DNA from: Pseudomonas sp. BN102
GTDB taxonomy: Bacteria > Pseudomonadota > Gammaproteobacteria > Pseudomonadales > Pseudomonadaceae
Direction: 5' to 3'
Assembly (NCBI RefSeq): GCF_029871245.1
Contig: NZ_SSON01000078.1
Coordinates: forward strand, 62,001 to 126,000
Length of the DNA stretch: 64,000 bases
Shown here: piece after piece, positions 1 through 64,000 of the stretch
Layout: every line of letters begins with the position of its first letter
Numbering within the stretch: position 1 is the stretch's first letter
The notes under the pieces: generated by a model
What the model was told of the DNA's origin: nothing
The model's input: only the letters and a program-made list of their open reading frames with translations
Database searches by the model: none
Position numbers and translations under genes: made by a program

Positions 1-1
1 C

Positions 2-619
2 GGCGAGCGCCCCATGGCCCGGCTCGCCCGCCTCGGCCTGCTGGGACCGCGCTTTCAGGCCGTGCACATGACCCAGGTGGACGACGCCGACCTCGCCCAA
101 CTGGTGGAAAGCAACAGCAGCGTGATCCACTGCCCCGAATCCAACCTCAAGCTGGCCAGCGGCTTCTGCCCAGTGGAACGCCTCTGGCAGGCCGGCGTCA
201 ATGTCGCCATCGGCACCGATGGCGCAGCCAGCAACAACGACCTGGACCTGCTCGGCGAAACCCGCACCGCCGCCCTCCTGGCCAAGGCGGTCGCCGGCTC
301 GGCCAGCGCCCTGGATGCCCACCGCGCCCTGCGCATGGCCACGCTGAATGGCGCACGTGCCCTGGGGCTCGAGCAGGACACCGGCTCCCTGGAAGTCGGC
401 AAGGCTGCCGACCTGGTCGCCTTCGACCTTTCCGGGCTGGCCCAGCAACCGGTCTACGACCCGGTTTCCCAACTCATCTATGCCACCGGGCGCGATTCGG
501 TGCGGCACCTCTGGGTCGACGGCAAGCAACTGCTGGACGACGGCCGCCTGACCCGCCTGGACGAAGAGCGCCTGGGCGTCACCGCCCGCGCCTGGGGCGA
601 TCGCATCGCCGGCCGCTGA
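2..619 (+). CDS. mtaD: 5-methylthioadenosine/S-adenosylhomocysteine deaminase (C-terminal part)
   Basis: The reading frame is open from the window edge, so the N-terminus is missing. The visible 205 or so residues are the C-terminal half of a TRZ/ATZ-family amidohydrolase: a metal-site segment [13 protein letters not shown], an [12 protein letters not shown] stretch that follows the metal-binding strand, and the C-terminal beta-sandwich ([16 protein letters not shown]). The family deaminates 5'-methylthioadenosine or S-adenosylhomocysteine in the cytoplasm. In Pseudomonas the MTA deaminase lies directly upstream of ubiG, as here (21 bp gap), which supports the MtaD assignment over other amidohydrolases. 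The N-terminal HxH metal ligands lie outside the window, so the catalytic site cannot be checked in full. Confidence 0.85.
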
Positions 620-640
620 ATTCTGTTTCGAGGACATCCC

Positions 641-1339
641 ATGACCAACGTCGATCACGTCGAAATCGCCAAGTTCGAGGCCCTCGCCCACCGCTGGTGG
701 GACCGCGAGAGCGAGTTCAAACCCCTGCACGACATCAACCCGCTGCGGGTCAACTGGATTGACGAACGCGTCAAGCTGGCCGGCAAGAAGGTGCTGGACG
801 TCGGTTGCGGCGGCGGCATCCTCAGCGAATCCATGGCCCAGCGCGGCGCCACGGTCACCGGCATCGACATGGGTGAAGCGCCCCTGGCGGTGGCCCAGCT
901 GCACCAGCTGGAGTCCGGCGTACCAGTGGAGTACCGGCGCATCACCGCCGAAGCCCTGGCCGCCGAGATGCCGGGCCAGTTCGATGTGGTCACCTGCATG
1001 GAAATGCTCGAACACGTGCCGGACCCGGCCTCGGTGATCCGCGCCTGCCATACCCTGGTGAAGCCGGGCGGCCAGGTGTTCTTCTCCACCATCAACCGCA
1101 ACCCCAAGGCCTATCTCTTCGCCATTGTCGGCGCCGAGTACATCATGGGCCTGCTGCCCCGCGGCACCCACGACTTCAAGAAATTCATCCGTCCCTCCGA
1201 GCTTGGCGCCTGGAGCCGTGCGGCCAGCCTGACGGTCAAGGACATCATCGGCCTGACGTACAATCCGCTGACCAAGCACTACAAGCTGGAAGCTGACGTC
1301 GACGTCAACTACATGATCCAGACCCTGCGCGAGGATTGA
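641..1339 (+). CDS. ubiG: Ubiquinone biosynthesis O-methyltransferase UbiG
   Basis: This 232-residue class I SAM-dependent methyltransferase carries the SAM-binding motif [13 protein letters not shown] (about residues 51-63) and the acidic post-motif GIDMGE. The family performs both O-methylations of ubiquinone synthesis in the cytoplasm or at the membrane. The N-terminus ([17 protein letters not shown]) and C-terminal [10 protein letters not shown] are characteristic of UbiG, and the length is normal. The start is supported by an upstream GAGGACA purine stretch. It sits between mtaD and mupP, with only 5 bp to the mupP start, so the three genes are probably cotranscribed. Confidence 0.96.
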
Positions 1340-1344
1340 CCGGC

Positions 1345-2016
1345 ATGCGACTCAGAGCGGTTCTCTTCGATATGGACGGCACCCTGCTGGACTCGGCGCC
1401 GGACTTCATCGCCATCTGCCAGGCCATGCGCGCCGAACGCGGCCTGCCGCCGCAGGACGAGCGACTGATCCGCGACGTGGTCTCCGGCGGCGCCCGCGCC
1501 ATGGTCGCCTGCGCCTTCGAGATGGACCCGGACGCAGCGGAATTCGAGCCCCTGCGCCTGGAATTCCTCGAGCGCTACCAGAGCCACTGCGCCGTACTCA
1601 CCCGCCCCTTCGACGGCATCGACGAGCTGCTGGCGGACATTGAGCAGGCCAAGCTGATCTGGGGCGTGGTGACCAACAAGCCGGTGCGTTTCGCCGAACC
1701 CATCATGGAGCAGCTCGGCCTCGCCGATCGCTCCGCCGTGCTGATCTGCCCCGACCATGTGAAGAACAGCAAGCCCGACCCGGAAATGCTGCTGCTCGCC
1801 TGCAGCAAGCTGAACCTGGACCCGGCCAGCGTGCTCTTCGTCGGTGACGACCTGCGCGATATCGAGTCCGGCCGCGCCGCCGGCACCCGCACCGCCGCAG
1901 TCAGCTACGGCTACATCCACCCCAGCGACAACCCCACGCACTGGGGCGCCGACGTGGTGGTCGACCATCCGCTTGAATTGCGCGCCGTACTCGATCGCGC
2001 GCTGTGCAGCTGCTGA
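1345..2016 (+). CDS. mupP: N-acetylmuramic acid 6-phosphate phosphatase MupP
   Basis: This 223-residue HAD-superfamily phosphatase has motif [11 protein letters not shown] (nucleophile D9, acid/base D11), motif II VVTNK, the motif III lysine in [10 protein letters not shown] and motif [14 protein letters not shown]. In Pseudomonas the HAD gene next to ubiG is MupP, which dephosphorylates MurNAc-6-P in the anabolic peptidoglycan recycling pathway and thereby affects fosfomycin tolerance and AmpC induction. From the sequence alone it could be read as a phosphoglycolate phosphatase (Gph); the context favours MupP. The ATG at 1345 is preferred over an in-frame TTG nine bases earlier that overlaps the ubiG stop. 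Confidence 0.88.
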
Positions 2017-2129
2017 GGCAGCCGCGGTAAGCTTCAAGCGACGAGCTTCAAGCTGACCGGTGCTTTCCAGATGCTTTTACCTGCTGCTTGAAGCTTGCCA
2101 CTTGCAGCTCTCCGAAGGAGCCCCTCCAC
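2017..2129. repeat. Intergenic AGCTTCAAGC-type imperfect inverted repeat
   Basis: The spacer between mupP and yciK is built from repeated CTTCAAGC / GCTTGAAG words: AAGCTTCAAGC near 2030, GAGCTTCAAGCT near 2043, and the inverse CTGCTTGAAGCTTG near 2090-2098. The arms could pair over a central loop of about 40 nt. Repeats of this kind are common in Pseudomonas intergenic regions. No ORF or clear promoter is visible. The yciK ribosome-binding site (GAAGGAG) follows at 2114. Confidence 0.5.
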
Positions 2130-2870
2130 ATGTTCCAGTACTCCGCCCGCCCCGACCTGCTCAAGGATCGGGTCATCCTGATCACCGGCGCCGGTCGCGG
2201 CATCGGTGCGGCCGCCGCCAAGACCTTTGCAGCCCATGGCGCCACCGTGCTGCTGCTGGGCAAGACCGAGGCCAGCCTGAATGCCGTCTATGACGAGATC
2301 GAGGCTGCCGGTCACCCGCAGCCCGCGGTGATCCCGTTCAACCTGGAAACCGCCCAGCCGCACCAGTACGACGAACTGGCAGCGACCCTGGAGGCCGAGT
2401 TCGGACGCATCGATGGCCTGCTGCACAATGCTTCCATCCTCGGCCCGCGCACACCCATCGAGCAGCTGTCCGGCGAAAACTTCATGCGCGTCATGCAGGT
2501 CAACGTCAACGCCATGTTCATGCTGACCAGCACACTGCTGCCGCTGCTGAAGCTGTCCAGGGACGCCTCGGTGGTCTTCACCTCCAGCAGCGTCGGCCGC
2601 AAGGGTCGCGCCTACTGGGGCGCTTACGCGGTCTCCAAGTTCGCCAGCGAAGGCCTGATGCAGGTGCTGGCCGATGAGGTCGACGGCATCGCCAGCGTCC
2701 GTGCCAACAGCGTCAATCCCGGCGCCACCCGTACCGACATGCGCGCCCAGGCCTACCCCGGTGAAAACCCTGACAACAATCCGGAACCCGCCACGATCAT
2801 GCCTGTCTACCTCTATCTCATGGGGCCGGACAGCGCTGGTGTGAACGGCCAGGCTTTCGACGCGCAATGA
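2130..2870 (+). CDS. yciK: YciK-type short-chain dehydrogenase/reductase
   Basis: This 246-residue classical SDR has the cofactor motif TGAGRGIG (about residues 19-26), NAS in place of NAG, the catalytic Ser in TSSSVGRKG, and YWGAYAVSK giving the Tyr-xxx-Lys pair. The Pseudomonas gene in this position is called YciK; its substrate is unknown. The start at 2130 is set by the GAAGGAG Shine-Dalgarno 10 bases upstream; the longer frame reaching back to 2088 would read through the repeat. It follows mupP in the same orientation, so it may be the last gene of the mtaD-ubiG-mupP-yciK unit. Confidence 0.85.
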   Translation: MFQYSARPDLLKDRVILITGAGRGIGAAAAKTFAAHGATVLLLGKTEASLNAVYDEIEAAGHPQPAVIPFNLETAQPHQYDELAATLEAEFGRIDGLLHNASILGPRTPIEQLSGENFMRVMQVNVNAMFMLTSTLLPLLKLSRDASVVFTSSSVGRKGRAYWGAYAVSKFASEGLMQVLADEVDGIASVRANSVNPGATRTDMRAQAYPGENPDNNPEPATIMPVYLYLMGPDSAGVNGQAFDAQ

Positions 2871-3049
2871 CCTCCCTCCGCGGCGGTCATCGGACCGCCG
2901 CAGCCTCCGTCAGTTTTCCGACGACTCCGCCCCGTGAACGGCATCACATTGCCACTATTTCGCCACCAGCCGGCAAAGGCTTGCCGCCTGGCGTCGAAAG
3001 AAAATGCTAACTGATTGAAAAACAAGGTTTTCAACTGCTTACGAGCTCC
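2871..3049. other. Intergenic region upstream of the diguanylate cyclase
   Basis: This non-coding stretch contains a short dyad just after yciK (GCGGCGGTCAT / GGACCGCCGCAG around 2880-2902). The dyad could act as a terminator stem but lacks a T-tract. The downstream part is relatively AT-rich (2995-3050) and leads into a sigma54-like promoter. No additional gene is seen. Confidence 0.4.
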
Positions 3050-3065
3050 TGGCACGAAATTAGCT
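3050..3065 (+). promoter_or_regulatory. Sigma54-like promoter for the diguanylate cyclase
   Basis: TGGCACGAAATTAGCT matches the RpoN consensus (TGGCACG-N4-TTGCW) except for one base in the -12 element. The diagnostic GG (3051-3052) and GC (3063-3064) are separated by the required 10 bp. Transcription would start near 3075, about 35 bases before the ATG at 3109. No activator site was identified. This is inferred from consensus only. Confidence 0.5.
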
Positions 3066-3108
3066 CTATGCCCGGTGTCGTCGCTATTTGCGTCAGAGGT
3101 TCAATTCA

Positions 3109-4035
3109 ATGGTTCCTCCCACCCGGACCAACACCATCGATTTCGATGCCGCCAAGCTGCAGCGGCTCGGCTTCACTGGCAATCGCCAACCCAAGCTGCG
3201 CCCCACCAGCCTGGCGGAGCTGCGTCGGCAGCTGGCCCTGCAACTGCAGACCAGCCTGGAAGTCGAGCGCATCGTCAGCCTGTTCTTCGACGAAGTGCAA
3301 CGTCTGGTTCCCCTGGACGCCCTGGCCTACCACCACCAGAGCAGCGACCTGCGCCTGGAACTCGGCACCCGCTCCAGCCATTCCGCAGGCTACCGCCTCA
3401 GCCACGAAGGCGAGTACCTGGGCGAGCTGATCTTCCGCCGCAACCAGCGCTTCGACGAGCAGGAGCTGAATCAGCTGGAATCCCTGCTCTCCAGCCTGCT
3501 CTTCCCGCTGCGCAACGCCTTGCTCTACCGCGCCGCGATCCAGAGCGCACTGCGCGACCCACTGACCGACACCGGCAACCGCATCGCCATGGAGCAGACC
3601 CTGCAGCGCGAGGTTGACCTGGCGCGGCGCAACCTGCAGCCACTGTCCGTGCTGATGCTGGACATCGATCACTTCAAGCGGATCAACGACCAGTACGGCC
3701 ATGGCACAGGCGATGAAGTGCTGAAGGCGGTGGCCACCACGCTCAAGGCACGCCTGCGCAATGTCGACATGGTGTTCCGCTTCGGCGGCGAGGAATTCCT
3801 CGTGCTGCTCTCCGGAACCTGCCGCGAAGCCGCTGCCCTGGTGGGCGAACGCCTGCGCCTGGGCATCCTCGAATTGCAGTACCTGGTCCAGGGCCATCCG
3901 CTGGACCTGTCCATCAGCCTCGGTTGCGCCACCCTGCTCCCGGCCGAATCGGTAGACAGCCTGCTGCGCCGCGCGGACAACGCCCTTTATGTGGCCAAAC
4001 GGGAAGGTCGCAACCGGCTGTCCATGGCCGGCTGA
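3109..4035 (+). CDS. GGDEF-domain diguanylate cyclase
   Basis: This 308-residue cytoplasmic protein has an N-terminal GAF-like sensory region (about residues 35-145) and a C-terminal GGDEF domain (about 150-305). The active-site loop is GGEEF at residues 226-230, so cyclic-di-GMP synthesis from GTP is expected. An RNVD tetrad (RxxD) ends five residues before GGEEF, the position of the canonical inhibitory I-site, suggesting product feedback. LDIDHFKRIND supplies the metal/nucleotide-binding Asp. No transmembrane segment or EAL domain is visible. The ATG at 3109 is preceded by AGAGG, better than the TTG at 3088. It converges on rluB across a shared terminator. Confidence 0.88.
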   Translation: MVPPTRTNTIDFDAAKLQRLGFTGNRQPKLRPTSLAELRRQLALQLQTSLEVERIVSLFFDEVQRLVPLDALAYHHQSSDLRLELGTRSSHSAGYRLSHEGEYLGELIFRRNQRFDEQELNQLESLLSSLLFPLRNALLYRAAIQSALRDPLTDTGNRIAMEQTLQREVDLARRNLQPLSVLMLDIDHFKRINDQYGHGTGDEVLKAVATTLKARLRNVDMVFRFGGEEFLVLLSGTCREAAALVGERLRLGILELQYLVQGHPLDLSISLGCATLLPAESVDSLLRRADNALYVAKREGRNRLSMAG

Positions 4036-4050
4036 TTGCCGATCCCCCCA

Positions 4051-4092
4051 TTGCGGGAGCGATTTCAATCGCGAATGAATTCGCTCCCGCAA
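4051..4092. repeat. Dispersed GCGAATGAATTCGC-type palindromic repeat, copy 1
   Basis: The arms TTGCGGGAGCGA and TTCGCTCCCGCAA face each other across a loop containing TCGCGAATGAATTCGC. The same core recurs near 17501, 24635, 30140, 60160 and 60230, always between genes or at a gene end, like REP elements of Pseudomonas. Confidence 0.65.
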
Positions 4093-4106
4093 GACGGAAG
4101 CTGAAC

Positions 4107-4137
4107 AAAAAAGAAGGGGCTCGATGAGCCCCTTCTT
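4107..4137 (-). terminator. Rho-independent terminator after rluB
   Basis: A perfect 12-bp stem (arms 4111-4122 and 4126-4137) with a 3-nt loop lies just after the rluB stop at 4152. On the minus strand it is followed by a run of Ts, the complement of A4107-4112. On the plus strand it is followed only by a T-rich CTTCATTTC, so it may also stop readthrough from the diguanylate cyclase. Confidence 0.85.
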
Positions 4138-4151
4138 CATTTCGCCTGGAA

Positions 4152-5588
4152 TCAGCGCTTGCGACCGAAACCCGGACGCTGGCCTTCGCCGCCGGGCGGA
4201 CCGCTGCGCTTGTTCTGCGGACGCTGCGGCTTGCGGGCCGGGCGATCCGCCAGCTCGACGGCCGGACGCTCGCCATGGGACTTGGCCGGGCGCTTCTTGT
4301 TCACGTCGCGCGGACGGTCGGCTACCGGCGTGCTGCGCGGCGCGCGAGCGGGACGCTCGTCACCTTCGCGACGCGGACCACGGGCCGGACGCTCACCACC
4401 TTCACTGCGCGGACCACGGGCCGGACGCTCGTCACCCTCACGGCGCGGACCACGAGCCGGACGCTCGTCACCCTCACGGCGCGGACCACGAGTCGGACGC
4501 TCGCCGCCCTCGCTGCGCGGGCCACGAGCCGGACGCTCTTCGCCGTCACGGCGCGGACCACGGGCTGGACGCTCGTCACCCTCACGGCGCGGACCACGAG
4601 CCGGGCGCTCGCCGCCTTCGCTGCGCGGACCACGGGCCGGACGCTCGTCGCCGTCACGGCGTGGAGCACGAGCCGGGCGCTCATCGCCCTCGTGGCGCGG
4701 GCCACGGGCGGGACGCTGGTCGTCTTCGCGACGCGGCGCACGCGCGCCCACCGGCTTGGCCGACTTGCGCTGCAGGCGATCCAGCTTCTCGCGGAACTTG
4801 CCCTTCATGGCCGGCAGGGCCACGGGCTTCAGGCCAACCTCGGTGCTGAGGATGTCCACTTCGCTCTGGCTCATTTCGCGCCAGCGACCCATGGTCAGGT
4901 CGGAGGTGATGAACACCGGGCCGAAACGCACGCGCTTCAGGCGGCTGACCACCAGCCCCTGGGACTCCCAGAGACGGCGTACTTCACGGTTGCGGCCTTC
5001 CATCACCACGCAGTGGTACCAGTGGTTCAGGCCTTCGCCGCCGGGGGCTTCCTTGATGTCGGTGAACTTGGCCGGGCCGTCGTCCAGCATCACGCCGCGC
5101 TTGAGGTTTTCCAGCATCTCGTCGGTGACTTCGCCACGCACGCGCACCGCGTACTCGCGGTCCATCTCGAAGGAAGGGTGCATCAGGCGGTTGGCCAGTT
5201 CGCCATCGGTGGTGAACAGCAACAGGCCGGTGGTGTTGATGTCGAGGCGGCCGATGTTGATCCAGCGGCCGGCTTTCAGCCGTGGTAGGCGCTCGAACAC
5301 GGTGGGGCGGCCTTCCGGATCGTCGCGGGTGCAGACTTCGCCTTCCGGCTTGTTGTAGATCAGCACGCGACGGACGCTTTCGGCTTCTTCCTCGCGTTTG
5401 AGCAGGCGACCGTCGACGCTGATGGCGTCATGGCTATCGACGCGCTGGCCAAGGGTGGCGGCTTCGCCGTTGACCTTGACCCGGCCTTCGGTGATCCAGG
5501 CCTCGATATCACGGCGCGAGGCCAGCCCCATGCGGGCCAGGACCTTCTGCAGTTTTTCCCCTGCGGGGCTGTATTCGACTTCACTCAC
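4152..5588 (-). CDS. rluB: 23S rRNA pseudouridine(2605) synthase RluB with repeat tail
   Basis: This 478-residue protein has an N-terminal S4 RNA-binding domain (residues 10-60), then the RsuA/RluB-type pseudouridine synthase fold with the catalytic GRLDINTTG (Asp116). The family isomerises a uridine in the peptidyl-transferase region of 23S rRNA. The start is the GTG at 5588, preceded by GGGAGG; the longer frame to 5639 crosses the scpB terminator. From about residue 285 the protein becomes an Arg/Pro/Gly-rich low-complexity tail containing eleven tandem 12-residue units of the form RREGDERPARGP, probably disordered and RNA-binding. Codon use stays typical. Confidence 0.95.
   Translation of the reverse strand: MSEVEYSPAGEKLQKVLARMGLASRRDIEAWITEGRVKVNGEAATLGQRVDSHDAISVDGRLLKREEEAESVRRVLIYNKPEGEVCTRDDPEGRPTVFERLPRLKAGRWINIGRLDINTTGLLLFTTDGELANRLMHPSFEMDREYAVRVRGEVTDEMLENLKRGVMLDDGPAKFTDIKEAPGGEGLNHWYHCVVMEGRNREVRRLWESQGLVVSRLKRVRFGPVFITSDLTMGRWREMSQSEVDILSTEVGLKPVALPAMKGKFREKLDRLQRKSAKPVGARAPRREDDQRPARGPRHEGDERPARAPRRDGDERPARGPRSEGGERPARGPRREGDERPARGPRRDGEERPARGPRSEGGERPTRGPRREGDERPARGPRREGDERPARGPRSEGGERPARGPRREGDERPARAPRSTPVADRPRDVNKKRPAKSHGERPAVELADRPARKPQRPQNKRSGPPGGEGQRPGFGRKR
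4338..4736. repeat. Coding tandem repeat, 36-bp units, in the rluB tail
   Basis: Eleven head-to-tail 36-bp units encode variants of RREGDERPARGP on the minus strand. Units 4, 7 and 10 start with RSEGG, so units 4-11 also show a 108-bp three-unit period, indicating expansion of a block of three. The array stays in frame throughout. Such arrays can change copy number by slippage or recombination. Confidence 0.9.
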
Positions 5589-5611
5589 TGGGCACCTCCC
5601 GGTGTGGCAGT

Positions 5612-5638
5612 AAAAAGGCCGCGCATCATACGCGGCCA
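5612..5638 (-). terminator. Rho-independent terminator of scpAB
   Basis: A GGCCGCG/CGCGGCC stem (5617-5623 and 5631-5637) with a 7-nt loop is followed, on the minus strand, by five Ts (5612-5616). It lies 60 bp after the scpB stop and 24 bp before the rluB start. It should end scpAB transcripts or attenuate entry into rluB. Confidence 0.8.
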
Positions 5639-5698
5639 ATGGGACTGAGGCTAGTTGAGCCTTGCTGCGGCGTCAGCCTCGCTGCCGACCGGTGGCGG

Positions 5699-6487
5699 TC
5701 AATGCAGGGTTTCGTCCGGCAGCGGCTCGTCGTCGTTCTCAGTGGCGACGGCCTCCGACTCTTCTGGAAGGGTCTGGAGCAGATCGTCGAAATCCGTCTT
5801 CAGGCCCTCCTCCATGCTGTCCAGTTCCGCCAGCAGGCTGCGGAAGCTGGTTTCCTCGCGCGGCTCGGTCACATCCTCGGCGTCGGCGCGCGCCTGCAGA
5901 CCCTCGGGCACCGGGGCCTCGCCATCATCCAGGCCCAGCACCGGCTCGGGCTCCAGCTCGCGCAGGGCAGCCAGCGGCGGCAATTCTTCCAGGCTTTTCA
6001 GGTTGAAGTGATCGAGGAAGGCGCGGGTGGTGGCGAACATCGCCGGCTTGCCGGGCACGTCGCGGTAGCCGACCACCCGTATCCATTCGCGCTCGAGCAG
6101 GGTCTTGACGATCTGGCTGTTGACCGCGACGCCGCGGATATCCTCGATTTCGCCACGGGTGATGGGTTGCCGATAGGCCACCAGCGCGAGGGTCTCCAGC
6201 ATGGCGCGGGAGTAGCGTTGCGGACGCTCCTCCCAGAGTCGGCCGACCCAGGGGGCGAAGCGCTCGCGCACCTGCAGCCGGTAGCCGGAAGCCACCTCGC
6301 GCAGCTCGAAGGCCCGCCCTTCGCAGGTTCGCGCCAGCACTGCCAGGGCCGAGCGGATCATCGACAGCTCGGGGCGCTCGGCCTCCTCGAAGAGTTCGGC
6401 CAGGCGCTCCAGCGACAAAGGCTTGCCGGAGGCCAGCAGAAAGGCTTCCAGCAACGATGCGAGTTCGTTGGGGTCGTTGAGGTTCAT
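5699..6487 (-). CDS. scpB: Segregation and condensation protein ScpB
   Basis: This 262-residue kleisin-associated protein has paired winged-helix domains (about residues 1-170; LVAYRQPITRGEIEDIRGV is the family signature region) and an acidic, probably disordered C-terminal extension of about 80 residues, which is typical in Pseudomonas. ScpB dimers bind ScpA and SMC and act in chromosome condensation and segregation. Its ATG follows the scpA stop codon with no gap, so the two are translationally coupled. Confidence 0.94.
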   Translation of the reverse strand: MNLNDPNELASLLEAFLLASGKPLSLERLAELFEEAERPELSMIRSALAVLARTCEGRAFELREVASGYRLQVRERFAPWVGRLWEERPQRYSRAMLETLALVAYRQPITRGEIEDIRGVAVNSQIVKTLLEREWIRVVGYRDVPGKPAMFATTRAFLDHFNLKSLEELPPLAALRELEPEPVLGLDDGEAPVPEGLQARADAEDVTEPREETSFRSLLAELDSMEEGLKTDFDDLLQTLPEESEAVATENDDEPLPDETLH

Positions 6488-7315
6488 CTACTCGGCTCTG
6501 GCGCGCACGTGGATGGCGGCGAAGGGCTCATTCTGCACCAGTTCCACCAGCTGTTCCTTGATCAGCTCCAGTACCGCCATGAAGGTGACCACCACCCCCA
6601 GGCGCCCCTCCTCCAGGGTGAACAGGCTGACGAAGGGCACGAAAGCGCCGCCCTTGAGCTTTTCCAGCACTTCGCTCATGCGCTCGCGGGTGGACAGCGC
6701 CTCGCGGGTGACCTGGTGGCTCTCGAACATGTCGGCGCGGCGCAATACCTCGGCCATGGACAGCAGCAGTTCTTCCAGGGCGACGTCCGGCAGCAGCTTG
6801 CGCGCTCGCGCTTCCGGGGCATCCAGGCGCGGCACCGTGAGGTCGCGGCCCACCCGCGGCAGCTGGTCGATGCCTTCGGCGGCCTGCTTGAAGCGTTCGT
6901 ACTCCTGGAGGCGGCGGATCAGTTCGGCGCGCGGGTCATCTTCCTCTTCTTCCGCCTCGCTGGAGCGCGGCAGCAGCATGCGCGACTTGATCTCGGCGAG
7001 CATCGCCGCCATCACCAGGTACTCGGCGGCCAGCTCCAGGCGCACCGACTTCATCAGCTCCACGTAGGACATGTACTGATGGGTGATCGCGGCGACCGGG
7101 ATGTCGAGGATGTCGATGTTCTGCTTGCGAATCAGGTAGAGCAGCAGGTCGAGCGGCCCCTCGAAGGCCTCGAGGAAAACTTCCAGGGCATCCGGCGGGA
7201 TATAGAGATCCTGCGGCAGCTCGGTGACCGCCTGGCCGTAGACCAGGGCGAAGGGCAGTTCCTGCTGGGCGCCCGCCTGGCTGTCCTGACCCTCGGAGGG
7301 CGGCGTGTTCTGCAT
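6488..7315 (-). CDS. scpA: Segregation and condensation protein ScpA (kleisin)
   Basis: This 275-residue protein has the family N-terminal signature FEGPLDLLLYLIRKQNIDI that binds the SMC neck, a central helical linker with an acidic insert (EAEEEEDD), and a C-terminal winged helix for the SMC cap. The ATG at 7315 has a GAGAGG Shine-Dalgarno. The frame is open a further 129 bases upstream, but that extension has no conserved features and lacks a good start. It is the first gene of scpA-scpB, and may feed rluB past the terminator at 5612. Confidence 0.94.
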   Translation of the reverse strand: MQNTPPSEGQDSQAGAQQELPFALVYGQAVTELPQDLYIPPDALEVFLEAFEGPLDLLLYLIRKQNIDILDIPVAAITHQYMSYVELMKSVRLELAAEYLVMAAMLAEIKSRMLLPRSSEAEEEEDDPRAELIRRLQEYERFKQAAEGIDQLPRVGRDLTVPRLDAPEARARKLLPDVALEELLLSMAEVLRRADMFESHQVTREALSTRERMSEVLEKLKGGAFVPFVSLFTLEEGRLGVVVTFMAVLELIKEQLVELVQNEPFAAIHVRARAE

Positions 7316-7484
7316 CTGTTCCTCTCGCTGCACGGCCGGTGCGGGCTGCTGCCTGGGGTGGGAAGGCACGCCGGCAATGCACCGGTCGGCGGAAAGTGGG
7401 CACGTTAGCACCATGTGCCAGACTAAAAAAGTACGACGCAGCACCCCTGGTCAGGTCTGGAGCTTAAAGCTCACGGAGGTTCCG

Positions 7485-7841
7485 ATGAAATTCGTCACCC
7501 TGATGTTCAGTGCCGTCCTGATGTTCCTCTGCCTCAGCGTGGCGCCGCTAACCACGGCCCAAGCCGGCATGATCGGCACCGATGAAGCGGTCTCGACCCA
7601 GCAACAGTCGAACGATCGCGCCAAGCTCGATGCATTTCTCACCCAGTCCAAGGTTCAGGACGAAATGCGCGCCATGGGCGTGGACGCTGCCACGGCGCGG
7701 GCCAGGGTCAAGGCCCTGACCAATGAAGAAGCCGCGCAGATAGTGCAGAAGATGGACTCGGCGCCCGCAGGGGGGAACCTCAGCACCACCGACTTCATCA
7801 TCATCCTGCTATTGATCATCCTGGTGGCGATACTGCTGTGA
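7485..7841 (+). CDS. PA2779-family small membrane-anchored protein
   Basis: This 118-residue protein has an N-terminal signal or anchor helix (residues 4-27), a soluble helical part (LDAFLTQSKVQDEMRAMGVD, then ARARVKALTNEEA) and a C-terminal hydrophobic helix (DFIIILLLIILVAILL) that ends the protein. The order signal - short helical domain with AxARVxALT - PAGG - tail helix matches the PA2779/DUF6627 family, whose function is unknown. The start is chosen from ACGGAGG 8 bases upstream. It ends 9 bp from the convergent yciO-like gene with no terminator between them. Confidence 0.75.
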   Translation: MKFVTLMFSAVLMFLCLSVAPLTTAQAGMIGTDEAVSTQQQSNDRAKLDAFLTQSKVQDEMRAMGVDAATARARVKALTNEEAAQIVQKMDSAPAGGNLSTTDFIIILLLIILVAILL

Positions 7842-7850
7842 CCGGCTGGT

Positions 7851-8480
7851 TCAGTCCTCGCCGAGAAAGGGCTCGGGGTCACCGCAGCCCACGCGCACCA
7901 CCTCGGGCTCGCCGTCGGCGAGGTTGATCACGGTGGACGCGGCCATGCCGCCATGGCCGCCATCGATGATCAGGTCCACCTGGTGCTCGAGGATCTGCCG
8001 CATCTCGTAGGGATCACTCATGGGCAGCTCTTCACCGGGCAGGATCAGGCTGGTGCTCATCAGGGGCGCGCCCAGTTGCTCCAGCAGGGCCAGGGCGATG
8101 GGGTGGTCGGGTACCCGCAGGCCGATGGTGCGCCGTTTCGGGTGCATCAGCATGCGCGGTACTTCGCGGGTGGCGCTGAGAATGAACGTGTAGGGCCCCG
8201 GCGTGTGCGCCTTGATCAGGCGGAAGGCGGTGGTGTCCACCTTGGCGAAGACGCCGATCTCGGACAGGTCGCGGCAGACCAGGGTGAAATTGTGCTTCTC
8301 GTCCAGCCTGCGCAGACGGCGGATGCGCTCGACCGCGCTCTTGTCGCCGATCAGGCAGCCCAGCGCATAAGACGAATCGGTCGGATAGACGATCACCCCG
8401 CCGGCCTTGACGATCTCCACGGCCTGCTTGATCAGGCGCGGCTGTGGATTCTCCGGGTGTACCTGGAAAAATTGACTCAC
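7851..8480 (-). CDS. YciO/Sua5-family (L-threonylcarbamoyladenylate synthase-like) protein
   Basis: This 209-residue YrdC-fold protein has the nucleotide/tRNA-binding signature VYPTDSSYALGC near residue 30, KHNFTLVCRDLSEIG, and PGPYTFIL. Sua5/YrdC proteins make threonylcarbamoyl-AMP for t6A tRNA modification. The YciO branch, which this resembles in length and pairing, has uncertain or weak activity. The start is a GTG at 8480 with GGGAGA upstream. It follows the RNase AM gene by 13 bp, the same pairing as yciV-yciO in enterobacteria. Confidence 0.85.
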   Translation of the reverse strand: MSQFFQVHPENPQPRLIKQAVEIVKAGGVIVYPTDSSYALGCLIGDKSAVERIRRLRRLDEKHNFTLVCRDLSEIGVFAKVDTTAFRLIKAHTPGPYTFILSATREVPRMLMHPKRRTIGLRVPDHPIALALLEQLGAPLMSTSLILPGEELPMSDPYEMRQILEHQVDLIIDGGHGGMAASTVINLADGEPEVVRVGCGDPEPFLGED

Positions 8481-8493
8481 GACATCTCCCTGT

Positions 8494-9360
8494 TCAGAGG
8501 GCAGCAATAGCGCTGTGTGCATCGCGGAAGCGCCCCCAGATCGGCGGCAAGTCATCCGGCAAGGGTCGGTACATGCCCAGCTCCGACCAATCGCAGGGTG
8601 CGTGGAAATCGCTACCGGCACTGACCAGCATGCCGAATTCTCGCGCCAGAGTGGACAGGCTTCCCACCTGTTCCGCCGGCTGCAGGCCGTTGGACACTTC
8701 CAGGGCGTGACCGCCGGCCTGGATAAAATCCGCCACCAGCTTGCGTCGCTTGGCGCCGGTGAAGTTGTACTGCCAGGGGTGCGCCAGGCTGATCCAGGCG
8801 CCGGCAGCGCGCAGAGTACCCACCGCGTCGGCCAGGGTCGGCCAGTGCTGCTTGACGTCGCCCAGCTTGCCGGCCCCCAGCCACTTGCGGAAGGCCTCGG
8901 CACGGTCGCTGACGAAGCCGCCGCGGACCAGGAATTCCGCGAAGTGCGGTCGAGCCGGTGCGTTGCCGCTGTCGCCCAGCTCCTGCTGCACCGCCCGCGC
9001 GCCCTCCAGCGCGCCGGGCATGCCCTTGGCCGCCAGGCGGCGGGCGATTTCCTCGGCCCGCGCCCAACGGCCGTCGTGCAAGGCGGCGATGGACTCGAGC
9101 AAGGCCGGGGCATCGGCGGCAAAGGCGTAACCGAGGACATGGATGGTCGCGCCGCCCCAGGTACAGGACAGCTCGATACCGTTGATCAGTTGCATATCCA
9201 GCGCCTGGGCCGCTGCCCGTGCCTCTTCCAGGCCTTCCAGCGTGTCGTGGTCGGTGAGCGCGAGCAGGCGCACGCCGCGATCAAAGGCGCGGGCGACCAG
9301 TGCTGCGGGGGCCAGGACACCGTCGGAGGCCGTACTGTGGCAATGCAGGTCTATCTGCAT
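8494..9360 (-). CDS. rnm: PHP-domain 5'-3' exoribonuclease RNase AM (YciV/TrpH)
   Basis: This 288-residue PHP phosphoesterase has the metal-binding motifs DLHCHSTASDG (residues 4-14), LTDHDT (35-40), a conserved E in GIELS, and the C-terminal SDFH. The E. coli homologue trims RNA 5' ends, maturing rRNAs and degrading short oligonucleotides; older annotations call it TrpH or a nucleoside 3',5'-bisphosphate phosphatase. The length is normal. It is the first gene of a two-gene unit with the yciO-like gene and is divergent from yciB. Confidence 0.85.
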   Translation of the reverse strand: MQIDLHCHSTASDGVLAPAALVARAFDRGVRLLALTDHDTLEGLEEARAAAQALDMQLINGIELSCTWGGATIHVLGYAFAADAPALLESIAALHDGRWARAEEIARRLAAKGMPGALEGARAVQQELGDSGNAPARPHFAEFLVRGGFVSDRAEAFRKWLGAGKLGDVKQHWPTLADAVGTLRAAGAWISLAHPWQYNFTGAKRRKLVADFIQAGGHALEVSNGLQPAEQVGSLSTLAREFGMLVSAGSDFHAPCDWSELGMYRPLPDDLPPIWGRFRDAHSAIAAL

Positions 9361-9426
9361 GGGCTGTGCTTTCGCTAGGGGAATGGTTTGTTATTATGCC
9401 GCCACATCCCGCTTCTGGCTGCCGCC

Positions 9427-10017
9427 GTGAAACAATTCATCGACTTCATCCCACTCATTCTCTTCTTCATCGTCTACAAACTGGAACCGCGCGCCGTCGA
9501 GCTGGCCGGGCATACCTATATGCTAGGCGGTATTTTCAGCGCCACCGCCGTTCTTATCATCAGCTCGGTGATCGTCTACGGCGCCATCTTCCTGCTCCAG
9601 CGCCGCCTGGAAAAAGGCCAGTGGCTGACCCTGGCGGCTTGTCTGGTGTTCGGCGGCATGACCCTGGCCTTCCACAGCGAGACCTTCCTCAAGTGGAAGG
9701 CGCCCGTGGTGAACTGGCTCTTCGCCCTGGCCTTCGCCGGTAGCCACTTCATCGGCGACAAGCCGCTGATCCAGCGCGTCATGGGCCACGCCCTGAACAT
9801 GCCGGATGCCATCTGGGTGCGCCTGAACCTTGCCTGGATAGCGTTTTTCCTGGTCTGCGGCTTCGCCAACCTGTTCGTGGCCTTCACCTTCCATGAGTTC
9901 TGGGTGGACTTCAAAGTCTTCGGCAGCCTCGGCATGACCGTACTCTTCCTGGTCGGCCAGGGCGTATTCCTGGCCCGCCACATCCACGACAGCGAATCCG
10001 AAAAGCCTCAACAGTAA
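9427..10017 (+). CDS. yciB: Inner membrane-spanning protein YciB (septation protein A)
   Basis: This 196-residue integral membrane protein has five or so hydrophobic helices and the family hallmarks [16 protein letters not shown] at the N-terminus and [20 protein letters not shown] in the middle. It is linked to cell-envelope synthesis and septation. The start is the GTG at 9427 (VKQFIDF); the longer frame from 9388 adds residues outside the family. A strong Shine-Dalgarno is not obvious. It is followed after 8 bp by a YciI-family gene, a conserved Pseudomonas pair. Confidence 0.9.
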
Positions 10018-10025
10018 GGACTGCC

Positions 10026-10325
10026 ATGCTCTATGCCATCATCGCCACCGACGTTGCCGGTTCCCTGGAAAACCGCCTCGCCAGCCGCCCCGCGCACCTC
10101 GCGCGCCTCGAGCAGCTGAAGGCCGAAGGCCGCCTGGTCCTGGCCGGCCCGCACCCGGCGGTGGACAGCATCGATCCGGGCAGCGCGGGCTTCTCCGGCA
10201 GCCTGATCGTCGCCGAGTTCGACTCCCTCGACGCCGCCAAGGCCTGGGCCGACGCCGATCCCTATCGTGCCGCCGGCGTCTACGCCGAGGTAGTGGTCAA
10301 GCCGTTCAAGCAGGTCTACCCCTAA
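10026..10325 (+). CDS. YciI-family protein
   Basis: This 99-residue ferredoxin-like-fold protein begins MLYAIIATD. It has [22 protein letters not shown] and the [15 protein letters not shown] segment typical of YciI. The family has a conserved His-Asp pair and no settled function. AAGGA lies 7 bases before the ATG. It is cotranscribed with yciB. Confidence 0.85.
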
Positions 10326-10369
10326 GCCGACGTTCGCCAGCCTAACCACGCCAGGAAAAAGGAGTTCCG

Positions 10370-10807
10370 ATGCCCGCCGGTCAATTGCCCCTGCTGTTAA
10401 CCGCCGCGCTGCTCTGCCGCCTGGCCCTGGCTGAAGAACCCCCGCAACCGGCGGCCCCGGCGGAGAACACCCCTGCGGTGGCTTCGTCTGCCGCCCCCAA
10501 CGAACTGATCGCCCAACTCCACCAGCTGCAGGGCCAACTGGCCGACAGCGAACGCCAGCGCAGCGAGCTGAGCGCCAGGCTCGAGGCCGCCAGCGGCGAG
10601 CCGGAAAGCGCCCAGCTCAGCCGGCTGCGCCAGGAGAACCAGCGCCTCAAGCTGCAGCTCAAGGCGGCCCAGGCATCGCAGCCCCCGCGCCTGCTCAGCG
10701 AGCAGCAGACCTGGTTCGCCATCGGTGGCGGCGTCGCCCTGCTGTCCCTGGTTACCGGCCTGGCCGCCCGTGGTGGGCGCCGCCAACGCCGCCAATGGAT
10801 CAACTGA
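10370..10807 (+). CDS. Exported coiled-coil protein with C-terminal membrane anchor
   Basis: This 145-residue protein has a signal peptide (residues 1-21, ending ALA-EE), a Pro/Ala-rich spacer, a coiled coil (about 45-105, LIAQLHQLQGQL... LRQENQRLKLQLKA), one transmembrane helix (WFAIGGGVALLSLVTGLAA) and a basic tail RGGRRQRRQW. The arrangement resembles the C-terminal half of YgiM/SH3-type proteins without the SH3 domain. Its homologue in P. aeruginosa has been mislabelled as a translation initiation factor. It precedes cpxR by 8 bp and may belong to the same envelope-stress operon. AGGAG supports the ATG. Confidence 0.7.
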   Translation: MPAGQLPLLLTAALLCRLALAEEPPQPAAPAENTPAVASSAAPNELIAQLHQLQGQLADSERQRSELSARLEAASGEPESAQLSRLRQENQRLKLQLKAAQASQPPRLLSEQQTWFAIGGGVALLSLVTGLAARGGRRQRRQWIN

Positions 10808-10815
10808 ACTGCCCC

Positions 10816-11493
10816 ATGAGTGAACTGCTGCTAATCGATGACGACCAGGAACTCTGCGAGCTCCTGATCAGCTGGCTCAGCCAGGAAGGCTTCAGCGTGC
10901 GCGCCTGCCATGACGGCCATTCGGCGCGCGCCGCCCTGGCCGAGCACGCGCCGGCAGCCGTGGTGCTGGACGTCATGCTGCCGGACGGCAGCGGCCTGGA
11001 ACTGCTCAAGCAATTGCGCAGCGACCACCCGGAGCTGCCGGTGCTGATGCTCTCGGCCCGCGGTGAGCCGCTGGACCGCATCCTCGGCCTGGAACTGGGG
11101 GCGGACGACTACCTAGCCAAACCCTGCGACCCCCGCGAACTCACGGCCCGCCTGCGCGCCGTGCTGCGCCGCAGCCAGCCGCCACAGCCCTCCAGCCAAC
11201 TGGAAGTGGGCGACCTCTGCTACAGCCCGGTGCGCGGCATCGTCAGCATCGGCAACCACGAGATCAGCCTGACCCTGTCCGAAGGCCGCCTGCTGGAGGC
11301 CTTGCTGCGCCAGCCCGGCGAACCGCTGGACAAGCAGCAGCTGGCCCAACTCGCCCTGGGCCGCAAGTTGACCCTCTATGACCGCAGCCTCGACATGCAC
11401 GTCAGCAATCTGCGCAAGAAGCTCGGCGCCCATGCCGACGGGCGCCCGCGCATCCTTGCCCTGCGCAGCCGCGGCTACTACTACAGCGCCTGA
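10816..11493 (+). CDS. cpxR: CpxR-type OmpR-family response regulator
   Basis: This 225-residue regulator has a receiver domain (residues 3-115) with the acidic pair DDD, the phospho-acceptor Asp in VVLDVMLPDGSG and the conserved Lys in LAKPCDPREL. A winged-helix DNA-binding domain (about 130-225) ends SRGYYYSA. With the downstream LTxxQ protein and sensor kinase it matches the P. aeruginosa CpxR locus. The ATG at 10816 is the first Met in the conserved fold. The predicted target, a pair of GTAAA half-sites, lies 125 bp after its stop. Confidence 0.88.
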   Translation: MSELLLIDDDQELCELLISWLSQEGFSVRACHDGHSARAALAEHAPAAVVLDVMLPDGSGLELLKQLRSDHPELPVLMLSARGEPLDRILGLELGADDYLAKPCDPRELTARLRAVLRRSQPPQPSSQLEVGDLCYSPVRGIVSIGNHEISLTLSEGRLLEALLRQPGEPLDKQQLAQLALGRKLTLYDRSLDMHVSNLRKKLGAHADGRPRILALRSRGYYYSA

Positions 11494-11617
11494 ACCAGCC
11501 GCTGACCGGCCGGCAGTCTGGGCGACGCAAGCGCCGCCTCGTTGGGCTTCGCTTAGCTCAGGCCTACGCGGCCCGCACCAACCTACGAAGAAGCAATCCG
11601 ACAGTTCTGCGACGTTC
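11494..11617. other. Spacer after cpxR
   Basis: This is 124 bp without a gene. It contains CGTTGGGCTTCGCTTAGCTCA and ACCAACCTACG, words found in a common Pseudomonas intergenic repeat. It is only one partial copy, so I do not annotate it as an element. No intrinsic terminator was found. Confidence 0.35.
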
Positions 11618-11633
11618 TTTACCCAGCCTTTAC
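11618..11633 (-). promoter_or_regulatory. Putative CpxR box upstream of the LTxxQ gene
   Basis: Two TTTAC words (11618-11622 and 11629-11633) read on the minus strand as GTAAA-N6-GTAAA. The E. coli CpxR consensus is GTAAA-N5-GTAAA, so the half-sites are one base further apart, an 11-bp repeat period. A -10-like TAGACT lies at 11666-11671, putting the box about 50 bp before the likely start of transcription, a normal activator position. Confidence 0.6.
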
Positions 11634-11716
11634 CCATGGCTGACCGCCCTTGACCTTGCCGTCCCTAGACTGGGCACATCCGGCAACCGGCCGGAATCGA
11701 GACTAGGAGAACCACC

Positions 11717-12127
11717 ATGCGCAAGACCCTCACCGCCCTGCTGCTCGCCGCTACCCTGCCGACCGTGGCCATGGCCATGCCGGAAGGCGGCCCGCGCCAT
11801 GAGCGCGGTTTCGGTGGCCACATGTTCAAGGAGCTGGACCTCTCCCAGGAGCAGCGCCACGAAATCGGCAAGCTGATGCGCGAGCAGATGAAGTCCCGCC
11901 ACGAGATCACCCAGCGTTACCTGGACAAGCTGCCGGCGGCGGAACGCAAGGCCATGCAGGACGAGCTCACGGCCGCTGAAACCAAGAACCGCGAGGCCAT
12001 TCGCGCCCAGCTCAAGCCCGAGCAGCAGAAGACCTTCGACGAGATGCAGAAGAAGATGGAACAACGCCGCGCCGAGCGCGCCGAGTTCGAAGCCTGGAAG
12101 GCCGAGAAGGACAAAAAGGCCCAGTAA
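11717..12127 (+). CDS. CpxP/Spy-like periplasmic LTxxQ-family protein
   Basis: This 136-residue protein has a signal peptide (residues 1-20, ...AMA-MPE) and an all-helical body with two degenerate LTxxQ motifs: LSQEQRHEIGKLM near residue 40 and LKPEQQKTFDEM near residue 100. It is very rich in charged residues and ends with a Lys/Glu-rich helix. CpxP/Spy proteins bind misfolded periplasmic proteins, and CpxP inhibits the CpxA sensor. It sits between the regulator and the sensor and behind a CpxR-like box, so it is probably the induced accessory protein. AGGAG precedes the ATG. Confidence 0.82.
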   Translation: MRKTLTALLLAATLPTVAMAMPEGGPRHERGFGGHMFKELDLSQEQRHEIGKLMREQMKSRHEITQRYLDKLPAAERKAMQDELTAAETKNREAIRAQLKPEQQKTFDEMQKKMEQRRAERAEFEAWKAEKDKKAQ

Positions 12128-12161
12128 TGCCTCGCGGTTCCGGCCGCAACCCATAATCCAC

Positions 12162-12192
12162 GCCCATCAGGCTGCCCGGCCTGATGGGCTTT
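12162..12192 (+). terminator. Hairpin between the LTxxQ gene and the sensor kinase
   Basis: A perfect 10-bp stem, GCCCATCAGG (12162-12171) and CCTGATGGGC (12180-12189), has an 8-nt loop and is followed by TTTGCCGTT. It lies 20 bp before the kinase start, so it probably lowers kinase expression relative to the abundant periplasmic protein rather than ending transcription fully. Confidence 0.65.
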
Positions 12193-12211
12193 GCCGTTCA
12201 GGAGCAACCCC

Positions 12212-13537
12212 GTGCGTTCACTCTTCTGGCGAATCCTGGCCACGCTCTGGCTGGCCCTGGCCCTGGTGGCCGGCCTGGCCATCCTGCTGGGACGTGCCCT
12301 CAACCAGGACGCCTGGATCCTCAGCCACCACCCATCCCTGCAGGGGCTGGCCGAACGCCTGGTGCAGCGCTACGAGGACCAGGGCCCGGACGACACCCAG
12401 CGCTACCTGGAACACTTCCGACACCGTGCGCGGATCGACGTGCAGATACTCAACGACACCGGCCAAGCGGTGGTGAAAGGCACCTTCCCACGCCGCGCCG
12501 CCGCCTTCGAGGCACGCCAGTCAAACTCGCGGCGCCTGCCCTGGCGACGGCTCACCGAGGAGTACACCAGCCCGGCCAGCGGCGATTCCTACCTGTTGAT
12601 CTACCGCATTCCCTACCCCGAGCTGGAAGCCTGGCACCGTGGCAGCCTGCTCTGGCCATTCAGCGCCCTGGGCATCGCCCTGGTAGTACTGACGCTGTTC
12701 AGCCTGGCCCTGACCTTCTCCATCACCCGCCCACTCGACCGGCTACGGCGGGCGGTGCACGACCTCGGCCAGACCGCCTACCAGCAGGACAGCCTGGCCC
12801 GGCTGGCGCGACGTCGCGACGAGCTGGGGGTGCTGGCCGGAGACTTCAATCGCATGGGCCAACGGCTGCAGGGCCTGATCGGCAGCCAGCGCCAGCTGCT
12901 GCGCGACGTGTCCCACGAACTCCGCTCGCCGCTGGCCAGACTGCGCATCGCCCTGGCCCTGGCCGAGCGCGCCGAGCCCGGGCAGCGGGAAGCCCTCTGG
13001 CCGAGGCTGGGCCAGGAATGCGACCGCCTGGAAGCCCTGATCAGCGAGATCCTCGCCCTCGCCCGCCTGGATGCCGAACCGGGTGCGCTTCACCCCATCG
13101 CGCTACGGCCGCTGCTGGACAAGCTGAGGGAGGATGCCCGGCTCCTGGCACCGGAGCAGGAGGTGCACCTGGACTGCACCGGGGACCTGCAGCTCGAAGG
13201 TTGGCCGGACATGCTGGAGCGGGCGCTGGACAATCTGTTGCGCAATGCCCTGCGCTTCAACCCGCAGGGCCAGCCGGTGGAAGTGAGCGCCAGGGAAGAG
13301 GAAGACCGCCTGTTGATCCGCGTGCGCGACCACGGCCCCGGGGTTGCCCCGGAATACCTGGCGCAACTGGGCGAGCCCTTCTTCCGCGCGCCCAACCAGG
13401 CGGGCGCCGGCCATGGCCTGGGCCTGGCCATCGCGCGCCGGGCGATCGAGCGCCACGGCGGCGGCCTGCGCCTGGGCAATCACCCCGAGGGCGGCTTCAT
13501 CGCCACCCTCGAACTGCCCCTGGCACCGACCGCTTGA
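12212..13537 (+). CDS. cpxA: CpxA-type sensor histidine kinase
   Basis: This 441-residue kinase has transmembrane helix 1 (residues 3-25), a periplasmic sensor of about 130 residues, transmembrane helix 2 (about 150-172), a HAMP domain ending FNRMGQRLQ, and an H-box RDVSHELRSPLARLR with the phospho-His. The ATPase domain has the N-box (NLLRNALRFN), G1 (RDHGPGV), F (PFFRA) and G2 (GHGLGLAI). It should phosphorylate the upstream regulator. The start is the GTG at 12212 with CAGGAG eight bases upstream. It converges with no gap on the nitroreductase gene. Confidence 0.87.
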   Translation: MRSLFWRILATLWLALALVAGLAILLGRALNQDAWILSHHPSLQGLAERLVQRYEDQGPDDTQRYLEHFRHRARIDVQILNDTGQAVVKGTFPRRAAAFEARQSNSRRLPWRRLTEEYTSPASGDSYLLIYRIPYPELEAWHRGSLLWPFSALGIALVVLTLFSLALTFSITRPLDRLRRAVHDLGQTAYQQDSLARLARRRDELGVLAGDFNRMGQRLQGLIGSQRQLLRDVSHELRSPLARLRIALALAERAEPGQREALWPRLGQECDRLEALISEILALARLDAEPGALHPIALRPLLDKLREDARLLAPEQEVHLDCTGDLQLEGWPDMLERALDNLLRNALRFNPQGQPVEVSAREEEDRLLIRVRDHGPGVAPEYLAQLGEPFFRAPNQAGAGHGLGLAIARRAIERHGGGLRLGNHPEGGFIATLELPLAPTA

Positions 13538-14095
13538 TCAACCCCAGGCCTTGACGAAGTCCGCCGGAGTCAGCTCCGGCGCAGCGCGGCGTTCACCTTC
13601 GACACTGCCCAGGTAGAGGAAGCCGACGATGCGCTCCTGCTCGCCCAGGCCAAGCCCGGCCGCGACGTTACGGTCATAGGCCATGTCGCCGGTTCGCCAC
13701 ATGGCGCCCAGCCCCTGGGCATGAGCGGCGAGGAGGATGCCATGGGCGGCGCATCCGGCGGACAGCAGTTGCTCCACCTCCGGCACCTTGTGACCGGCCT
13801 GCAGGGTAGCGATCACCACCACCATCAGCGGCGCCCGCAACGGCATGGCGCGGGCCTTGGCGATGGCCGCCTCGGGCGCCTGCGGGTCCTTGGCCTGCAG
13901 GGCGGAAACGAACAGCTCGCCCAGTTTCGCGCGGGCTTCGCCTTCGATGGTGAGGAAGCGCCAGGGGCGCAGATAACCATGGTCCGGCGCGCGCAGGGCG
14001 GCGCGGAACAACAGTTCGCGCTGAGCGGCATCCGGCGCCGGCTCCTGCAGGCGACCCAGGGAAACGCGATTGAGCAGAGCGTCGAGAGCCTCCAT
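13538..14095 (-). CDS. NAD(P)H nitroreductase (YdjA-like)
   Basis: This 185-residue, single-domain FMN-binding nitroreductase has R-hS-G..Q.PAPDAAQ, AALRAPDHGYLRPWRF (FMN phosphate contacts) and GLGAMWRTGDMAYD near the C-terminal third, the signature of the short YdjA-type branch. It probably reduces nitro or quinone substrates in the cytoplasm; the natural substrate is unknown. Its stop abuts the cpxA stop, so convergent transcripts must overlap. Confidence 0.85.
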   Translation of the reverse strand: MEALDALLNRVSLGRLQEPAPDAAQRELLFRAALRAPDHGYLRPWRFLTIEGEARAKLGELFVSALQAKDPQAPEAAIAKARAMPLRAPLMVVVIATLQAGHKVPEVEQLLSAGCAAHGILLAAHAQGLGAMWRTGDMAYDRNVAAGLGLGEQERIVGFLYLGSVEGERRAAPELTPADFVKAWG

Positions 14096-14374
14096 CGGCC
14101 ACCTCCAGAAAATCAGGGAGCGCGCATTCTAGCCGATAACGCGACTCAGTCTCGCAGTACCCAAAGGTAGACGCGCGGCAACACACGCCACCCCAAGTCG
14201 AAGATTACTCCTTCGTCGATGACCGAAAAGGAACTCGAAAATCGGCACAAGCCGGCACCTCGATGTCTATCCTATTCAACGAAAAAACCTGCCAGCCCCC
14301 GCCCCGCGGGCGTTTCGCGGCACCCAAAGCTTCCGTAGAATGGTGCGCCCGCCTCCCCCAGCCCAGAGTGCTCC
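14096..14374. other. Intergenic region before trkH copy 1
   Basis: This 279-bp region lies between divergent genes. A -10-like TAGAAT at 14336-14341 has only a weak -35 partner. A GCCGATAA word at 14135 was checked as a FliA site but has no -35 element at the right distance. No ORF is convincing. Confidence 0.35.
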
Positions 14375-15829
14375 ATGTCCCTGCCGACCTTGCGCATCAT
14401 CGGCTTCATCATCGGCATCTTCCTCATCACCCTGGCCGTGAGCATGGTCATCCCCATGCTCACCCTGCTGGCCTTCGAACGCACCGATGACATCTTCGCC
14501 TTTCTCTGGTCGAGCCTGATCACCTTCATCGCCGGCCTGGCCCTGGTCGGCCCCGGTCGCCCGGCCCACACCCATCTGCGCCCGCGGGACATGTACATGC
14601 TGACCACCGCCAGTTGGGTGGTGGTCTGCGGCTTCGCCGCGCTGCCGATGGTGCTGATCCAGCACATCAGCTACACCGACTCCTTTTTCGAGACCATGTC
14701 CGGCATCACCACCACCGGCTCCACCGTGCTCACCGGCCTCGACCACGCTTCCCCGGGCCTGCTGATCTGGCGCTCGATGCTGCACTGGCTGGGCGGCATC
14801 GGCTTCATCGGCATGGCGGTGGCGATCCTGCCATTGCTGCGGGTCGGCGGCATGCGCCTGTTCCAGACCGAGTCATCCGACTGGGGCGAGAAGGTCATGC
14901 CGCGCTCGCACATGGTCGCCAAGTTCATCGTGCTGGTTTACACCGGGCTGACGCTGATCGGCACCCTGGCGTTCTGGCTGGCGGGCATGACACCCTTCGA
15001 GTCGATCAACCACGCCATGTCACTGATCTCCACCGGCGGCTTCTCCACCTCGGACGCGTCCCTGGCCAACTGGAAACAGCCGGCGGTGCACTGGGTGGCG
15101 GTGGCGGTGATGATTCTCGGCAGCCTGCCCTTCACCCTCCTGGTCGCCACCTTCCGCGGCAATCGCAGCGCCCTCGTGGGCGACCATCAGGTGCACGGCT
15201 TCATCGGTTTCCTGGTGATCTCCTGGCTGCTGGTCGGCACCTGGCTCTGGGCCAATTCCGACAACGTCTGGCTCGACGCCGTGCGCATAGTCGCGGTGAA
15301 CATCACCTCGGTGGTCACCACCACGGGCGTGGCCCTGGGCGACTACACCCTCTGGGGCAGCTTCTCGGTGATGCTGTTCTTCTACCTCACCTTCATCGGC
15401 GGCTGTTCCGGCTCCACCGCCGGCGGACTGAAGATCTTCCGCTTTCAGGTGGCCTGGCAGCTGCTCAAGGCCAACCTGCAGCAACTGGTGCACCCGCGCG
15501 CGGTGATCAAGCAGCAATACAACGGGCACAACCTGGACGACGATATCGTTCGCTCGATGATCACTTTCTCCTTCTTCTTCACCACCACCATCGCCGTGAT
15601 CGCCCTCGGCCTCTGCCTGCTCGGCCTGGACTGGGTCACCGCCCTCACCGGCGCGGCCACCGCGGTGTGCAACGTGGGGCCGGGCCTGGGGCCCATCATC
15701 GGTCCGGTGGGCAACTTCTCTACCCTGCCGGATTCAGCCAAGTGGCTGCTAACCATCGGTATGCTCCTCGGCCGCCTGGAGATCCTCACGGTGCTGGTGC
15801 TGTTCACCCCGGCCTTCTGGAAGCATTAG
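14375..15829 (+). CDS. trkH: TrkH-family potassium uptake protein, copy 1
   Basis: This 484-residue membrane protein has the four-fold membrane-pore-membrane architecture of SKT transporters. The selectivity-filter loops can be read as SGITTTGST (near residue 110), SLISTGGFST (near 220), VVTTTGVALG (near 315) and CNVGPGLG (near 430), each with the central Gly. TrkH forms the K+ channel subunit with the NAD-binding TrkA ring, which is not in this window. A near-identical paralogue follows after 101 bp. The start is at the family-conserved MSLPTLRIIGF. Confidence 0.92.
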   Translation: MSLPTLRIIGFIIGIFLITLAVSMVIPMLTLLAFERTDDIFAFLWSSLITFIAGLALVGPGRPAHTHLRPRDMYMLTTASWVVVCGFAALPMVLIQHISYTDSFFETMSGITTTGSTVLTGLDHASPGLLIWRSMLHWLGGIGFIGMAVAILPLLRVGGMRLFQTESSDWGEKVMPRSHMVAKFIVLVYTGLTLIGTLAFWLAGMTPFESINHAMSLISTGGFSTSDASLANWKQPAVHWVAVAVMILGSLPFTLLVATFRGNRSALVGDHQVHGFIGFLVISWLLVGTWLWANSDNVWLDAVRIVAVNITSVVTTTGVALGDYTLWGSFSVMLFFYLTFIGGCSGSTAGGLKIFRFQVAWQLLKANLQQLVHPRAVIKQQYNGHNLDDDIVRSMITFSFFFTTTIAVIALGLCLLGLDWVTALTGAATAVCNVGPGLGPIIGPVGNFSTLPDSAKWLLTIGMLLGRLEILTVLVLFTPAFWKH

Positions 15830-15851
15830 CAGGCCGTTGATTTCCACTGTG

Positions 15852-15871
15852 CCCGGCCAGGTGCCGGGTTT
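15852..15871 (+). terminator. Weak hairpin after trkH copy 1
   Basis: CCCGGC and GCCGGG pair around a 5-nt loop and are followed by TTT. The short stem and tract suggest partial termination between the two trkH genes. It overlaps the -35 element of the putative promoter of copy 2. Confidence 0.4.
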
Positions 15872-15896
15872 ACAGGGCGATTGGCGCGGTTAGAAT
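15869..15896 (+). promoter_or_regulatory. Putative sigma70 promoter of trkH copy 2
   Basis: TTTACA (15869-15874) and TAGAAT (15891-15896) are separated by 16 bp, with the ATG 34 bp downstream. This would let the second trkH be expressed independently of the first. Confidence 0.5.
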
Positions 15897-15930
15897 TGCG
15901 CCTTTCGCGCCTCAGCCAGAAACGGACCCC

Positions 15931-17385
15931 ATGGCCCTGCCGACACTTCGCATCATCGGCTTTCTCATTGGCATCTTCCTGATCACCCTGGCGGTGAGCA
16001 TGGCCATTCCCATGCTCACCCTGGCCTTCTATGAGCGCACCGGGGACATCAACGCCTTCGTCTGGTCGAGCCTGATCACCTTCGTCGCCGGCCTGGCCCT
16101 GGTCATCCCCGGACGCCCGGAGCAGGTGCACCTGCGCCCTCGCGACATGTACCTGCTGACGGTATCGAGCTGGATAATCGTCGGCATCTTCGCCGCCCTG
16201 CCGTTCCTCTTCACCCAGGACATCAGCTACACCGATGCCTGGTTCGAGAGCATGTCCGGCATCACCGCCACCGGCGCCACCGTGCTCAGCGGGCTGGACA
16301 GCATGTCGCCGGGCATCCTCATCTGGCGCTCGCTGCTGCACTGGCTGGGTGGCATTGGCTTCATCGGCATGGCGGTGGCGATCCTGCCCCTGCTGCGCAT
16401 CGGTGGCATGCGCCTGTTCCAGACCGAATCCTCCGACCGTTCGGAGAAGGTCCTGCCGCGCTCGCACATGGTGGCCAAGTACATAGTCGCCATCTACGTC
16501 GGCTTCACCCTGCTCGGCAGCCTGGCTTTCTGGGCGGCCGGCATGGGCCTGTTCGACGCGGTCAATCACGCTATGTCGGCGATCTCCACCGGCGGCTTCT
16601 CCACTTCCGATTCGTCCCTGGCCAAGTGGCACCAGCCGGCGGTGCACTGGGTCGCGGTGGTGGTGATGATCCTCGGCAGTCTGCCCTTCATGCTCTATGT
16701 GTCGACCCTGCGCGGCCATCGCAAGGCGCTGCTCAAGGACGAACAGGTACGCGGTTTCCTCGGCCTGCTGGTCGCCACCTGGCTGGTGCTCGGCACCTGG
16801 TACTGGCTGACCACCGAGCTGCACTGGCTCGACGCCCTGCGCCACGTGGCGGTGAACACCACCTCGATCCTCACCACCACGGGCTTCGCCCTCGGCGACT
16901 ACAGCCTCTGGGGCAACTTCTCGCTGATGCTGTTCTTCTACCTGGGCTTCATCGGCGGCTGCTCCGGCTCCACCGCCGGCGGCATCAAGATCTTCCGCTT
17001 CCAGGTGGCCTACATCCTGCTCAAGGCCAACCTCCAGCAACTGGTGCACCCGCGCGCGGTGATCAAGCAGGTCTACAACGGCCACCGCCTGGACGATGAC
17101 ATCGTCCGTTCGATCCTGACCTTTTCCTTTTTCTTCACCATCATTATCTGCGCCATCGCCCTGGGCCTGTCGCTGCTGGGGCTGGACTGGATCACCGCGC
17201 TCACTGGCGCGGCGGCCACGGTTTCCGGCGTCGGCCCGGGCCTTGGCGAGGTCATCGGCCCGGCGGGCAACTTCTCCAGCCTGCCGGATGGCGCCAAGTG
17301 GCTGCTGACCCTGGGAATGCTGCTGGGGCGCCTGGAAATCCTCACCGTACTGGTGCTGATGACGCCCTACTTCTGGCGGCATTGA
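15931..17385 (+). CDS. trkH: TrkH-family potassium uptake protein, copy 2
   Basis: This 484-residue protein has the same length as copy 1 and is alignable along its entire length without gaps. The filter loops are SGITATGAT, SAISTGGFST, ILTTTGFALG and SGVGPGLG, so the four pore glycines are kept while neighbouring residues differ (for example TTTGST to TATGAT, and CNVGPG to SGVGPG). This looks like a tandem duplication that has diverged, possibly in affinity or regulation. Which copy is the ancestral one cannot be told from the window. Confidence 0.92.
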   Translation: MALPTLRIIGFLIGIFLITLAVSMAIPMLTLAFYERTGDINAFVWSSLITFVAGLALVIPGRPEQVHLRPRDMYLLTVSSWIIVGIFAALPFLFTQDISYTDAWFESMSGITATGATVLSGLDSMSPGILIWRSLLHWLGGIGFIGMAVAILPLLRIGGMRLFQTESSDRSEKVLPRSHMVAKYIVAIYVGFTLLGSLAFWAAGMGLFDAVNHAMSAISTGGFSTSDSSLAKWHQPAVHWVAVVVMILGSLPFMLYVSTLRGHRKALLKDEQVRGFLGLLVATWLVLGTWYWLTTELHWLDALRHVAVNTTSILTTTGFALGDYSLWGNFSLMLFFYLGFIGGCSGSTAGGIKIFRFQVAYILLKANLQQLVHPRAVIKQVYNGHRLDDDIVRSILTFSFFFTIIICAIALGLSLLGLDWITALTGAAATVSGVGPGLGEVIGPAGNFSSLPDGAKWLLTLGMLLGRLEILTVLVLMTPYFWRH

Positions 17386-17494
17386 GACAGCCGGGGCCGA
17401 ATGACACAAAGCCTCGCCGGGACATTCAATCGAGCCCGGGCCGCGCAACGTTGGGCCTCGTTCCTCGGTGCCAACCTTCTCCCCCCTGCGACGA

Positions 17495-17522
17495 GCCCAA
17501 TCGCGAATGAATTCGCTCCCAC
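17495..17522. repeat. Dispersed GCGAATGAATTCGC-type repeat, copy 2
   Basis: TCGCGAATGAATTCGCTCCC (17501-17520) is identical to the right half of the copy at 4051. It lies 13 bp beyond the stop of the convergent AraC gene. The second arm is degenerate. Confidence 0.6.
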
Positions 17523-17534
17523 GCAGGCAGGAAA

Positions 17535-18545
17535 TCAGCCCTCTTCCCGCCGCGCGCGGTACTCCCCTGGAGTGCTGTCGAACCAGCGGCGGAAGGCGCG
17601 GAAGAAGTTGCTCGGATCGGCGAAGCCCAGCAGGTAGGCGATCTCCAGCAGGGTCAGGTTCGGCTGCGCCAGGTACTGTTCGGCCAGTTCGCGGCGGGTG
17701 TCGTCGAGCAGTTGCTGGAAGCTCATCCCCTCCTCCTGCAAACGCCGCTGCAAGGTGCGCTGGGACAGGTGCATGGAACTGGCCACCACTTCGCGCTTGG
17801 GTTCGCCCTGGGGTAGCAGACGGCAGAGCACCTGGCGCACCTGGTGGGTGACGCGGGTGCCGGAAAAACGCGCCAGGTAGTCGCCGGCGAAGCGGTCGTG
17901 CAGCTGGGCCAGGGACTCGTTGGCCGTAGGCAGCGGGATCTCCATGTCGGCACGGCTGAACAGCAGCGCGCAATGCTCGGCATTGAACCGCAGCGGCGCC
18001 TGGAACACCTGGCGGTAAGCCTCCAGATCAGCGGGTTGCGGACCCTGCAGGCGGATCTCCAACGGGTTGATCGGCCGTCCGGTCATCCAGCGGCAGAAGG
18101 CCAGGCAGTAGGCCATGGAAGCTTCCGCGCTCTGCCGGGCGGGCGGCAGGCGGTCGCCATGGATCGACAGGCGCAACTCGTAGCCGCCGGGAGTGGCGGA
18201 GAAACTGATGTCGGAACCTTCGGCGATGATCCGCTGGTAGCGCACCAGCCGGGCGAAACCCTCCTTCAGGGTGCGGCTGGACATCAGCGCATAACCCACC
18301 ACATGGAAGGATGCCGGTCGCACCACCTTGGCCATGTTCAGGCCGATCGCAGGGTTGCCGGACAACTCCACGGCACGCAACCAGAGACGGGTCATGCCGT
18401 CCTGGGGGAAGCGGGCGTCGGGATCGCTGAGGGCCTGGTAGTCGAGGCCGAGTTCGGGAAACAGTTTGCGGCAGTCCACTCCGCCCATTTCCAGGGCCTG
18501 GACTATTCCCAGGGCCCAGTTCGAGGATGTCGTGCGTTCGCTCAT
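17535..18545 (-). CDS. AraC-family transcriptional regulator
   Basis: This 336-residue regulator has an N-terminal Arabinose_bd-type domain (about residues 15-205) and a C-terminal double helix-turn-helix (about 230-330). The latter contains HLSQRTLQRRLQEEGMSFQQLLDDTR and the second helix region LTLLEIAYLLGFADPSNFFRAFRRW. The ligand and targets are unknown. It is divergent from the Mpo1-like gene (143 bp), and this AraC - Mpo1-like - cyaB order is conserved in Pseudomonas. Confidence 0.88.
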   Translation of the reverse strand: MSERTTSSNWALGIVQALEMGGVDCRKLFPELGLDYQALSDPDARFPQDGMTRLWLRAVELSGNPAIGLNMAKVVRPASFHVVGYALMSSRTLKEGFARLVRYQRIIAEGSDISFSATPGGYELRLSIHGDRLPPARQSAEASMAYCLAFCRWMTGRPINPLEIRLQGPQPADLEAYRQVFQAPLRFNAEHCALLFSRADMEIPLPTANESLAQLHDRFAGDYLARFSGTRVTHQVRQVLCRLLPQGEPKREVVASSMHLSQRTLQRRLQEEGMSFQQLLDDTRRELAEQYLAQPNLTLLEIAYLLGFADPSNFFRAFRRWFDSTPGEYRARREEG

Positions 18546-18688
18546 GGCGCCTTCTTGTTCTGGAATTCAAGGCGGCCGCCAACCGGGCGGCGTGCCGGCA
18601 AGGATACTAAAGTGGCGCCCATTGTCACTGGCCCATGGAGACACAGGCCCTACACTGCTTCAGAAAACAAGAACCTGGAGCTGCCGCC

Positions 18689-19006
18689 ATGTCCGCCGAA
18701 TCCACCCACCGCTTCCAAAGCTTCGCCGAGTTCTATCCCTACTACCTGCAGGAGCACAGCAACGACACCTGCCGCCGCCTCCACTATGTCGGCAGCCTGC
18801 TGGTGCTGTACATCCTCGGCTATGCCCTGCTCACTCAGCAGTGGCTCTGGCTGTTGGCCCTGCCGCTGGCCGGGTACGGCTTCGCCTGGGTCGGCCACTT
18901 CGCCTTCGAGAAGAACAAGCCGGCCACCTTCAAGTACCCGCTTTACAGCTTCATGGGCGACTGGGTGATGCTCCGGGACGCATTGACCGGTCGTATCCGC
19001 TTCTGA
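18689..19006 (+). CDS. Mpo1-like (DUF962) membrane protein
   Basis: This 105-residue protein has two hydrophobic helices (about residues 31-50 and 52-70) and the conserved elements FYPYYLQEHSN, RRLHYVGS, GHFAFEKNKPATFKYPLYSF and DWVML. In yeast, Mpo1 is an Fe(II) dioxygenase acting on 2-hydroxy fatty acids, with His ligands in these motifs; the bacterial role is unproven. The ATG at 18689 has a CTGGAG Shine-Dalgarno; the upstream in-frame ATG at 18635 adds nothing conserved. It precedes cyaB. Confidence 0.8.
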   Translation: MSAESTHRFQSFAEFYPYYLQEHSNDTCRRLHYVGSLLVLYILGYALLTQQWLWLLALPLAGYGFAWVGHFAFEKNKPATFKYPLYSFMGDWVMLRDALTGRIRF

Positions 19007-19186
19007 CCGCAAAGCCGCCATAGGGCGGCCTCAGGGGTGAGCAGGGGCTGGCCGGTGCCGTCGCTGGCAGCCGGCCCCTGGCTTGGTTATGATCCGGCTG
19101 CCAGCCAACGTCATGGCCCAGGACTTGCAGCGTTCCGCGAATGCCGCAACCCGGCGTCAAGAATGCACCAGGGACAGACCCCAGCC

Positions 19187-20560
19187 ATGAAGCCCGCCAT
19201 GCTCGACCCCACCACCGCGACGCCCGTGCTGCGCGAGTACTACTCCCGGGTACTGGCCTACATGGCCATTGCCGCCACCATCGCCGCCGGCACCTACGTC
19301 CAGCATTTCGGCTTCGACCTCCTCTGGATCGTCCCCTACGCCCTGCTCTATCCGCACCTGGCCCATCACCTGAGCCTGCGGTTCCCGGGGGAGCGCACCG
19401 ACCGCATCCTGCTCGGCCTCGACACCTTCCACGCCGGAGCTGCCGTGGCCCTGCTGGGGTTCTCCGTGGTGCCGGCGCTGATGATCCTACTGACCCTCTG
19501 TTTCAGTGCCATGCTACTCGGCGGGCTGCGCCAGATGACTCTGGTACTGGTGGGCTCGCTGGCCAGCATGCTGGCGGTCGGCCTGGCCCTGCAGCCCGCG
19601 TTCAAGGGCGGCACCCCGGCCCTGGCGGCACTGGTCAGCGTGTCCTTCACCACCCTCTACATCTGCATCACCGCCTTCTTCGTGCACCAGCAGGGCCTGC
19701 GCCTGGCCCAGGCCCGCAGCGAGATCAAGCGCGAACAGGAAAAGGCCGCGCGCCTGGCACGCAACCTCGCCAAATACTTGTCGCCCCAGGTCTGGGAAAT
19801 GATCTTCAGCGGCAAGAAAAGCGTGCGCCTGGAAACCCAGCGCAAGAAGCTCAGCGTGTTCTTCTCCGACATCAAGGGCTTCACCGAGCTGTCCGAGGAA
19901 CTGGAAGCCGAGCAGCTGACCGACTTGCTCAACAACTACCTCAACGACATGTCGAAGATCGCCCTCAAGTACGGCGGCACCATCGACAAGTTCGTCGGCG
20001 ACAGCGTCATGGTGTTCTTCGGCGACCCCGCCACCCAGGGCGCCAAGAAGGACGCCGTGGCAGCCGTATCCATGGCGGTGGCCATGCGCAAGCACATGAA
20101 GGTCCTGCGCCAGCAGTGGCGCGCCCAGGGCATCACCAAGCCCCTGGAAATCCGCATGGGCATCAACACCGGCTATTGCACCGTGGGCAACTTCGGCGCC
20201 GACACGCGCATGGACTACACCATCATCGGCCGCGAGGTGAACCTGGCCAGCCGCCTGGAAAACGCCTCCGACACCGGGGAAATTCTCATCTCCCACGAAA
20301 CCTACTCGCTGGTGAAGGACGTGATCATGTGCCGCGACAAGGGCCAGATAAACGTCAAGGGTTTCACCCGCCCCGTGCAGATCTACCAGGTGGTGGACTT
20401 CCGCCGCGACCTGGGCGCCGCCTCCAGCTACGTCGAGCACGAACTGCCCGGCTTCTCCATGTACCTGGATACCAACAGCATCGAGACCTACGACAAGGCC
20501 AAGGTCATCCAGGCCCTGCAACAGGCGGCGGAAAAGCTGCGGGATAAGATCATTCCCTGA
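19187..20560 (+). CDS. cyaB: Class III adenylate cyclase CyaB (MASE2 domain)
   Basis: This 457-residue protein has an N-terminal MASE2 membrane sensor (six helices, about residues 15-170), a linker helix rich in Glu/Lys, and a class III cyclase domain (about 215-400). The two metal-binding aspartates are D228 (FFSDIKGFT) and D272 (FVGDSVMVFFGD), 44 residues apart. LEIRMGINTGYCTVGNFGA and REVNLASRLE complete the active site. In P. aeruginosa, CyaB makes the cAMP that drives Vfr-dependent virulence. The start is uncertain: ATGs at 19163 and 19199 are also in frame. Confidence 0.92.
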   Translation: MKPAMLDPTTATPVLREYYSRVLAYMAIAATIAAGTYVQHFGFDLLWIVPYALLYPHLAHHLSLRFPGERTDRILLGLDTFHAGAAVALLGFSVVPALMILLTLCFSAMLLGGLRQMTLVLVGSLASMLAVGLALQPAFKGGTPALAALVSVSFTTLYICITAFFVHQQGLRLAQARSEIKREQEKAARLARNLAKYLSPQVWEMIFSGKKSVRLETQRKKLSVFFSDIKGFTELSEELEAEQLTDLLNNYLNDMSKIALKYGGTIDKFVGDSVMVFFGDPATQGAKKDAVAAVSMAVAMRKHMKVLRQQWRAQGITKPLEIRMGINTGYCTVGNFGADTRMDYTIIGREVNLASRLENASDTGEILISHETYSLVKDVIMCRDKGQINVKGFTRPVQIYQVVDFRRDLGAASSYVEHELPGFSMYLDTNSIETYDKAKVIQALQQAAEKLRDKIIP

Positions 20561-20584
20561 ATCCCATCTGCAGGGGTTGGAACA

Positions 20585-21622
20585 TCACCTGTAGGGGATC
20601 GCGCTCAAGGACGGTTCAAGGCACGGCCCCCCATCCAGCATCGGCTGGCGCGCCAGGAACTCCAGGGCCGAAGCGCGCCAGGACAGGCGCCCTGCCCGTT
20701 CGGCGCAACGCTCCCGATCCAATTCCAGGGCCGCCAGACAGGCGTGCCGCAAGTCGTCGTCGAGGCAGCCGGTCAGTCCCGGTTCCAGCACGTCCAGAGG
20801 CCCGGCCACGGGGAAGGCCGCCACCGGCGTGCCACAGGCCAGGGCTTCGAGCATCACCAGCCCGTAGGTATCGGTCAACGACGGGAACACCAGCACGCTG
20901 GCCTGCGCATAAAAGCGCGCCAGTTCCTCGCCCTGGCGATAGCCGAAGAAGCGCGCCGCGGGATAACGCGCCGCCAGCGCGGCACGCAACGGGCCATCGC
21001 CCACCACCCATTTCTCCCCCGGCAGCTCCAGGTCGAGGAACGCCTCGAGATTCTTTTCCGTGGCCAGGCGGCCGGCATAGAGGAAAATCGGCTGGTCCGG
21101 CCGTGGCAGCGCCAGCGGGCGGAACAGCGCGGTATCCACGCCCTTGCGCCACAGGCTGAGCCTATCCAGGCCGTGGCTGGCGAAGGTCTCGCGCATGCGT
21201 TCGGTGGTCACCAGCACCGCCTGGCTGGGGCGGTGGAACAGGCGCAGGAAGGCATAGCCCCAGCTCAAAGGCACCCTCGGCCAGCGACCATGGACGTACT
21301 CCGGAAAGCGCGTGTGGATGGCGCTGGAAAAGGCCAGCCCGCGCTTGACCAGCCAGCGCCGCGCAGCCCAGCCGAGGGGACCCTCGGTGGCCAGGTGCAC
21401 GCAATCTGGCTGGAACGCCTCGATCTTCGCACCCACCCGCCAGAGGTCCCAGGCCAGGGGAATCTCGGGGTAGCTCGGGCAGGGACGGCTACGGAAGCCC
21501 TGGGGCGACAGCAGCAGCACCTGGTGCCCCAGCGCTTGCAGTTCGGTCACCAGCGCCTGCAGGCTGGTGACCACGCCATTCACCTGGGGCAGCCAGGCAT
21601 CAGTGACGATCAGTATCCTCAT
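20585..21622 (-). CDS. Family 4 (GT-B) glycosyltransferase
   Basis: This 345-residue GT-B enzyme has the N-terminal acceptor domain beginning MRILIVTDAWLPQVNGVV, a donor domain with FLYAGRLATEKNLEAFLDL, and the E-x7-E signature in SLTDTYGLVMLEALACGTPVAA. The GT4 family includes phospholipid mannosyl- and glucosyltransferases. The substrate is unknown, but a four-base overlap (ATGA) with the LpxH-like gene upstream suggests envelope lipid modification. Confidence 0.82.
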   Translation of the reverse strand: MRILIVTDAWLPQVNGVVTSLQALVTELQALGHQVLLLSPQGFRSRPCPSYPEIPLAWDLWRVGAKIEAFQPDCVHLATEGPLGWAARRWLVKRGLAFSSAIHTRFPEYVHGRWPRVPLSWGYAFLRLFHRPSQAVLVTTERMRETFASHGLDRLSLWRKGVDTALFRPLALPRPDQPIFLYAGRLATEKNLEAFLDLELPGEKWVVGDGPLRAALAARYPAARFFGYRQGEELARFYAQASVLVFPSLTDTYGLVMLEALACGTPVAAFPVAGPLDVLEPGLTGCLDDDLRHACLAALELDRERCAERAGRLSWRASALEFLARQPMLDGGPCLEPSLSAIPYR

Positions 21623-22452
21623 GCAGCCGGCTCGACCAGCTCCACGGCACGGGCCTCAAGCTCCCGCGCCTGGGCGTCGGCCAAACGGAAGAGTTCGATG
21701 CTGCCATCCCAGTGCTCTATCAGCGCCGTGCAGGACTCCACCCAATCGCCGCAGTTTAGGTAGTCCACCGCGCCCACCTTGCGGATCTCCGCATGGTGGA
21801 TATGGCCGCAGACCACGCCGTCCAGGCCGCGCTTGACGCATTCGTGGGCGATGGCTTCCTCGAAGTCGCTGATGAAGTTCACCGCGCTCTTCACCTTGTG
21901 CTTGAGATAGGCCGACAGCGACCAGTAGCCGTAACCCCAGCGTTCGCGCCAGTGGTTGAGCCAGCGGTTGAGGGTCAGGGTGAACTCGTAGGCCGAGTCG
22001 CCGAGGAAGGCCAGCCACTTGTGGTAGCGGGTGATCACGTCGAACTGGTCGCCATGGATGACCAGCATCCGGCGGCCGTCGGCGGTTTCGTGCACCGCCT
22101 CGTCCACCAACTGGATATTGCCCAGCATCAGGCTGGAATAGCGGCGCAGGAACTCGTCGTGGTTGCCGGTGACGTAGATCACTTCGGTGCCGCGCTTGCT
22201 CATGGTCAGCAGGCGGCGGATCACGTTGGTGTGCGCCTGCGGCCAGTACATTCCGCCGCGCAGCTTCCATCCGTCGATGATGTCGCCCACCAGGTAGATG
22301 CGGTCGGCGTGATACTGCTTGAGGAAGCGCGCGAGGTGCTCGGCCTGGCAGTCGCGGGTGCCGAGGTGGACATCGGAGATCCACAGGGTACGCACGCGCT
22401 GCTTGCGGGGCTTGGTTTTGCTGGCGGGTTCCAGGCGTTCGACGCTGCTCAT
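21619..22452 (-). CDS. UDP-2,3-diacylglucosamine diphosphatase-like metallophosphoesterase
   Basis: This 277-residue calcineurin-like phosphoesterase has the metal motifs DVHLG (residue about 26), GDIIDGW (about 56), GNHDE (about 90), H in IHGDQFD and GHIHHAEIR. It resembles LpxH but is longer and belongs to the LpxH2-like branch, whose members do not always replace LpxH. A C-terminal helix follows the metal site. GGAGG sets the ATG at 22452. It is coupled to the downstream glycosyltransferase. Confidence 0.82.
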   Translation of the reverse strand: MSSVERLEPASKTKPRKQRVRTLWISDVHLGTRDCQAEHLARFLKQYHADRIYLVGDIIDGWKLRGGMYWPQAHTNVIRRLLTMSKRGTEVIYVTGNHDEFLRRYSSLMLGNIQLVDEAVHETADGRRMLVIHGDQFDVITRYHKWLAFLGDSAYEFTLTLNRWLNHWRERWGYGYWSLSAYLKHKVKSAVNFISDFEEAIAHECVKRGLDGVVCGHIHHAEIRKVGAVDYLNCGDWVESCTALIEHWDGSIELFRLADAQARELEARAVELVEPAA

Positions 22453-22586
22453 GGGCGACCTCCGGAGGGGTTTTGCCGATGGTGGGCCAGGGCGGTGAAG
22501 TGGGGATGACCGGGAAGTTGCAGACCTGTGACAGCGCGCGGCCCGCGACAAGGTTTAGAATGGCCGCCTCCGTCGAGGGTGCCGCC

Positions 22587-23339
22587 ATGAGTTCGATCCT
22601 GTCCCTGCGCCAGTACAACCACGACCTGCTGGTCCACAGCCACAGTCACGCCCAACTGGTGTTCGGCCTCTCCGGCTGCCTGGAGTTCGAGGTGGACGGC
22701 CGTGGCGCACGGGTCGAGCGGCAAACCCTGGCAGTGGTGCCGCCCGAGGCGCAGCACGCCTGCGGCAGTCCCGGCGGCAGCCTCTGCCTGGTGGTGGACG
22801 TGCCCGACGAGGACTGGCTGCGCCACACCCTGGGCCGGCATTTCGACTCGGGCCGGCGCCTGCTGGAGCAACCAGGCGCGCTGTCCCTGAACCCTGCGCA
22901 GAGCCAGCTGGTCAGCTGGATCGCCGCCAGCCCCCTGGCCGATGAGGTGATCGCCGGGCAATCCGCCGGCCTGCTGCTGGCCAGCCTCGCCGCTCCCGGC
23001 GCCTGCACCGCGGAAAGCAGCGCCCTGCCCCTGGCGGCGCTGGACGCGCATATCGACCAGCACGCCGCCCGCCCCCTGCAAGTGGCCGACCTGGCGCGGC
23101 TCTGCGGTCTGTCGGTGGCGCGCTTCCACGCGCGCTTCCTCGCCGAGGCCGGGCAGACGCCCATGGACTATGTGCGCTCCCGGCGCCTGCACCTCGGCCG
23201 CCAGTTGCTGCTGGAAAGCCGCCTGGCGGTGGGCGAGATCGCGGCAATGGTCGGCTACAGCTCGCAGAGCGCCTTCACCGCCGCCCTCTCTCGCGAATTC
23301 GGCGTCACCCCGCGCGCCCTGCGCAACGCCCGCGAGTAA
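22587..23339 (+). CDS. AraC-family regulator with cupin N-terminus
   Basis: This 250-residue regulator has a cupin-like sensor (about residues 12-80, containing HSHSHAQLVFGLSG and PPEAQHACGSPGG) and a C-terminal AraC DNA-binding domain (about 150-250) with LARLCGLSVARFHARFLAEAG and VGEIAAMVGYSSQSAFTAALSREFG. It often regulates a neighbouring gene; candidates are the divergent LpxH-like unit and downstream csaA plus the transporter. A -10-like TAGAAT lies at 22556. Confidence 0.86.
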   Translation: MSSILSLRQYNHDLLVHSHSHAQLVFGLSGCLEFEVDGRGARVERQTLAVVPPEAQHACGSPGGSLCLVVDVPDEDWLRHTLGRHFDSGRRLLEQPGALSLNPAQSQLVSWIAASPLADEVIAGQSAGLLLASLAAPGACTAESSALPLAALDAHIDQHAARPLQVADLARLCGLSVARFHARFLAEAGQTPMDYVRSRRLHLGRQLLLESRLAVGEIAAMVGYSSQSAFTAALSREFGVTPRALRNARE

Positions 23340-23365
23340 CGCGACAAAGCCTGCGAGCCTGGCGA

Positions 23366-23394
23366 CAGACAAGGCGGCGAGCCGCCACTAGACT
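23366..23394 (+). promoter_or_regulatory. Candidate promoter of csaA
   Basis: CAGACA (23366-23371) and TAGACT (23389-23394) are separated by 17 bp and lie 28 bp before the ATG. The -35 matches the consensus only at GACA. Confidence 0.35.
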
Positions 23395-23421
23395 GGTTCG
23401 ACCGTAATCAGGGAGCACTCC

Positions 23422-23757
23422 ATGTCCACCATCGAATGGGACGATTTCCAGCGCGTCGAACTGCGCGTCGGCACCATCCTTTCCGCCGCCCCCAACGCCA
23501 AGGCGATCAAGCCGGCCTATGTGCTGGAAGTGGACCTGGGCGAGTTCGGGGTGAAGACATCCAGCGCCCAGATCACCGCCCACTACGAGGCTGGAGAGCT
23601 GGTGGGCCGGCAGGTGCTCTGCGTCTGCAACTTCGCGCCCAAGCGCATTGCCGGGATACGTTCGGAAGTGCTGGTCACCGGCATCCATGACGATGAAAAC
23701 AAGGTGGTCCTGGCATGCTTCGACAAACCGCTGCCCAATGGGGCCCGCCTGGCATGA
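23422..23757 (+). CDS. csaA: CsaA-type tRNA-binding/export chaperone-like protein
   Basis: This 111-residue OB-fold (EMAP-type tRNA-binding) protein has RVELRVGTILSA, KPAYVLEVDLGEFGVKTSSAQIT and the family end IRSEVLVTG..., then P.G. CsaA dimers bind tRNA, and some have been proposed to be secretion chaperones. The gene is preceded by CAGGGAG. Its stop overlaps the start of the transporter gene by four bases (ATGA). Confidence 0.88.
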   Translation: MSTIEWDDFQRVELRVGTILSAAPNAKAIKPAYVLEVDLGEFGVKTSSAQITAHYEAGELVGRQVLCVCNFAPKRIAGIRSEVLVTGIHDDENKVVLACFDKPLPNGARLA

Positions 23758-24671
23758 AGGAACGCAACGCGCTGCTGGCCATCCACCTGGGAGCCCTGCT
23801 GTTCGGGCTTTCGGGCATCTTCGGCAAGCTCGCCGACAGCGCCCCCATGATCATCACCTTCGGCCGCGGGCTGTTTGCGGTGATCGCCCTGGCGCTGTTC
23901 GCCCAACTGATCACCCGCGGCAAGACGCGCAACCCCGACCTGCGCCAACTGGCCCTGCTCGGGCTCGGCGGCCTGCTGCTGGGCACCCACTGGATCACCT
24001 TCTTCCATGCGGTGAATGTGGCCGGCGTCGCCATCGCCACCCTCGGCTTCGCCAGTTTCCCGGCCTTCACCCTGCTGCTGGAAGGCGTGCTGTTCCGCGA
24101 ACGCATCCGCGCCCAGGAAATCCTCATCGTGGGACTGGTGAGCCTGGGCCTGCTGCTGGTGACGCCCAGCTTCGAATGGGCCAGCGAGGCCACCCAGGGG
24201 CTGCTCTCGGCCGTCCTTTCCGGCCTGCTGTTCTCCTTGCTGTCGCTGCTCAACCGCGCCAGCGTGCGTGGCCTGGACCCGGTCAAGGCCGCGCTCTGCC
24301 AGAACCTGACCATAGTGCTCTGCCTCACGCCGTTCAGCTGGCCGCTGCTGGCGGAGGTCAAGGCCATGGACTGGCTGTGGATCGCCCTGCTCGGGGTGTT
24401 CTGCACCGGCCTCGCCCACAGCCTGTTCGTCGCCAGCCTCAAGGTGCTGAAGGCGCGGACCACCGCGGTAATCTTCGCCCTGGAACCGGTCTACGGCATC
24501 GCCTTCGCCTGGTGGCTGTTCGACGAGCAACCCGGCCTGCGCATGCTGGCGGGCGGCGCGCTGATCATCTTCGCCATCGCCCTGTCCGCTCGCAAAGGCG
24601 CACCCCCCGAAGCCAAGCCGGCACCTTGTGGGGGCGAATTCATTCGCCAAGGGCCGCGCAGCGGCCCCTGA
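23754..24671 (+). CDS. EamA/DMT-superfamily permease
   Basis: This 305-residue protein has ten predicted transmembrane helices in two EamA repeats (about residues 5-140 and 145-290). The second repeat carries the typical RTTAVIFALEPVYGIAFAWWLFDE. The substrate cannot be inferred. It overlaps csaA by four bases and is probably cotranslated. The last 14 or so residues (CGGEFIRQGPRSGP) are encoded by a dispersed palindromic repeat and are probably not part of the ancestral protein. Confidence 0.87.
   Translation: MKERNALLAIHLGALLFGLSGIFGKLADSAPMIITFGRGLFAVIALALFAQLITRGKTRNPDLRQLALLGLGGLLLGTHWITFFHAVNVAGVAIATLGFASFPAFTLLLEGVLFRERIRAQEILIVGLVSLGLLLVTPSFEWASEATQGLLSAVLSGLLFSLLSLLNRASVRGLDPVKAALCQNLTIVLCLTPFSWPLLAEVKAMDWLWIALLGVFCTGLAHSLFVASLKVLKARTTAVIFALEPVYGIAFAWWLFDEQPGLRMLAGGALIIFAIALSARKGAPPEAKPAPCGGEFIRQGPRSGP
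24627..24671. repeat. Dispersed GAATTCATTCGC repeat, copy 3, inside the transporter 3' end
   Basis: GGGGGCGAATTCATTCGCC is followed by a second hairpin, GGGCCGC / GCGGCCC (24651-24668). The element supplies the C-terminal codons and stop of the DMT permease. Confidence 0.7.
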
Positions 24672-24672
24672 C

Positions 24673-24724
24673 GGCTGATGGGTATCGCTCCGCTCGCGGA
24701 ACGCCGCCCGACCCATCCTACCGG
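24673..24724. repeat. GATGGGTxTCGCTCCGCTCG repeat, copy 1
   Basis: The core TGATGGGTATCGCTCCGCTC followed by GCGGAACGCCGC, closing with ACCCATCCTAC, is an imperfect inverted repeat. A second copy lies in reverse orientation at 27357-27428, flanking plpD on the other side. Confidence 0.7.
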
Positions 24725-24794
24725 GGCAGCTCAGCAAGTGTTCTGCCGGGAGACAGGGGCGGCGGGCCTTTGCCCCGGGGCAATCGAGGGCAGC

Positions 24795-25079
24795 TCAGGA
24801 GCGGTCGTTGTGGCCCAGGTCCCGCGCCGGGTCGATCTGGTCGCGCACCCGCTGCTTCAGCACCTTGGCCTCGGGGAAACCGCCATCGGCCTTGCGCTCC
24901 CAGATCTGTACGCCGTCGCAGGTGATGCGGAACACGCCGCCGGTGCCCGGCTCCAGGCTCACCTTGCCGAGGTCGTCGCTGAAAGTGCTGAGCAGTTCCT
25001 GGGCCAGCCAGGCGGCGCGCAGCAGCCATTGGCACTGGGTGCAGTAGGTGATGACGATTTCGGGCTTGGCTGACGACAT
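24795..25079 (-). CDS. SelT/SelW/SelH-like (Rdx) thioredoxin-fold protein
   Basis: This 94-residue protein has the N-terminal CxxC redox motif in ITYCTQCQWLLRAAWLAQELL, where eukaryotic members carry CxxU. The strand GGVFRITCDGVQIWERK and the FPEAKVLKQRVRD end are typical of the Rdx family. Cytoplasmic redox function is likely but uncharacterised. The ATG at 25079 is the only start that fits the fold; the very long open frame upstream is antisense to plpD. Confidence 0.85.
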   Translation of the reverse strand: MSSAKPEIVITYCTQCQWLLRAAWLAQELLSTFSDDLGKVSLEPGTGGVFRITCDGVQIWERKADGGFPEAKVLKQRVRDQIDPARDLGHNDRS

Positions 25080-25108
25080 GGCTGGGCTCGGCGAGGAGAT
25101 AGGCGCCC

Positions 25109-25114
25109 TATAAT
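25109..25114 (+). promoter_or_regulatory. -10 element for plpD
   Basis: A perfect TATAAT lies 37 bp before the plpD start in the 72-bp divergent spacer; no clear -35 is present. The opposite strand reads TATTATAG, so it could serve the SelT-like gene too. Confidence 0.4.
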
Positions 25115-25151
25115 AGCCGGCTTCGGACCTCCGCCTGACCAGGGATGCGTT

Positions 25152-27332
25152 ATGCGCCGCCTTCTGCTTTGCCTGCTGTTCCTCCCCCTCCTCTGCCTGG
25201 CCCAGCCCGAACCCCGGATCGGCCTGGTGCTGTCCGGCGGCGCCGCCCGCGGCCTGGCGCATATCGGTGTGCTCAAGGCGCTGGAAGAACAGGGCATCAA
25301 GGTCGACGCCATCGCCGGCACCAGCATGGGCGCGGTGATCGGCGGGCTCTTTGCTGCGGGCTACCAGGTCGACGAGTTGGAGAAACTGGCCATCCACCTG
25401 GATTGGCAGAAGGCCCTGTCCGACGACCCGCCACGGCAGGACGTGCCCTTCCGCCGCAAGCAGGACGACCGCGACTTCCTGGTCAAGCAGCGCCTGAGCT
25501 TTCGCGACGATGGCAGCCTCGGTCTGCCCCTGGGCGTAATCCAGGGCCAGAACCTCGCCCTGCTGCTGGAAAGCTTGCTGGTGCACACCAGCGATACCCG
25601 CGACTTCGACCAGTTGGCCATTCCCTTTCGCGCCGTGGCCACCGATATCGCCACCGGCGAGAAGGTGGTGTTCCGCCGCGGCCACCTGCCCCAGGCGATC
25701 CGCGCCAGCATGTCGATACCCGCAGTGTTCGCTCCGGTGGAAGTGAACGGCCGGTTGCTGGTGGACGGCGGCATGGTGGACAACATCCCGGTGGACGTGG
25801 CCCGCGAGATGGGCGTCGACCGCGTGATAGTGGTGGACATCGGCACACCGCTGCGCCCGCGCAAGGAACTGGGCACGGTGGTGGACGTGCTCAACCAGTC
25901 GGTGACCCTGATGACCCGCAGCAACTCCGAGGTCCAGTTGGCCACCCTGGAACCCACCGACGTGCTGATCCAGCCACCGCTGGCGGGCTTCGGCGCCACC
26001 GACTTTGGCCGCGCCCGCGACATGATCGAAGCCGGCTACCGCGCCACCCGTATCCTCGAAGGCCGCCTGGGCGAACTGCGCCCGCTGGCCGCCAACCGCG
26101 ACCAGGCCCTGGACAGCGCGCGCCTGCCCAGCGAACGCACGCCGGTGATCCGCAGCATCCTGATCGAGAACGACTCGAAGATCGGCGACGCCGTGATCCG
26201 CCGCTATATCCGCCAGCCCCTGGGCCAGCCGCTGGACCTGGAACGCCTGCAACGCGACATGAGCACCCTCTACGGCCTGGACTACTTCGAGCACGTGCGT
26301 TACCGGGTGGTCAAGCGCAAGGACGGCAACGCCCTGGTGATCAACGCCCGCGGCAAGCGCGCCGGCACCGACTACCTGCGCCTGGGCCTGAACCTCTCCG
26401 ACGACATGCGTGGCGACAGTGCCTTCAACCTCGGCGCCAGCTACCGCAAGAACGGCATCAACGAGCTGGGCGCCGAATGGCTGACGCGCCTGCAGCTGGG
26501 TGACCACCAGGAGCTCTACAGCGAGTTCTACCAGCCCCTGGACGCCGGCTCGCGCTACTTCGTCGCCCCTTACCTGTTCGGCGAAGCGCAGAACGTCGAG
26601 GCCATCCTCGACAACGACCCCATCGCCGAGTACCGCCTGGAGCGCTATGGCTACGGACTCAACCTCGGCCGGCAGATCGCCAACAATGGCGAGATTCGCT
26701 TCGGCGTGGGCCAGGCGTGGGGCGAGGCCGATGTGCGGGTGGGCGAGCGCGACCTGCCCAGCTTCAGCTTCAGCGAGGGCTACTACGAGCTGAAGTACTC
26801 CTTCGACACCCTGGACAACGTGGACTACCCCCACGAGGGCGAGGACATCGGCCTGACGCTGCGCCAGTACGACCCCGACCTGGGCTCGGACGAGCGCTAT
26901 CGGCAGTGGCAGCTGAGCCTGGACAAGGCCATGGGCTCGGGCCCGGATACCTTCGTACTCGGCGGCCGCTACGGGCGCACCCTGGACGATGCCGAGGTGG
27001 TCACCTCCAGCTTCCTGCTGGGCGGCGCGCGCCAACTCTCGGGCTTCCGCGAGGACTCCATCTCCGGACAGAACATCAGCCTGGGGCGGATGGTCTACTA
27101 CCGGCGCATGACCCGTCGCTCCTTCCTGCCGCTGGATTTCCCGGTCTACCTCGGCGGCAGCCTGGAACGCGGCCGGGCCTGGAACAACGACAACAGCTTC
27201 GACAGCGGCTACATCAACGCCGCCAGCGTCTTCATCAGCTTCGATACGCCGCTGGGGCCGCTGGACTTCAGCTTCGGCCTCAATGACGAGGCAGAGAAGG
27301 CGCTCTACCTGAACCTCGGGCGGGTGTTCTGA
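25152..27332 (+). CDS. plpD: Patatin-like phospholipase autotransporter PlpD (type Vd secretion)
   Basis: This 726-residue protein has a signal peptide (residues 1-17), a patatin domain (about 22-215) with the oxyanion loop GGAARG (29-34), nucleophile Ser58 in GTSMG and Asp205 in DGG, then a POTRA-like domain (about 310-390), and a C-terminal 16-strand outer-membrane barrel ending in Phe (NLGRVF). This is the complete PlpD/FplA layout: a lipase passenger exported through its own barrel. P. aeruginosa PlpD has the same Ser-Asp dyad spacing and is a phospholipase A1. It stands alone. Confidence 0.94.
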   Translation: MRRLLLCLLFLPLLCLAQPEPRIGLVLSGGAARGLAHIGVLKALEEQGIKVDAIAGTSMGAVIGGLFAAGYQVDELEKLAIHLDWQKALSDDPPRQDVPFRRKQDDRDFLVKQRLSFRDDGSLGLPLGVIQGQNLALLLESLLVHTSDTRDFDQLAIPFRAVATDIATGEKVVFRRGHLPQAIRASMSIPAVFAPVEVNGRLLVDGGMVDNIPVDVAREMGVDRVIVVDIGTPLRPRKELGTVVDVLNQSVTLMTRSNSEVQLATLEPTDVLIQPPLAGFGATDFGRARDMIEAGYRATRILEGRLGELRPLAANRDQALDSARLPSERTPVIRSILIENDSKIGDAVIRRYIRQPLGQPLDLERLQRDMSTLYGLDYFEHVRYRVVKRKDGNALVINARGKRAGTDYLRLGLNLSDDMRGDSAFNLGASYRKNGINELGAEWLTRLQLGDHQELYSEFYQPLDAGSRYFVAPYLFGEAQNVEAILDNDPIAEYRLERYGYGLNLGRQIANNGEIRFGVGQAWGEADVRVGERDLPSFSFSEGYYELKYSFDTLDNVDYPHEGEDIGLTLRQYDPDLGSDERYRQWQLSLDKAMGSGPDTFVLGGRYGRTLDDAEVVTSSFLLGGARQLSGFREDSISGQNISLGRMVYYRRMTRRSFLPLDFPVYLGGSLERGRAWNNDNSFDSGYINAASVFISFDTPLGPLDFSFGLNDEAEKALYLNLGRVF

Positions 27333-27356
27333 CGATGTGCAGACCCCGACCATGTT

Positions 27357-27428
27357 CGATGGGTTTCGCAAGCTCTACCCATCCTACGGGTGGAGCGGCG
27401 TTCCGCGAGCGGAGCGAAACCCATCAGC
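27357..27428. repeat. GATGGGTTTCGCTCCGCTCG repeat, copy 2 (inverted)
   Basis: It begins CGATGGGTTTCGCAAGC and ends GGCGTTCCGCGAGCGGAGCG AAACCCATCAGCC, the reverse complement of the core at 24673. The two outer arms (GATGGGTTTCG and CGAAACCCATC) can pair into a long stem, which may double as a plpD terminator. Confidence 0.7.
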
Positions 27429-27453
27429 CATGCGAACCAGGTGGGAATAACCA

Positions 27454-27498
27454 AATGACTTTTCAGTATTAAAAAGACATATGTCATTCCGCTATAGT
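27454..27498 (+). promoter_or_regulatory. Promoter/operator region of the sulfate-binding protein
   Basis: A -10-like TATAGT (27493-27498) lies 33 bp before the GTG. Upstream, the region is AT-rich and contains a perfect palindrome GACATATGTC (27476-27485), nested in a wider AATGAC...GTCATT dyad. It could bind CysB or another sulfur-starvation regulator, but no -35 is visible and binding is unproven. Confidence 0.4.
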
Positions 27499-27530
27499 CG
27501 GGCGCTCACACTGCCCAGAAGGAACGCCCT

Positions 27531-28529
27531 GTGAAACGACTGTTCTCCGCCTCCCTCCTCGCCGCCGGCCTGGCCCTCGCCGGCGCCGCCCAGGCCGCGC
27601 CCACCCTGCTGAATGTCTCCTACGACGTGATGCGCGACTTCTACAAGGATTACAACGCGGCCTTCCAGAAGCACTGGCAGGCGGAAAAAGGCGAGAACAT
27701 CACCCTGCAGATGTCCCATGGCGGCTCCAGCAAGCAGGCCCGCGCGGTGATCGATGGCCTGCCCGCCGACGTCATCACCATGAACCAGGCCACCGACATC
27801 AACGCCCTGGCCGACAACGGCGGCCTGGTACCGCAGGACTGGGCCAGCCGTCTGCCAAACAACAGCGCACCCTTCACCTCGGCCACCGTATTCATCGTGC
27901 GCAAGGGCAACCCCAAGGGCCTGAAGGACTGGCCGGACCTGCTCAAGGACGGCGTGCAGGTCGTGGTGCCCAACCCCAAAACGTCCGGCAACGGCCGCTA
28001 CACCTATCTCTCCGCGTGGGGCTACGTACTGAAGAATGGCGGTGACGAGAACAAGGCCAGGGACTTCGTCGGCAAGCTGTTCAAGCAGGCGCCGGTGCTG
28101 GATACCGGCGGCCGCGCCGCCACCACCACCTTTATCCAGAACCAGATCGGCGACGTGCTGGTGACCTTCGAGAACGAGGCCGAGATGATCGCCCGCGAGT
28201 TCGGCCGTGGCGGCTTCGAGGTGGTCTACCCCAGTGTGTCCGCCGAGGCCGAGCCGCCGGTGGCGGTGGTCGACAAGGTGGTGGACAGGAAAGGCACCCG
28301 CGCCGCCGCCGAGGCGTACCTCAAGTACCTGTGGAGCGACGAGGGCCAGACCATCGCCGCCAACAACTACCTGCGCCCGCGCAACCCGGCCATCCTCGCC
28401 AAGTTCGCCGACCGCTTCCCCAAGGTGGAATTCCTTTCCGTGGAGAAGACCTTCGGCGACTGGCGTGACGTGCAGAAGACCCACTTCAACGACGGCGGCG
28501 TCTTCGACCAGGTCTATACCGCCCAGTGA
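27531..28529 (+). CDS. Sulfate ABC-transporter periplasmic binding protein (Sbp/CysP type)
   Basis: This 332-residue protein has a signal peptide (residues 1-22, ending AQA-AP) and the sulfate-binding hallmarks LLNVSYDVMRDFYKDYN, QMSHGGSSKQARAVIDG and PNPKTSGNGRY, colinear with E. coli Sbp. It delivers sulfate, and possibly thiosulfate, to a CysTWA permease. No permease or ATPase genes are adjacent, so it must share one encoded elsewhere. The start is GTG with AGAAGGA upstream. Sbp and CysP cannot be separated from the sequence alone. Confidence 0.9.
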   Translation: MKRLFSASLLAAGLALAGAAQAAPTLLNVSYDVMRDFYKDYNAAFQKHWQAEKGENITLQMSHGGSSKQARAVIDGLPADVITMNQATDINALADNGGLVPQDWASRLPNNSAPFTSATVFIVRKGNPKGLKDWPDLLKDGVQVVVPNPKTSGNGRYTYLSAWGYVLKNGGDENKARDFVGKLFKQAPVLDTGGRAATTTFIQNQIGDVLVTFENEAEMIAREFGRGGFEVVYPSVSAEAEPPVAVVDKVVDRKGTRAAAEAYLKYLWSDEGQTIAANNYLRPRNPAILAKFADRFPKVEFLSVEKTFGDWRDVQKTHFNDGGVFDQVYTAQ

Positions 28530-28540
28530 TCTCCCGCCTC

Positions 28541-28566
28541 CCTGCCCGCCTCGGCGGGCAGGACTT
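28541..28566 (+). terminator. Hairpin after the sulfate-binding protein
   Basis: CCTGCCCGCC and GGCGGGCAGG face each other with two bases between, beginning 12 bp after the stop and followed by ACTTTCC. The stem is strong and the T-tract short. Confidence 0.65.
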
Positions 28567-28668
28567 TCCGCCTCCACCCTGTCCCCCTGCAAGACTTCAG
28601 CATCCGCCGCCGGTAGCAGCCGTCCATCGGCCAAGCACAGAATGGGACGATAGTCACCATTTCTTCTT

Positions 28669-28698
28669 TTGACACTAATAATTATTTACAAATAAGAT
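28669..28698 (+). promoter_or_regulatory. Sigma70 promoter of the unidentified membrane protein
   Basis: A consensus TTGACA (28669-28674) and TAAGAT (28693-28698) are 18 bp apart, in an island of about 50 bp that is far more AT-rich than its surroundings. The ATG is 77 bp downstream. Confidence 0.6.
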
Positions 28699-28775
28699 CG
28701 CCCGCCGTCGTCAGTCTGGCCGCCTGCACCAGTGCCGGCCAGGGATGAGCGATTTCATAGAACAAGAGACAGACC

Positions 28776-29426
28776 ATGGAATTCTTTCACCTGATCACCG
28801 CGCTGCTGAAGCAGGAAGCGACATTCGACCTGATGCGGCTGGGGGTCCTGTACATGCACCTGATCGCCTGCTGCGTGGCGGTTGGCCTGGTGCTCACCAG
28901 CGACTTCGCCATGATCAGGCAGCTGTTGCAGGGCAACGATTCCGCCCATTGCGCAAAGCCCCATCTCGAGTCCCTGCAACGCACCATCTCGCTGGCCCTG
29001 CTGGTGCTCTGGATCACTGGCGCAGCCATCATCCTGCTGGACCTTTCCGTCAAGGGCTGGACCTACCTGCAGAATCCCAAGCTGCAGGCCAAGGTATTGA
29101 TCGTGTCCCTGCTGACCATCAATGGCGTCCTGCTGCATCGGGTGGTCATGCCCGCGATGGTTCGCGCCGGAACCCTGCTCGGCCTCGAATCCGGCTTGCG
29201 CACGCTGGCGCTATTCACTGGCACGGTATCGGCCGTTTCCTGGTTCTATGCCGCCCTGCTGGGGGTTGGACGGCCATTGGCATGGAAGTACAGCCTCGCC
29301 GAACTGATGCTCGCCTATCCGCTGCTGATCATCGGCGGCTACCTGGCCATGCAGCTGCTGATAAGCCTGGCGCACAAGCGCAGCAAGACGGCCGCTTCCG
29401 CCACCACCCTGCCCGACCAGCAATGA
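28776..29426 (+). CDS. Unidentified multi-pass inner membrane protein
   Basis: This 216-residue protein has six probable transmembrane helices: about residues 22-40, 70-90, 104-124, 144-164 and 178-200, plus a shorter one. Histidines lie in or near helices (YMHLIACC, LLHRVVMP), a pattern seen in heme-binding membrane proteins, but I cannot assign a family; a CopD- or DUF2214-like fold is possible. The C-terminus is a short polar tail. It has its own strong promoter and no operon partner, and converges on the DUF4124 gene (18 bp). Confidence 0.7.
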   Translation: MEFFHLITALLKQEATFDLMRLGVLYMHLIACCVAVGLVLTSDFAMIRQLLQGNDSAHCAKPHLESLQRTISLALLVLWITGAAIILLDLSVKGWTYLQNPKLQAKVLIVSLLTINGVLLHRVVMPAMVRAGTLLGLESGLRTLALFTGTVSAVSWFYAALLGVGRPLAWKYSLAELMLAYPLLIIGGYLAMQLLISLAHKRSKTAASATTLPDQQ

Positions 29427-29444
29427 CCGCGGCGCCGAGGCTGC

Positions 29445-29999
29445 CTACCTGAAGGTCTCAGCCCAGTCGGCGAACTGCATGCACTGGCCGAAGCTCAGCA
29501 CATCGGGGGTATCGGCCAGGCAATCGACCGCGGTCCGGGAATTTTCGCTGGCGAGGTACTCGTTGAGGCACTCCCGCTCATTGCGCTTCAGGCCCTTGTA
29601 GAAGTCGTCCATCCGGTACATGGCCTTGTCGAGCTGGTCCTGGGAGATCTTCTGCTTGCGCACCCCATCGCGGCCGAGCTTCTGAGTCTCGTTGATCAGC
29701 GACGGCATGCGGGCGATGGCGGTGGAGCACTGCATCCTGCCCTTCTCCTGCAGCTCGTTGGGACTGGCTCGATGCTCCAGGGTTGTGGCCTGTGCCCCGG
29801 CGGACGGCTCGTTCGGTCTTCTCGGCGCCGCGTCAAGGCTATGCACTTGAAGGTCCGGGGATTCCACCTCCCGGCTCTGCGGCGGCGGGGTATCGGTGAA
29901 ATGCAGCTTTCCGTCGGCATCGCGCCACTGGTAGACCTGGGCGGCAAGGGGTTGGACCAGCAGCAAGGCAAGGGTGGCAAGGGCGATACGGGGGGACAT
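29445..29999 (-). CDS. DUF4124-domain periplasmic protein
   Basis: This 184-residue protein has a signal peptide (residues 1-20) followed by the DUF4124 signature VYQWRDADGKLHFTDTPP (about 22-39), a Pro/Ala-rich linker and a helical Cys-containing C-terminal part (MQCST, RECLNEYL, VDCLADT, GQCMQF) that could form two disulfides. The function of DUF4124 is unknown; it is often attached to envelope proteins. Confidence 0.8.
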   Translation of the reverse strand: MSPRIALATLALLLVQPLAAQVYQWRDADGKLHFTDTPPPQSREVESPDLQVHSLDAAPRRPNEPSAGAQATTLEHRASPNELQEKGRMQCSTAIARMPSLINETQKLGRDGVRKQKISQDQLDKAMYRMDDFYKGLKRNERECLNEYLASENSRTAVDCLADTPDVLSFGQCMQFADWAETFR

Positions 30000-30130
30000 C
30001 CAGGACCTCCGAGATGGCTGAATGCCAGCACACTACAGAAGCTGTTTCCCGGGGGCAATGGCGGGAAATCGGGAATGTGAAAGGCGCACGCCCCCTCACC
30101 ATTCCCCTGGTGGCGCCCCTCCCGGAGCAC

Positions 30131-30180
30131 CTCTGGGCGCGAATTCATTCGCGAAGCGGGCCGCAGGCCCGCTCGCAAGG
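30131..30180. repeat. Dispersed GAATTCATTCGC repeat, copy 4
   Basis: GGGCGCGAATTCATTCGCG is followed by GCGGGCC GCA GGCCCGC, the same two-hairpin design as the copy at 24627. It lies just after the lipoprotein stop and probably forms the 3' end of the ccm-operon transcript. Confidence 0.7.
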
Positions 30181-30186
30181 AACGGA

Positions 30187-30642
30187 CTACTGGAAGTGCC
30201 TTCCCAGCCCGGCCGGCACACCGCTGGAATCGGTGGGTTGCCAGGGGCCATGGGGGCCGTTGGAGTAGCTCCAGCCATTGTCCCAGCGGTAGTAGACGCG
30301 CTCGCGGTAGAAGACATTGTGTTCAGCCTCGAGCACATAGACACCGAGGCCGGTATCCCAATAGCAGTTGCCTCCGGGCGGCGGGGCGAATCGCGGGTGC
30401 GCCTTCATCCGTGGCGCCTGCTTGGGCGGCTGGGGTTGTGCCGGCGGCATGGGGCGCTGCTGCGGCGGGGTCTGCACGGCCGGAGGCTGGCGGGAGGGCT
30501 CGTGGGGGGGTTCCCAGTCGGGCTCGGTCGGCTCGTGGTAAGGACCTTGGCCGGCGCAGCCGGCCAGGGTCAGGACGAGGCAGATCAGGGGCAGGCCGAA
30601 GCGGGTGCTCGGCGCTGCCGGGAGTGCGGTGTAGGTGGTCAT
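30187..30642 (-). CDS. Proline-rich lipoprotein coupled to ccmI
   Basis: This 151-residue protein has a lipobox LTLAGC (cleavage before Cys about residue 29), a Pro/Glu/Gln-rich linker (about 30-75) and a conserved-looking C-terminal region with [20 protein letters not shown] and [18 protein letters not shown]. The aromatic YxRWDNGW repeat-like end recalls YXWGXW lipoproteins. The function is unknown. Its ATG overlaps the ccmI stop by four bases, so it is translated with the cytochrome c maturation operon. Confidence 0.75.
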
Positions 30643-31850
30643 TTCTTGTCCGGGCTGTCGATGGTCAGTCGTTGGGTATCCGACGTACCGGTAGACAGCG
30701 GCGAACTGCTTCCTATCCATTCACCCACAGTCGCATTGCCACTACGGGAGATCCGGGCGACCAGCTGCACCTGCGGGAAGTTGGAGAGCTTGAGCTGCGG
30801 CATCATCGCGTCCGCGTCGCTCAGGCTGACTTCCACCGGCAGGTCGGCCACCGTCATGCGCTTGACCGCCAGCGGCATGGGCGGGCCGGAGGTGGCGCGG
30901 GCGAAGATGAACACGCTATCGCCAGGCTGCACCTTGTCCTTCAGTGCCGCCGCCAGATCGACGCGAACCTTGAGCTGGGCACCGGTCGGGGTCGGAGCGG
31001 CAGCCGGCTCTTCGACGGCGACACCGCTTTCCTTGAGCTTCTCGCGGGCCTTGTCGATACCGCCCTGGAGGGCGCCACGGGACGGGTCGTCCGCCGGCAG
31101 CTGGGCAATCAGGCGTTCCCAGTATTTGATAGCGTCCTGGAAACGTCCTTCTTCGAAGCCGGCGATGCCCAGCAGGCCAAGGCTGGTGATTTCATTCGGG
31201 TCGGCCTTCAGGGCCTCCTCGGTCAGCGCCTTGACCTCCGGAGTCAGGCGTTTCTGGCTGGCGAAATAAAGCGCCTGGGCCCACTGGCCCAGCAGCTCGG
31301 GCTCACGCCCGCCACGCTTCACCGCCTGTTCGTAGGCGCGCGCGGCATCGGCGGCGCGGTCCTGGGCCATGTAGGTGCGGCCGAGGAAATACCAGCCCTT
31401 GGCCGATTCCGGCTGGGCCTCCACCACACGCTCCAGGCGCGAGGTCATTTCCTCGAGGCTGCGGGGCTGCTCGCGCAGCTCACGGGCCAGCTCAACCTTG
31501 TCGCTGGCGCCCCAGTGCAGGTAGAGGCCGAAGCCCAGCAGCGGCACGAGCACGGCAGCGGCCAGCGGCAGGGCCTTGCCCAGACGGGATGCACGGCCAA
31601 TGTCGGCACCTTCGGTGTCGGCCAGCAGTTCACGGGCAGCCTCGGCGCGGCCGTCCTCGTAGTGCTCGGCGGTCAGGGTGCCAGCGGCGCGCTGGGATTC
31701 CAGCTCGTCCAGGCGTTCCTGGTAAAGGGCGACGTTGAGGGAAGTACGGTCTTCCTCGGTCTGGGCCTTGCGGCCGCGCAACACGGGAATCAGCAGGAAG
31801 GCCAGGGCGACCAGCAGGAGCAGGCCGGCGGCGAGCCAGAAATCGATCAT
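30639..31850 (-). CDS. ccmI: Cytochrome c maturation protein CcmI (CycH)
   Basis: This 403-residue protein has two transmembrane helices (about residues 4-22 and 95-113) separated by a cytoplasmic loop with a coiled coil, then a periplasmic TPR domain (about 130-275; [28 protein letters not shown]) and a C-terminal beta domain. CcmI is the chaperone that presents apocytochrome c to the CcmFH ligase. It overlaps ccmH by four bases. Confidence 0.93.
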
Positions 31851-32335
31851 GGGTCTTTCTTGTCCTGGTTCTCGGAGCTCAGCAGCGCATCGAGGCGCGC
31901 CTGCTCATCAGCGGAAAGCATTACCTGGCCGGGGCTATTCTCGACCCGGCGGCGACGCACGACGATGATGCCCAGCACCACCAGACCACCCACCAGCAGG
32001 CCGGCGGGGCCGTACCAGAGCAGCAGGGTGCGGGCATTGACCGGCGGCTTGTAGCGCACAAAGTCGCCGTAGCGCGCCACCAGGTAGTCGACTATCTCCT
32101 GGTTGCTCTTGCCCTCTTCCAGCATCCGGTGGATTTCCCGGCGCAGGTCGGTGGCAATGGGCGCGTTGGAGTCGGCGATGTTCTGATTCTGACACTTGGG
32201 GCAGCGCAGCTCTTCGGTGAGGGTACGGAAGCGCGCGCGCTCGGCCTCATCCTTGAACTCGTAGGTGTCGATGGCGGCACGGGCGCCGCCTGCCAGGGCC
32301 AGGCCCAGCAGGGCGACGGCGATCAGGCGCTTCAT
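31847..32335 (-). CDS. ccmH: Cytochrome c maturation thiol reductase CcmH
   Basis: This 162-residue protein has a signal peptide (1-20), the redox motif LRCPKCQNQ with Cys45 and Cys48, a three-helix bundle, and one transmembrane helix (about 103-124) with a cytoplasmic tail. It reduces apocytochrome CxxCH thiols together with CcmG. The ATG at 32335 overlaps the ccmG stop by four bases; the longer open frame upstream runs over ccmG in another phase. Confidence 0.94.
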
Positions 32336-32868
32336 TTGCCCGCCTCGTCTTCCAGGGAATGGTAGAGCGGCGCCAGCTGCTCGCGCCAGACGACTTCGTC
32401 GATCACGCCGACGAACTTGTGGCGGATGATGCCGTCCTTGTCGATCAGGAAGGTTTCCGGGGCACCGTAGACGCCCAGGTCCAGGCCGAGGCTGCCCTGC
32501 TCGTCGCGGATGTCCAGCTGGTAGGGGTTGTGGAACTCCTTCAGCCATTTCAGCGCGGCGGCGTTGTCGTCCTTGTAGTTGACGCCGTAGATGGTCACGC
32601 CCATCTGCGCCAGCTTGTTCAGCACCGGGTGCTCGACGCGGCAGGACACGCACCAGGTGCCCCAGACGTTGACCAGCGCCGGCTTGCCCTTGAGGTCGGC
32701 CTCGGTGAGGGTGCGCTCGCCGGTGACGTTGGGCAGCGAGAAGGCCGGGAACGGCTTGCCGATCAGGGCTGAAGGCAACTCGGCCGGATTGAGGAACAGG
32801 CCGCGATAGAGGAATACCGCGATGGCGAGAAAGGCCAGCAGCGGCAGGACCAGGATCAGACGCTTCAT
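32332..32868 (-). CDS. ccmG: Thiol:disulfide interchange protein CcmG (DsbE)
   Basis: This 178-residue membrane-anchored thioredoxin has an N-terminal anchor helix (residues 4-22) and the active site WCVSC (Cys73, Cys76), followed by the CcmG-specific acidic insertion and GAPETFLIDKDG with the cis-Pro region. It keeps apocytochrome c and CcmH reduced in the periplasm. It overlaps ccmF by four bases. Confidence 0.95.
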   Translation of the reverse strand: MKRLILVLPLLAFLAIAVFLYRGLFLNPAELPSALIGKPFPAFSLPNVTGERTLTEADLKGKPALVNVWGTWCVSCRVEHPVLNKLAQMGVTIYGVNYKDDNAAALKWLKEFHNPYQLDIRDEQGSLGLDLGVYGAPETFLIDKDGIIRHKFVGVIDEVVWREQLAPLYHSLEDEAGK

Positions 32869-34838
32869 GCTTGGGCTCCAGCCATGCCCAGCGCCTCGCG
32901 GACGCGGGTCTTCACTTTCACCCGGTAGCGCCGGTCGAAGGCCGCCAGCAGGCCGCCGAGGCCCATCAGCAGACCGCCCAGCCAGATCCAGCGGACGAAG
33001 GGTTTGACGTGTACGCGCACCGCCCAGGCGCCGGCGTCCAGGGGCTCACCGAGGGCGACATAGAGGTCGCGGGAGAAACCGGCGTCGATGCCGGCCTCGG
33101 TCATCACCGATTGCTGCACGGTGTAGAGGCGTTTCTCCGGGTGCAGCACGGAAATCTGCTTGTCGCCGTCGAAGACGATCACGCTGCCCTTGTCGGAGGT
33201 GAAGTTCGGGCCTTCATGGTGCGCCGCGCCTTCGAAGAGGAAGCGGTAGCCGCCCAGCTCCACCGACTCGCCCGGCGCCAGGCGCAGGTCACGCTCGGCG
33301 CTGTACTGGCTGGAAAGCACCACACCCAGGGCGCAGAGGGCGATGCCGGCATGGGCCAACTGCATGCCCCAGTAGCTGCGGGTCAGGCCAGCGGCACCCT
33401 TGAGCAGGCCCTTGTGGCGGGTCTTGTCGATAAGGTCGCGGACCCCGGCCAGCACCACCCAGGCGGCGAGGAAGCCCACGGCCAGCACGGCCCAGTGGAA
33501 GTCGCCGTAGATGAAGGCAGCCAGCACGCCGAACAGCAGGCCGCCGATCAACACCGGGCCGAGCATGCCCAGCAGCCACTTGAGCGGGGTGTCCTTCCAG
33601 CGCACCACCACGCCGACGGCGAGCACCAGCATGAGGATGCCCATCAGCGGCAGGAACAGGGCGTTGAAGTACGGTGGGCCCACCGACAGCTTGGCGCCGG
33701 TCAGGGCATCCAGCACCAGCGGATAGAGGGTGCCGAGGAGGATCATCGAGGCCACCACCACCAGCACCAGGTTGTTCACCAGCAGCAGGGTCTCGCGGGA
33801 CCAGAGGGCGAAGCCCACCTGGCTCTTGACCACGGGTGCGCGCACTGCGAACAGGGCCAGGGAACCGCCCACCACCAGCAGCAGGAAGGCGAGGATGAAC
33901 ACGCCGCGCTCCGGGTCCGAGGCAAAGGCGTGGACCGAGGTCAGCACGCCGGAACGGACCAGGAAGGTGCCCAACAGACTCAGGGAGAAGGCGGCGATGG
34001 CCAGCAGCACGGTCCAGCTCTTGAACACGCCGCGCTTTTCGGTGACCGCGAGGGAGTGGATCAGCGCGGTGCCCACCAGCCAGGGCATGAAGGAGGCGTT
34101 TTCCACCGGGTCCCAGAACCACCAGCCGCCCCAGCCCAGTTCGTAGTAGGCCCACCAGGAGCCGAGCACGATGCCGATGCCGAGGAAGGCCCAGGCGATG
34201 ATGGTCCAGGGCCGCGACCAGCGCGCCCAGGCGGCGTCCAGGCGACCGCCGAGCAAGGCGGCGATGGCGAAGGCGAAGGCCACCGAGAAGCCCACGTAAC
34301 CCATGTAGAGCATCGGCGGGTGGACGATCAGGCCGAAGTCCTGAAGCAGCGGGTTGAGGTCGTTGCCATCGGCCGGCATGTTCGGCAGCAGGCGGTTGAA
34401 CGGGTTGGAGGTGACGATGAGGAACAGCAGAAAGCCGATGCTGATCATCCCCATCACCGCCAGCACGCGGGCCAGCATCTGTTCCGGCAGCTGGCGGGAG
34501 AACACCGACACGGCGAAGGTCCAGCCACCGAGGATCAGCGCCCAGAGCAGCAGCGAACCCTCGTGGGCGCCCCAAACGGCGCTGAACTTGTAGTACCAGG
34601 GCAGCGCGCTGTTGGAGTTGCTGGCGACATACGCCACCGAGAAGTCATCCACCATGAAGGCGTAGGTCAGGCAACCGAAGGCGAACGCCAGGAAGGCGAA
34701 CTGCCCCCAGGCGGCCGGCTGGGCCAGGCTCATCCATTGGCGGTCGCCGCGCCAGGCGCCGATCAGCGGCAGGGTCGCCTGCACCAGGGCCATGCACAGG
34801 GCGAGAATCAGGGCCAGGTGGCCAAGTTCGGGAATCAT
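32865..34838 (-). CDS. ccmF: Heme lyase CcmF
   Basis: This 657-residue polytopic membrane protein has about fifteen helices. The tryptophan-rich WWD heme-handling domain is WGGWWFWDPVENASFMPWL (about residues 229-247), with further conserved His residues in periplasmic loops. CcmF joins heme from holo-CcmE to apocytochrome c. The length is standard. It starts four bases after the ccmE stop. Confidence 0.96.
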   Translation of the reverse strand: MIPELGHLALILALCMALVQATLPLIGAWRGDRQWMSLAQPAAWGQFAFLAFAFGCLTYAFMVDDFSVAYVASNSNSALPWYYKFSAVWGAHEGSLLLWALILGGWTFAVSVFSRQLPEQMLARVLAVMGMISIGFLLFLIVTSNPFNRLLPNMPADGNDLNPLLQDFGLIVHPPMLYMGYVGFSVAFAFAIAALLGGRLDAAWARWSRPWTIIAWAFLGIGIVLGSWWAYYELGWGGWWFWDPVENASFMPWLVGTALIHSLAVTEKRGVFKSWTVLLAIAAFSLSLLGTFLVRSGVLTSVHAFASDPERGVFILAFLLLVVGGSLALFAVRAPVVKSQVGFALWSRETLLLVNNLVLVVVASMILLGTLYPLVLDALTGAKLSVGPPYFNALFLPLMGILMLVLAVGVVVRWKDTPLKWLLGMLGPVLIGGLLFGVLAAFIYGDFHWAVLAVGFLAAWVVLAGVRDLIDKTRHKGLLKGAAGLTRSYWGMQLAHAGIALCALGVVLSSQYSAERDLRLAPGESVELGGYRFLFEGAAHHEGPNFTSDKGSVIVFDGDKQISVLHPEKRLYTVQQSVMTEAGIDAGFSRDLYVALGEPLDAGAWAVRVHVKPFVRWIWLGGLLMGLGGLLAAFDRRYRVKVKTRVREALGMAGAQA

Positions 34839-34842
34839 CGGT

Positions 34843-35289
34843 TCAACCCTCTTTCTTCGGGAGCTGGCCGCTTTCCTTGAGGGCCTTGGTCACCTCCGGC
34901 GGCATGTAGTTCTCGTCGTGCTTGGCCAGCACTTCGTCGGCCACCAGCACGCCATCGGCATTCAGCTTGCCGAGGGCGACAATGCCCTGCCCTTCGCGGA
35001 ACAGGTCGGGGAGGATGCCGTGGTAGCGGATGGTCACGCTCTTGGCGAAGTCGGTGACCACGAACTGCACGTCCAGCGAGTCGCCGGAACGCTGTACCGA
35101 GCCTTTCTCCACCATGCCGCCGGCGCGGATGCGGGTGTCCTGCGGGGCCTCGCCATTGGCGATCTGGGTGGGGGTGTAGAACAGATTGATGTTCTGTTGC
35201 AGCGCAGACAGCGCCAGCGCCACGGCAATGCCCACCCCCGCCAGGATGGCGATGATGATGAACAGGCGCTTCTTGCGAACCGGATTCAC
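34843..35289 (-). CDS. ccmE: Heme chaperone CcmE
   Basis: This 148-residue protein has an anchor helix (residues 8-29) and a periplasmic OB-fold. The covalent heme-binding His124 and Tyr128 lie in KHDENYMPP. The start is GTG and overlaps the ccmD stop (GTGA). It receives heme from CcmC/CcmD and passes it to CcmF. Confidence 0.95.
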
Positions 35290-35462
35290 TTCGACTCCTC
35301 CCGGCGCAAACGGCGCGCCTCGTCGTGCAGGTAACGCCGCCGAGCGATCAGTGGCATGGCGACGTTGATGGCCAGTACCACCAGGCTGACGCCGTAGGCG
35401 GTCCAGACATAAAGGCCATGGTCACCCATGGCGAGAAATTCGGTGAAGGAAGAAAAACTCAT
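35286..35462 (-). CDS. ccmD: Heme exporter protein CcmD
   Basis: This 58-residue protein, easily missed because of its size, begins [20 protein letters not shown]. It has one transmembrane helix (about residues 20-39) and a basic cytoplasmic tail ([18 protein letters not shown]). It stabilises CcmC-heme-CcmE and release of holo-CcmE. Its ATG shares one base with the ccmC stop (TGATG), and its stop overlaps the ccmE start, so translation is coupled on both sides. Confidence 0.93.
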
Positions 35463-36214
35463 CAGACCTTACCCACTTGTGCCTGAATCTCGGCCTTGGC
35501 CCAGCTGCTGCGTGCCTCACGCTTGAGCACATCGAGGCGCATGCGCAGCAGTACCACGGTGGTGAAGAAGCAGTAGAAGCCGAGCACCATGATCAGCAGC
35601 GGCAGCCACATTTCCGGCGGCATGGCCGGCTTCTCGGTGATCTTGAAGGTGGCCGGCTGGTGCAGGGTGTTCCACCACTCCACCGAGTACTTGATGATCG
35701 GGATGTTGATCACCCCGACTATCGCCAGCACTGCACAGGCCTTGGCGGCGCTGTCACGATTGCTGATTGCCTGGCCGAGGGCAATGACACCGAAGTACAG
35801 GAAAAGGAGGATGAGCATCGACGTAAGGCGTGCATCCCAGACCCACCAGGCGCCCCAGGTTGGCTTGCCCCAGATGGCGCCGGTAAGCAGCGCGACGAAG
35901 GTCATCCAGGCGCCGATGGGAGCGGCGGCCTGCAGGGCAACGTCGGCCAGCTTCATCTTCCACACCAGGCCGACTACGCCGCAGACCGCCAGCATGATGT
36001 AGCAGGACTGGGCGAGAAAGGCGGCCGGCACATGGATATAGATGATGCGGAAGCTGTTGCCCTGCTGGTAGTCCGGCGGCGCGATGGCCAGGCCCCAGAC
36101 CAGGCCCACGGTGATCAGGGCCGCCGCGCCCCAGGCGAACCAGGGCAACCAGCGGCCGCTGATCTCGTAGAACCACTTCGGTGAGCCGAGTTTGTGAAAC
36201 CAAGTCCAGTTCAT
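35462..36214 (-). CDS. ccmC: Heme-delivery membrane protein CcmC
   Basis: This 250-residue protein has six transmembrane helices and the WWD signature [15 protein letters not shown] (about residues 125-139). Histidines in the flanking loops ([10 protein letters not shown] and [11 protein letters not shown]) are the heme ligands. CcmC loads heme onto CcmE in the periplasm. It starts 16 bp after the ccmB stop. Confidence 0.95.
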
Positions 36215-36230
36215 CAGGCAACTCTATTTT

Positions 36231-36902
36231 TTATTCGCCGACGCTGATGGTCAGGCCGGCGGCTATGGCAAAGGGTGTCAGGGTCACCGCCAGGGCGGTA
36301 AGGCTGGCCAGCCACAACAGGTGGCCGACCGCCGGCATTCCTTGCAGGGCCGCTTGCAACGCCCCGCTGCCGAGGATCAGCACGGGGATGTACAGCGGCA
36401 GGATCAGCAGCGCCAGTAGCAGGCCGCCGCGCTTGAGTCCCACGGTCAGCGCGGCGCCCACCGCACCCAGCAGGCTGAGCACCGGGGTGCCCAGCAGCAG
36501 CGAAAGCAGCAGCACCGGCAGGCAGCGCGCCGGCAGGCCGAGCATCAGCGCCAGCAGCGGCGCCAGCAGCACCAGGGCCAATCCGGAAAACAGCCAGTGT
36601 GCCAGCACCTTGGCCAGTACCAGAAGCGGCAGGGGGTGCGGCGAAACGACCCACTGTTCGAGCGATCCGTCCTCGAAATCACTGCGGAAAAGCCCGTCCA
36701 GCGAGAGCAGCACGGCCAACAGGGCCGCCACCCAGACCAGGCCGGGGGAAAGGCTTTGCAACAATTGGGTCTCGGGTCCCACGGCCAGCGGGAACAATGC
36801 GATCACTATGGCGAAGAACACCAGGGGATTGGCCAATTCCGCCGGACGGCGTACCAGCAGGCGAGCTTCACGGGCGACCAGCAGGGTAAAGACATTGCTC
36901 AT
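36231..36902 (-). CDS. ccmB: Heme exporter ABC permease CcmB
   Basis: This 223-residue membrane protein has six helices and the conserved [19 protein letters not shown] segment on the cytoplasmic side that contacts CcmA. With CcmA and CcmC it forms the ABC machine that releases holo-CcmE. It overlaps ccmA by four bases. Confidence 0.94.
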
Positions 36903-37534
36903 GCGCGGCGCTGCCCCAGGTCAAGTTCGCAGTAGCCGGCGGGCACCAGGCCCATGCTGTGGTGGGTGGTGAAGACCACCAGGCCGCCCTGCTCGCAATG
37001 CCGCGCCAGATGCGCCTCGAGCTGGGTGACGCCCTGCTTGTCGAGGGCGGTGAAGGGCTCGTCGAGGATCCACAGCGGCGGCGCGTCCAGGTACAGGCGT
37101 GCCAGGGCGACGCGGCGTTGCTGGCCGGCCGACAGGGTATGGCAGGGTACATCCTCGAAACCACGCAAGCCCACCGCGTCCAGGGCCTGCCAGATGGCCT
37201 CGCGGCCGGCTGGCTGGTGCAAGGCGCAAAGCCAGCGCAGGTTCTCCTCTGCGGTCAGCAGGCCCTTGATGCCGGCGGCATGGCCGATCCACAAGAGGTT
37301 GCGCGCCAGCTCGCCGCGCTGGCTGGCCAGCGGCTTGCCATTCAGGCGCACTTCTCCGGCGGTGGGCTGCATCAGGCCGCAGAGCAGGCGCAGCAGGCTG
37401 GTCTTGCCGCTGCCGTTGGGGCCGGCGACCTGGAGCATCTCGCCCCGGGCCAGTTGCAGGTCCAGCCGTTCGAACAGCAGGCGCCAGTCCCGCTCGCAGG
37501 CGAGGGCCACGGTCTCTAGGTAGGGACTGGTCAC
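36899..37534 (-). CDS. ccmA: Heme exporter ATPase CcmA
   Basis: This 211-residue ABC ATPase has the Walker A motif [12 protein letters not shown] (residues 39-50), signature LSAGQQRR, Walker [13 protein letters not shown] and the switch His in TTHHSM. It powers release of holo-CcmE. It is the first gene of a nine-gene operon ending with a lipoprotein gene, and is divergent from the FliK-like gene. Confidence 0.95.
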
Positions 37535-37685
37535 GGCATGGATACCCGGGAAGCATTCAAGTCAGGGAGGTGCCGGCCGCTATACTGGTGAGCGCCAAGG
37601 CTCGTGGCCGGCCCGGACGGGGCGGCATTATACATGCCAACCCTGGCCCCCGAAGCGAGCTTTTTCGACAGGTTGTAACCCCTTG

Positions 37686-39224
37686 ATGACCGAAATCAGC
37701 GGTACTCGCCCTCTCCCGCCCAGCCAGCCGCTCGCCCGCCCCGCGCAGAACGCCGCGGATCTGGCGCTCCGGCTTTTGCAGCCGCTGGACGGCCTGCTGG
37801 CCGCCGGGGAGAGCGCCGAGGCCGAAGTCATCGCCCTCAAGGAAACCGCCCAGAGCTTCCAGGTGCTGCTGAAGCTGACCCTGGGCAATGGCAGCCAGGC
37901 CACCCTGGAGGTCATCAGCCCGCGGCCTCTGGCCGAGGGCAGCCAGCTGAACGTCACCGCGCTCTCGGACACCCGCCTGGCCATGGTCCTCAAAGTCGCT
38001 GAAGCGGCCCTCGGCAGCCTCGACCTGGAGCTACTGCCGCTGGGCAGCCTGGTCCAGGGCAAGGTGGTATCCAGCGAACTGGCTGCCCAGGGCAAGGCCC
38101 AGGCAGCGGTCTACAAGGTACTGGTCAATCTGCTCAACACACCGCTCGCCGGCCGCCAGTTGAGCATCGAGAGCCCGCGGCCACTGGCCGTCGGCAGCCT
38201 CCTCAGCGCCCAGGTCCAGGGCAGCCAGATGCTGCAGTTCCTGCCCCTGGCCGCGCAGCTGAACCAGCTCGAACTCACCCAGCAGTTGGCCGGCCAGCAG
38301 AGCCGCCAGGGCTCCCTCGAGGGCCTGCACCGTGCCCTACAGGCCATAGGCCGGGACAAACTTCCGGACAACCTGCACGGCGCCGTGGACCGACTGCTCG
38401 GCGCCCTGCCCGACATCCGCCAGCTCGGCGACCCAAAGCTGCTGGCCCAGGCCCTGGAGAACAGCGGCGCGCTGCTGGAGTCGCGCCTGCTCGCCGGCCA
38501 GGCCGGCGCTCTGCCCCAGGACCTCAAGGCCAACCTGCTGCGCCTGATCGGCCAACTGCTGCCGGCCCTGCCGACACCCTCCAGCCTGCCGACCACCGGC
38601 ACCAGCAATGCGATGGCCCAGGCCCTGCCGGCCTTCATCCGCAATGCCCTCAGCGCCCTTGGCCAGGCCAATGCCCGCCAGCAGGCCCTGAGTTTTCCCC
38701 TGCCGTCGCGGCTGGCCCAGACCGCCGAAGACGAAGGCGACCTGGAAACCCTGCTCAAGCTGGCCGCCGCCGCCGTCTCGCGGCTGCAGACCCACCAGTT
38801 GTCCAGCTTGGCCCAGACCCAGGTGACACCCGAAGGCAACCTGCTGACCACCTGGCAGCTGGAAGTGCCGATGCGCAATCAGCAGGAACTGGTCCCACTG
38901 CAGATCAAGCTGCAGCAGGAGCAGGACTCCCGGCAGGAAAAGGGCGAGCGCAAGGAAAGCCTCTGGCGCGTCGAACTGGCCTTCGATCTGGATCCCCTGG
39001 GCCCGCTGCAGGTCCAGGCGCAACTGGTCCAGGGCAGCTTGTCGAGCCAGCTCTGGGCCGAGCGCCCCGCCACCGCCAGCCTGATCGACCATGAACTACC
39101 GCACCTGCGCGAGCGCCTGCTGGCCGCCGGCCTCGATGTGGGCGAACTGGCCTGCCGCCAGGGCAAGCCGCCCCAGGGACAACGTACGACCCTCGAGCAA
39201 CGCTGGGTGGATGAAACCGCATGA
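37686..39224 (+). CDS. FliK-like flagellar hook-length control protein
   Basis: This 512-residue protein is rich in Leu, Ala and Gln. The C-terminal 120 or so residues (about 380-500) match the Flg_hook/FliK C-terminal substrate-switch domain: WQLEVPMRNQQELVPLQIKL, then WRVELAFDLDPLGPLQVQAQL. The rest is Ala/Gln-rich and probably extended, as expected of a ruler. True Pseudomonas fliK lies elsewhere in the flagellar cluster, so this may be a paralogue, paired here with an FlhB C-terminal-like protein. ATG at 37686 is preferred to the adjoining TTG. Confidence 0.75.
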   Translation: MTEISGTRPLPPSQPLARPAQNAADLALRLLQPLDGLLAAGESAEAEVIALKETAQSFQVLLKLTLGNGSQATLEVISPRPLAEGSQLNVTALSDTRLAMVLKVAEAALGSLDLELLPLGSLVQGKVVSSELAAQGKAQAAVYKVLVNLLNTPLAGRQLSIESPRPLAVGSLLSAQVQGSQMLQFLPLAAQLNQLELTQQLAGQQSRQGSLEGLHRALQAIGRDKLPDNLHGAVDRLLGALPDIRQLGDPKLLAQALENSGALLESRLLAGQAGALPQDLKANLLRLIGQLLPALPTPSSLPTTGTSNAMAQALPAFIRNALSALGQANARQQALSFPLPSRLAQTAEDEGDLETLLKLAAAAVSRLQTHQLSSLAQTQVTPEGNLLTTWQLEVPMRNQQELVPLQIKLQQEQDSRQEKGERKESLWRVELAFDLDPLGPLQVQAQLVQGSLSSQLWAERPATASLIDHELPHLRERLLAAGLDVGELACRQGKPPQGQRTTLEQRWVDETA

Positions 39225-39345
39225 TTCCAACTCCGTTGCATGCGTCCAGCTTTGTCGGCTGCGCTCACAGCTCCTCACCGTACTATTCGTACTGTCTCGT
39301 CGCTGCTCACCTGCGTTCGCGCTGCGCTTTTGCAAGGAACCCGGA
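39225..39345. other. Unusual spacer between the FliK-like and FlhB-like genes
   Basis: These 121 bp differ in composition from the neighbouring coding DNA and contain CGGCTGCGCTCACAGCTCC, TACTATTCGTACTG and CACCTGCGTTCGCGCTGCGC, a run of CTGCG/CGCTG words. No start, terminator or promoter is obvious. It resembles intergenic filler repeats of Pseudomonas, but only one copy is in the window. Confidence 0.4.
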
Positions 39346-39687
39346 ATGAGCCAGAAGAAGCCGCGCCAGGCCATCGCTCTCTCCTACGACGGCGTCAGCG
39401 CCCCCAACCTGACGGCCAAGGGCGACGACGAACTGGCCGAAGCCATTCTCGCCATCGCTCGCGAGTACGAAGTGCCCATCTACGAGAATGCCGATCTGGT
39501 GCGCCTGCTGGCGCGGCTGGAACTGGGCGACGCGATTCCCGAGGCGCTCTACCGCACCATCGCCGAGATCATCGCCTTCGCCTGGTACCTCAAGGGCAAG
39601 TGCCCGGCCGGTTTCGATCAGGAAGCTGCAAACGCCCAACGCGACATCAGTCCGCCGATGGAGCGCCTGACGGATCCGGCTGGGTGA
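39346..39687 (+). CDS. FlhB C-terminal-domain-like protein
   Basis: This 113-residue protein resembles the cytoplasmic C-terminal domain of FlhB/YscU after the cleavage site: AIALSYDGVSAPNLTAKGDDELAEAILAIAREYEVPIYENADLVRLLARLELGDAIPEALY. The NPTH autocleavage motif and transmembrane part are absent. Stand-alone versions (FhlX/FlhB2) can complement the cleaved part of FlhB in some bacteria. With the FliK-like gene upstream it forms a plausible export-switch pair. Its last 41 bp overlap the convergent rhodanese gene. Confidence 0.8.
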   Translation: MSQKKPRQAIALSYDGVSAPNLTAKGDDELAEAILAIAREYEVPIYENADLVRLLARLELGDAIPEALYRTIAEIIAFAWYLKGKCPAGFDQEAANAQRDISPPMERLTDPAG

Positions 39688-40105
39688 ACACCAGACGCTC
39701 GCCCGCCAGGCCTTTTCCCTGCGGGAAGTCCTGCAGCTGCCAGGCGAAATACCCCTCGCGGAAATAGAACACCTGGCGGTACCCCCAGCTCACCGCCAAC
39801 CTCACCGCCTCGGCGCCATGGGGGCAGACCTCGCTGTCGCAGTAGATCACCAGCGGCACCTGGCGCGGCCATTGCGGCTGGGCGAGGTCGCCGAAGCGGC
39901 TCAGCAGGTCCAGGTGAAGGGCACCGTGGACATGGCCCCAGGCCCATTCGCGGGTGGGCCGGACATCGATGAAGATCGCCCCTCGCTCGTACAGATAACG
40001 CGCCTGCAGCACATTGACCGTCATCGCGCCCTCCACCTCCATGGGAGCCTCCTGGGCCTCGAGCAGGGGTACCAGGCAGAACAGAAGCAGTGGAAGCAGA
40101 CGCAT
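39647..40105 (-). CDS. Periplasmic rhodanese-like protein
   Basis: This 152-residue protein has a signal peptide (residues 1-18) and one rhodanese domain with IFIDVRPTREWAWGHVHGALHLDL, and an active-site loop starting IYCDSEVCPHGAEA; the catalytic position is the first Cys. It could move sulfane sulfur or act in redox repair in the periplasm. Its stop codon lies inside the 3' end of the convergent FlhB-like gene. Confidence 0.84.
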   Translation of the reverse strand: MRLLPLLLFCLVPLLEAQEAPMEVEGAMTVNVLQARYLYERGAIFIDVRPTREWAWGHVHGALHLDLLSRFGDLAQPQWPRQVPLVIYCDSEVCPHGAEAVRLAVSWGYRQVFYFREGYFAWQLQDFPQGKGLAGERLVFTQPDPSGAPSAD

Positions 40106-40463
40106 GACCGGACCTCCCCGGAGAGAAGCCCCGGAATTTCAGCTTAGGCCAGCCCGGCCGGCGCGGATTGGAACTCTTGGCGCCGCTCGACAAGGGGCTA
40201 ATAGCTCCCGGCTCTAAGCCGCCCACCGCACATCGCGACCAGGCTGGAACCCCCGTACCACGCGGCCTGCAGGCGATGAGCGGTGTTTTACAGGCGCTTT
40301 GGCCGACCCATACTCTCTGGCGTCATGGGTTGCTCGCCGTACATGACCCCAACCGAAACAAGGAGACAAGTTCAAGGGCGACGTACCAAACCACTGCAGT
40401 AGCTCGCGCGGATTTTGGATACACGGGCAGGGTGCGCCCCCTTGTTGAATAGGAGTGTTCAAC
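40106..40463. other. Intergenic region upstream of the metallopeptidase locus
   Basis: 358 bp without a supported gene. A 94-codon frame at 40168-40452 has no recognisable features and no good Shine-Dalgarno. The strand has AAGGAGA at 40375 and AGGAG at 40451; the latter belongs to the GTG at 40464. No convincing -35/-10 pair was found. Confidence 0.4.
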
Positions 40464-42581
40464 GTGTCCAACTTGCCTGAAAATTCGCAAATCCCTCCCA
40501 TGCCCGACCTGCTCCTTCCCAGCCAGGAAGACGGTCCAACACCCGCTCCGATCGCCCTCAATCCCAACCTGCCCCAGCCCCTCCCGGGGAAAATAATCCT
40601 GCCACCATTGCGTAGCGTGCGTGCCGGGTGCTGGCTGCTGAACTACAAACCCAGCGGCGCGTCCCTGGTGTCCTACGACGGGACCCTGCGGGTGGAGAGC
40701 CACAGCGATGGACGCACCGCCAGCGGCGACCTCTACCAGCGACCGGTGATCTTCCTGCCCATCCCGATCCCCACGCCCTTCCCGGTCCTCCAGGGCCAGC
40801 CCCGCATCAGCCAGGACCTGCCACTCAAGCCGATCCTCCTCGCTGGCCCCAACCCGGCTTCCGGCATCCCGATCCTCGCGCGCTCGCGCTATCGCTATTA
40901 CATCCGCGTCACCGCCCTGCCGGAGTACTTCTACCTGGGCAACAGCTTCGGCCTGACCTTCCAGCTCTACCGCTTCACCGCGCCCAATAGCTGGGCCCTG
41001 GAGTCCACTCTCACCGCGCAGATGGTGCGCATGACGGCGCCGGCGGGCTATCCCTCGCCGGCTGACTACGCCGAAGGCGATGTGAAGAACGCTGCCAACA
41101 CCGTGGTCGGACGCCTGACCATGGGCTGGCTGTCCAGTTACTTCCGCCGCTGCACCATCGAGATCGACACGGTATCCGGCTCCGAACGCCCCACCAACAG
41201 CGGCGCCGGCCATACCTGGGCGACCGTGATGGACGCCATAGGCTTCCAGACCACGGTGAACCTCAGCGACACCAATGTGGCCGAGCCCACTGGCAACTCC
41301 TGGTCCGACGGCGAGATGCACCTGGCGATGCTGACGCGGCGCGCGGCGGTCAACCTCGACAGCGAATGGCGGTACCACATCCTGGCGGTGAAGAACATCG
41401 ATTCCACGCCACGCGGAATCATGTACGACGCCGGCGGCACGGACTCCAACAAAGTGCCCCGTGAAGGTGTCGGCATCGCCTCCCACTGGATCATCGACCC
41501 GGGCTGGGGCACGGTCAGCGGCCAGCGCTTCGGCACGGCGGCGGCGCCCTACTTCCGTACCGCGGTGCATGAGCTGGGCCACGCCATGGGGCTGTACCAC
41601 AACTTCGCCGACCACGGCTTCATGTGCACCAGCGATGTCATCGCCGCGGCCGGCACCCCGGCCACGCCCTTCCCCAGCAACATCCAGTGGTCCTTCCACC
41701 CCGATAACCTCAAGCAGCTGCGCCACTACCCCGACGTCTTCGTGCGCCCTGGCTCGGTGGCCTTCGGCGGCGCTTCGACCAGCACGCCGAACATCACCCC
41801 GACCGACCTGGAAGCCGAAGTCTATGGCCTGGCCGTGGAGGTCAGCCCGCTGCTGGGCGAAGTGCCCCTGGGTGCGCCGGTGCGGGTGGACGTGGCCCTG
41901 GTAAACCAGGGCGACCAACCGGTGAGCGTGCCGGCGACCCTGAGCCTGAAGAGCGACTTCGTCAGCGGTTTCGTGGTCGATCCCGCAGGCACGCGACGCA
42001 GCTTCCGCACCGTCGTTCACTGTATCGAGGACCGCCCCTTCCGGGTGCTGCAGCCGGGCGAGCGGCTGGAGAGCTCCATGACCCTGTTGCGCGGTGCCGA
42101 AGGGGCGTTGTTCGGCGTTCCCGGTATCCATGAAGTGCGGGTCGAGGTGCACTGGGAGATCGACGGCATGGTCGCCCATCTGGCCGGCAGCTCCACCGTC
42201 ATGGTGACGGCCGCGGTCGACGCCCGGCATGCAGAGGCCGCGCACAAGGTGCTGGCGACACCCGACCTGCACCTGGTGCTGGCACTTGGTGGCGACCACC
42301 TCAGCGAAGGCCTGGAGGCCCTGGAGGCGGCCCTCGACTCGGCGGTGCTCAAGCCGCACTTCGCAGCCATCGCGGCGAAACGGCTGGCGCGCCGCTTCAT
42401 CAAGCGCCGGCCCGACGCCAAGGCGGCCTCGGCACTGCTCGACCAGGACACCGTGATGAGCGACACCGAGCGCGACAAACTGGCCCGGCTCATCGAGGAT
42501 GCCGGCGGTGCGGCGTCCAAGGACCTGGCCAAGGCGCTCAAGGGCAAGGCGAAGTCCGCCCCCCTGGAACGTGCCAAGTAG
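40464..42581 (+). CDS. Matrixin-like zinc metallopeptidase, no signal peptide
   Basis: This 705-residue protein carries the metzincin zinc signature HELGHAMGLYH (H369, E370, H373, H379) and a Met-turn candidate Met387, eight residues after the third His, the spacing of matrix metalloproteases. The N-terminal 340 or so residues are beta-rich and unassigned, without a propeptide cysteine switch that I can recognise. After the catalytic domain come an Ig-like beta domain (about 450-585) and a Lys/Ala-rich helical tail (about 590-705). No signal peptide is seen (starts VSNLPENSQIPPMP), so export, if any, is non-classical. The start is the GTG at 40464 after AGGAG. It leads the three-gene accessory locus. 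Confidence 0.7.
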   Translation: MSNLPENSQIPPMPDLLLPSQEDGPTPAPIALNPNLPQPLPGKIILPPLRSVRAGCWLLNYKPSGASLVSYDGTLRVESHSDGRTASGDLYQRPVIFLPIPIPTPFPVLQGQPRISQDLPLKPILLAGPNPASGIPILARSRYRYYIRVTALPEYFYLGNSFGLTFQLYRFTAPNSWALESTLTAQMVRMTAPAGYPSPADYAEGDVKNAANTVVGRLTMGWLSSYFRRCTIEIDTVSGSERPTNSGAGHTWATVMDAIGFQTTVNLSDTNVAEPTGNSWSDGEMHLAMLTRRAAVNLDSEWRYHILAVKNIDSTPRGIMYDAGGTDSNKVPREGVGIASHWIIDPGWGTVSGQRFGTAAAPYFRTAVHELGHAMGLYHNFADHGFMCTSDVIAAAGTPATPFPSNIQWSFHPDNLKQLRHYPDVFVRPGSVAFGGASTSTPNITPTDLEAEVYGLAVEVSPLLGEVPLGAPVRVDVALVNQGDQPVSVPATLSLKSDFVSGFVVDPAGTRRSFRTVVHCIEDRPFRVLQPGERLESSMTLLRGAEGALFGVPGIHEVRVEVHWEIDGMVAHLAGSSTVMVTAAVDARHAEAAHKVLATPDLHLVLALGGDHLSEGLEALEAALDSAVLKPHFAAIAAKRLARRFIKRRPDAKAASALLDQDTVMSDTERDKLARLIEDAGGAASKDLAKALKGKAKSAPLERAK

Positions 42582-42597
42582 CCAGTTGAGGAACGGA

Positions 42598-42627
42598 GCG
42601 GCGCGGTGGCTCAGGCCATCGCGCCGC
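42598..42627 (+). terminator. Strong hairpin between the metallopeptidase and the 99-residue gene
   Basis: A 13-bp stem (42598-42610 with 42615-42627, one G-T wobble) closes on the tetraloop TCAG. It is followed by CCTTGTCG rather than a T-run, so it is probably an attenuator or mRNA-stabilising structure within the operon. The next gene's AGGAG lies 15 bp beyond. Confidence 0.6.
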
Positions 42628-42652
42628 CCTTGTCGAATCAGGAGATTGCAGC

Positions 42653-42952
42653 ATGGCGGCACTGGACATGGGACTGGTGGGCGAGTGGCACCGCAGCACG
42701 GAGCAGCTCTGTGCGGCCGGCTATGCCATGCACCTGCGCTTCGAACCCAACGGGCTCTACTTCGGCCGCAGCGAACCTCCCGGCACCTTCACCTGGTGGG
42801 ACGGCGGCACCTGGGAGGTCAAGGCTCCCGGCCAGCTCGCGCTGTCGACCGCCAATGACGCGGTGGTCTCCTACGACTATGTGCTCGACGCCCGCACCCT
42901 TACCTTCATCGACGCCTCGGGTTGCCGGTTCGCCTATCGCCGTGACGACTGA
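42653..42952 (+). CDS. Small beta-rich protein of unknown function
   Basis: This 99-residue protein has no signal peptide, a high content of aromatic and Gly residues, and an alternating strand pattern (LVGEWHRSTEQLC, YAMHLRFEPNGLYFGRS, FTWWDGGTWEVK, LTFIDASGCRFAYRR), consistent with a small beta-barrel resembling lipocalin-like or Inh-type folds. I do not recognise a family. Lying between two metallopeptidase-like genes, 71 and 33 bp away, it could be an inhibitor or assembly partner. AGGAG supports its ATG. Confidence 0.6.
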   Translation: MAALDMGLVGEWHRSTEQLCAAGYAMHLRFEPNGLYFGRSEPPGTFTWWDGGTWEVKAPGQLALSTANDAVVSYDYVLDARTLTFIDASGCRFAYRRDD

Positions 42953-42985
42953 ACCCCGGGCCTGAACCATTGCCAGGAGGGCGAT

Positions 42986-45754
42986 ATGCCAGGCCCCTTC
43001 CCCGCCACGGTCTTCTTCGACCTGGGCGACACCCTGATCTTCACCACTGGCGGCGTGCGCCAGCGCTACGCCGACACCCTGGACTGCCTGCAGATCCTCA
43101 AGGCCCGCGGCTATCGCCTCGGCCTGATCAGCAACCAGGCGGCAGGAACGACACTCGCCGACATCCAGGCACTGCTCGAGCAGCTGCGCCTGGCGCGCTA
43201 TATCGAGCCCGAGCTGGTCACCCTGTCCACCGAGATCCCGGGTAACCTCGGCAAGCCGGCGCAGCCGATCTTCGACCTGGCGCTGGCCAAGGCGCAGCAC
43301 TCGGCGGCCAGCGGCAGGGCGATCTTCATCAGCGAAGCCCCGGCGGACGTAATGGCCGCACGGGGTTTCGGCTGGCGGGCGATCCTCAAGCGCAATGCCG
43401 GTGCCTGCGTGCCGGGCGACGGCGAGTGCGTCGGCAGCCTGGCCGGGCTGCTCGGCCTGCTGCCGGCGCTGGCCGACCTGGCGGGCGGCAACCTCGACCT
43501 GGCACCACCGCCACGCCTCGTGGATGGCCTGTGGGCGGTGCCCATCGATATCGCCCGGATCAACGCCAGCCTGCGCTTCGATGCGGCGACCCAGCAGGCG
43601 ACGGGCGATGCGACCCTGGAGTTCCGCCTCGGCGCCAATGCCGGCTGCCCCATCTTCGACCTGCGCCAGACCCCGACCGGCGCCTGGCTCGATGGGGCGC
43701 CGCTCGCCCTCACCGAAGTGACGGGCCACGACTTCGGCGGCGGCGCCAATGCCAATCTGCGGGTGCTCGCCCGGGTGCTGGAAGCCGGCAGCAGCCACAG
43801 CCTGCGCCTGACCTATGGGCTCGGCATGCCGCAAGCCTCGATGGCCGGCTCCTACCTGCCACAGATCACCTGGAGCGCCGGCCCACGGCTGGTGTTCAAC
43901 TTCGGCTTCACCGACCTGGGCGCCGGACGCTACCTGGAGGCCTTCGTCCCGGCCAACCTCATCTACGACCAGTTCGTGCTGGAGCTGGAGCTGCAACTGG
44001 TCAACACCCCCATCGCCCACACGCCGATCAGCAATGGCACCATCACCCCGCTCGGCAGCAACCATTGGAGCATCGCCTTCCCTGCCCGCTACACGGCCCT
44101 GTCGCCGCTGCTGGAGCTGCGTGCGACGGACAGCCTGCAAAGCACCACGGTCAATGTGGCGCTGCCGGTCTCGGGAACCAACGTGGCGGTAACCGCCTGG
44201 AAGCTGGCCAGCAGCCCCGTGGACCTGGTCGCCCAGGCCAACGCCATCGCCGGCTTTCTCGTCGCCAACGAAAACAGCTCGGGACGCTACATCCACGGCG
44301 GGCGCTTCACCGCCTTCATCCACCAGGGCGGCATGGAGTACGAGGGCGGCACCACGACCGGCACCGGGCCACTGCGCCACGAGACTTTCCACAGCTGGTG
44401 GGCGCGCGGCCTCAAGCCGGCGAGCCAGCCGGACGCCTGGTTCGACGAGGCCTGGACGGTCTACAACGACAACGGTGCGGCTGGCGTGCTGCCGTTCAAC
44501 TTCGCCAGTCCCGCCGTGGCGCTGTGTTCACGTAATCCGTGGGTACGCATCACCCATATCGACGCCTATGGCGCCGGCGAACGGGTCTGGAAAGGCGTGG
44601 CCGCCCTGGTGGGAGCAGCCAGTCTTCGCGACCTGTTGCGCGCCTTCTACCTGGCGCACTATCCGCGCCCGGTGCGTACCGAGGACATCGAGTGCCACCT
44701 GGTCGCGCGCACCGGCAATCCGGATTGCGTGGATGCCTTCCACCGCTTCGTCTATGGCTTCGGCGACCCGTCGCCATTGCCTGACCTCTGGATTCGCGAC
44801 GACGCGACGGACCCCGGCGCCAACGACTGGGCGGGCCGCTTCTGGGACTCGCCGGACCTGTGGATTCGCAATCGCGATGACGGCGGCCTGGTTCACCAGA
44901 ACCTCGAGTACGGCCAGGACAACTGGATCCATGCGCGGGTGCGCAACCGTAGCGCCTCGGCCAGCGCCCGCCACCTGGTGGTCAGTTTCAATATCAAGCA
45001 GTACGCCGGAAGCCAGTTCGTCTACCCCGCCGATTTCCTGCCCGCCGTCACCGCCGTGGCGGCCTTCGACCTCGGTCCCGGCGAGACGCGCATCGTCAAG
45101 GCACGCCTGCCGCGCAACTCGATACCGCCGGTGGGTAGCCACCCTTGCCTGCTGGCCAGCGTGCTGACGCGCTTCGACCGTCCGCTCGCCGGGCGTCATG
45201 TCTGGGAACAGAACAACCTGGCGCAGAAGAACCTGAGCGTGGTCGACCTCGCGCCGAACGCCTGGATTGTGCTGCCACTCCTGGCCATCAACCTGCGTCC
45301 GCGCCTGTCGCGCACCGTGGAGCTGGAGCTGATCCGGCCAGCGGGCCTGGATACCCTGGCGGCCAGCCTGCTGGTGGAGAAACGCGCGCTGCCAACGCCA
45401 CTGAGGAGCGCCGCTGCCGTGCTGCCCCGGGCACCTGCCCCGACACGCCCTGCTCCCCTGGACTGCGCCTGTGGCGACCACGCGGCTCCGGCCGACGCCG
45501 AACCGGCGCTGCTGACCAGCCATGCGCCGGAACGCCTGGCCGAAGCCTTTCCCGGCGCCCTGGAACTGGCCTTCGCCCCCGGCAAGCGCGCGCAACTGCC
45601 GGTGCTGCTGCGCCCAGCCGAGTCCCTGCGCGTGGGCCTGCGGGTCAAGGTGCCGCCGAACGCCAAGCGGGGTACGCGCTTCACCGTCGATCTGGTGCAG
45701 CGGGAGAACGGGAAGATAGTGGGCGGTGTGGCGCTGGAGGTGCGGGTGAGCTAG
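42986..45754 (+). CDS. HAD-like domain fused to an M1/M61-like gluzincin
   Basis: This 922-residue protein opens with a HAD-like region (about residues 1-165): motif I FFDLGDTL, motif II SNQ, a possible motif III Lys in NLGKPAQP and a motif IV-like SEAPADVMAAR in which the usual Asp is absent, so phosphatase activity is doubtful. About 170-330 resembles the M1 N-terminal beta saddle. The catalytic part has GGMEY (448-452), HETFH (465-469) and Glu488 exactly 18 residues later, then WTVY, matching the gluzincin HExxH-18-E ligand set and the M61-like HExFHxW pattern. PDLWIR occurs twice (599, 623) before beta-sandwich C-terminal domains. There is no signal peptide. CAGGAGG supports the start. 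Confidence 0.68.
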   Translation: MPGPFPATVFFDLGDTLIFTTGGVRQRYADTLDCLQILKARGYRLGLISNQAAGTTLADIQALLEQLRLARYIEPELVTLSTEIPGNLGKPAQPIFDLALAKAQHSAASGRAIFISEAPADVMAARGFGWRAILKRNAGACVPGDGECVGSLAGLLGLLPALADLAGGNLDLAPPPRLVDGLWAVPIDIARINASLRFDAATQQATGDATLEFRLGANAGCPIFDLRQTPTGAWLDGAPLALTEVTGHDFGGGANANLRVLARVLEAGSSHSLRLTYGLGMPQASMAGSYLPQITWSAGPRLVFNFGFTDLGAGRYLEAFVPANLIYDQFVLELELQLVNTPIAHTPISNGTITPLGSNHWSIAFPARYTALSPLLELRATDSLQSTTVNVALPVSGTNVAVTAWKLASSPVDLVAQANAIAGFLVANENSSGRYIHGGRFTAFIHQGGMEYEGGTTTGTGPLRHETFHSWWARGLKPASQPDAWFDEAWTVYNDNGAAGVLPFNFASPAVALCSRNPWVRITHIDAYGAGERVWKGVAALVGAASLRDLLRAFYLAHYPRPVRTEDIECHLVARTGNPDCVDAFHRFVYGFGDPSPLPDLWIRDDATDPGANDWAGRFWDSPDLWIRNRDDGGLVHQNLEYGQDNWIHARVRNRSASASARHLVVSFNIKQYAGSQFVYPADFLPAVTAVAAFDLGPGETRIVKARLPRNSIPPVGSHPCLLASVLTRFDRPLAGRHVWEQNNLAQKNLSVVDLAPNAWIVLPLLAINLRPRLSRTVELELIRPAGLDTLAASLLVEKRALPTPLRSAAAVLPRAPAPTRPAPLDCACGDHAAPADAEPALLTSHAPERLAEAFPGALELAFAPGKRAQLPVLLRPAESLRVGLRVKVPPNAKRGTRFTVDLVQRENGKIVGGVALEVRVS

Positions 45755-45762
45755 TCAGGTAC

Positions 45763-45779
45763 GGCAGGGAATCCCTGCC
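45763..45779. terminator. Short palindromic hairpin between convergent genes
   Basis: GGCAGGGAATCCCTGCC is a perfect short palindrome nine bases after the stop of the 922-residue protein, in the 50-bp gap before the convergent DUF2802 gene. No T-tract follows, so termination is uncertain. Confidence 0.4.
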
Positions 45780-45804
45780 TGGCTGGGCCCGGCTGACCTG
45801 CGGT

Positions 45805-46215
45805 TCAGTCCCGATCCTTCTGCGCCTGGTGCAGCTTGCTTACCAGTTCGGCCTCGGCCTTGGTCAGGCCGCAGGATTGGGTGAGGTCCTCGACGCTGGC
45901 GCCGAGGCCGACCAGGCGGGCGGCCTGGCTGAAGGACAGGCTGCTGGGGTCGCGCTGTTCGATCTGGTTGAGCTTGTCCGGCAGCGGCGCCACCAGGCGG
46001 CGCAGCTCGTGCAGCTCCTCGCCCATGCGAACGCTGCCGTCCACGAAAGTGTCCAGGCGCTTGACCAGCTCCTTGAGCTTTTGGTCGCGCACGGCGTCGC
46101 GCTCGGCCTGGGCCGCCACTTCCTCGCGCAGACGCCTGGCCAGCCGATGGCTGACGTAGCCCAGGCCCATGCAGGCCAGAGCCAGGGCCGCCGCGAGCAG
46201 TGCGATCCAGATCAA
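45805..46215 (-). CDS. DUF2802 membrane-anchored protein
   Basis: This 136-residue protein has an N-terminal anchor helix (residues 2-22), a charged coiled coil (about 28-75) and a C-terminal helical DUF2802 domain (FSQAARLVGLGASVEDLTQSCGLTKAEAELVSKLHQ). The family is tied to chemotaxis/flagellar clusters of polar-flagellated gammaproteobacteria; no biochemical function is established. The start is a TTG one base after the cheW stop (TGAGTTG), with GGAGAG upstream, so translation is coupled to cheW. Confidence 0.82.
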   Translation of the reverse strand: MIWIALLAAALALACMGLGYVSHRLARRLREEVAAQAERDAVRDQKLKELVKRLDTFVDGSVRMGEELHELRRLVAPLPDKLNQIEQRDPSSLSFSQAARLVGLGASVEDLTQSCGLTKAEAELVSKLHQAQKDRD

Positions 46216-46216
46216 C

Positions 46217-46696
46217 TCAGATACTCTCCAGCTCCGACCATTCTTCCTCGCTCATCATCTTGTCCAGCTCGACGAGGATCAGCAGTTCGCCGTTCTTGTT
46301 GCAGACGCCCTGGATGAACTTGGCGGATTCGTCGTTGCCGACGTTGGGTGCGGTCTCGATCTCCGACTGGCGCAGATAGACCACCTCGGCCACGCTGTCG
46401 ACCAGGATTCCCACCACCTGCTTGTCCGCCTCGATGATGACGATGCGGGTGTTGTCGGTCACCGGCGCCGGGCCCAGGCCGAAGCGCTGGCGGGTGTCGA
46501 TCACGGTCACCACGTTGCCGCGCAGGTTGATGATACCCAGCACATAGCTCGGCGCCCCCGGCACCGGGGCGATCTCGGTGTAGCGCAGGACTTCCTGCAC
46601 CTGCATCACGTTGATGCCGTAGGTTTCGTTGTCCAGGCGGAAAGTCACCCATTGCAGGATGGGATCTTCGGCACCTTGAGCGGACGATTTCTTCAT
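46217..46696 (-). CDS. cheW: Chemotaxis coupling protein CheW
   Basis: This 159-residue CheW domain protein covers the complete double SH3-like fold: QWVTFRLDNETYGINVMQVQEVLRY, APVPGAPSYVLGIINLRGNVVTVID, and the Q/N.K..G central loop. It links chemoreceptors to CheA at the pole. The ATG at 46696 fits the family; a GTG at 46720 is the only alternative. Confidence 0.94.
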   Translation of the reverse strand: MKKSSAQGAEDPILQWVTFRLDNETYGINVMQVQEVLRYTEIAPVPGAPSYVLGIINLRGNVVTVIDTRQRFGLGPAPVTDNTRIVIIEADKQVVGILVDSVAEVVYLRQSEIETAPNVGNDESAKFIQGVCNKNGELLILVELDKMMSEEEWSELESI

Positions 46697-46792
46697 GTTC
46701 CCTAGCCTCTCTTGAGCCACCGCTGGGCGGCGTTCGCGGGTTCGGCCCGCTGTTGTGTTCCTATGGGGCCCCGTGCACCACGGGGCCTCCCC

Positions 46793-47641
46793 TCAATTCA
46801 GCGACATGCGCCTGATGGCGCCGCTGGCGATCAGTTCGGCCAGGGCCGAGACGTCCAGCAGCGCACACATATGCTCGATCACGGTACCGGCCAGCCAGGG
46901 CCTCTGGCTACGCTGGCTGCGCCATTTGATTTCGCTCGGATCCAGGCGGATCGAGCGGCTGACCTGATGCACCGCCAGGCCCCACTCGTAGCCCTGCACC
47001 GAAATCACGTACTGCAGGCCTTCGCGGAAGTCGTCGCGATAGCGTTCGGGCATCACCCAGCGCGCAGTATCCAGGACCTTCAGGTTGCCGGCCTGGCACG
47101 GCAGGATGCCGAGGAACCAGTCCGGCTGGCCGAACAGCGGGGTCAGCTCCTGCCCTGCCAGCGGGTAAATGGAGCCCAGCGAGACCAGCGGCACCGCCAG
47201 GGTCAGGCCGGCGACATCGAACAGCAGGCACTCGAAGGGTTCCTCACCCCAGGCCGGACGGCCACCTGCCAGCGCCGGGATATCCAGCGACTGGGAACCC
47301 GGCGCGCTGAGCTCCACCAGCGGCTCGACACGAGCCTGCACAGGTTCGGCCACCGAAACGGCGGGCACCAGGAACTCCGGTTCCCACTCGGGCTCCGGCT
47401 CGAACTCCACGTCGACCGGCGCGATCACCGGCGCAACGGTCAGCTCGGGCGCCGCCAGGGGCGTCTCGGCGAGCACGCGGGTCAGGCGCGCGTCGCGCAC
47501 CTGCTCCTCCAGCACCGCGGCTTCGAACTCTTCCCGGCTGATGCTTTCGGCCAGCTCGACCGAAGCCTCCTGCAGCAACGCATCCAGGTACGACTGCAGG
47601 GCCAGTTGCGGGCGGGTGGCGGTAGCGAGGGGACGACTCAT
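46793..47641 (-). CDS. CheW-domain polar array protein ParP
   Basis: This 282-residue protein has an N-terminal region with a short helical segment (about residues 15-60), a long Pro/Glu/Val-rich disordered part, and a C-terminal CheW-like domain (about 135-270; CLLFDVAGLTLAVPLVSLGSIYPL). In Vibrio the matching gene is ParP, which binds ParC and the CheA localisation segment to keep chemotaxis arrays polar. Its place between parC and cheW supports the same role here. Confidence 0.82.
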   Translation of the reverse strand: MSRPLATATRPQLALQSYLDALLQEASVELAESISREEFEAAVLEEQVRDARLTRVLAETPLAAPELTVAPVIAPVDVEFEPEPEWEPEFLVPAVSVAEPVQARVEPLVELSAPGSQSLDIPALAGGRPAWGEEPFECLLFDVAGLTLAVPLVSLGSIYPLAGQELTPLFGQPDWFLGILPCQAGNLKVLDTARWVMPERYRDDFREGLQYVISVQGYEWGLAVHQVSRSIRLDPSEIKWRSQRSQRPWLAGTVIEHMCALLDVSALAELIASGAIRRMSLN

Positions 47642-47728
47642 GTTGGGAACCCACGGGATTGATCTGTACAGCCTATCGGCAGCCGACGCCCTTCACTTGA
47701 GCCCCGGCGATCGGCGAGACGACTCACC

Positions 47729-48517
47729 TCAAGCCACCTGGGCAGCCAGCTGCTGGCCGAGCAGGTGCTTGAGCAGGGCGCGGTAGGCGATCACGCCGCG
47801 GCTGTTGGCATCGTACTGGGACGGCGTGACGCCGGCACGGCTGGCATCGCGCAGGCGGGTATCCACCGGGATATAGGCTTGCCAGAGATGCTCCGGGTAG
47901 TTATTGCGCAGCACCTTGAGGGTATTGAGCGAAGCCTGGGTGCGCCGGTCGAAGAGGGTCGGCACGATGCTGTAGGGCAGCGCCTGCTTGCGCGAACGGT
48001 TGACCATGGCCAGGGTGCTGACCATGCGTTCCAGGCCCTTCACCGCGAGGAACTCGGTCTGCACCGGGATGACCAGCTGCTGGCTGGCGGCCAGGGCGTT
48101 GACCATGAGCACGCCGAGCAGCGGCGGGCTGTCGATGATGGCATGGTCGAACTGCTGCCAGAGCTGGGTCAGGCTTTTGGCGACCACCAGGCCGAGGCCG
48201 TTCTGCCCCGGCGACTGGCGCTCCAGTGTGGCCAGCGCGGTGCTCGACGGCAGCAGCGAAATGCGTTCGTGGCTGGTCGGCAACAGCAGTTCGCGCGGCA
48301 GGCCATCGGGCACGCCGCCCTGGTTCAGGAACAAGTCGAAGCAGCTGTGCTCCAGGCTGTCCGGGTCGTGCCCGAAATAGCTGGTCATCGACCCATGGGG
48401 GTCGAGGTCCACCACCACCACGCGCTTGCCAGCGTCGGCCAGCAGACCTGCCAGGGCGATCGATGTGGTGGTCTTGCCGACTCCACCTTTTTGGTTGGCT
48501 ACTGCCCAGACTCTCAT
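47729..48517 (-). CDS. ParA-like ATPase ParC (chemotaxis array positioning)
   Basis: This 262-residue Walker-type ATPase has the deviant Walker A KGGVGKTTTS (residues 9-18), VVDLDPHGS and the Walker B region IIDSPPLL. It is part of the che/mot cluster rather than a plasmid-partition system. In Vibrio ParC directs arrays to the new pole. ATG at 48517 has GGAGG at 9-nt spacing; the ATG at 48526 would touch the Shine-Dalgarno. Confidence 0.88.
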   Translation of the reverse strand: MRVWAVANQKGGVGKTTTSIALAGLLADAGKRVVVVDLDPHGSMTSYFGHDPDSLEHSCFDLFLNQGGVPDGLPRELLLPTSHERISLLPSSTALATLERQSPGQNGLGLVVAKSLTQLWQQFDHAIIDSPPLLGVLMVNALAASQQLVIPVQTEFLAVKGLERMVSTLAMVNRSRKQALPYSIVPTLFDRRTQASLNTLKVLRNNYPEHLWQAYIPVDTRLRDASRAGVTPSQYDANSRGVIAYRALLKHLLGQQLAAQVA

Positions 48518-48566
48518 CTTCTTCATCCTCCCGGCTGCGCTGCTGCGCCGAGAATCAGCACCTGGC

Positions 48567-49454
48567 CTAGGGGGCCGGTGACGGGGAATTGACGGCACCC
48601 GTTGCAGGGGCCTGTGCTGGCGCTGCTGGTGCAGGTTGCGTGCCAGCCCTCTGCAAGGCGGCATCCGGCCTGGCATTGGCGCTGCCGACGCCGCTGACGC
48701 TGCGGCGCACATCGAGATTGCGGGAAATCACCAGCACCACCCGGCGATTGCGTGCCCGGCCTTCGGCCGTGGCGTTGTCGGCCACTGGCTGGAACTCGCC
48801 ATAGCCCACCGCGGCCAGGCGTTCCGGCGCCACGCCTTGCACGGAGAGCATGCGTACTATGCTCGCGGCCCGCGCCGTGGACAGCTCCCAGTTCGACGGA
48901 AATTGCGTGGTGGCGATGGGCAGGTTGTCGGTGAAACCCTCGACATGCACCGGGTTGCCATAGGGCGCCAGAATCCTGGCGACCTTCTCGATCAGGGTGA
49001 AAGCGACGTCGTTGGGAATGGCATCGCCACTGGGAAACAGCAGGCTGGAGTTCATCTCGATCTCCACCCAGAGCTCATTGCCGCGCACGCTTAACTGGTC
49101 GGACTTGATCAGGTCGCCGAAGGCATCGCGCATGCTCTGGGCGATTTCCTGCAAGGGGTCGGCACCCGGATCGTCAATGGCGGTCTGGCTGCGCTCGCTC
49201 TCCTCCGCCATGGACCGGTCCTGCTCGGTGGTGCGCGGTTTTTCCTCGCCCACCGGGATCGGCTTGACCGAACGATCCGGCTGGTTGAACACGCCCACCA
49301 GGGTTTCCGAGAGGATCTTGTACTTGCCTTCGTTGATCGAGGAGATGGAGTACATCACCACGAAGAAGGCGAACAGCAGGGTGATGAAGTCCGCGTAGGA
49401 CACCAGCCAGCGTTCGTGATTCTCGTGTTCTTCCTGATGCCGCCTGCGCGCCAT
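48567..49454 (-). CDS. motD: Flagellar stator protein MotD
   Basis: This 295-residue protein has one N-terminal transmembrane helix (about residues 20-40; YADFITLLFAFFVVMYS), with the conserved proton-binding Asp in YADF. A C-terminal OmpA-like peptidoglycan-binding domain (about 135-260) contains NPVHVEGFTDNLPIATTQFPSNWELSTARA. A Pro/Ala tail follows. With MotC it forms the second stator of Pseudomonas, important for swarming in viscous media. Confidence 0.93.
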   Translation of the reverse strand: MARRRHQEEHENHERWLVSYADFITLLFAFFVVMYSISSINEGKYKILSETLVGVFNQPDRSVKPIPVGEEKPRTTEQDRSMAEESERSQTAIDDPGADPLQEIAQSMRDAFGDLIKSDQLSVRGNELWVEIEMNSSLLFPSGDAIPNDVAFTLIEKVARILAPYGNPVHVEGFTDNLPIATTQFPSNWELSTARAASIVRMLSVQGVAPERLAAVGYGEFQPVADNATAEGRARNRRVVLVISRNLDVRRSVSGVGSANARPDAALQRAGTQPAPAAPAQAPATGAVNSPSPAP

Positions 49455-49464
49455 GGTCCGCCCC

Positions 49465-50205
49465 TCAGTCCATGAAGCCTTGCAGCTTCAGTTCGATGGA
49501 CCGCGGGTTCTCGCCCTCGGCGATGGAAAGGATGCCCTCCAGCAACATTTCGCGGTAGCGCGACTGGCGAATGGCGAGGGACTTCAGCTTGTTGCCGATG
49601 GGCAGCAGCAGCAGGTTGGCGAAGCCCACGCCGTAGATGGTGGCGACGAAGGCCACGGCTATGCCGCCGCCCAGTTGGCTGGGATCGGCCAGGTTGCCCA
49701 TGACGTGGATCAGGCCCATGACGGCGCCGATGATGCCGATGGTGGGCGCATAGCCGCCCATGCTCTCGAACACCTTGGCAGCTTGCAGATCGCGGCCCTC
49801 CTGGGTGAACAGATCGACTTCGAGGATGCTGCGGATGGACTCCGGCTCGGCGCCATCCACCAGCAGCTGCAGGCCCTTGCGGGCGAAGGGGTCGGGCTCG
49901 CTGTCGGCCACCGGCTCCAGGCCCAGCAGGCCTTCCTTGCGCGCGGTCATGCTCCAGTTCACCACGCGGTTGATGCCACCGGCGAGGTCCAGATGGGGCG
50001 GGAAGAGGATCCAGCGAAAGATGCCCAGGGCGCGTTTGAAGATGCTCATGGGCGTCTGCAGGAAAGCCGCGCCCAGGGTACCGCCCAGCACGATGAGCGC
50101 CGCCGGCCCGTTGAGCAGGGCCGCGGCGTGACCGCCTTCGAGGTAGTTGCCGCCGATGATGGCAACGAAGGCCAGGATTACCCCGATGAGGCTCAGTACA
50201 TCCAT
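49465..50205 (-). CDS. motC: Flagellar stator protein MotC
   Basis: This 246-residue membrane protein has four helices and a large cytoplasmic loop with Arg/Glu residues that contact FliG (RALGIFRWILFPP... KEGLLGLEP). The pore helices carry GGYAPTIGIIGAVMGLIHVMGNL. It has MotA-type homology and is paired with motD. The start at 50205 is the family ATG (MDVLSLIGVI); the further upstream frame is not conserved. Confidence 0.93.
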   Translation of the reverse strand: MDVLSLIGVILAFVAIIGGNYLEGGHAAALLNGPAALIVLGGTLGAAFLQTPMSIFKRALGIFRWILFPPHLDLAGGINRVVNWSMTARKEGLLGLEPVADSEPDPFARKGLQLLVDGAEPESIRSILEVDLFTQEGRDLQAAKVFESMGGYAPTIGIIGAVMGLIHVMGNLADPSQLGGGIAVAFVATIYGVGFANLLLLPIGNKLKSLAIRQSRYREMLLEGILSIAEGENPRSIELKLQGFMD

Positions 50206-50221
50206 TACCTGGGTTTCTCCA

Positions 50222-51331
50222 TTACATGCAGGCCTCGACCAGGTGCCGGCCGATGTCGTCCAGGCCATAGACGGCGTCGGCCAGGTTGGCCTTTACCACC
50301 GCCATGGGCATGCCGTAGATCACGCAGCTGGCCTCGTCCTGGGCCCAGACCTGGCTGCCGCCCTGCTTGAGCAGGCGCGCGCCTTCACGGCCGTCCGCGC
50401 CCATGCCGGTGAGCACCACGGCGAGGACCTTGTCCGTGTAGGACTTGGCCGCCGAGCCGAAGGTGATATCCACGCAGGGCTTGTAGTTCAGGCGCTCGTC
50501 GCCCGGCAGGATGCGCACCACGCCACGGGCGTCGACCATCATCTGCTTGCCGCCGGGGGCCAGCAGGGCCAGGCCGGGGCGCAGCACATCGCCGTCTTCG
50601 GCTTCCTTGACGGAAATCCGGCAGAGCTTGTCCAGGCGTTCGGCGAAGGCCTTGGTGAAGGCCGCCGGCATGTGCTGGATCAGCAGCAGCGGCGCCGGGA
50701 AGTTGGCCGGCAGTTGGGTCAGCACCCGCTGCAGCGCTACCGGCCCGCCGGTGGAGGTGCCGATGGCCACCAGCCGGTAGGCCTTACGCTTTGGGGCGTG
50801 GGAGCTCGTCGGCGCGGCATGGCCGACATGGCTCGGCTGCGCGGACACCGCAGCCGGCGCGGCTGCCGGGCGGGCAGGACTGCTGGTCGCCGGCAGCGGA
50901 TGCGGTGTGCTGCTGAAGCTGCTGTAGCGGCGGTTGCTGCGGGCGATGCTGTGGACCTTCTCGCAGAGCAGTTGCTTGACCTTCTCGGGGGTGCGCGAGA
51001 TGTCCTCGAAGTTCTTCGGCAGGAAGTCCACCGCGCCGGCGTCCAGCGCGTCGAGGGTGACGCGGGCGCCTTCGTGGGTCAGCGAGGAGAACATCAGCAC
51101 CGGCGTCGGGCAGCGCTGCATGATGTGCCGCACCGCGGTGATGCCGTCCATCATCGGCATCTCGTAGTCCATGGTGATGACGTCCGGCTTGAGTGCCAGC
51201 GCCTGGTCGATGGCCTCGCGGCCATTGGTGGCGGTACCCACCACCTGGATATTGGGATCGGAAGAAAGGATTTCCGAGACACGGCGGCGGAAGAACCCGG
51301 AGTCATCCACCACCAGAACCTTGACTGCCAT
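50222..51331 (-). CDS. cheB: Chemotaxis protein-glutamate methylesterase CheB
   Basis: This 369-residue protein has a receiver domain (residues 3-120; phospho-Asp in [13 protein letters not shown]), a Ser/Pro/Ala-rich linker (about 130-180) and a C-terminal methylesterase domain with the catalytic Ser in IGTSTGGP, His in IQHMPAAF and Asp in LTGMGADG. It demethylates receptors and is activated by CheA. Confidence 0.95.
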
Positions 51332-51375
51332 ATGAATAAAGCTCCTTGCGGGCGGCCATTCCCGGCCGCCCATGA

Positions 51376-53601
51376 TCAGCCGCGGCGTGCGTAGTGCTTG
51401 AGCATGCTCGGCACGTCGAGGATCAGGGCAATGCGGCCGTCGCCGGTGATGGTGGCGCCGGACATGCCCGGCGTGCCCTGGAGCATCTTGCCCAATGGCT
51501 TGATCACCACCTCTTCCTGGCCCACCAGCTGGTCGACCACGAAGCCGATGCGTTGGGTGCCCACGGAGAGGATCACCACATGCCCCTCGCCCTGCCCCTC
51601 GACGGTGGCGTCACGCACCAGCCAGCGCTTGAGGTAAAACAGCGGCAGGGCCTTGTCGCGGACTATCACCACTTCCTGGCCGTCCACCACGTTGGTGCGG
51701 GACAGGTCGAGGTGGAAGATTTCGTTGACGTTGACCAGCGGGAAGGCGAAAGCCTGGTTGCCCAGCATCACCATCAGGGTCGGCATGATCGCCAGGGTCA
51801 GCGGGACCTTGATGACGATCTTCGAGCCGGAGCCCTTCTGCGAGAACACGTTCACCGTGCCATTGAGCTGGGAGATCTTGGTCTTCACCACGTCCATGCC
51901 GACACCACGGCCGGAGACGTCGGAAATCTCGGTCTTGGTCGAGAAGCCCGGGGCGAAGATCAGGTTGTAGCACTCCAGCTCGGTCAGGCGCTCGGCGGCG
52001 TCCTTGTCCAACAGCCCCTTCTCCACCGCCTTGGCGCGCAGGACGGCCGCGTCCATGCCCTTGCCGTCGTCGGTGATCATCAGGAGGATGTGATCGCCTT
52101 CCTGTTCGGCGGAGAGCACCACCCGGCCGGTACGCGGCTTGCCGGCGGCCTCGCGCTCCTCGGGGGACTCGATGCCGTGGTCGACGGCGTTGCGCACCAG
52201 GTGCACCAGCGGGTCGGCCAGGGCTTCGACCAGGTTCTTGTCCAGGTCGGTGTCCTCGCCCACCAGCTCGAGGTTGATTTCCTTCTTCAGGTTGCGCGCC
52301 AGGTCGCGGACCAATCGCGGGAAGCGGCCGAAGACTTTCTTGATCGGTTGCATCCGGGTCTTCATCACCGCGGTCTGCAGGTCGGCGGTGACCACGTCCA
52401 GGTTGGACACGGCCTTGGCCATGGACTCGTCGCCGCTGTTCAGGCCCAGGCGCACCAGGCGGTTACGCACCAGCACCAGCTCGCCGACCATGTTCATGAT
52501 CTCGTCCAGGCGCGCGGTGTCGACCCGCACGGTGGTCTCCGCTTCGCTGACTGCGGCGGCAGCGTTGCCGGCAGGCGACGCGCTGGCCTGGCGCGGTGCG
52601 GGCTCGACGGCCTTGGCCACCGGCTTGGGCTCGGCCGCCGAGCGGCTCGCCAGCGCGGGTGCGGGAGTCGGAGCCGGCGCGGCCACTGGCCTTTCGACGG
52701 CGCCGGTGAAGGAGCCCTTGCCATGGAGCTGGTCCAGCAAGGCTTCGAATTCGTCGTCGGTGATGTTGTCGCCACCAACGGGCGCAGGCGCCGACGGCGC
52801 GACCGGCGCAGCAGGCGTACTGGGGGGGGCGTCCACCGCACCGCCGAACTTGCCCTTGCCATGCAACTGGTCGAGCAGGTCCTCGAACTCGTCGTCGCTG
52901 ATCTCGTCGCCGGCGCCCGCAATGGCCACGGCCGGGGCGCTGGCATGAGCGGCGACCACGGCTTCCGGCTCCGTAGCGGCGACGAACTTGCCCTTGCCAT
53001 GCAGTTGGTCGAGGAGCGCTTCGAATTCGTCGTCGGTGATTTCGTCGGCAGCAGCGATGACGGGTTCGGCAGCGCCGCCGACGTTATCGCCCAGGGCGTC
53101 CAGCAGCTCTTCAAACTCGCTGTCGGTGATGTCGGCAGCGGCTGCGACAGCCGCCGGAGCAGTGGTCACAGGCGCCACCGGGGTGGCCGGTGCGGCTACG
53201 GGTTCGGCGCCGCCCGGCTCGGCCAGGCGCGCCAGCGCGGCGAGCAGCTCGGGCGTGGCGGGCGTCGGTTCGGCACGCTCGCGCACTTCGCTGAACATTT
53301 CGTTGACCGTGTCCAGGGCCTGCAGCACCACGTCCATCAGCTCGGCATCCACGCGGCGTTCGCCCTTGCGCAGGATGTCGAAGACGTTCTCGGCGATATG
53401 GCAGCACTCCACCAGGGCGTTGAGCTGGAGGAAGCCAGCGCCACCCTTCACGGTGTGGAATCCACGGAAAATCGCGTTGAGCAGGTCCATATTGTCCGGG
53501 CGGCTTTCCAGCTCGACCAACTGCTCGGACAATTGCTCCAAAATCTCGCCGGCCTCTACCAGAAAGTCCTGGAGGATTTCTTCATCGGCGTCGAAGCTCA
53601 T
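51376..53601 (-). CDS. cheA: Chemotaxis histidine kinase CheA
   Basis: This 741-residue kinase has a P1 Hpt domain (about residues 1-105; His49 in [13 protein letters not shown]), an Ala/Pro-rich linker, P3 dimerisation (about 360-410; [20 protein letters not shown]), P4 ATPase (about 415-600) and the P5 CheW-like domain. The linker carries four repeats of [15 protein letters not shown] type (residues 157-170, 186-206, 232-252, 279-298), with no recognisable P2 domain. It phosphorylates CheY and CheB. Confidence 0.96.
52708..53133. repeat. Coding repeats in the CheA linker
   Basis: Four segments of the form [DE]xI[ST]D[DS]EFExLLDxL, the last three each followed by HGKG[KS]F, are spaced 46-47 residues apart for the last three and 29 for the first. 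They are separated by Ala/Pro/Val-rich spacers. Confidence 0.85.
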
Positions 53602-53612
53602 ATGAGCGCTCC

Positions 53613-54401
53613 CTAAAACCCAAGGCTGGATAGCAGATCGTCGACGTCGTCCTGTCCGGACACCACGTCTTCCCGTATATCGGCATGGATCTGCGGACCT
53701 TCACCCCTGGAAGGACTTTTTTGTTGTTCTTGCTCGGCACGCAGCGCGGCATGGTCGTGCTCGATGCCGGCATAGCGGTCCACCTGGCTGGCCATCAGCA
53801 CCAGCTTGACCAGGTTGCTTTCCACCTCGGTGACCAGTTGGGTGACGCGCTTGATCACCTGGCCGGTGAGGTCCTGGTAGTCCTGGGCGAGCAGGATGTC
53901 GTTGAGCTTGCCGGACAGCGCATCGGAGTCGCGCTGGCTGCGAGCGAGGTACTGCTCGATGCGGCGCGCCAGGGCACGGAAGCCATCCGCGCCGATTTCC
54001 CGGCGCATGAAGCGCCCCCACTCCTCGCCCAACTGCTGGGCCTCGTCGCTCAAACCAGCGAGCAGCGGCGCGCTCTCCTCCACCAGGTCCATGGTGCGGT
54101 TAGCGGCCTTCTCGGTCATCTGCACCACGTAGGAAAGCCGGTCGGTCGCGTCGGCGATCTGCGACATCTCCTGGGCATGAGGCAAGTGCGGGTCGATCTG
54201 GAAGTTGACGATGGCGTTGTGCAGTTCGCGGGTGAGCTTGCCGACTTCCTGGTACAGGCCGCGGTCGCGGACGTGATTGAGTTCGTGGATGAGTTGCACG
54301 GCGTCTGTGAATTTGCCCTTCTCCAGGCTGTCCACCAGTTCCCGCGCACGGACTTTCAGGGTCGACTCGAAGTCTCCCAGCAGGGTTTCGTTATGGTCCA
54401 T
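53613..54401 (-). CDS. cheZ: CheY-P phosphatase CheZ
   Basis: This 262-residue long-helix protein has the catalytic segment LLAQDYQDLTGQVIKRVTQLV (Asp/Gln) and a flexible linker with Gln/Lys/Ser. It ends in the CheY-binding amphipathic peptide DDVDDLLSSLGF. It dephosphorylates CheY-P. It is cotranscribed with cheY (19 bp) and cheA. Confidence 0.95.
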   Translation of the reverse strand: MDHNETLLGDFESTLKVRARELVDSLEKGKFTDAVQLIHELNHVRDRGLYQEVGKLTRELHNAIVNFQIDPHLPHAQEMSQIADATDRLSYVVQMTEKAANRTMDLVEESAPLLAGLSDEAQQLGEEWGRFMRREIGADGFRALARRIEQYLARSQRDSDALSGKLNDILLAQDYQDLTGQVIKRVTQLVTEVESNLVKLVLMASQVDRYAGIEHDHAALRAEQEQQKSPSRGEGPQIHADIREDVVSGQDDVDDLLSSLGF

Positions 54402-54420
54402 TGTGCCCTCGCGGCCGACA

Positions 54421-54795
54421 TCAGCCGTTGACCCGCTCGAAGATCTTCTCGATTTTTTCTTTCAGGACCTGGGCGGTGAAAGGCTTGACCACATAGCCGT
54501 TCACACCGGCCTGGGCCGCTTCGATGATCTGGTCGCGCTTGGCCTCGGCGGTCACCATCAGGACCGGCAGGTGCTTCAGGCGCTCGTCGGCGCGCACGGC
54601 GCGCAGCAGGTCGATGCCGGTCATGCCTGGCATGTTCCAGTCGGTCACGAGGAAGTCGAAGTTGCCGCTGTGCAGCATCGGCAGCGCCGTGGTGCCATCG
54701 TCGGCTTCGGCGGTATTGGTGAAACCCAAGTCGCGCAAGAGGTTCTTGATGATGCGTCTCATCGTCGAGAAATCGTCAACGATGAGGATTTTCAT
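54421..54795 (-). CDS. cheY: Chemotaxis response regulator CheY
   Basis: This 124-residue single-domain receiver has the acidic pair DD (after MKILIV), the phospho-acceptor Asp in [11 protein letters not shown], Thr in VTAEA and Lys in VVKPF. Phospho-CheY binds the FliM/FliN switch. The Met at 54795 is the usual family start. However, the only good Shine-Dalgarno, CGGAGG, sits five bases before an in-frame TTG at 54807, which would add MDKN. Confidence 0.95.
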
Positions 54796-54879
54796 ATTCT
54801 TGTCCAAGTCGACCTCCGTACAGTCTCAAACGCCCCTCTTGCCGGGTGCGCCGTTCAAATCTGGAATCGGTGTTGCCGT

Positions 54880-55626
54880 TCAGCGTGCGCGCCATTCGCT
54901 CAGCCGGGCACGCAGACGGGCTGCGCACTGGCTGTGCAACTGGCTGACCCGCGATTCGCTGACCCCCAGCACTTCGCCGATTTCCTTCAAGTTCAATTCT
55001 TCGTCGTAGTACAGCGCCAACACCAGGCGCTCGCGCTCCGGCAGGTTCGCGATGGCGTCCGCCAGCGCGGCCTGGAAGCGTTCTTCTTCCAGATCATGGG
55101 AAGGTTCGAGTTGGGTGACGCCGGCGTCCTCGTGCGCCCCGCCGTGCTCGCCTTCCTGCAACAGGTCGTCGAAGCTGAACAGGCGGCTGCCCAAGGTGTC
55201 GCTCAGGATGCCGTAGTAGTCTTCGAGACTCAATCCAAGTTCGGCAGCAACCTCCTGATCTTTAGCGTCGCGTCCGGTCCGCGCTTCGATGGCGCGGATC
55301 GCGTCACTCACCATGCGGGTGTTGCGGTGCACCGAGCGCGGCGCCCAATCGCCCTTGCGGACTTCGTCGAGCATGGCGCCACGGATGCGGATGCCGGCGT
55401 AGGTCTCGAAACTGGCACCTTTGCCGGAGTCGTACTTCTTCGAGGCTTCGAGCAGACCGATCATCCCGGACTGCATCAGGTCTTCCACCTGGACGCTGGC
55501 GGGCAAGCGCGCCAGCAGGTGGTAGGCGATGCGCTTGACCAGGGGGGCGTAGCGCTCGATCAGCTGATGCTGCGAATCCCGTGCCTGTGCCTTGCTGTAC
55601 ATACGCAGCCCCGTAGCGGGTGTCAT
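54880..55626 (-). CDS. fliA: Flagellar sigma factor FliA (sigma28)
   Basis: This 248-residue protein contains sigma regions 2 (LIERYAPLVKRIAYHLLARLP... GLLEASKKYD), 3 (ARTGRDAKDQEVAAELG) and 4 (PERERLVLALYYDEELNLKEIGEVLGVSESRVSQLHSQ). It transcribes late flagellar and chemotaxis genes. The start at 55626 overlaps the fleN stop by four bases (ATGA); the Met at 55602 is an alternative. Confidence 0.95.
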   Translation of the reverse strand: MTPATGLRMYSKAQARDSQHQLIERYAPLVKRIAYHLLARLPASVQVEDLMQSGMIGLLEASKKYDSGKGASFETYAGIRIRGAMLDEVRKGDWAPRSVHRNTRMVSDAIRAIEARTGRDAKDQEVAAELGLSLEDYYGILSDTLGSRLFSFDDLLQEGEHGGAHEDAGVTQLEPSHDLEEERFQAALADAIANLPERERLVLALYYDEELNLKEIGEVLGVSESRVSQLHSQCAARLRARLSEWRAR

Positions 55627-56456
55627 ACGGGAGTGTCCACAGACGGCTGTTTGACCAGCCGCTCGACGAAGAACTCCAGGTGGCCCCGCGGGTTGGCCGG
55701 CAGCGGCCAGCCGTCGACCTTCTGTGCGATGGCCTTGAAGGCCAGCGAGCACTTGGACCGCGGGAAGGCTTCATAGACCGCGCGCTGCTTCTGCACGGCC
55801 TTGCGCACCGACTCGTCGTAGGGGACGGCGCCAACGTACTGCAGGGCGACGTCGAGGAAGCGGTCGGTGACCTTGGTCAGCTTGGCGAAGAGGTTGCGCC
55901 CCTCCTGCGGGCTGTGGGCCATGTTGGCCAGCACGCGGAAGCGGTTCATGCCGTAATCGCGGTTGAGCAACTTGATCAGCGCGTAGGCGTCGGTGATGGA
56001 GGTCGGTTCGTCGCAGACCACCACAATCACTTCCTGGGCCGCGCGGACGAAGCTCACCACCGAATCGCCGATACCGGCGGCGGTATCGATCACCAGCACG
56101 TCGAGGTTGTCGCTGATGTCGCTGAAGGCCTGGATCAGGCCGGCGTGTTGCATGGACGAGAGGTGCACCATGCTCTGGGTGCCGGAGGCCGCCGGGACGA
56201 TGCGGATGCCGCCCGGCCCCTGCAACAGCACGTCGCGCAGGTCGCATTCGCCATTGATCACATCGGCCAGGGTGCGCTTGGCGGTGAGGCCGAGCAGGAC
56301 GTCGACGTTGGCCAGGCCGAGGTCGGCGTCGAGCAACATGACGCGGCGACCGAGATCGGCCAGGGCCAGCGAAAGGTTCACCGACACATTGGTCTTGCCG
56401 ACGCCGCCCTTGCCGCCGGTCACCGCGATCACCTGTACGGGATGCATACTTCCCAT
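55623..56456 (-). CDS. fleN: Flagellar number regulator FleN (MinD-like ATPase)
   Basis: This 277-residue MinD-type ATPase has the deviant Walker A KGGVGKTNVSVN (residues 16-27), LLDADLGLANVD and VIDTAAGIGD. FleN antagonises the activator FleQ and so limits polar flagella to one. It is translationally coupled to fliA downstream and follows flhF by 60 bp. Confidence 0.95.
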   Translation of the reverse strand: MGSMHPVQVIAVTGGKGGVGKTNVSVNLSLALADLGRRVMLLDADLGLANVDVLLGLTAKRTLADVINGECDLRDVLLQGPGGIRIVPAASGTQSMVHLSSMQHAGLIQAFSDISDNLDVLVIDTAAGIGDSVVSFVRAAQEVIVVVCDEPTSITDAYALIKLLNRDYGMNRFRVLANMAHSPQEGRNLFAKLTKVTDRFLDVALQYVGAVPYDESVRKAVQKQRAVYEAFPRSKCSLAFKAIAQKVDGWPLPANPRGHLEFFVERLVKQPSVDTPV

Positions 56457-56516
56457 TTCAAATACCTTGTCTTAGGGGCTGTCTAGCACCATCCAATCTG
56501 GAACGCCTCAAACTCT

Positions 56517-57869
56517 TCAACCGGCGCGCCGCGCCGGATTCTGGTAAAGCCCGGCGAACAGATCGGCCATGGCTTCCTCGCTCGGGTCTTCCGGTGCCTG
56601 GAGGCTGACCGCCCGGCTCACCAGCTGGTGGTTGCGGGGAACCTGCAGATCATCCGGAATTCGCGGTCCGTCGGCCAGATAGGCTACCGGCAGATGCTGG
56701 CCGATAGCCAGCCCCAAAACCTCGCCCAGGCTGGCCGCTTCGTCCGCCTTGGTAATGATGCAGCCGGACAGGCCGCAACGCTTGTAGCTGTGATAGGCCG
56801 CCTTGAGCACCTGGCTCTGGCTGGTGGCGGCCATCACCAGGTAATTCTTCGCATTTATCGCCCGGCTGGCCAGGGCTTCGAGCTGCATGGCCAGGGCCGG
56901 GTCGTTGGCCGGCAGACCGGCAGTATCGATCAACACCACGCGCTTGCGCGCCAGCGGCGCCAGGGCCTGGGTCAGGGACTGGCCAGGATCGACCAGGGTG
57001 ACCGGCACGTTGAGGATGCGGCCGAGGGTCTTGAGCTGCTCCTGGGCGCCGATGCGGAAGGCGTCCATGCTCACCAGGGCGACGCTCTGGGCGCCGTACT
57101 TGAGCACATAGCGCGCGGCCAGCTTGGCCAGGGTGGTGGTCTTGCCCATGCCGGCCGGGCCGACCAGGGCGATCACCCCGCCCTCTTCCAGCGGCTCCTG
57201 CTGCGGCGTGCGGATGGCGTGGGCCAGGTGCGCCAGCAGCATGCGCCAGGCCTGGCGCGGCTCCTTGACGTTGGCGACCTTGTCCAGCAGGACGCGGCCC
57301 AGTTCGGCCGGCAGGCCCATGCGCTGCAGGCGGCGCCAGAGGCTAGCCTGCTGCGGACGGCGGCTCTGCATCTGGCCCCAGGCGATGGAACCCAGCTGCA
57401 CTTCGATCAGTTCGCGCAGGCCGCTCAGCTCGAAGCGCATGGCGTCCAGCGCGGCCTGGTCCACCGCAGCGGGCTTCGGCGCGCCGACCGGTTCCATCAC
57501 CGGCCGGGCGGCCGGGCGTGGCCGGCTCAGGGCCGCCTCGAGGGTGGACTCCGGCAGCTCCGACTCGATGGCGGTCAGCGGCTCGCCGGCGAACAATTGG
57601 CGGTCCTTGCCGGCATCGGCCTGTGCGCGCGTGGCCAGATCGGCCTGGGCCTGGAGGATACGCGCCTGGGTCTTGCGCAGCTCGGCTTCCAGGGCCGGGT
57701 TGGGCTTGCTCGGCGCCGGGGCAGGCAGCGGGTAGTCCAGCGCGGCGGTCAGCTCGACACCGCCGGCGACCCGGCGGTTGCCGATGATCGCGGCGTCGGC
57801 GCCCAGTTCATCACGCACCAGCTTCATGGCTTGACGCATATCGGCGGCGAAGAAACGTTTGACCTGCAT
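56517..57869 (-). CDS. flhF: Flagellar placement GTPase FlhF
   Basis: This 450-residue SRP-type GTPase has an N-terminal basic/linker region (residues 1-130), an N domain (about 150-220) and a G domain (about 225-420) with G1 GPAGMGKTTT, SMDAFRIGAQEQL, DTAGLPAND and TKADEAASLGE. It directs the polar site of flagellar assembly and works with FleN. The start at 57869 is the family MQVKRFFAADM. Confidence 0.95.
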   Translation of the reverse strand: MQVKRFFAADMRQAMKLVRDELGADAAIIGNRRVAGGVELTAALDYPLPAPAPSKPNPALEAELRKTQARILQAQADLATRAQADAGKDRQLFAGEPLTAIESELPESTLEAALSRPRPAARPVMEPVGAPKPAAVDQAALDAMRFELSGLRELIEVQLGSIAWGQMQSRRPQQASLWRRLQRMGLPAELGRVLLDKVANVKEPRQAWRMLLAHLAHAIRTPQQEPLEEGGVIALVGPAGMGKTTTLAKLAARYVLKYGAQSVALVSMDAFRIGAQEQLKTLGRILNVPVTLVDPGQSLTQALAPLARKRVVLIDTAGLPANDPALAMQLEALASRAINAKNYLVMAATSQSQVLKAAYHSYKRCGLSGCIITKADEAASLGEVLGLAIGQHLPVAYLADGPRIPDDLQVPRNHQLVSRAVSLQAPEDPSEEAMADLFAGLYQNPARRAG

Positions 57870-57884
57870 GGCCCTTGACCTCGG

Positions 57885-60008
57885 TTAGTTCTGCCCCACA
57901 GTCGCAACTATGGTGACCTGCTTGTTGTCCGGTATTTCCTGGTAGGCCAGTACGTGCATGGTCGGCACGGCGAGCCTTGCGAAGCGCGACATCATCGCCC
58001 GGATCGGCCCGGCCACCAGCAGGATCGCCTGCTTGCCGAGCATTTCCTGGCGCTGCGCCGCTTCCACCAGGGAACGTTGCAACTTTTCGGCCATTCCGGG
58101 TTCGAGGAGAACGCCATCATCCGAACCCTGTCCGGCCTTCTGCAGACTATTGAGCAATATCTGTTCCAACCTGGGCTCCAGGGTAATTACAGGCAGCTCC
58201 GGCTCTAGTCCCACAATGCTTTGCACGATTGCACGGGACAGCGAGACGCGCACCGCCGCCACCAGCGCGGCGGGATCTTGACTCTTGGGCGCGACATTGG
58301 CGATGGCCTCGGCGATGGTGCGGATATCGCGCACCGGCACCTGCTCCTGCAGCAGTGCCTGGAGCACCTTGAGCAAGGTGGACAGCGAGACCATGCCCGG
58401 CACCAGCTCCTCGGCCAGGCGTGGCGAGCTCTTGGCCAGCAATTGCATGAGCTGCTGCACCTCCTCGTGGCCGAGCAGCTCGTGGGCGTGCTTGTGCAGC
58501 ACCTGGTTGAGGTGAGTGGCGACCACGGTGCTGGCGTCCACCACCGTGTAGCCGAGGGATTGCGCCTGGTCGCGCTGACTGGCGTCGATCCACACCGCCT
58601 CCAGGCCGAACGCCGGATCCTTGGCGGCGATGCCATTGAGGGTGCCGAACACCTGGCCGGGGTTGATCGCCAGTTCGCGGTCCGGGTAGACCTCCGCCTC
58701 GGCCACGCTGACGCCCATCAGGGTCAGGCGGTAGGCATTGGGCAACAGGTCGAGGTTGTCGCGGATATGCACCGACGGCATCAGGAAGCCCATCTCCTGG
58801 GACAACTTCTTGCGCACGCCCTTGATCCGCGCCAGCAATTGGCCGCCCTGGTTGCGGTCCACCAGCGGGATCAGCCGGTAGCCCACCTCCAGGCCCACCA
58901 GGTCCACCGGGGTCACGTCGTCCCAGCCCAGCTCCTTGGTTTCCTGGGCGCGCTGGGCCGGCAGCAGCTCCTGCTGGCGCTTCTCTTCCTGGACCGCCGC
59001 CTCCTTGACCTGCTTCTGCTTCTGCCAGATCCACCAGGCGCCGCCGGCGGCCACCAGGCCGAGGCCGACGAAGGACACGTGCGGCATGCCCGGCACCAGG
59101 CCCATGGCGATGAGGATCGCGGCGGACACCCCCAGCGCCTTGGGCGAGGCGAACATCTGCCGGTTGACCTGCTGGCCCATGTCCTCGGAGCTGGACACCC
59201 GGGTGACCATGATCGCCGCCGCGGTGGACAGCAGCAGCGAGGGAATCTGCGCCACCAGGCCGTCGCCGATGGTCAGCAGGGAGTAGATGCGCCCGGCGTC
59301 GCCGAAGCTCATGCCGTGCTGCAGCATGCCGATGGCCATGCCGCCGATCAGGTTGATGAAGAGGATCAGCAGACCGGCGATGGCGTCGCCGCGGACGAAC
59401 TTGCTGGCGCCGTCCATGGAGCCGTAGAAGTCGGCTTCCTGGGACACCTCGGAGCGGCGCTTCTTGGCTTCGGCCTGGTCGATCAGGCCGGCGTTGAGGT
59501 CGGCGTCGATGGCCATCTGCTTGCCGGGCATGGCGTCCAGGGTGAAGCGCGCGCTCACCTCGGAGATACGCCCGGCGCCCTTGGTGACCACCACGAAGTT
59601 GATGATCATCAGGATCGCGAAGACCACGATGCCGACCACGTAGTTACCGCCCACCACCACGTCGCCGAAGGCCTGGATCACCTTGCCGGCGGCGTCGTGG
59701 CCATCCTGGCCGTGGAGCAGCACCACGCGGGTGGAGGCCACGTTCAGCGCCAGGCGCAGCAGGGTGGCCACCAGCAGGATGGTGGGGAAGACGGCGAAGT
59801 CGAGCGGCCGCATGGCGTAGACGCAGACCAGCAGAACGACGATGGACAGGGCGATGTTAAAGGTGAAGAAGACGTCCAGCAGGAAAGGCGGCACCGGCAG
59901 CGTCATCATGCCCAGCATCACCAGCACCAGCAGCGGTACCCCGAGGTTGCCGCGCCCCATGCCCACCAGGTTGTTGCGGACATTGCCGATCAGTTGCGTA
60001 CGATCCAC
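57885..60008 (-). CDS. flhA: Flagellar export gate protein FlhA
   Basis: This 707-residue protein has eight transmembrane helices (about residues 12-320), the FHIPEP-type cytoplasmic loop with RFTLDAMPGKQMAIDADLNAG and DFYGSMDGASKFVRGDA, and a C-terminal cytoplasmic domain (about 365-707). It forms the nonameric ring that docks chaperone-substrate complexes. The start is the GTG at 60008 after GGGGAG; the extra 14 codons upstream are not conserved. A sigma54 promoter lies 80-98 bp before it. Confidence 0.96.
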   Translation of the reverse strand: MDRTQLIGNVRNNLVGMGRGNLGVPLLVLVMLGMMTLPVPPFLLDVFFTFNIALSIVVLLVCVYAMRPLDFAVFPTILLVATLLRLALNVASTRVVLLHGQDGHDAAGKVIQAFGDVVVGGNYVVGIVVFAILMIINFVVVTKGAGRISEVSARFTLDAMPGKQMAIDADLNAGLIDQAEAKKRRSEVSQEADFYGSMDGASKFVRGDAIAGLLILFINLIGGMAIGMLQHGMSFGDAGRIYSLLTIGDGLVAQIPSLLLSTAAAIMVTRVSSSEDMGQQVNRQMFASPKALGVSAAILIAMGLVPGMPHVSFVGLGLVAAGGAWWIWQKQKQVKEAAVQEEKRQQELLPAQRAQETKELGWDDVTPVDLVGLEVGYRLIPLVDRNQGGQLLARIKGVRKKLSQEMGFLMPSVHIRDNLDLLPNAYRLTLMGVSVAEAEVYPDRELAINPGQVFGTLNGIAAKDPAFGLEAVWIDASQRDQAQSLGYTVVDASTVVATHLNQVLHKHAHELLGHEEVQQLMQLLAKSSPRLAEELVPGMVSLSTLLKVLQALLQEQVPVRDIRTIAEAIANVAPKSQDPAALVAAVRVSLSRAIVQSIVGLEPELPVITLEPRLEQILLNSLQKAGQGSDDGVLLEPGMAEKLQRSLVEAAQRQEMLGKQAILLVAGPIRAMMSRFARLAVPTMHVLAYQEIPDNKQVTIVATVGQN

Positions 60009-60088
60009 TGCTGCTCCCCTACTCCTTGCTCGGATTGGCGCTCCGCCCATCCAATCTTTTGACGCGCGAACGCGGCGTCACAGCGCGT

Positions 60089-60106
60089 GTGCAAGAAGCC
60101 TTCCAA
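60089..60106 (-). promoter_or_regulatory. Sigma54 promoter of the flhA-flhF-fleN-fliA unit
   Basis: On the minus strand TTGGAAGGCTTCTTGCAC matches the RpoN consensus, with GG (60104-60103) and GC (60092-60091) separated by 10 bp. Transcription would start near 60079, leaving about 70 nt of leader before flhA. Class II flagellar genes of Pseudomonas are known to use RpoN with FleQ. Confidence 0.75.
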
Positions 60107-60152
60107 CTTCGTTAAGGAGCTGATTCAAAAGAATTAACTCGGGAAACGCCGC

Positions 60153-60248
60153 GTAGGGGCGAATTCATTCGCCAAGCAAACCTCAGGTCTGCCCCACGGC
60201 CTCGATGGGGGCAGCTTCGCCGCCCTTGGCGAATGAATTCGCCCCTAC
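60153..60248. repeat. Paired inverted GAATTC repeats, copies 5 and 6
   Basis: Two 24-base elements (60153-60176 and 60225-60248), each GTAGGGGCGAATTC-ATTCGCCAAG in opposite orientation, are exact reverse complements separated by 48 bp. Their cores are the same palindrome as at 4051, 17501, 24635 and 30140. They lie just after the flhB stop and could form a long cruciform or RNA stem that ends the fliLMNOPQR-flhB transcript. Confidence 0.8.
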
Positions 60249-60276
60249 AGGGAGAGCGTTCCCTGCGCCCCTGGCA

Positions 60277-61413
60277 TCACTCGTCCCGGCGCAGGTCCGC
60301 GGGGATCGGCAGGTCGTGCAGCGGCGCCGGGCGTTTGCCGCGGCCGGCACGGAATTGCTTGAGCTGGTAGACGTAGGCCAGCACCTGGGCCACCGCCAGA
60401 TAGAGGCCAGCGGGGATTTCCTGGTCCAGCTCGGTAGAGTAGTAGACCGCCCGCGCCAGGGCCGGGGATTCCAGCACCGTCACCTGGTTCTCCTGGCCGA
60501 TCTCGCGGATCTTCAGCGCCGTGAAATCGCTGCCCTTGGCCAGCAGCAGCGGCGCTCCGCCCTTCTCGGCGTCGTACTTCAGCGCCACGGCGAAGTGGGT
60601 CGGGTTGGTGATGATCACGTCGGCCTGGGGCACGGCGGCCATCATGCGGCGCTCGGCCATTTCCCGCTGCAGGCGGCGAATGCGCGACTTGACCTCGGGC
60701 TTGCCCTCGCTGTCCTTGTACTCGTCGCGCACTTCCTGCTTGGTCATCATCAGCTTCTGCTTGTTGTCCCAGAGCTGGAAAGGCACGTCCACGGCGGCAA
60801 TCAGGATCAGCCCACAGGCCAGCCACACCGCACTCCAGCCCACCACCTGGACGCTGTGCAGGATGGCCATGTCCAGCGGTTCGTGGGCGATGGCCAGCAG
60901 GTCGTCGCGGTCGGAATTGAGCACCGCCAGGGCCACCAGCAGGATCACCGCGAACTTGGCCAGGGCCTTCAGCAGTTCCGCCAGGGAATGCAGGGAGAAC
61001 ATCCGCTTGAGCCCGGACAGCGGATTCATCCGGCTGAACTTGGGCGCCATGGCCGCGGTGGAAAACAGCCAGCCGCCCAGGGAAATCGGACCGGCGATGG
61101 ACACGATCAACAGCGTGATCAACAGCGGCAGCACCGCGTCCAGGGCCAACTTGCCCGAGGCCAGCAGCCAGATGGCCATGCTGCGCTCGTCCATCAGCAC
61201 CGACCGCGACAGGTCGAAGTTGGACTGCATCATCTTCATCAGCATGTCGGCCATGCCGCCACCCGTGGCCAGCACGCCACCGGCTCCGGCCAGGGTCACG
61301 GCGAGGGTATTGAGCTCGCGGGAACGGGCGATCTGGCCCTTGTCGCGGGCCTCCTGCAACCTTTTACTTGTGGGCTCTTCGCTTTTGTCCGCCCCGCTCT
61401 CACTTTCTGCCAC
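60277..61413 (-). CDS. flhB: Flagellar export switch protein FlhB
   Basis: This 378-residue protein has four transmembrane helices (about residues 30-210) and a cytoplasmic domain with the autocleavage motif NPTH (in VIITNPTHFAVALKYD, about 269-272). Cleavage switches export from rod/hook to filament substrates. The start is GTG with GAGGTGAG upstream. It lies 52 bp after fliR and ends the operon. Confidence 0.95.
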   Translation of the reverse strand: MAESESGADKSEEPTSKRLQEARDKGQIARSRELNTLAVTLAGAGGVLATGGGMADMLMKMMQSNFDLSRSVLMDERSMAIWLLASGKLALDAVLPLLITLLIVSIAGPISLGGWLFSTAAMAPKFSRMNPLSGLKRMFSLHSLAELLKALAKFAVILLVALAVLNSDRDDLLAIAHEPLDMAILHSVQVVGWSAVWLACGLILIAAVDVPFQLWDNKQKLMMTKQEVRDEYKDSEGKPEVKSRIRRLQREMAERRMMAAVPQADVIITNPTHFAVALKYDAEKGGAPLLLAKGSDFTALKIREIGQENQVTVLESPALARAVYYSTELDQEIPAGLYLAVAQVLAYVYQLKQFRAGRGKRPAPLHDLPIPADLRRDE

Positions 61414-61465
61414 GGCTCACCTCAGCAGTAGGCCCGGAAATCCGCCGGGACGGGCAAGTCGTTGT

Positions 61466-62242
61466 TCATCGCGCCCTCGCCAGCTCGCGCATGAGCTGCA
61501 GGGCATCGCTGGCCAGGACCTGGTACTGGGCGAGGACGTCAGCCATCCCGATCCAGACGATCACCAGGCCCAGGGCCAGGGTCAGCGGGAATCCGATGGA
61601 GAAGATGTTCAGCTGCGGCGCCGCGCGGGTCATCACGCCGAAGGCCAGGTTGACCACCAGCAGCGCGGTGATCGCCGGCAGCGACAGCAGCAGCCCGGCG
61701 CCCATCACCCAGCCAAGCTTGCCGGCCACTTCCCAGTACTGCGCCGTCAACAGTCCGCCACCCACCGGCAGGGTGACGAAGCTTTCGGCGAGCACCTCGA
61801 ACACCACCAGGTGGCCATTCATGGCGAGGAACAGCAGGGTTACCAGCATCAGGTAGAACTGCCCGAGCACCGGCACCGAGACGCCGTTGGTGGGGTCGAC
61901 CATGGAAGCGAAGCCCAGGCCCATCTGCATGGAGATGATCTGCCCGGCCACCACGAAGGCATGGAAGAACAGCTGCAGGACGAAGCCGAGCAAGGCGCCC
62001 ACCAGCACTTGCTCGCCCACCAGCAGCAGGGTGCGCAGGCTGATGGCGTCCACCTGCGGCATCGGTGGCAAGGTCGGCACCAGCACTATGGCAATGGCCA
62101 GGGCCAGGTACAGGCGCACCCGCAGCGGCACCAGCTGGGTGCCGATCACCGGCATGGTCATCAGCAGCGCGGCGATGCGGAACAGCGGCAGCAGGAAACT
62201 GCCGACCCAGCCACCGATCTGCGCATCGCTGAGCTCGAACAT
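61466..62242 (-). CDS. fliR: Flagellar export gate protein FliR
   Basis: This 258-residue membrane protein has six helices. The family segments PLFRIAALLMTMPVIGTQLVPLRVRLYLALA and GQIISMQMGLGFASMVDPTNG are present. It forms the export gate with FliP and FliQ. It starts two bases after the fliQ stop. Confidence 0.95.
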   Translation of the reverse strand: MFELSDAQIGGWVGSFLLPLFRIAALLMTMPVIGTQLVPLRVRLYLALAIAIVLVPTLPPMPQVDAISLRTLLLVGEQVLVGALLGFVLQLFFHAFVVAGQIISMQMGLGFASMVDPTNGVSVPVLGQFYLMLVTLLFLAMNGHLVVFEVLAESFVTLPVGGGLLTAQYWEVAGKLGWVMGAGLLLSLPAITALLVVNLAFGVMTRAAPQLNIFSIGFPLTLALGLVIVWIGMADVLAQYQVLASDALQLMRELARAR

Positions 62243-62244
62243 GG

Positions 62245-62514
62245 TCAGCCGATCAGCAAGGGAATGTTCTGATAGAGCGTCTGGATGTACTCCATCAGTT
62301 GGCGGGTCAGCCAGGGGCCGGCCCAGATCAGGGTGAGCAGCATCACCAACAGGCGCGGCAGGAAGCTCAGGGTCTGTTCGTTGATCTGGGTGGCGGCTTG
62401 GAACATGGCCACGATCAGGCCCACCACCAGGCTCGGCACCACGAGGATGCCGACGATCAGGCAGGTCAGCCAGAGCGCCTCACGGAACAGGTCGACGGCG
62501 ATTTCCGGGGTCAT
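62245..62514 (-). CDS. fliQ: Flagellar export gate protein FliQ
   Basis: This 89-residue protein has two transmembrane helices and the signature ATQINEQTLSFLPRLL between them. Four copies join the FliPQR helical gate. The length is standard. Confidence 0.95.
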   Translation of the reverse strand: MTPEIAVDLFREALWLTCLIVGILVVPSLVVGLIVAMFQAATQINEQTLSFLPRLLVMLLTLIWAGPWLTRQLMEYIQTLYQNIPLLIG

Positions 62515-62524
62515 CGCAAGCCTC

Positions 62525-63283
62525 CTAGACGCCGCCGAAACTGCCGGCGAGGGTGCCGATGATCAACGCCCAGCCATCCACCAGGACGAACAGCATGATC
62601 TTGAACGGCAGCGAGATGATCAGCGGCGAGAGCATCATCATGCCCATGGCCATGAGTACGCTGGCCACCACCAGGTCGATGATCAGGAAGGGGATGAAAA
62701 TCATGAAGCCGATCTGGAAGGCGGTTTTCAGCTCGGAGGTGACGAAGGCCGGGACCAGGATGGTCAGGGGCGCGGCGTCCGGGCTGGGGATGTCGGTGCG
62801 CTTGGACAGGCGCATGAACAGTTCCAGGTCGCTGGAGCGGGTCTGCGCGAGCATGAAGTTCTTGATCGGCACTTCGGCCTTGGCCACCGCATCCTGGGCC
62901 GACAGCTGTTCGTTGAGGTACGGCTGCAGGGCGTCGCGGTTCACCTGGTCGAACACCGGCGCCATGACGAACATCGTCAGGAACAGCGCCAGGCCGATGA
63001 GGATCTGATTCGACGGCGTCTGCTGCAGACCCAGCGCCTGGCGCAGGATGGAGAAGACGATGATGATCCGGGTGAAGCTGGTCATCAGCATGACGAAGGC
63101 CGGGATGAAGCTCAGCGCCGTCATGATCAGCAGGATCTGCAGGCTGACCGAGTATTCCTGCTGGCCTTCGGGGTTGGTGCTCAAGGTGATGGCCGGCACC
63201 GACAGCGGATTGTCGGCGCCGAGGGCCAGCGGCGCAGCCAGCACCAGCAGCAGTGCGATGAAGAGGCGGTGCGGGGGCATCAA
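62525..63283 (-). CDS. fliP: Flagellar export gate protein FliP
   Basis: This 252-residue protein has a cleavable signal peptide (residues 1-22) and four transmembrane helices. The family signatures [25 protein letters not shown] and [20 protein letters not shown] are present. It is the core of the export gate. It overlaps fliO by four bases. Confidence 0.96.
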
Positions 63284-63720
63284 TGCTTGTCCTTGCCGAG
63301 CAGATCCATCAGGTGTTTGGCGAATTGCGGGTTGGAGGCCTGCGCCTCGGCCAGCGGCACCGGCTCCTTCAGCACATGCAGCGGGGCGATGCGCCCGGCA
63401 CTGATGCCCAGCAGTATCTGTTCGCCCCCCACCTGCACCAGCACCAGCCGATCACGTGGCCCCAGCGCCTGGGTGGCGACCAGCTGGATCACCTGGCCGC
63501 CGCGCGGCCCCAGCTGCTGAACCCGGCGCAACAGCCAGGCGAGCAGGAAGATGAGCCCCACCACCAGCAACAGGCCAAGGGCCAATTGCCCCAGTTGCGC
63601 AGCCATGCCAGTGCTGGCCGGCGCCGGAGAAGGTGCGGCGGCAGCGACCGTCGCAGCGGGTTCGGAGGCGAAGCCAGCCAGGGGCAACAGGAGCAGCCCC
63701 GCGAGAAGAAGGCGGCGCAT
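63280..63720 (-). CDS. fliO: Flagellar gate assembly protein FliO
   Basis: This 146-residue protein has a signal or N-terminal helix (residues 1-20), an Ala-rich periplasmic segment, one transmembrane helix (about 45-66) and a cytoplasmic beta-rich domain (about 70-146) with [21 protein letters not shown]. FliO helps assemble the FliP complex. It precedes fliP in the operon. Confidence 0.93.
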
Positions 63721-63724
63721 GGTC

Positions 63725-64000
63725 TCAGCGCAGCTTCTTGATGCGTTCGCTCGGGCTGATCACATCGGTCAACCGGATGCCGAACTTCTCGTTGACCACC
63801 ACCACCTCGCCATGGGCGATCAGGGTGCCGTTGACCAGTACGTCCAGCGGCTCGCCGGCCAGGCGGTCGAGTTCGATCACAGAGCCCTGGTTGAGCTGCA
63901 GCAGGTTGCGGATGGTGATGTCGGTATTGCCCACTTCCATGGAGATGGACACCGGGATATCCAGGATCACGTCCAGGTTGGGGCCGTCCAGGCTCACCGG
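63725..64000 (-). CDS. fliN: Flagellar motor switch protein FliN (C-terminal part)
   Basis: The 5' end lies outside the window. The visible 91 residues are the SpoA domain: VILDIPVSISMEVGNTDITIRNLLQLNQGSVIELDRLAGEPLDVLVNG and the end GIRLTDVISPSERIKKLR. FliN forms the C-ring base and binds CheY-P and FliH. The fliO start follows its stop after four bases. Confidence 0.95.
   Translation of the reverse strand, partial: PVSLDGPNLDVILDIPVSISMEVGNTDITIRNLLQLNQGSVIELDRLAGEPLDVLVNGTLIAHGEVVVVNEKFGIRLTDVISPSERIKKLR

What the first reader, a model, noticed from the sequence alone, without database searches (positions are those of the whole stretch)
40464..45754. Three-gene accessory locus with two different, leaderless zinc-metallopeptidase-like proteins
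Between conserved flagellar/ccm blocks lies a compact plus-strand locus: a 705-residue matrixin-like protein (HExxHxxGxxH plus Met-turn), a 99-residue beta-rich orphan and a 922-residue HAD-gluzincin fusion, with gaps of 71 and 33 bp. The two peptidase signatures belong to different zincin clans, yet both proteins lack signal peptides and carry beta-sandwich C-terminal regions. Shared operon, shared absence of a leader and a small partner between them suggest a functional set: a proteolytic toxin/effector pair, a maturation cascade, or cytoplasmic processing. I do not know a described system with this composition. The individual motifs are seen directly; the joint function is inference.
Basis: partly seen in the sequence, partly recalled or inferred. 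Interest (0 to 1): 0.78.

Follow-up and report, generated by a model that had tools for sequence, protein, structure and literature searches.

The report
Leaderless protease, barrel partner, aminopeptidase cassette
A small block of genes found as a unit at several chromosomal sites encodes a zinc protease made without an export signal, a tiny barrel-shaped partner that goes with it and may hold it in check, and in some strains a second zinc peptidase, an unusual but testable way of handling a dangerous enzyme.

Summary
In detail: three plus-strand genes, a 705-aa matrixin-like protein (P1), a 99-aa beta protein (P2) and a 922-aa HAD-gluzincin fusion (P3), gaps 71 and 33 bp, no leader seen on any. 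They are not chance neighbours. P1 and P2 occur in the same 12 of 248 family genomes, adjacent in 12 of 12; the pair persists in Caballeronia and in a genome related only at phylum level (P1 about 30% identical, gene order reversed). P3 is optional: 7 of those 12, and not without P1 there. The cassette is an insertion of about 5.6 kb: 7 of 18 congeners carry it at this site and 11 show the empty site; 6 of 10 further three-gene loci lie elsewhere. P3's catalytic part is M1-aminopeptidase-like; in 3 loci outside Pseudomonas a P3 homologue sits beside a leaderless M36-type protease instead. P2 models as an eight-stranded calycin-type barrel. Best reading: a leaderless endopeptidase with its own cytoplasmic restraint (inhibitor or immunity protein), optionally joined by an aminopeptidase, analogous to protealysin-emfourin but built from other families. 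Inhibition, export route and substrates are inferred, not shown.

The parts
40190..45800 (.). Whole inserted cassette (edges approximate, within about 100 bp): own upstream region plus three genes; no integrase or transposase gene seen inside
   Evidence: Empty site in 11 of 18 congeneric genomes: left flank ends at window 40106-40182, right flank restarts at 45801-45830, 42-146 bp between them in the empty genomes; four empty sites read
40287..40314 (+). Sigma70-like promoter candidate TTTACA-N16-CATACT inside the insertion
   Evidence: Consensus scan, 1 found against 0.4 expected: weak
40416..40463 (+). Strongly conserved 5' leader immediately before P1
   Evidence: 15-sequence alignment; a 48-column block is 79-98% identical to the window in 14 loci, above P1 third codon positions (58-85%) in 9 of 9 loci compared
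40444..40463 (+). Hairpin GUUGAAUA-GGAG-UGUUCAAC with the Shine-Dalgarno in the loop; candidate Rsm/CsrA-type translational control site (inferred)
   Evidence: Folds locally in 5 of 5 stretches tested (window twice, L041, L044, L012), but energies are not significant against shuffles, z 0.73 to -1.22; pattern found once in the window against 0.02 expected; by eye not kept in L040 or Caballeronia
40464..42581 (+). P1, leaderless matrixin-like metalloprotease, 705 aa
41568..41600 (+). Zinc motif HELGHAMGLYH (residues 369-379)
   Evidence: Zinc ligands and Glu invariant in 15 homologues
41622..41624 (+). Met-turn methionine, residue 387
   Evidence: Invariant in 15 homologues
42653..42952 (+). 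P2, 99-aa calycin-like barrel, partner of P1, candidate inhibitor or immunity protein
42986..45754 (+). P3, leaderless HAD - M1-like aminopeptidase - C-terminal module fusion, 922 aa
43001..43414 (+). HAD-like domain of P3, apparently without a C1 cap (length only), with D+2 replaced by G and the second motif IV acid not kept (D or H)
   Evidence: PF00702 at 27.3 bits, cut-off 26.4; alignment
43502..44785 (+). M1-like gluzincin core of P3 (residues 173-600)
   Evidence: hhalign to 8 PepN proteins: probability 91.6, E 8.3e-7; stand-alone relative L020 matches PF01433 above cut-off; the window protein itself does not
44327..44341 (+). GGMEY, counterpart of the M1 GxMEN exopeptidase motif (correspondence recalled)
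   Evidence: G448, G449, M450, E451, Y452 invariant in 11 homologues
44378..44449 (+). HExxH-x18-E zinc site of P3 (residues 465-488)
   Evidence: Invariant in 11 homologues
44777..45751 (+). C-terminal module of P3 (residues 598-922), shared with the M36-type partner outside Pseudomonas
   Evidence: hhalign probability 99.7, E 4e-27
45763..45779 (.). Inverted repeat GGCAGGGA-A-TCCCTGCC after P3, without a T run
   Evidence: Read directly; not called as a terminator

Best explanation
A horizontally moving accessory cassette whose core is a two-gene unit: P1, a zinc endopeptidase made without a leader or recognisable propeptide, and P2, a small cytoplasmic calycin-type barrel that binds P1 and keeps it from harming the cell that makes it (inhibitor or immunity protein). 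In a subset of strains P3, an M1-type aminopeptidase fused to a probably non-phosphatase HAD domain, is added and trims the peptides that P1 releases. Outside Pseudomonas the same aminopeptidase is found beside an M36-type endopeptidase that carries its own FTP propeptide motif and has no P2 nearby. I therefore infer an endopeptidase + exopeptidase theme in which each endopeptidase brings its own restraint. The proteins would act inside the cell under a trigger that frees P1, or outside after lysis or export by an unidentified route. Shown: gene linkage, presence as a unit at different sites, purifying selection, intact catalytic residues, partner swap, no leader by a crude test. Inferred: inhibition by P2, peptide trimming by P3, site of action, and control through the conserved Shine-Dalgarno hairpin.
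For: P1 and P2 in the same 12 of 248 genomes, adjacent in all 12; the pair is kept in Caballeronia (66% and 54% identical) and in G354 (P1 about 30% identical, P2 upstream, E 2.7e-24). All three genes together in 10 of 15 P3 loci from genome contigs, 4 at the window's site and 6 elsewhere. Empty site in 11 of 18 congeners. dN/dS against the window: P1 0.09-0.29 (9 loci), P3 0.17-0.32 (5 loci), P2 0.18-0.66 (5 loci). Catalytic residues invariant. P2 model pLDDT 82, 8 strands; rank 2 in the PDB is an I38-family protein, U-Omp19 (prob 1.00, TMq 0.59, E 0.024), and rank 14 the marine MP protease inhibitor (prob 0.95, E 0.19); 5 of 19 P2 members match Lipocalin_4 weakly (best E 0.0039). Precedent: an intracellular metalloprotease with its inhibitor in one operon, protealysin-emfourin (PMC9505478, passages).
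Against: No Foldseek match of P2 has E below 0.001 (best 0.019) and most are other small barrels (ToxS, NlpE, fatty-acid-binding proteins), so the fold does not specify inhibition. None of the 19 members of the P2 alignment matches the Inh family up to E 10; the N-terminal stretch that I38 inhibitors use is variable in P2, and its most conserved loops lie at the other end of the barrel (topology inferred). P2 is not fast-evolving in every pair: against L018 its dN (0.022) is below that of P1 (0.041). P1 occurs without P3 in 5 of 12 family genomes. P1-like proteins in a haloarchaeon, a Methylobacterium and an actinomycete have no P2 in the loci searched. In G008 P1 is in two broken pieces with P2 intact. 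There is no substrate, export or toxicity evidence.
Confidence: 0.5

Rival explanations
1. Antibacterial effector and immunity pair: P1 (with P3 as a second effector or helper) is delivered into rivals by a contact-dependent or contractile machine, and P2 protects kin.
For: Leaderless, patchy, at different chromosomal sites, with a small partner that evolves faster than P1 in 4 of 5 comparisons (e.g. dN 0.31 against 0.07 for L009); the same proposal was made for protealysin-emfourin (PMC9505478, passages). One of 19 P2 relatives has a weak Pfam match to an immunity protein, Tsi1, E 0.1.
Against: No delivery gene recognised by eye beside the loci listed nor by Pfam beside the window site (only flagellar genes); no delivery-domain match in P1 or P3. 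Neighbours of the other loci were not scanned by profile. In the fifth comparison (L018) P2 is slower than P1.
Confidence: 0.2
2. Peptide scavenging set: P1 and P3 digest protein released by lysed cells, and P2 is a folding, stability or ligand-binding helper rather than an inhibitor.
For: Endopeptidase plus aminopeptidase is a natural digestive pair; the partner swap with an M36-type enzyme fits; calycin barrels often bind ligands, and fatty-acid-binding proteins are among the fold matches.
Against: Does not explain why P2 goes with P1 in the 12 of 12 genomes but is absent beside the M36-type enzyme, nor the lack of leaders.
Confidence: 0.2
3. Intracellular defence or suicide unit: a trigger releases P1 from P2 and the proteases kill or arrest the cell.
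For: Presence at different sites, patchiness, leaderless proteases, small partner.
Against: No PADLOC match; no sensor domain found; no clear prophage copy (no P1 in the phage collection; one IMG/VR contig, L040, has a fimbrial-like gene by eye and looks bacterial).
Confidence: 0.07
4. Chance neighbours with independent functions.
For: P3 homologues occur elsewhere without P1.
Against: 12 of 12 P1-P2 adjacency in 248 genomes, and three-gene sets at unrelated chromosomal sites.
Confidence: 0.03

Closest known systems
Protealysin-emfourin operon of Serratia proteamaculans (PMC9505478; passages seen)
   Same: Intracellular zinc metalloprotease and a small inhibitor encoded in one operon; proposed for interbacterial competition
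   Different: Protealysin is an M4 (thermolysin-type) enzyme and emfourin another inhibitor family (partly recalled); P1 is a metzincin and P2 a calycin-like barrel; I know of no counterpart there to P3 or to presence as a unit at different sites (recalled)
AprA-AprI (alkaline protease and I38 inhibitor)
   Same: Metzincin with a small beta-barrel inhibitor gene nearby (recalled); I38 is a calycin barrel with a conserved Trp (PMC9486555, passages)
   Different: AprA is an RTX protease exported by type I secretion and AprI is periplasmic (recalled); P1 has no RTX match, P2 lacks the Inh profile, conserved cysteines and a conserved N-terminal stretch
M1 aminopeptidases (PepN)
   Same: HExxH-x18-E, GxMEx-like motif, alignable to the N-terminal and catalytic domains
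   Different: HAD fused in front, different C-terminal module, below Pfam detection in the window copy
Stand-alone relatives of the P3 core (L020 Planctomycetota, L022 Nannocystis)
   Same: 38-41% identical over about residues 173-598 of P3
   Different: No HAD and no C-terminal module matched; exported-type N-terminus by eye, start sites not certain

Membership tests
Protealysin-emfourin operon | M4 protease | tested here: not met
   No M4 match in P1 at E up to 1
Protealysin-emfourin operon | Emfourin inhibitor | tested here: not met
   No emfourin match among 19 P2 members at E up to 10; that Pfam holds an emfourin model is recalled
Protealysin-emfourin operon | Leaderless protease beside a small partner, one transcription unit | tested here: inconclusive
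   Same strand, gap 71 bp, adjacent in 12 of 12 genomes; co-transcription not tested
I38 (Inh) protease inhibitors | Inh sequence profile (PF02974) | tested here: not met
   None of 19 P2 members matches at E up to 10
I38 (Inh) protease inhibitors | Eight-stranded calycin barrel | tested here: inconclusive
   8 strands in model; I38 proteins at ranks 2 and 14, E 0.024 and 0.19, among other small barrels
I38 (Inh) protease inhibitors | Conserved Trp (Trp15 of APRin) | tested here: met
   W12, in the first strand, invariant in 19; that they correspond is inferred; feature from PMC9486555, passages
I38 (Inh) protease inhibitors | Conserved disulfide and about 10-residue N-terminal inhibitory stretch | tested here: not met
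   C20 and C91 not conserved; residues 2-7 variable
Matrixin-type metzincin (M10) | HExxHxxGxxH and Met-turn | tested here: met
   Invariant in 15; G354 has N for the G
Matrixin-type metzincin (M10) | Pfam gathering score | tested here: not met
   19.6 bits against 24
M1 aminopeptidase | HExxH-x18-E and GxMEx-like motif | tested here: met
   Invariant in 11
M1 aminopeptidase | Pfam PF01433 on the window protein | tested here: not met
   No match at E up to 1; one of 11 homologues E 0.084; relative L020 matches, 36.1 against 27.7 bits; hhalign E 8.3e-7
M1 aminopeptidase | Aminopeptidase activity | not testable with these tools
   -
HAD phosphohydrolase | HAD profile | tested here: met
   PF00702 27.3 bits, cut-off 26.4
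HAD phosphohydrolase | DxD and motif IV acids | tested here: not met
   DLGDT: +2 position is G in 11 of 11; motif IV begins with E and its second acid is D or H
Known anti-phage defence proteins | PADLOC profile | tested here: not met
   No match at E up to 1

The most novel reading that the evidence does not exclude
A previously undescribed class of protease cassette: a leaderless metzincin family reaching into Actinobacteria and Haloarchaea whose proteobacterial branch has acquired a dedicated calycin-barrel restraint and an exchangeable exopeptidase partner, in which different leaderless peptidases and adhesin-like proteins share a C-terminal module (P3 598-922) that could be the export or docking signal replacing the N-terminal leader.
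Probability: 0.2. Interest if true: 0.8.

Novelty: new variant of a known kind. Interest (0 to 1): 0.56.

Why it matters
If P2 restrains P1, this is an independent invention of the leaderless-protease-plus-inhibitor arrangement known from protealysin-emfourin, with other families on both sides and as a unit found at different chromosomal sites. It would give a new small inhibitor scaffold against metzincins, a class that includes human MMPs, and a clean case for asking how bacteria use extracellular-type proteases that carry no export signal.

Tried and rejected
M61 (glycyl aminopeptidase) for P3, suggested by HETFHSWW...LKP: hhalign against two M61 proteins gave probability 5.2%, and Pfam M61 only E 0.069 on a relative; M1 fits better. 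AlphaFold2 of P3 failed (mean pLDDT 51, 11-sequence alignment), so no fold search was run on it. Homology between the C-termini of P1 and P3: not found. Inh family (PF02974) in 38 related genomes: none, but the search rang in no control genome either, so it says nothing. Phage origin: no match of P1 in phages; one IMG/VR contig, which looks bacterial. Plasmid copies: P1 in 5 of 72,556 records, only Caballeronia over most of the length; P3 none; P3 C-terminal module none. Rfam 38000-48000: nothing at gathering scores. PHROGs: nothing for P1 and P3, E 0.046 to an unknown family for P2. PDB by sequence for P2: mostly antibody chains at E 0.034 or worse. Literature: eight searches; no listed title or abstract start describes a matrixin-plus-barrel unit. 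Six papers were opened, for passages only; in two of them (PMC7159879, PMC8195603) the metzincin words are only in the reference list, and in PMC6722718 the matrixin is a gene listed beside type I secretion genes, so probably AprA-like (inference). The rest were seen as listings. Rows set aside before counts: G102 (E 5.4e-4, 124 residues, 30%) and G062 (E 1.8e-4, HAD part only). Embleya (a hit) was not examined further. The start codon of the Nannocystis relative L022 is not settled.
Full report
What is there. The window lies in a 6.48-Mb genome; the four named records that share its flanking genes are Pseudomonas. P1 (705 aa) starts at a GTG behind GGAG, with an in-frame TGA at 40446-40448, so no leader can be hidden upstream. 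P2 has 99 aa and P3 922 aa. The flanks are FliK, an FlhB-type C-terminal domain and rhodanese on the left, and DUF2802, CheW, CheW, ParA-type and MotB genes on the right.

P1. Pfam gives only a sub-threshold matrixin match (19.6 against 24 bits), and PDB searches give weak matches to MMPs, ulilysin and mirolysin (E 0.015 or worse). Yet the three His, the Glu and the Met of the Met-turn are invariant in 15 homologues down to 66% identity. Three of the four weaker plasmid-collection matches (Halocatena, Nonomuraea, Methylobacterium; Embleya was not examined) match a P1 profile at E 3e-40 to 2e-23 in a search of four proteins, over the protease and following region. The starts examined there show no signal peptide by a crude hydropathy test, although start sites are uncertain. 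Leaderlessness may therefore be a trait of the family rather than of this locus.

P2 is tied to P1. In 248 genomes of the family, P1 is in 12 (13 matches, one set aside) and P2 in the same 12, with adjacent coordinates in all 12. In 5 of these (G008, G009, G017, G020, G036) there is no P3 and the pair sits in other surroundings, for example beside the flagellin genes in G020 and G036 (by eye). The pair recurs on the Caballeronia insecticola plasmid p1 (P1 66%, P2 54%). In G354, related only at phylum level, P1 is about 30% identical and P2 lies upstream instead of downstream (E 2.7e-24; the best unrelated frame has E 0.96 among 8377 frames). A link that survives this divergence and a flip in order is strong evidence of joint function. 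P1 is rare: 2 of 299 genomes of the phylum including the window's own, and 1 of 397 in the order of G354, namely G354 itself.

The cassette goes about as a unit. Of 15 P3 loci found in genome contigs, 10 (L009-L018) carry all three genes in the same order. Four of these share the window's flanking genes and six do not. In the 18 congeners searched, 7 have the cassette at this site. In the other 11 the left flank ends at window 40106-40182 and the right flank restarts at 45801-45830, with 42-146 bp between them (four of these sites read). Three of the 11 (G008, G009, G017) carry the two-gene version elsewhere, sharing DNA with the window from 40263 to about 42952, that is from the upstream region to the end of P2. 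No integrase or repeat was seen at the edges by eye. Purifying selection acts on all three genes. P2 is the fastest in 4 of 5 comparisons (for example dN 0.31 against 0.07 for P1, window and L009) but not against L018, where its dN (0.022) is the lowest of the three.

P3. The first 140 residues are a HAD fold by profile with nucleophile Asp12, Thr16, Ser49 and Lys90 kept, but the general acid position (+2) is Gly in 11 of 11 and motif IV is altered, so phosphatase activity is doubtful (inference). Residues 173-600 align with the N-terminal and catalytic domains of PepN (probability 91.6, E 8.3e-7). A stand-alone relative from a Planctomycetota MAG, 41% identical, matches Peptidase_M1 above its cut-off, though the window protein itself has no such match. 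HExxH-x18-E, GGMEY and Tyr528 are invariant; reading GGMEY as the exopeptidase motif and Tyr528 as the catalytic Tyr is recalled knowledge. In L019, L021 and L023 (a Desulfurivibrio MAG and two proteobacterial MAGs, titles) P3 relatives follow a protease of about 930 aa without an evident leader. The two that were scanned (L021, L023) match FTP and M36 above cut-off, and the C-terminal module of the three is homologous to that of P3 (E 4e-27). No P1 or P2 was found in those loci; the rest of those genomes was not searched. An endopeptidase with an aminopeptidase is thus the recurring pair; the M36-type enzyme carries its own propeptide motif, while P1 has P2. That parallel is my inference. P3 is rare as well: in 369 genomes of the class only the window's own has it; a second match, G936, covers part of the C-terminal module alone.

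P2 fold and likely role. The model (mean pLDDT 82) has eight strands. Foldseek finds calycin-type and similar barrels: a ToxR-ToxS complex first, U-Omp19 (I38 family) second, fatty-acid-binding proteins, NlpE, and the marine MP protease inhibitor at rank 14; none has E below 0.001. Among the 19 aligned P2 proteins, 5 match Lipocalin_4 (best E 0.0039) and 7 match DUF5640 (best E 0.017), all weak. I38 barrels keep a Trp and use about ten N-terminal residues for inhibition (PMC9486555, passages). P2 keeps a Trp (W12) but not the cysteines or the N-terminal stretch. Many of its invariant residues lie in the loops around 46-52, 65-69 and 87-90, which a simple meander places at the end of the barrel away from the N-terminus (inference). 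So P2 is not an I38 member by the tests made. If it inhibits, it probably does so with a different surface.

Leader. The block of about 48 columns before P1 is 79-98% identical to the window in the other 14 sequences of the alignment, more conserved than third codon positions in 9 of 9 comparisons. It includes a hairpin with the Shine-Dalgarno GGAG in its loop, a layout like CsrA/RsmA sites, where a GGA lies in a hairpin loop and may overlap the ribosome-binding site (PMC7652899, passages). Against this, folding energies are not unusual among shuffles, and by eye the hairpin is not kept in L040 or Caballeronia. I treat Rsm control as a lead.

Comparison with known systems. The nearest in logic is the protealysin-emfourin operon, an intracellular metalloprotease with its inhibitor in one operon, for which a role in bacterial competition has been proposed (PMC9505478, passages). 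Both proteins here come from other families, so this is not a member but may work alike. The paper searches listed no description of this unit; they cover open-access PMC only.

Verdict. The core is P1+P2, P3 is an optional exopeptidase, and the best-supported but unproven mechanism is a leaderless protease under a dedicated barrel-type restraint.

Noticed in passing
L024 8212-11103 (-): Beside the Caballeronia P1-P2 pair, divergently transcribed, lies a 963-aa M14 carboxypeptidase with a vWA domain and no evident leader: a possible third kind of exopeptidase partner, seen once.
   Followed up: partly
L070 5669-8236: An 855-aa adhesin-like protein (by eye) without an evident leader in G936 carries part of the C-terminal module of P3 (E 4.1e-17), so the module is not restricted to peptidases.
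   Followed up: partly
L024 14103-14504: The Caballeronia P2 frame extends upstream into a hydrophobic, signal-peptide-like stretch (12-residue mean hydropathy 2.44) with more than one candidate start; P2 could be periplasmic there.
   Followed up: partly
L022 13797-14708 (-): The Nannocystis locus with a stand-alone M1-like relative also encodes, about 2.5 kb away, another HExxH protein with an apparent signal peptide (by eye).
   Followed up: no
L043 8580-10677: In G008, P1 is split into two overlapping frames while P2 is intact: either a decaying copy or an assembly error.
   Followed up: no
L044 8480-12719; L045 7067-11307: In two genomes the P1-P2 pair lies divergently next to a flagellin-type gene, and the window site is also beside flagellar/chemotaxis genes; it may be coincidence or hint at flagellin as a substrate.
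   Followed up: no
L048 7806-9425; L049 7785-9476; L050 5740-7644: P1-like proteases without an evident leader in a haloarchaeon, a Methylobacterium plasmid and an actinomycete, with no P2-like frame within the loci searched.
   Followed up: partly
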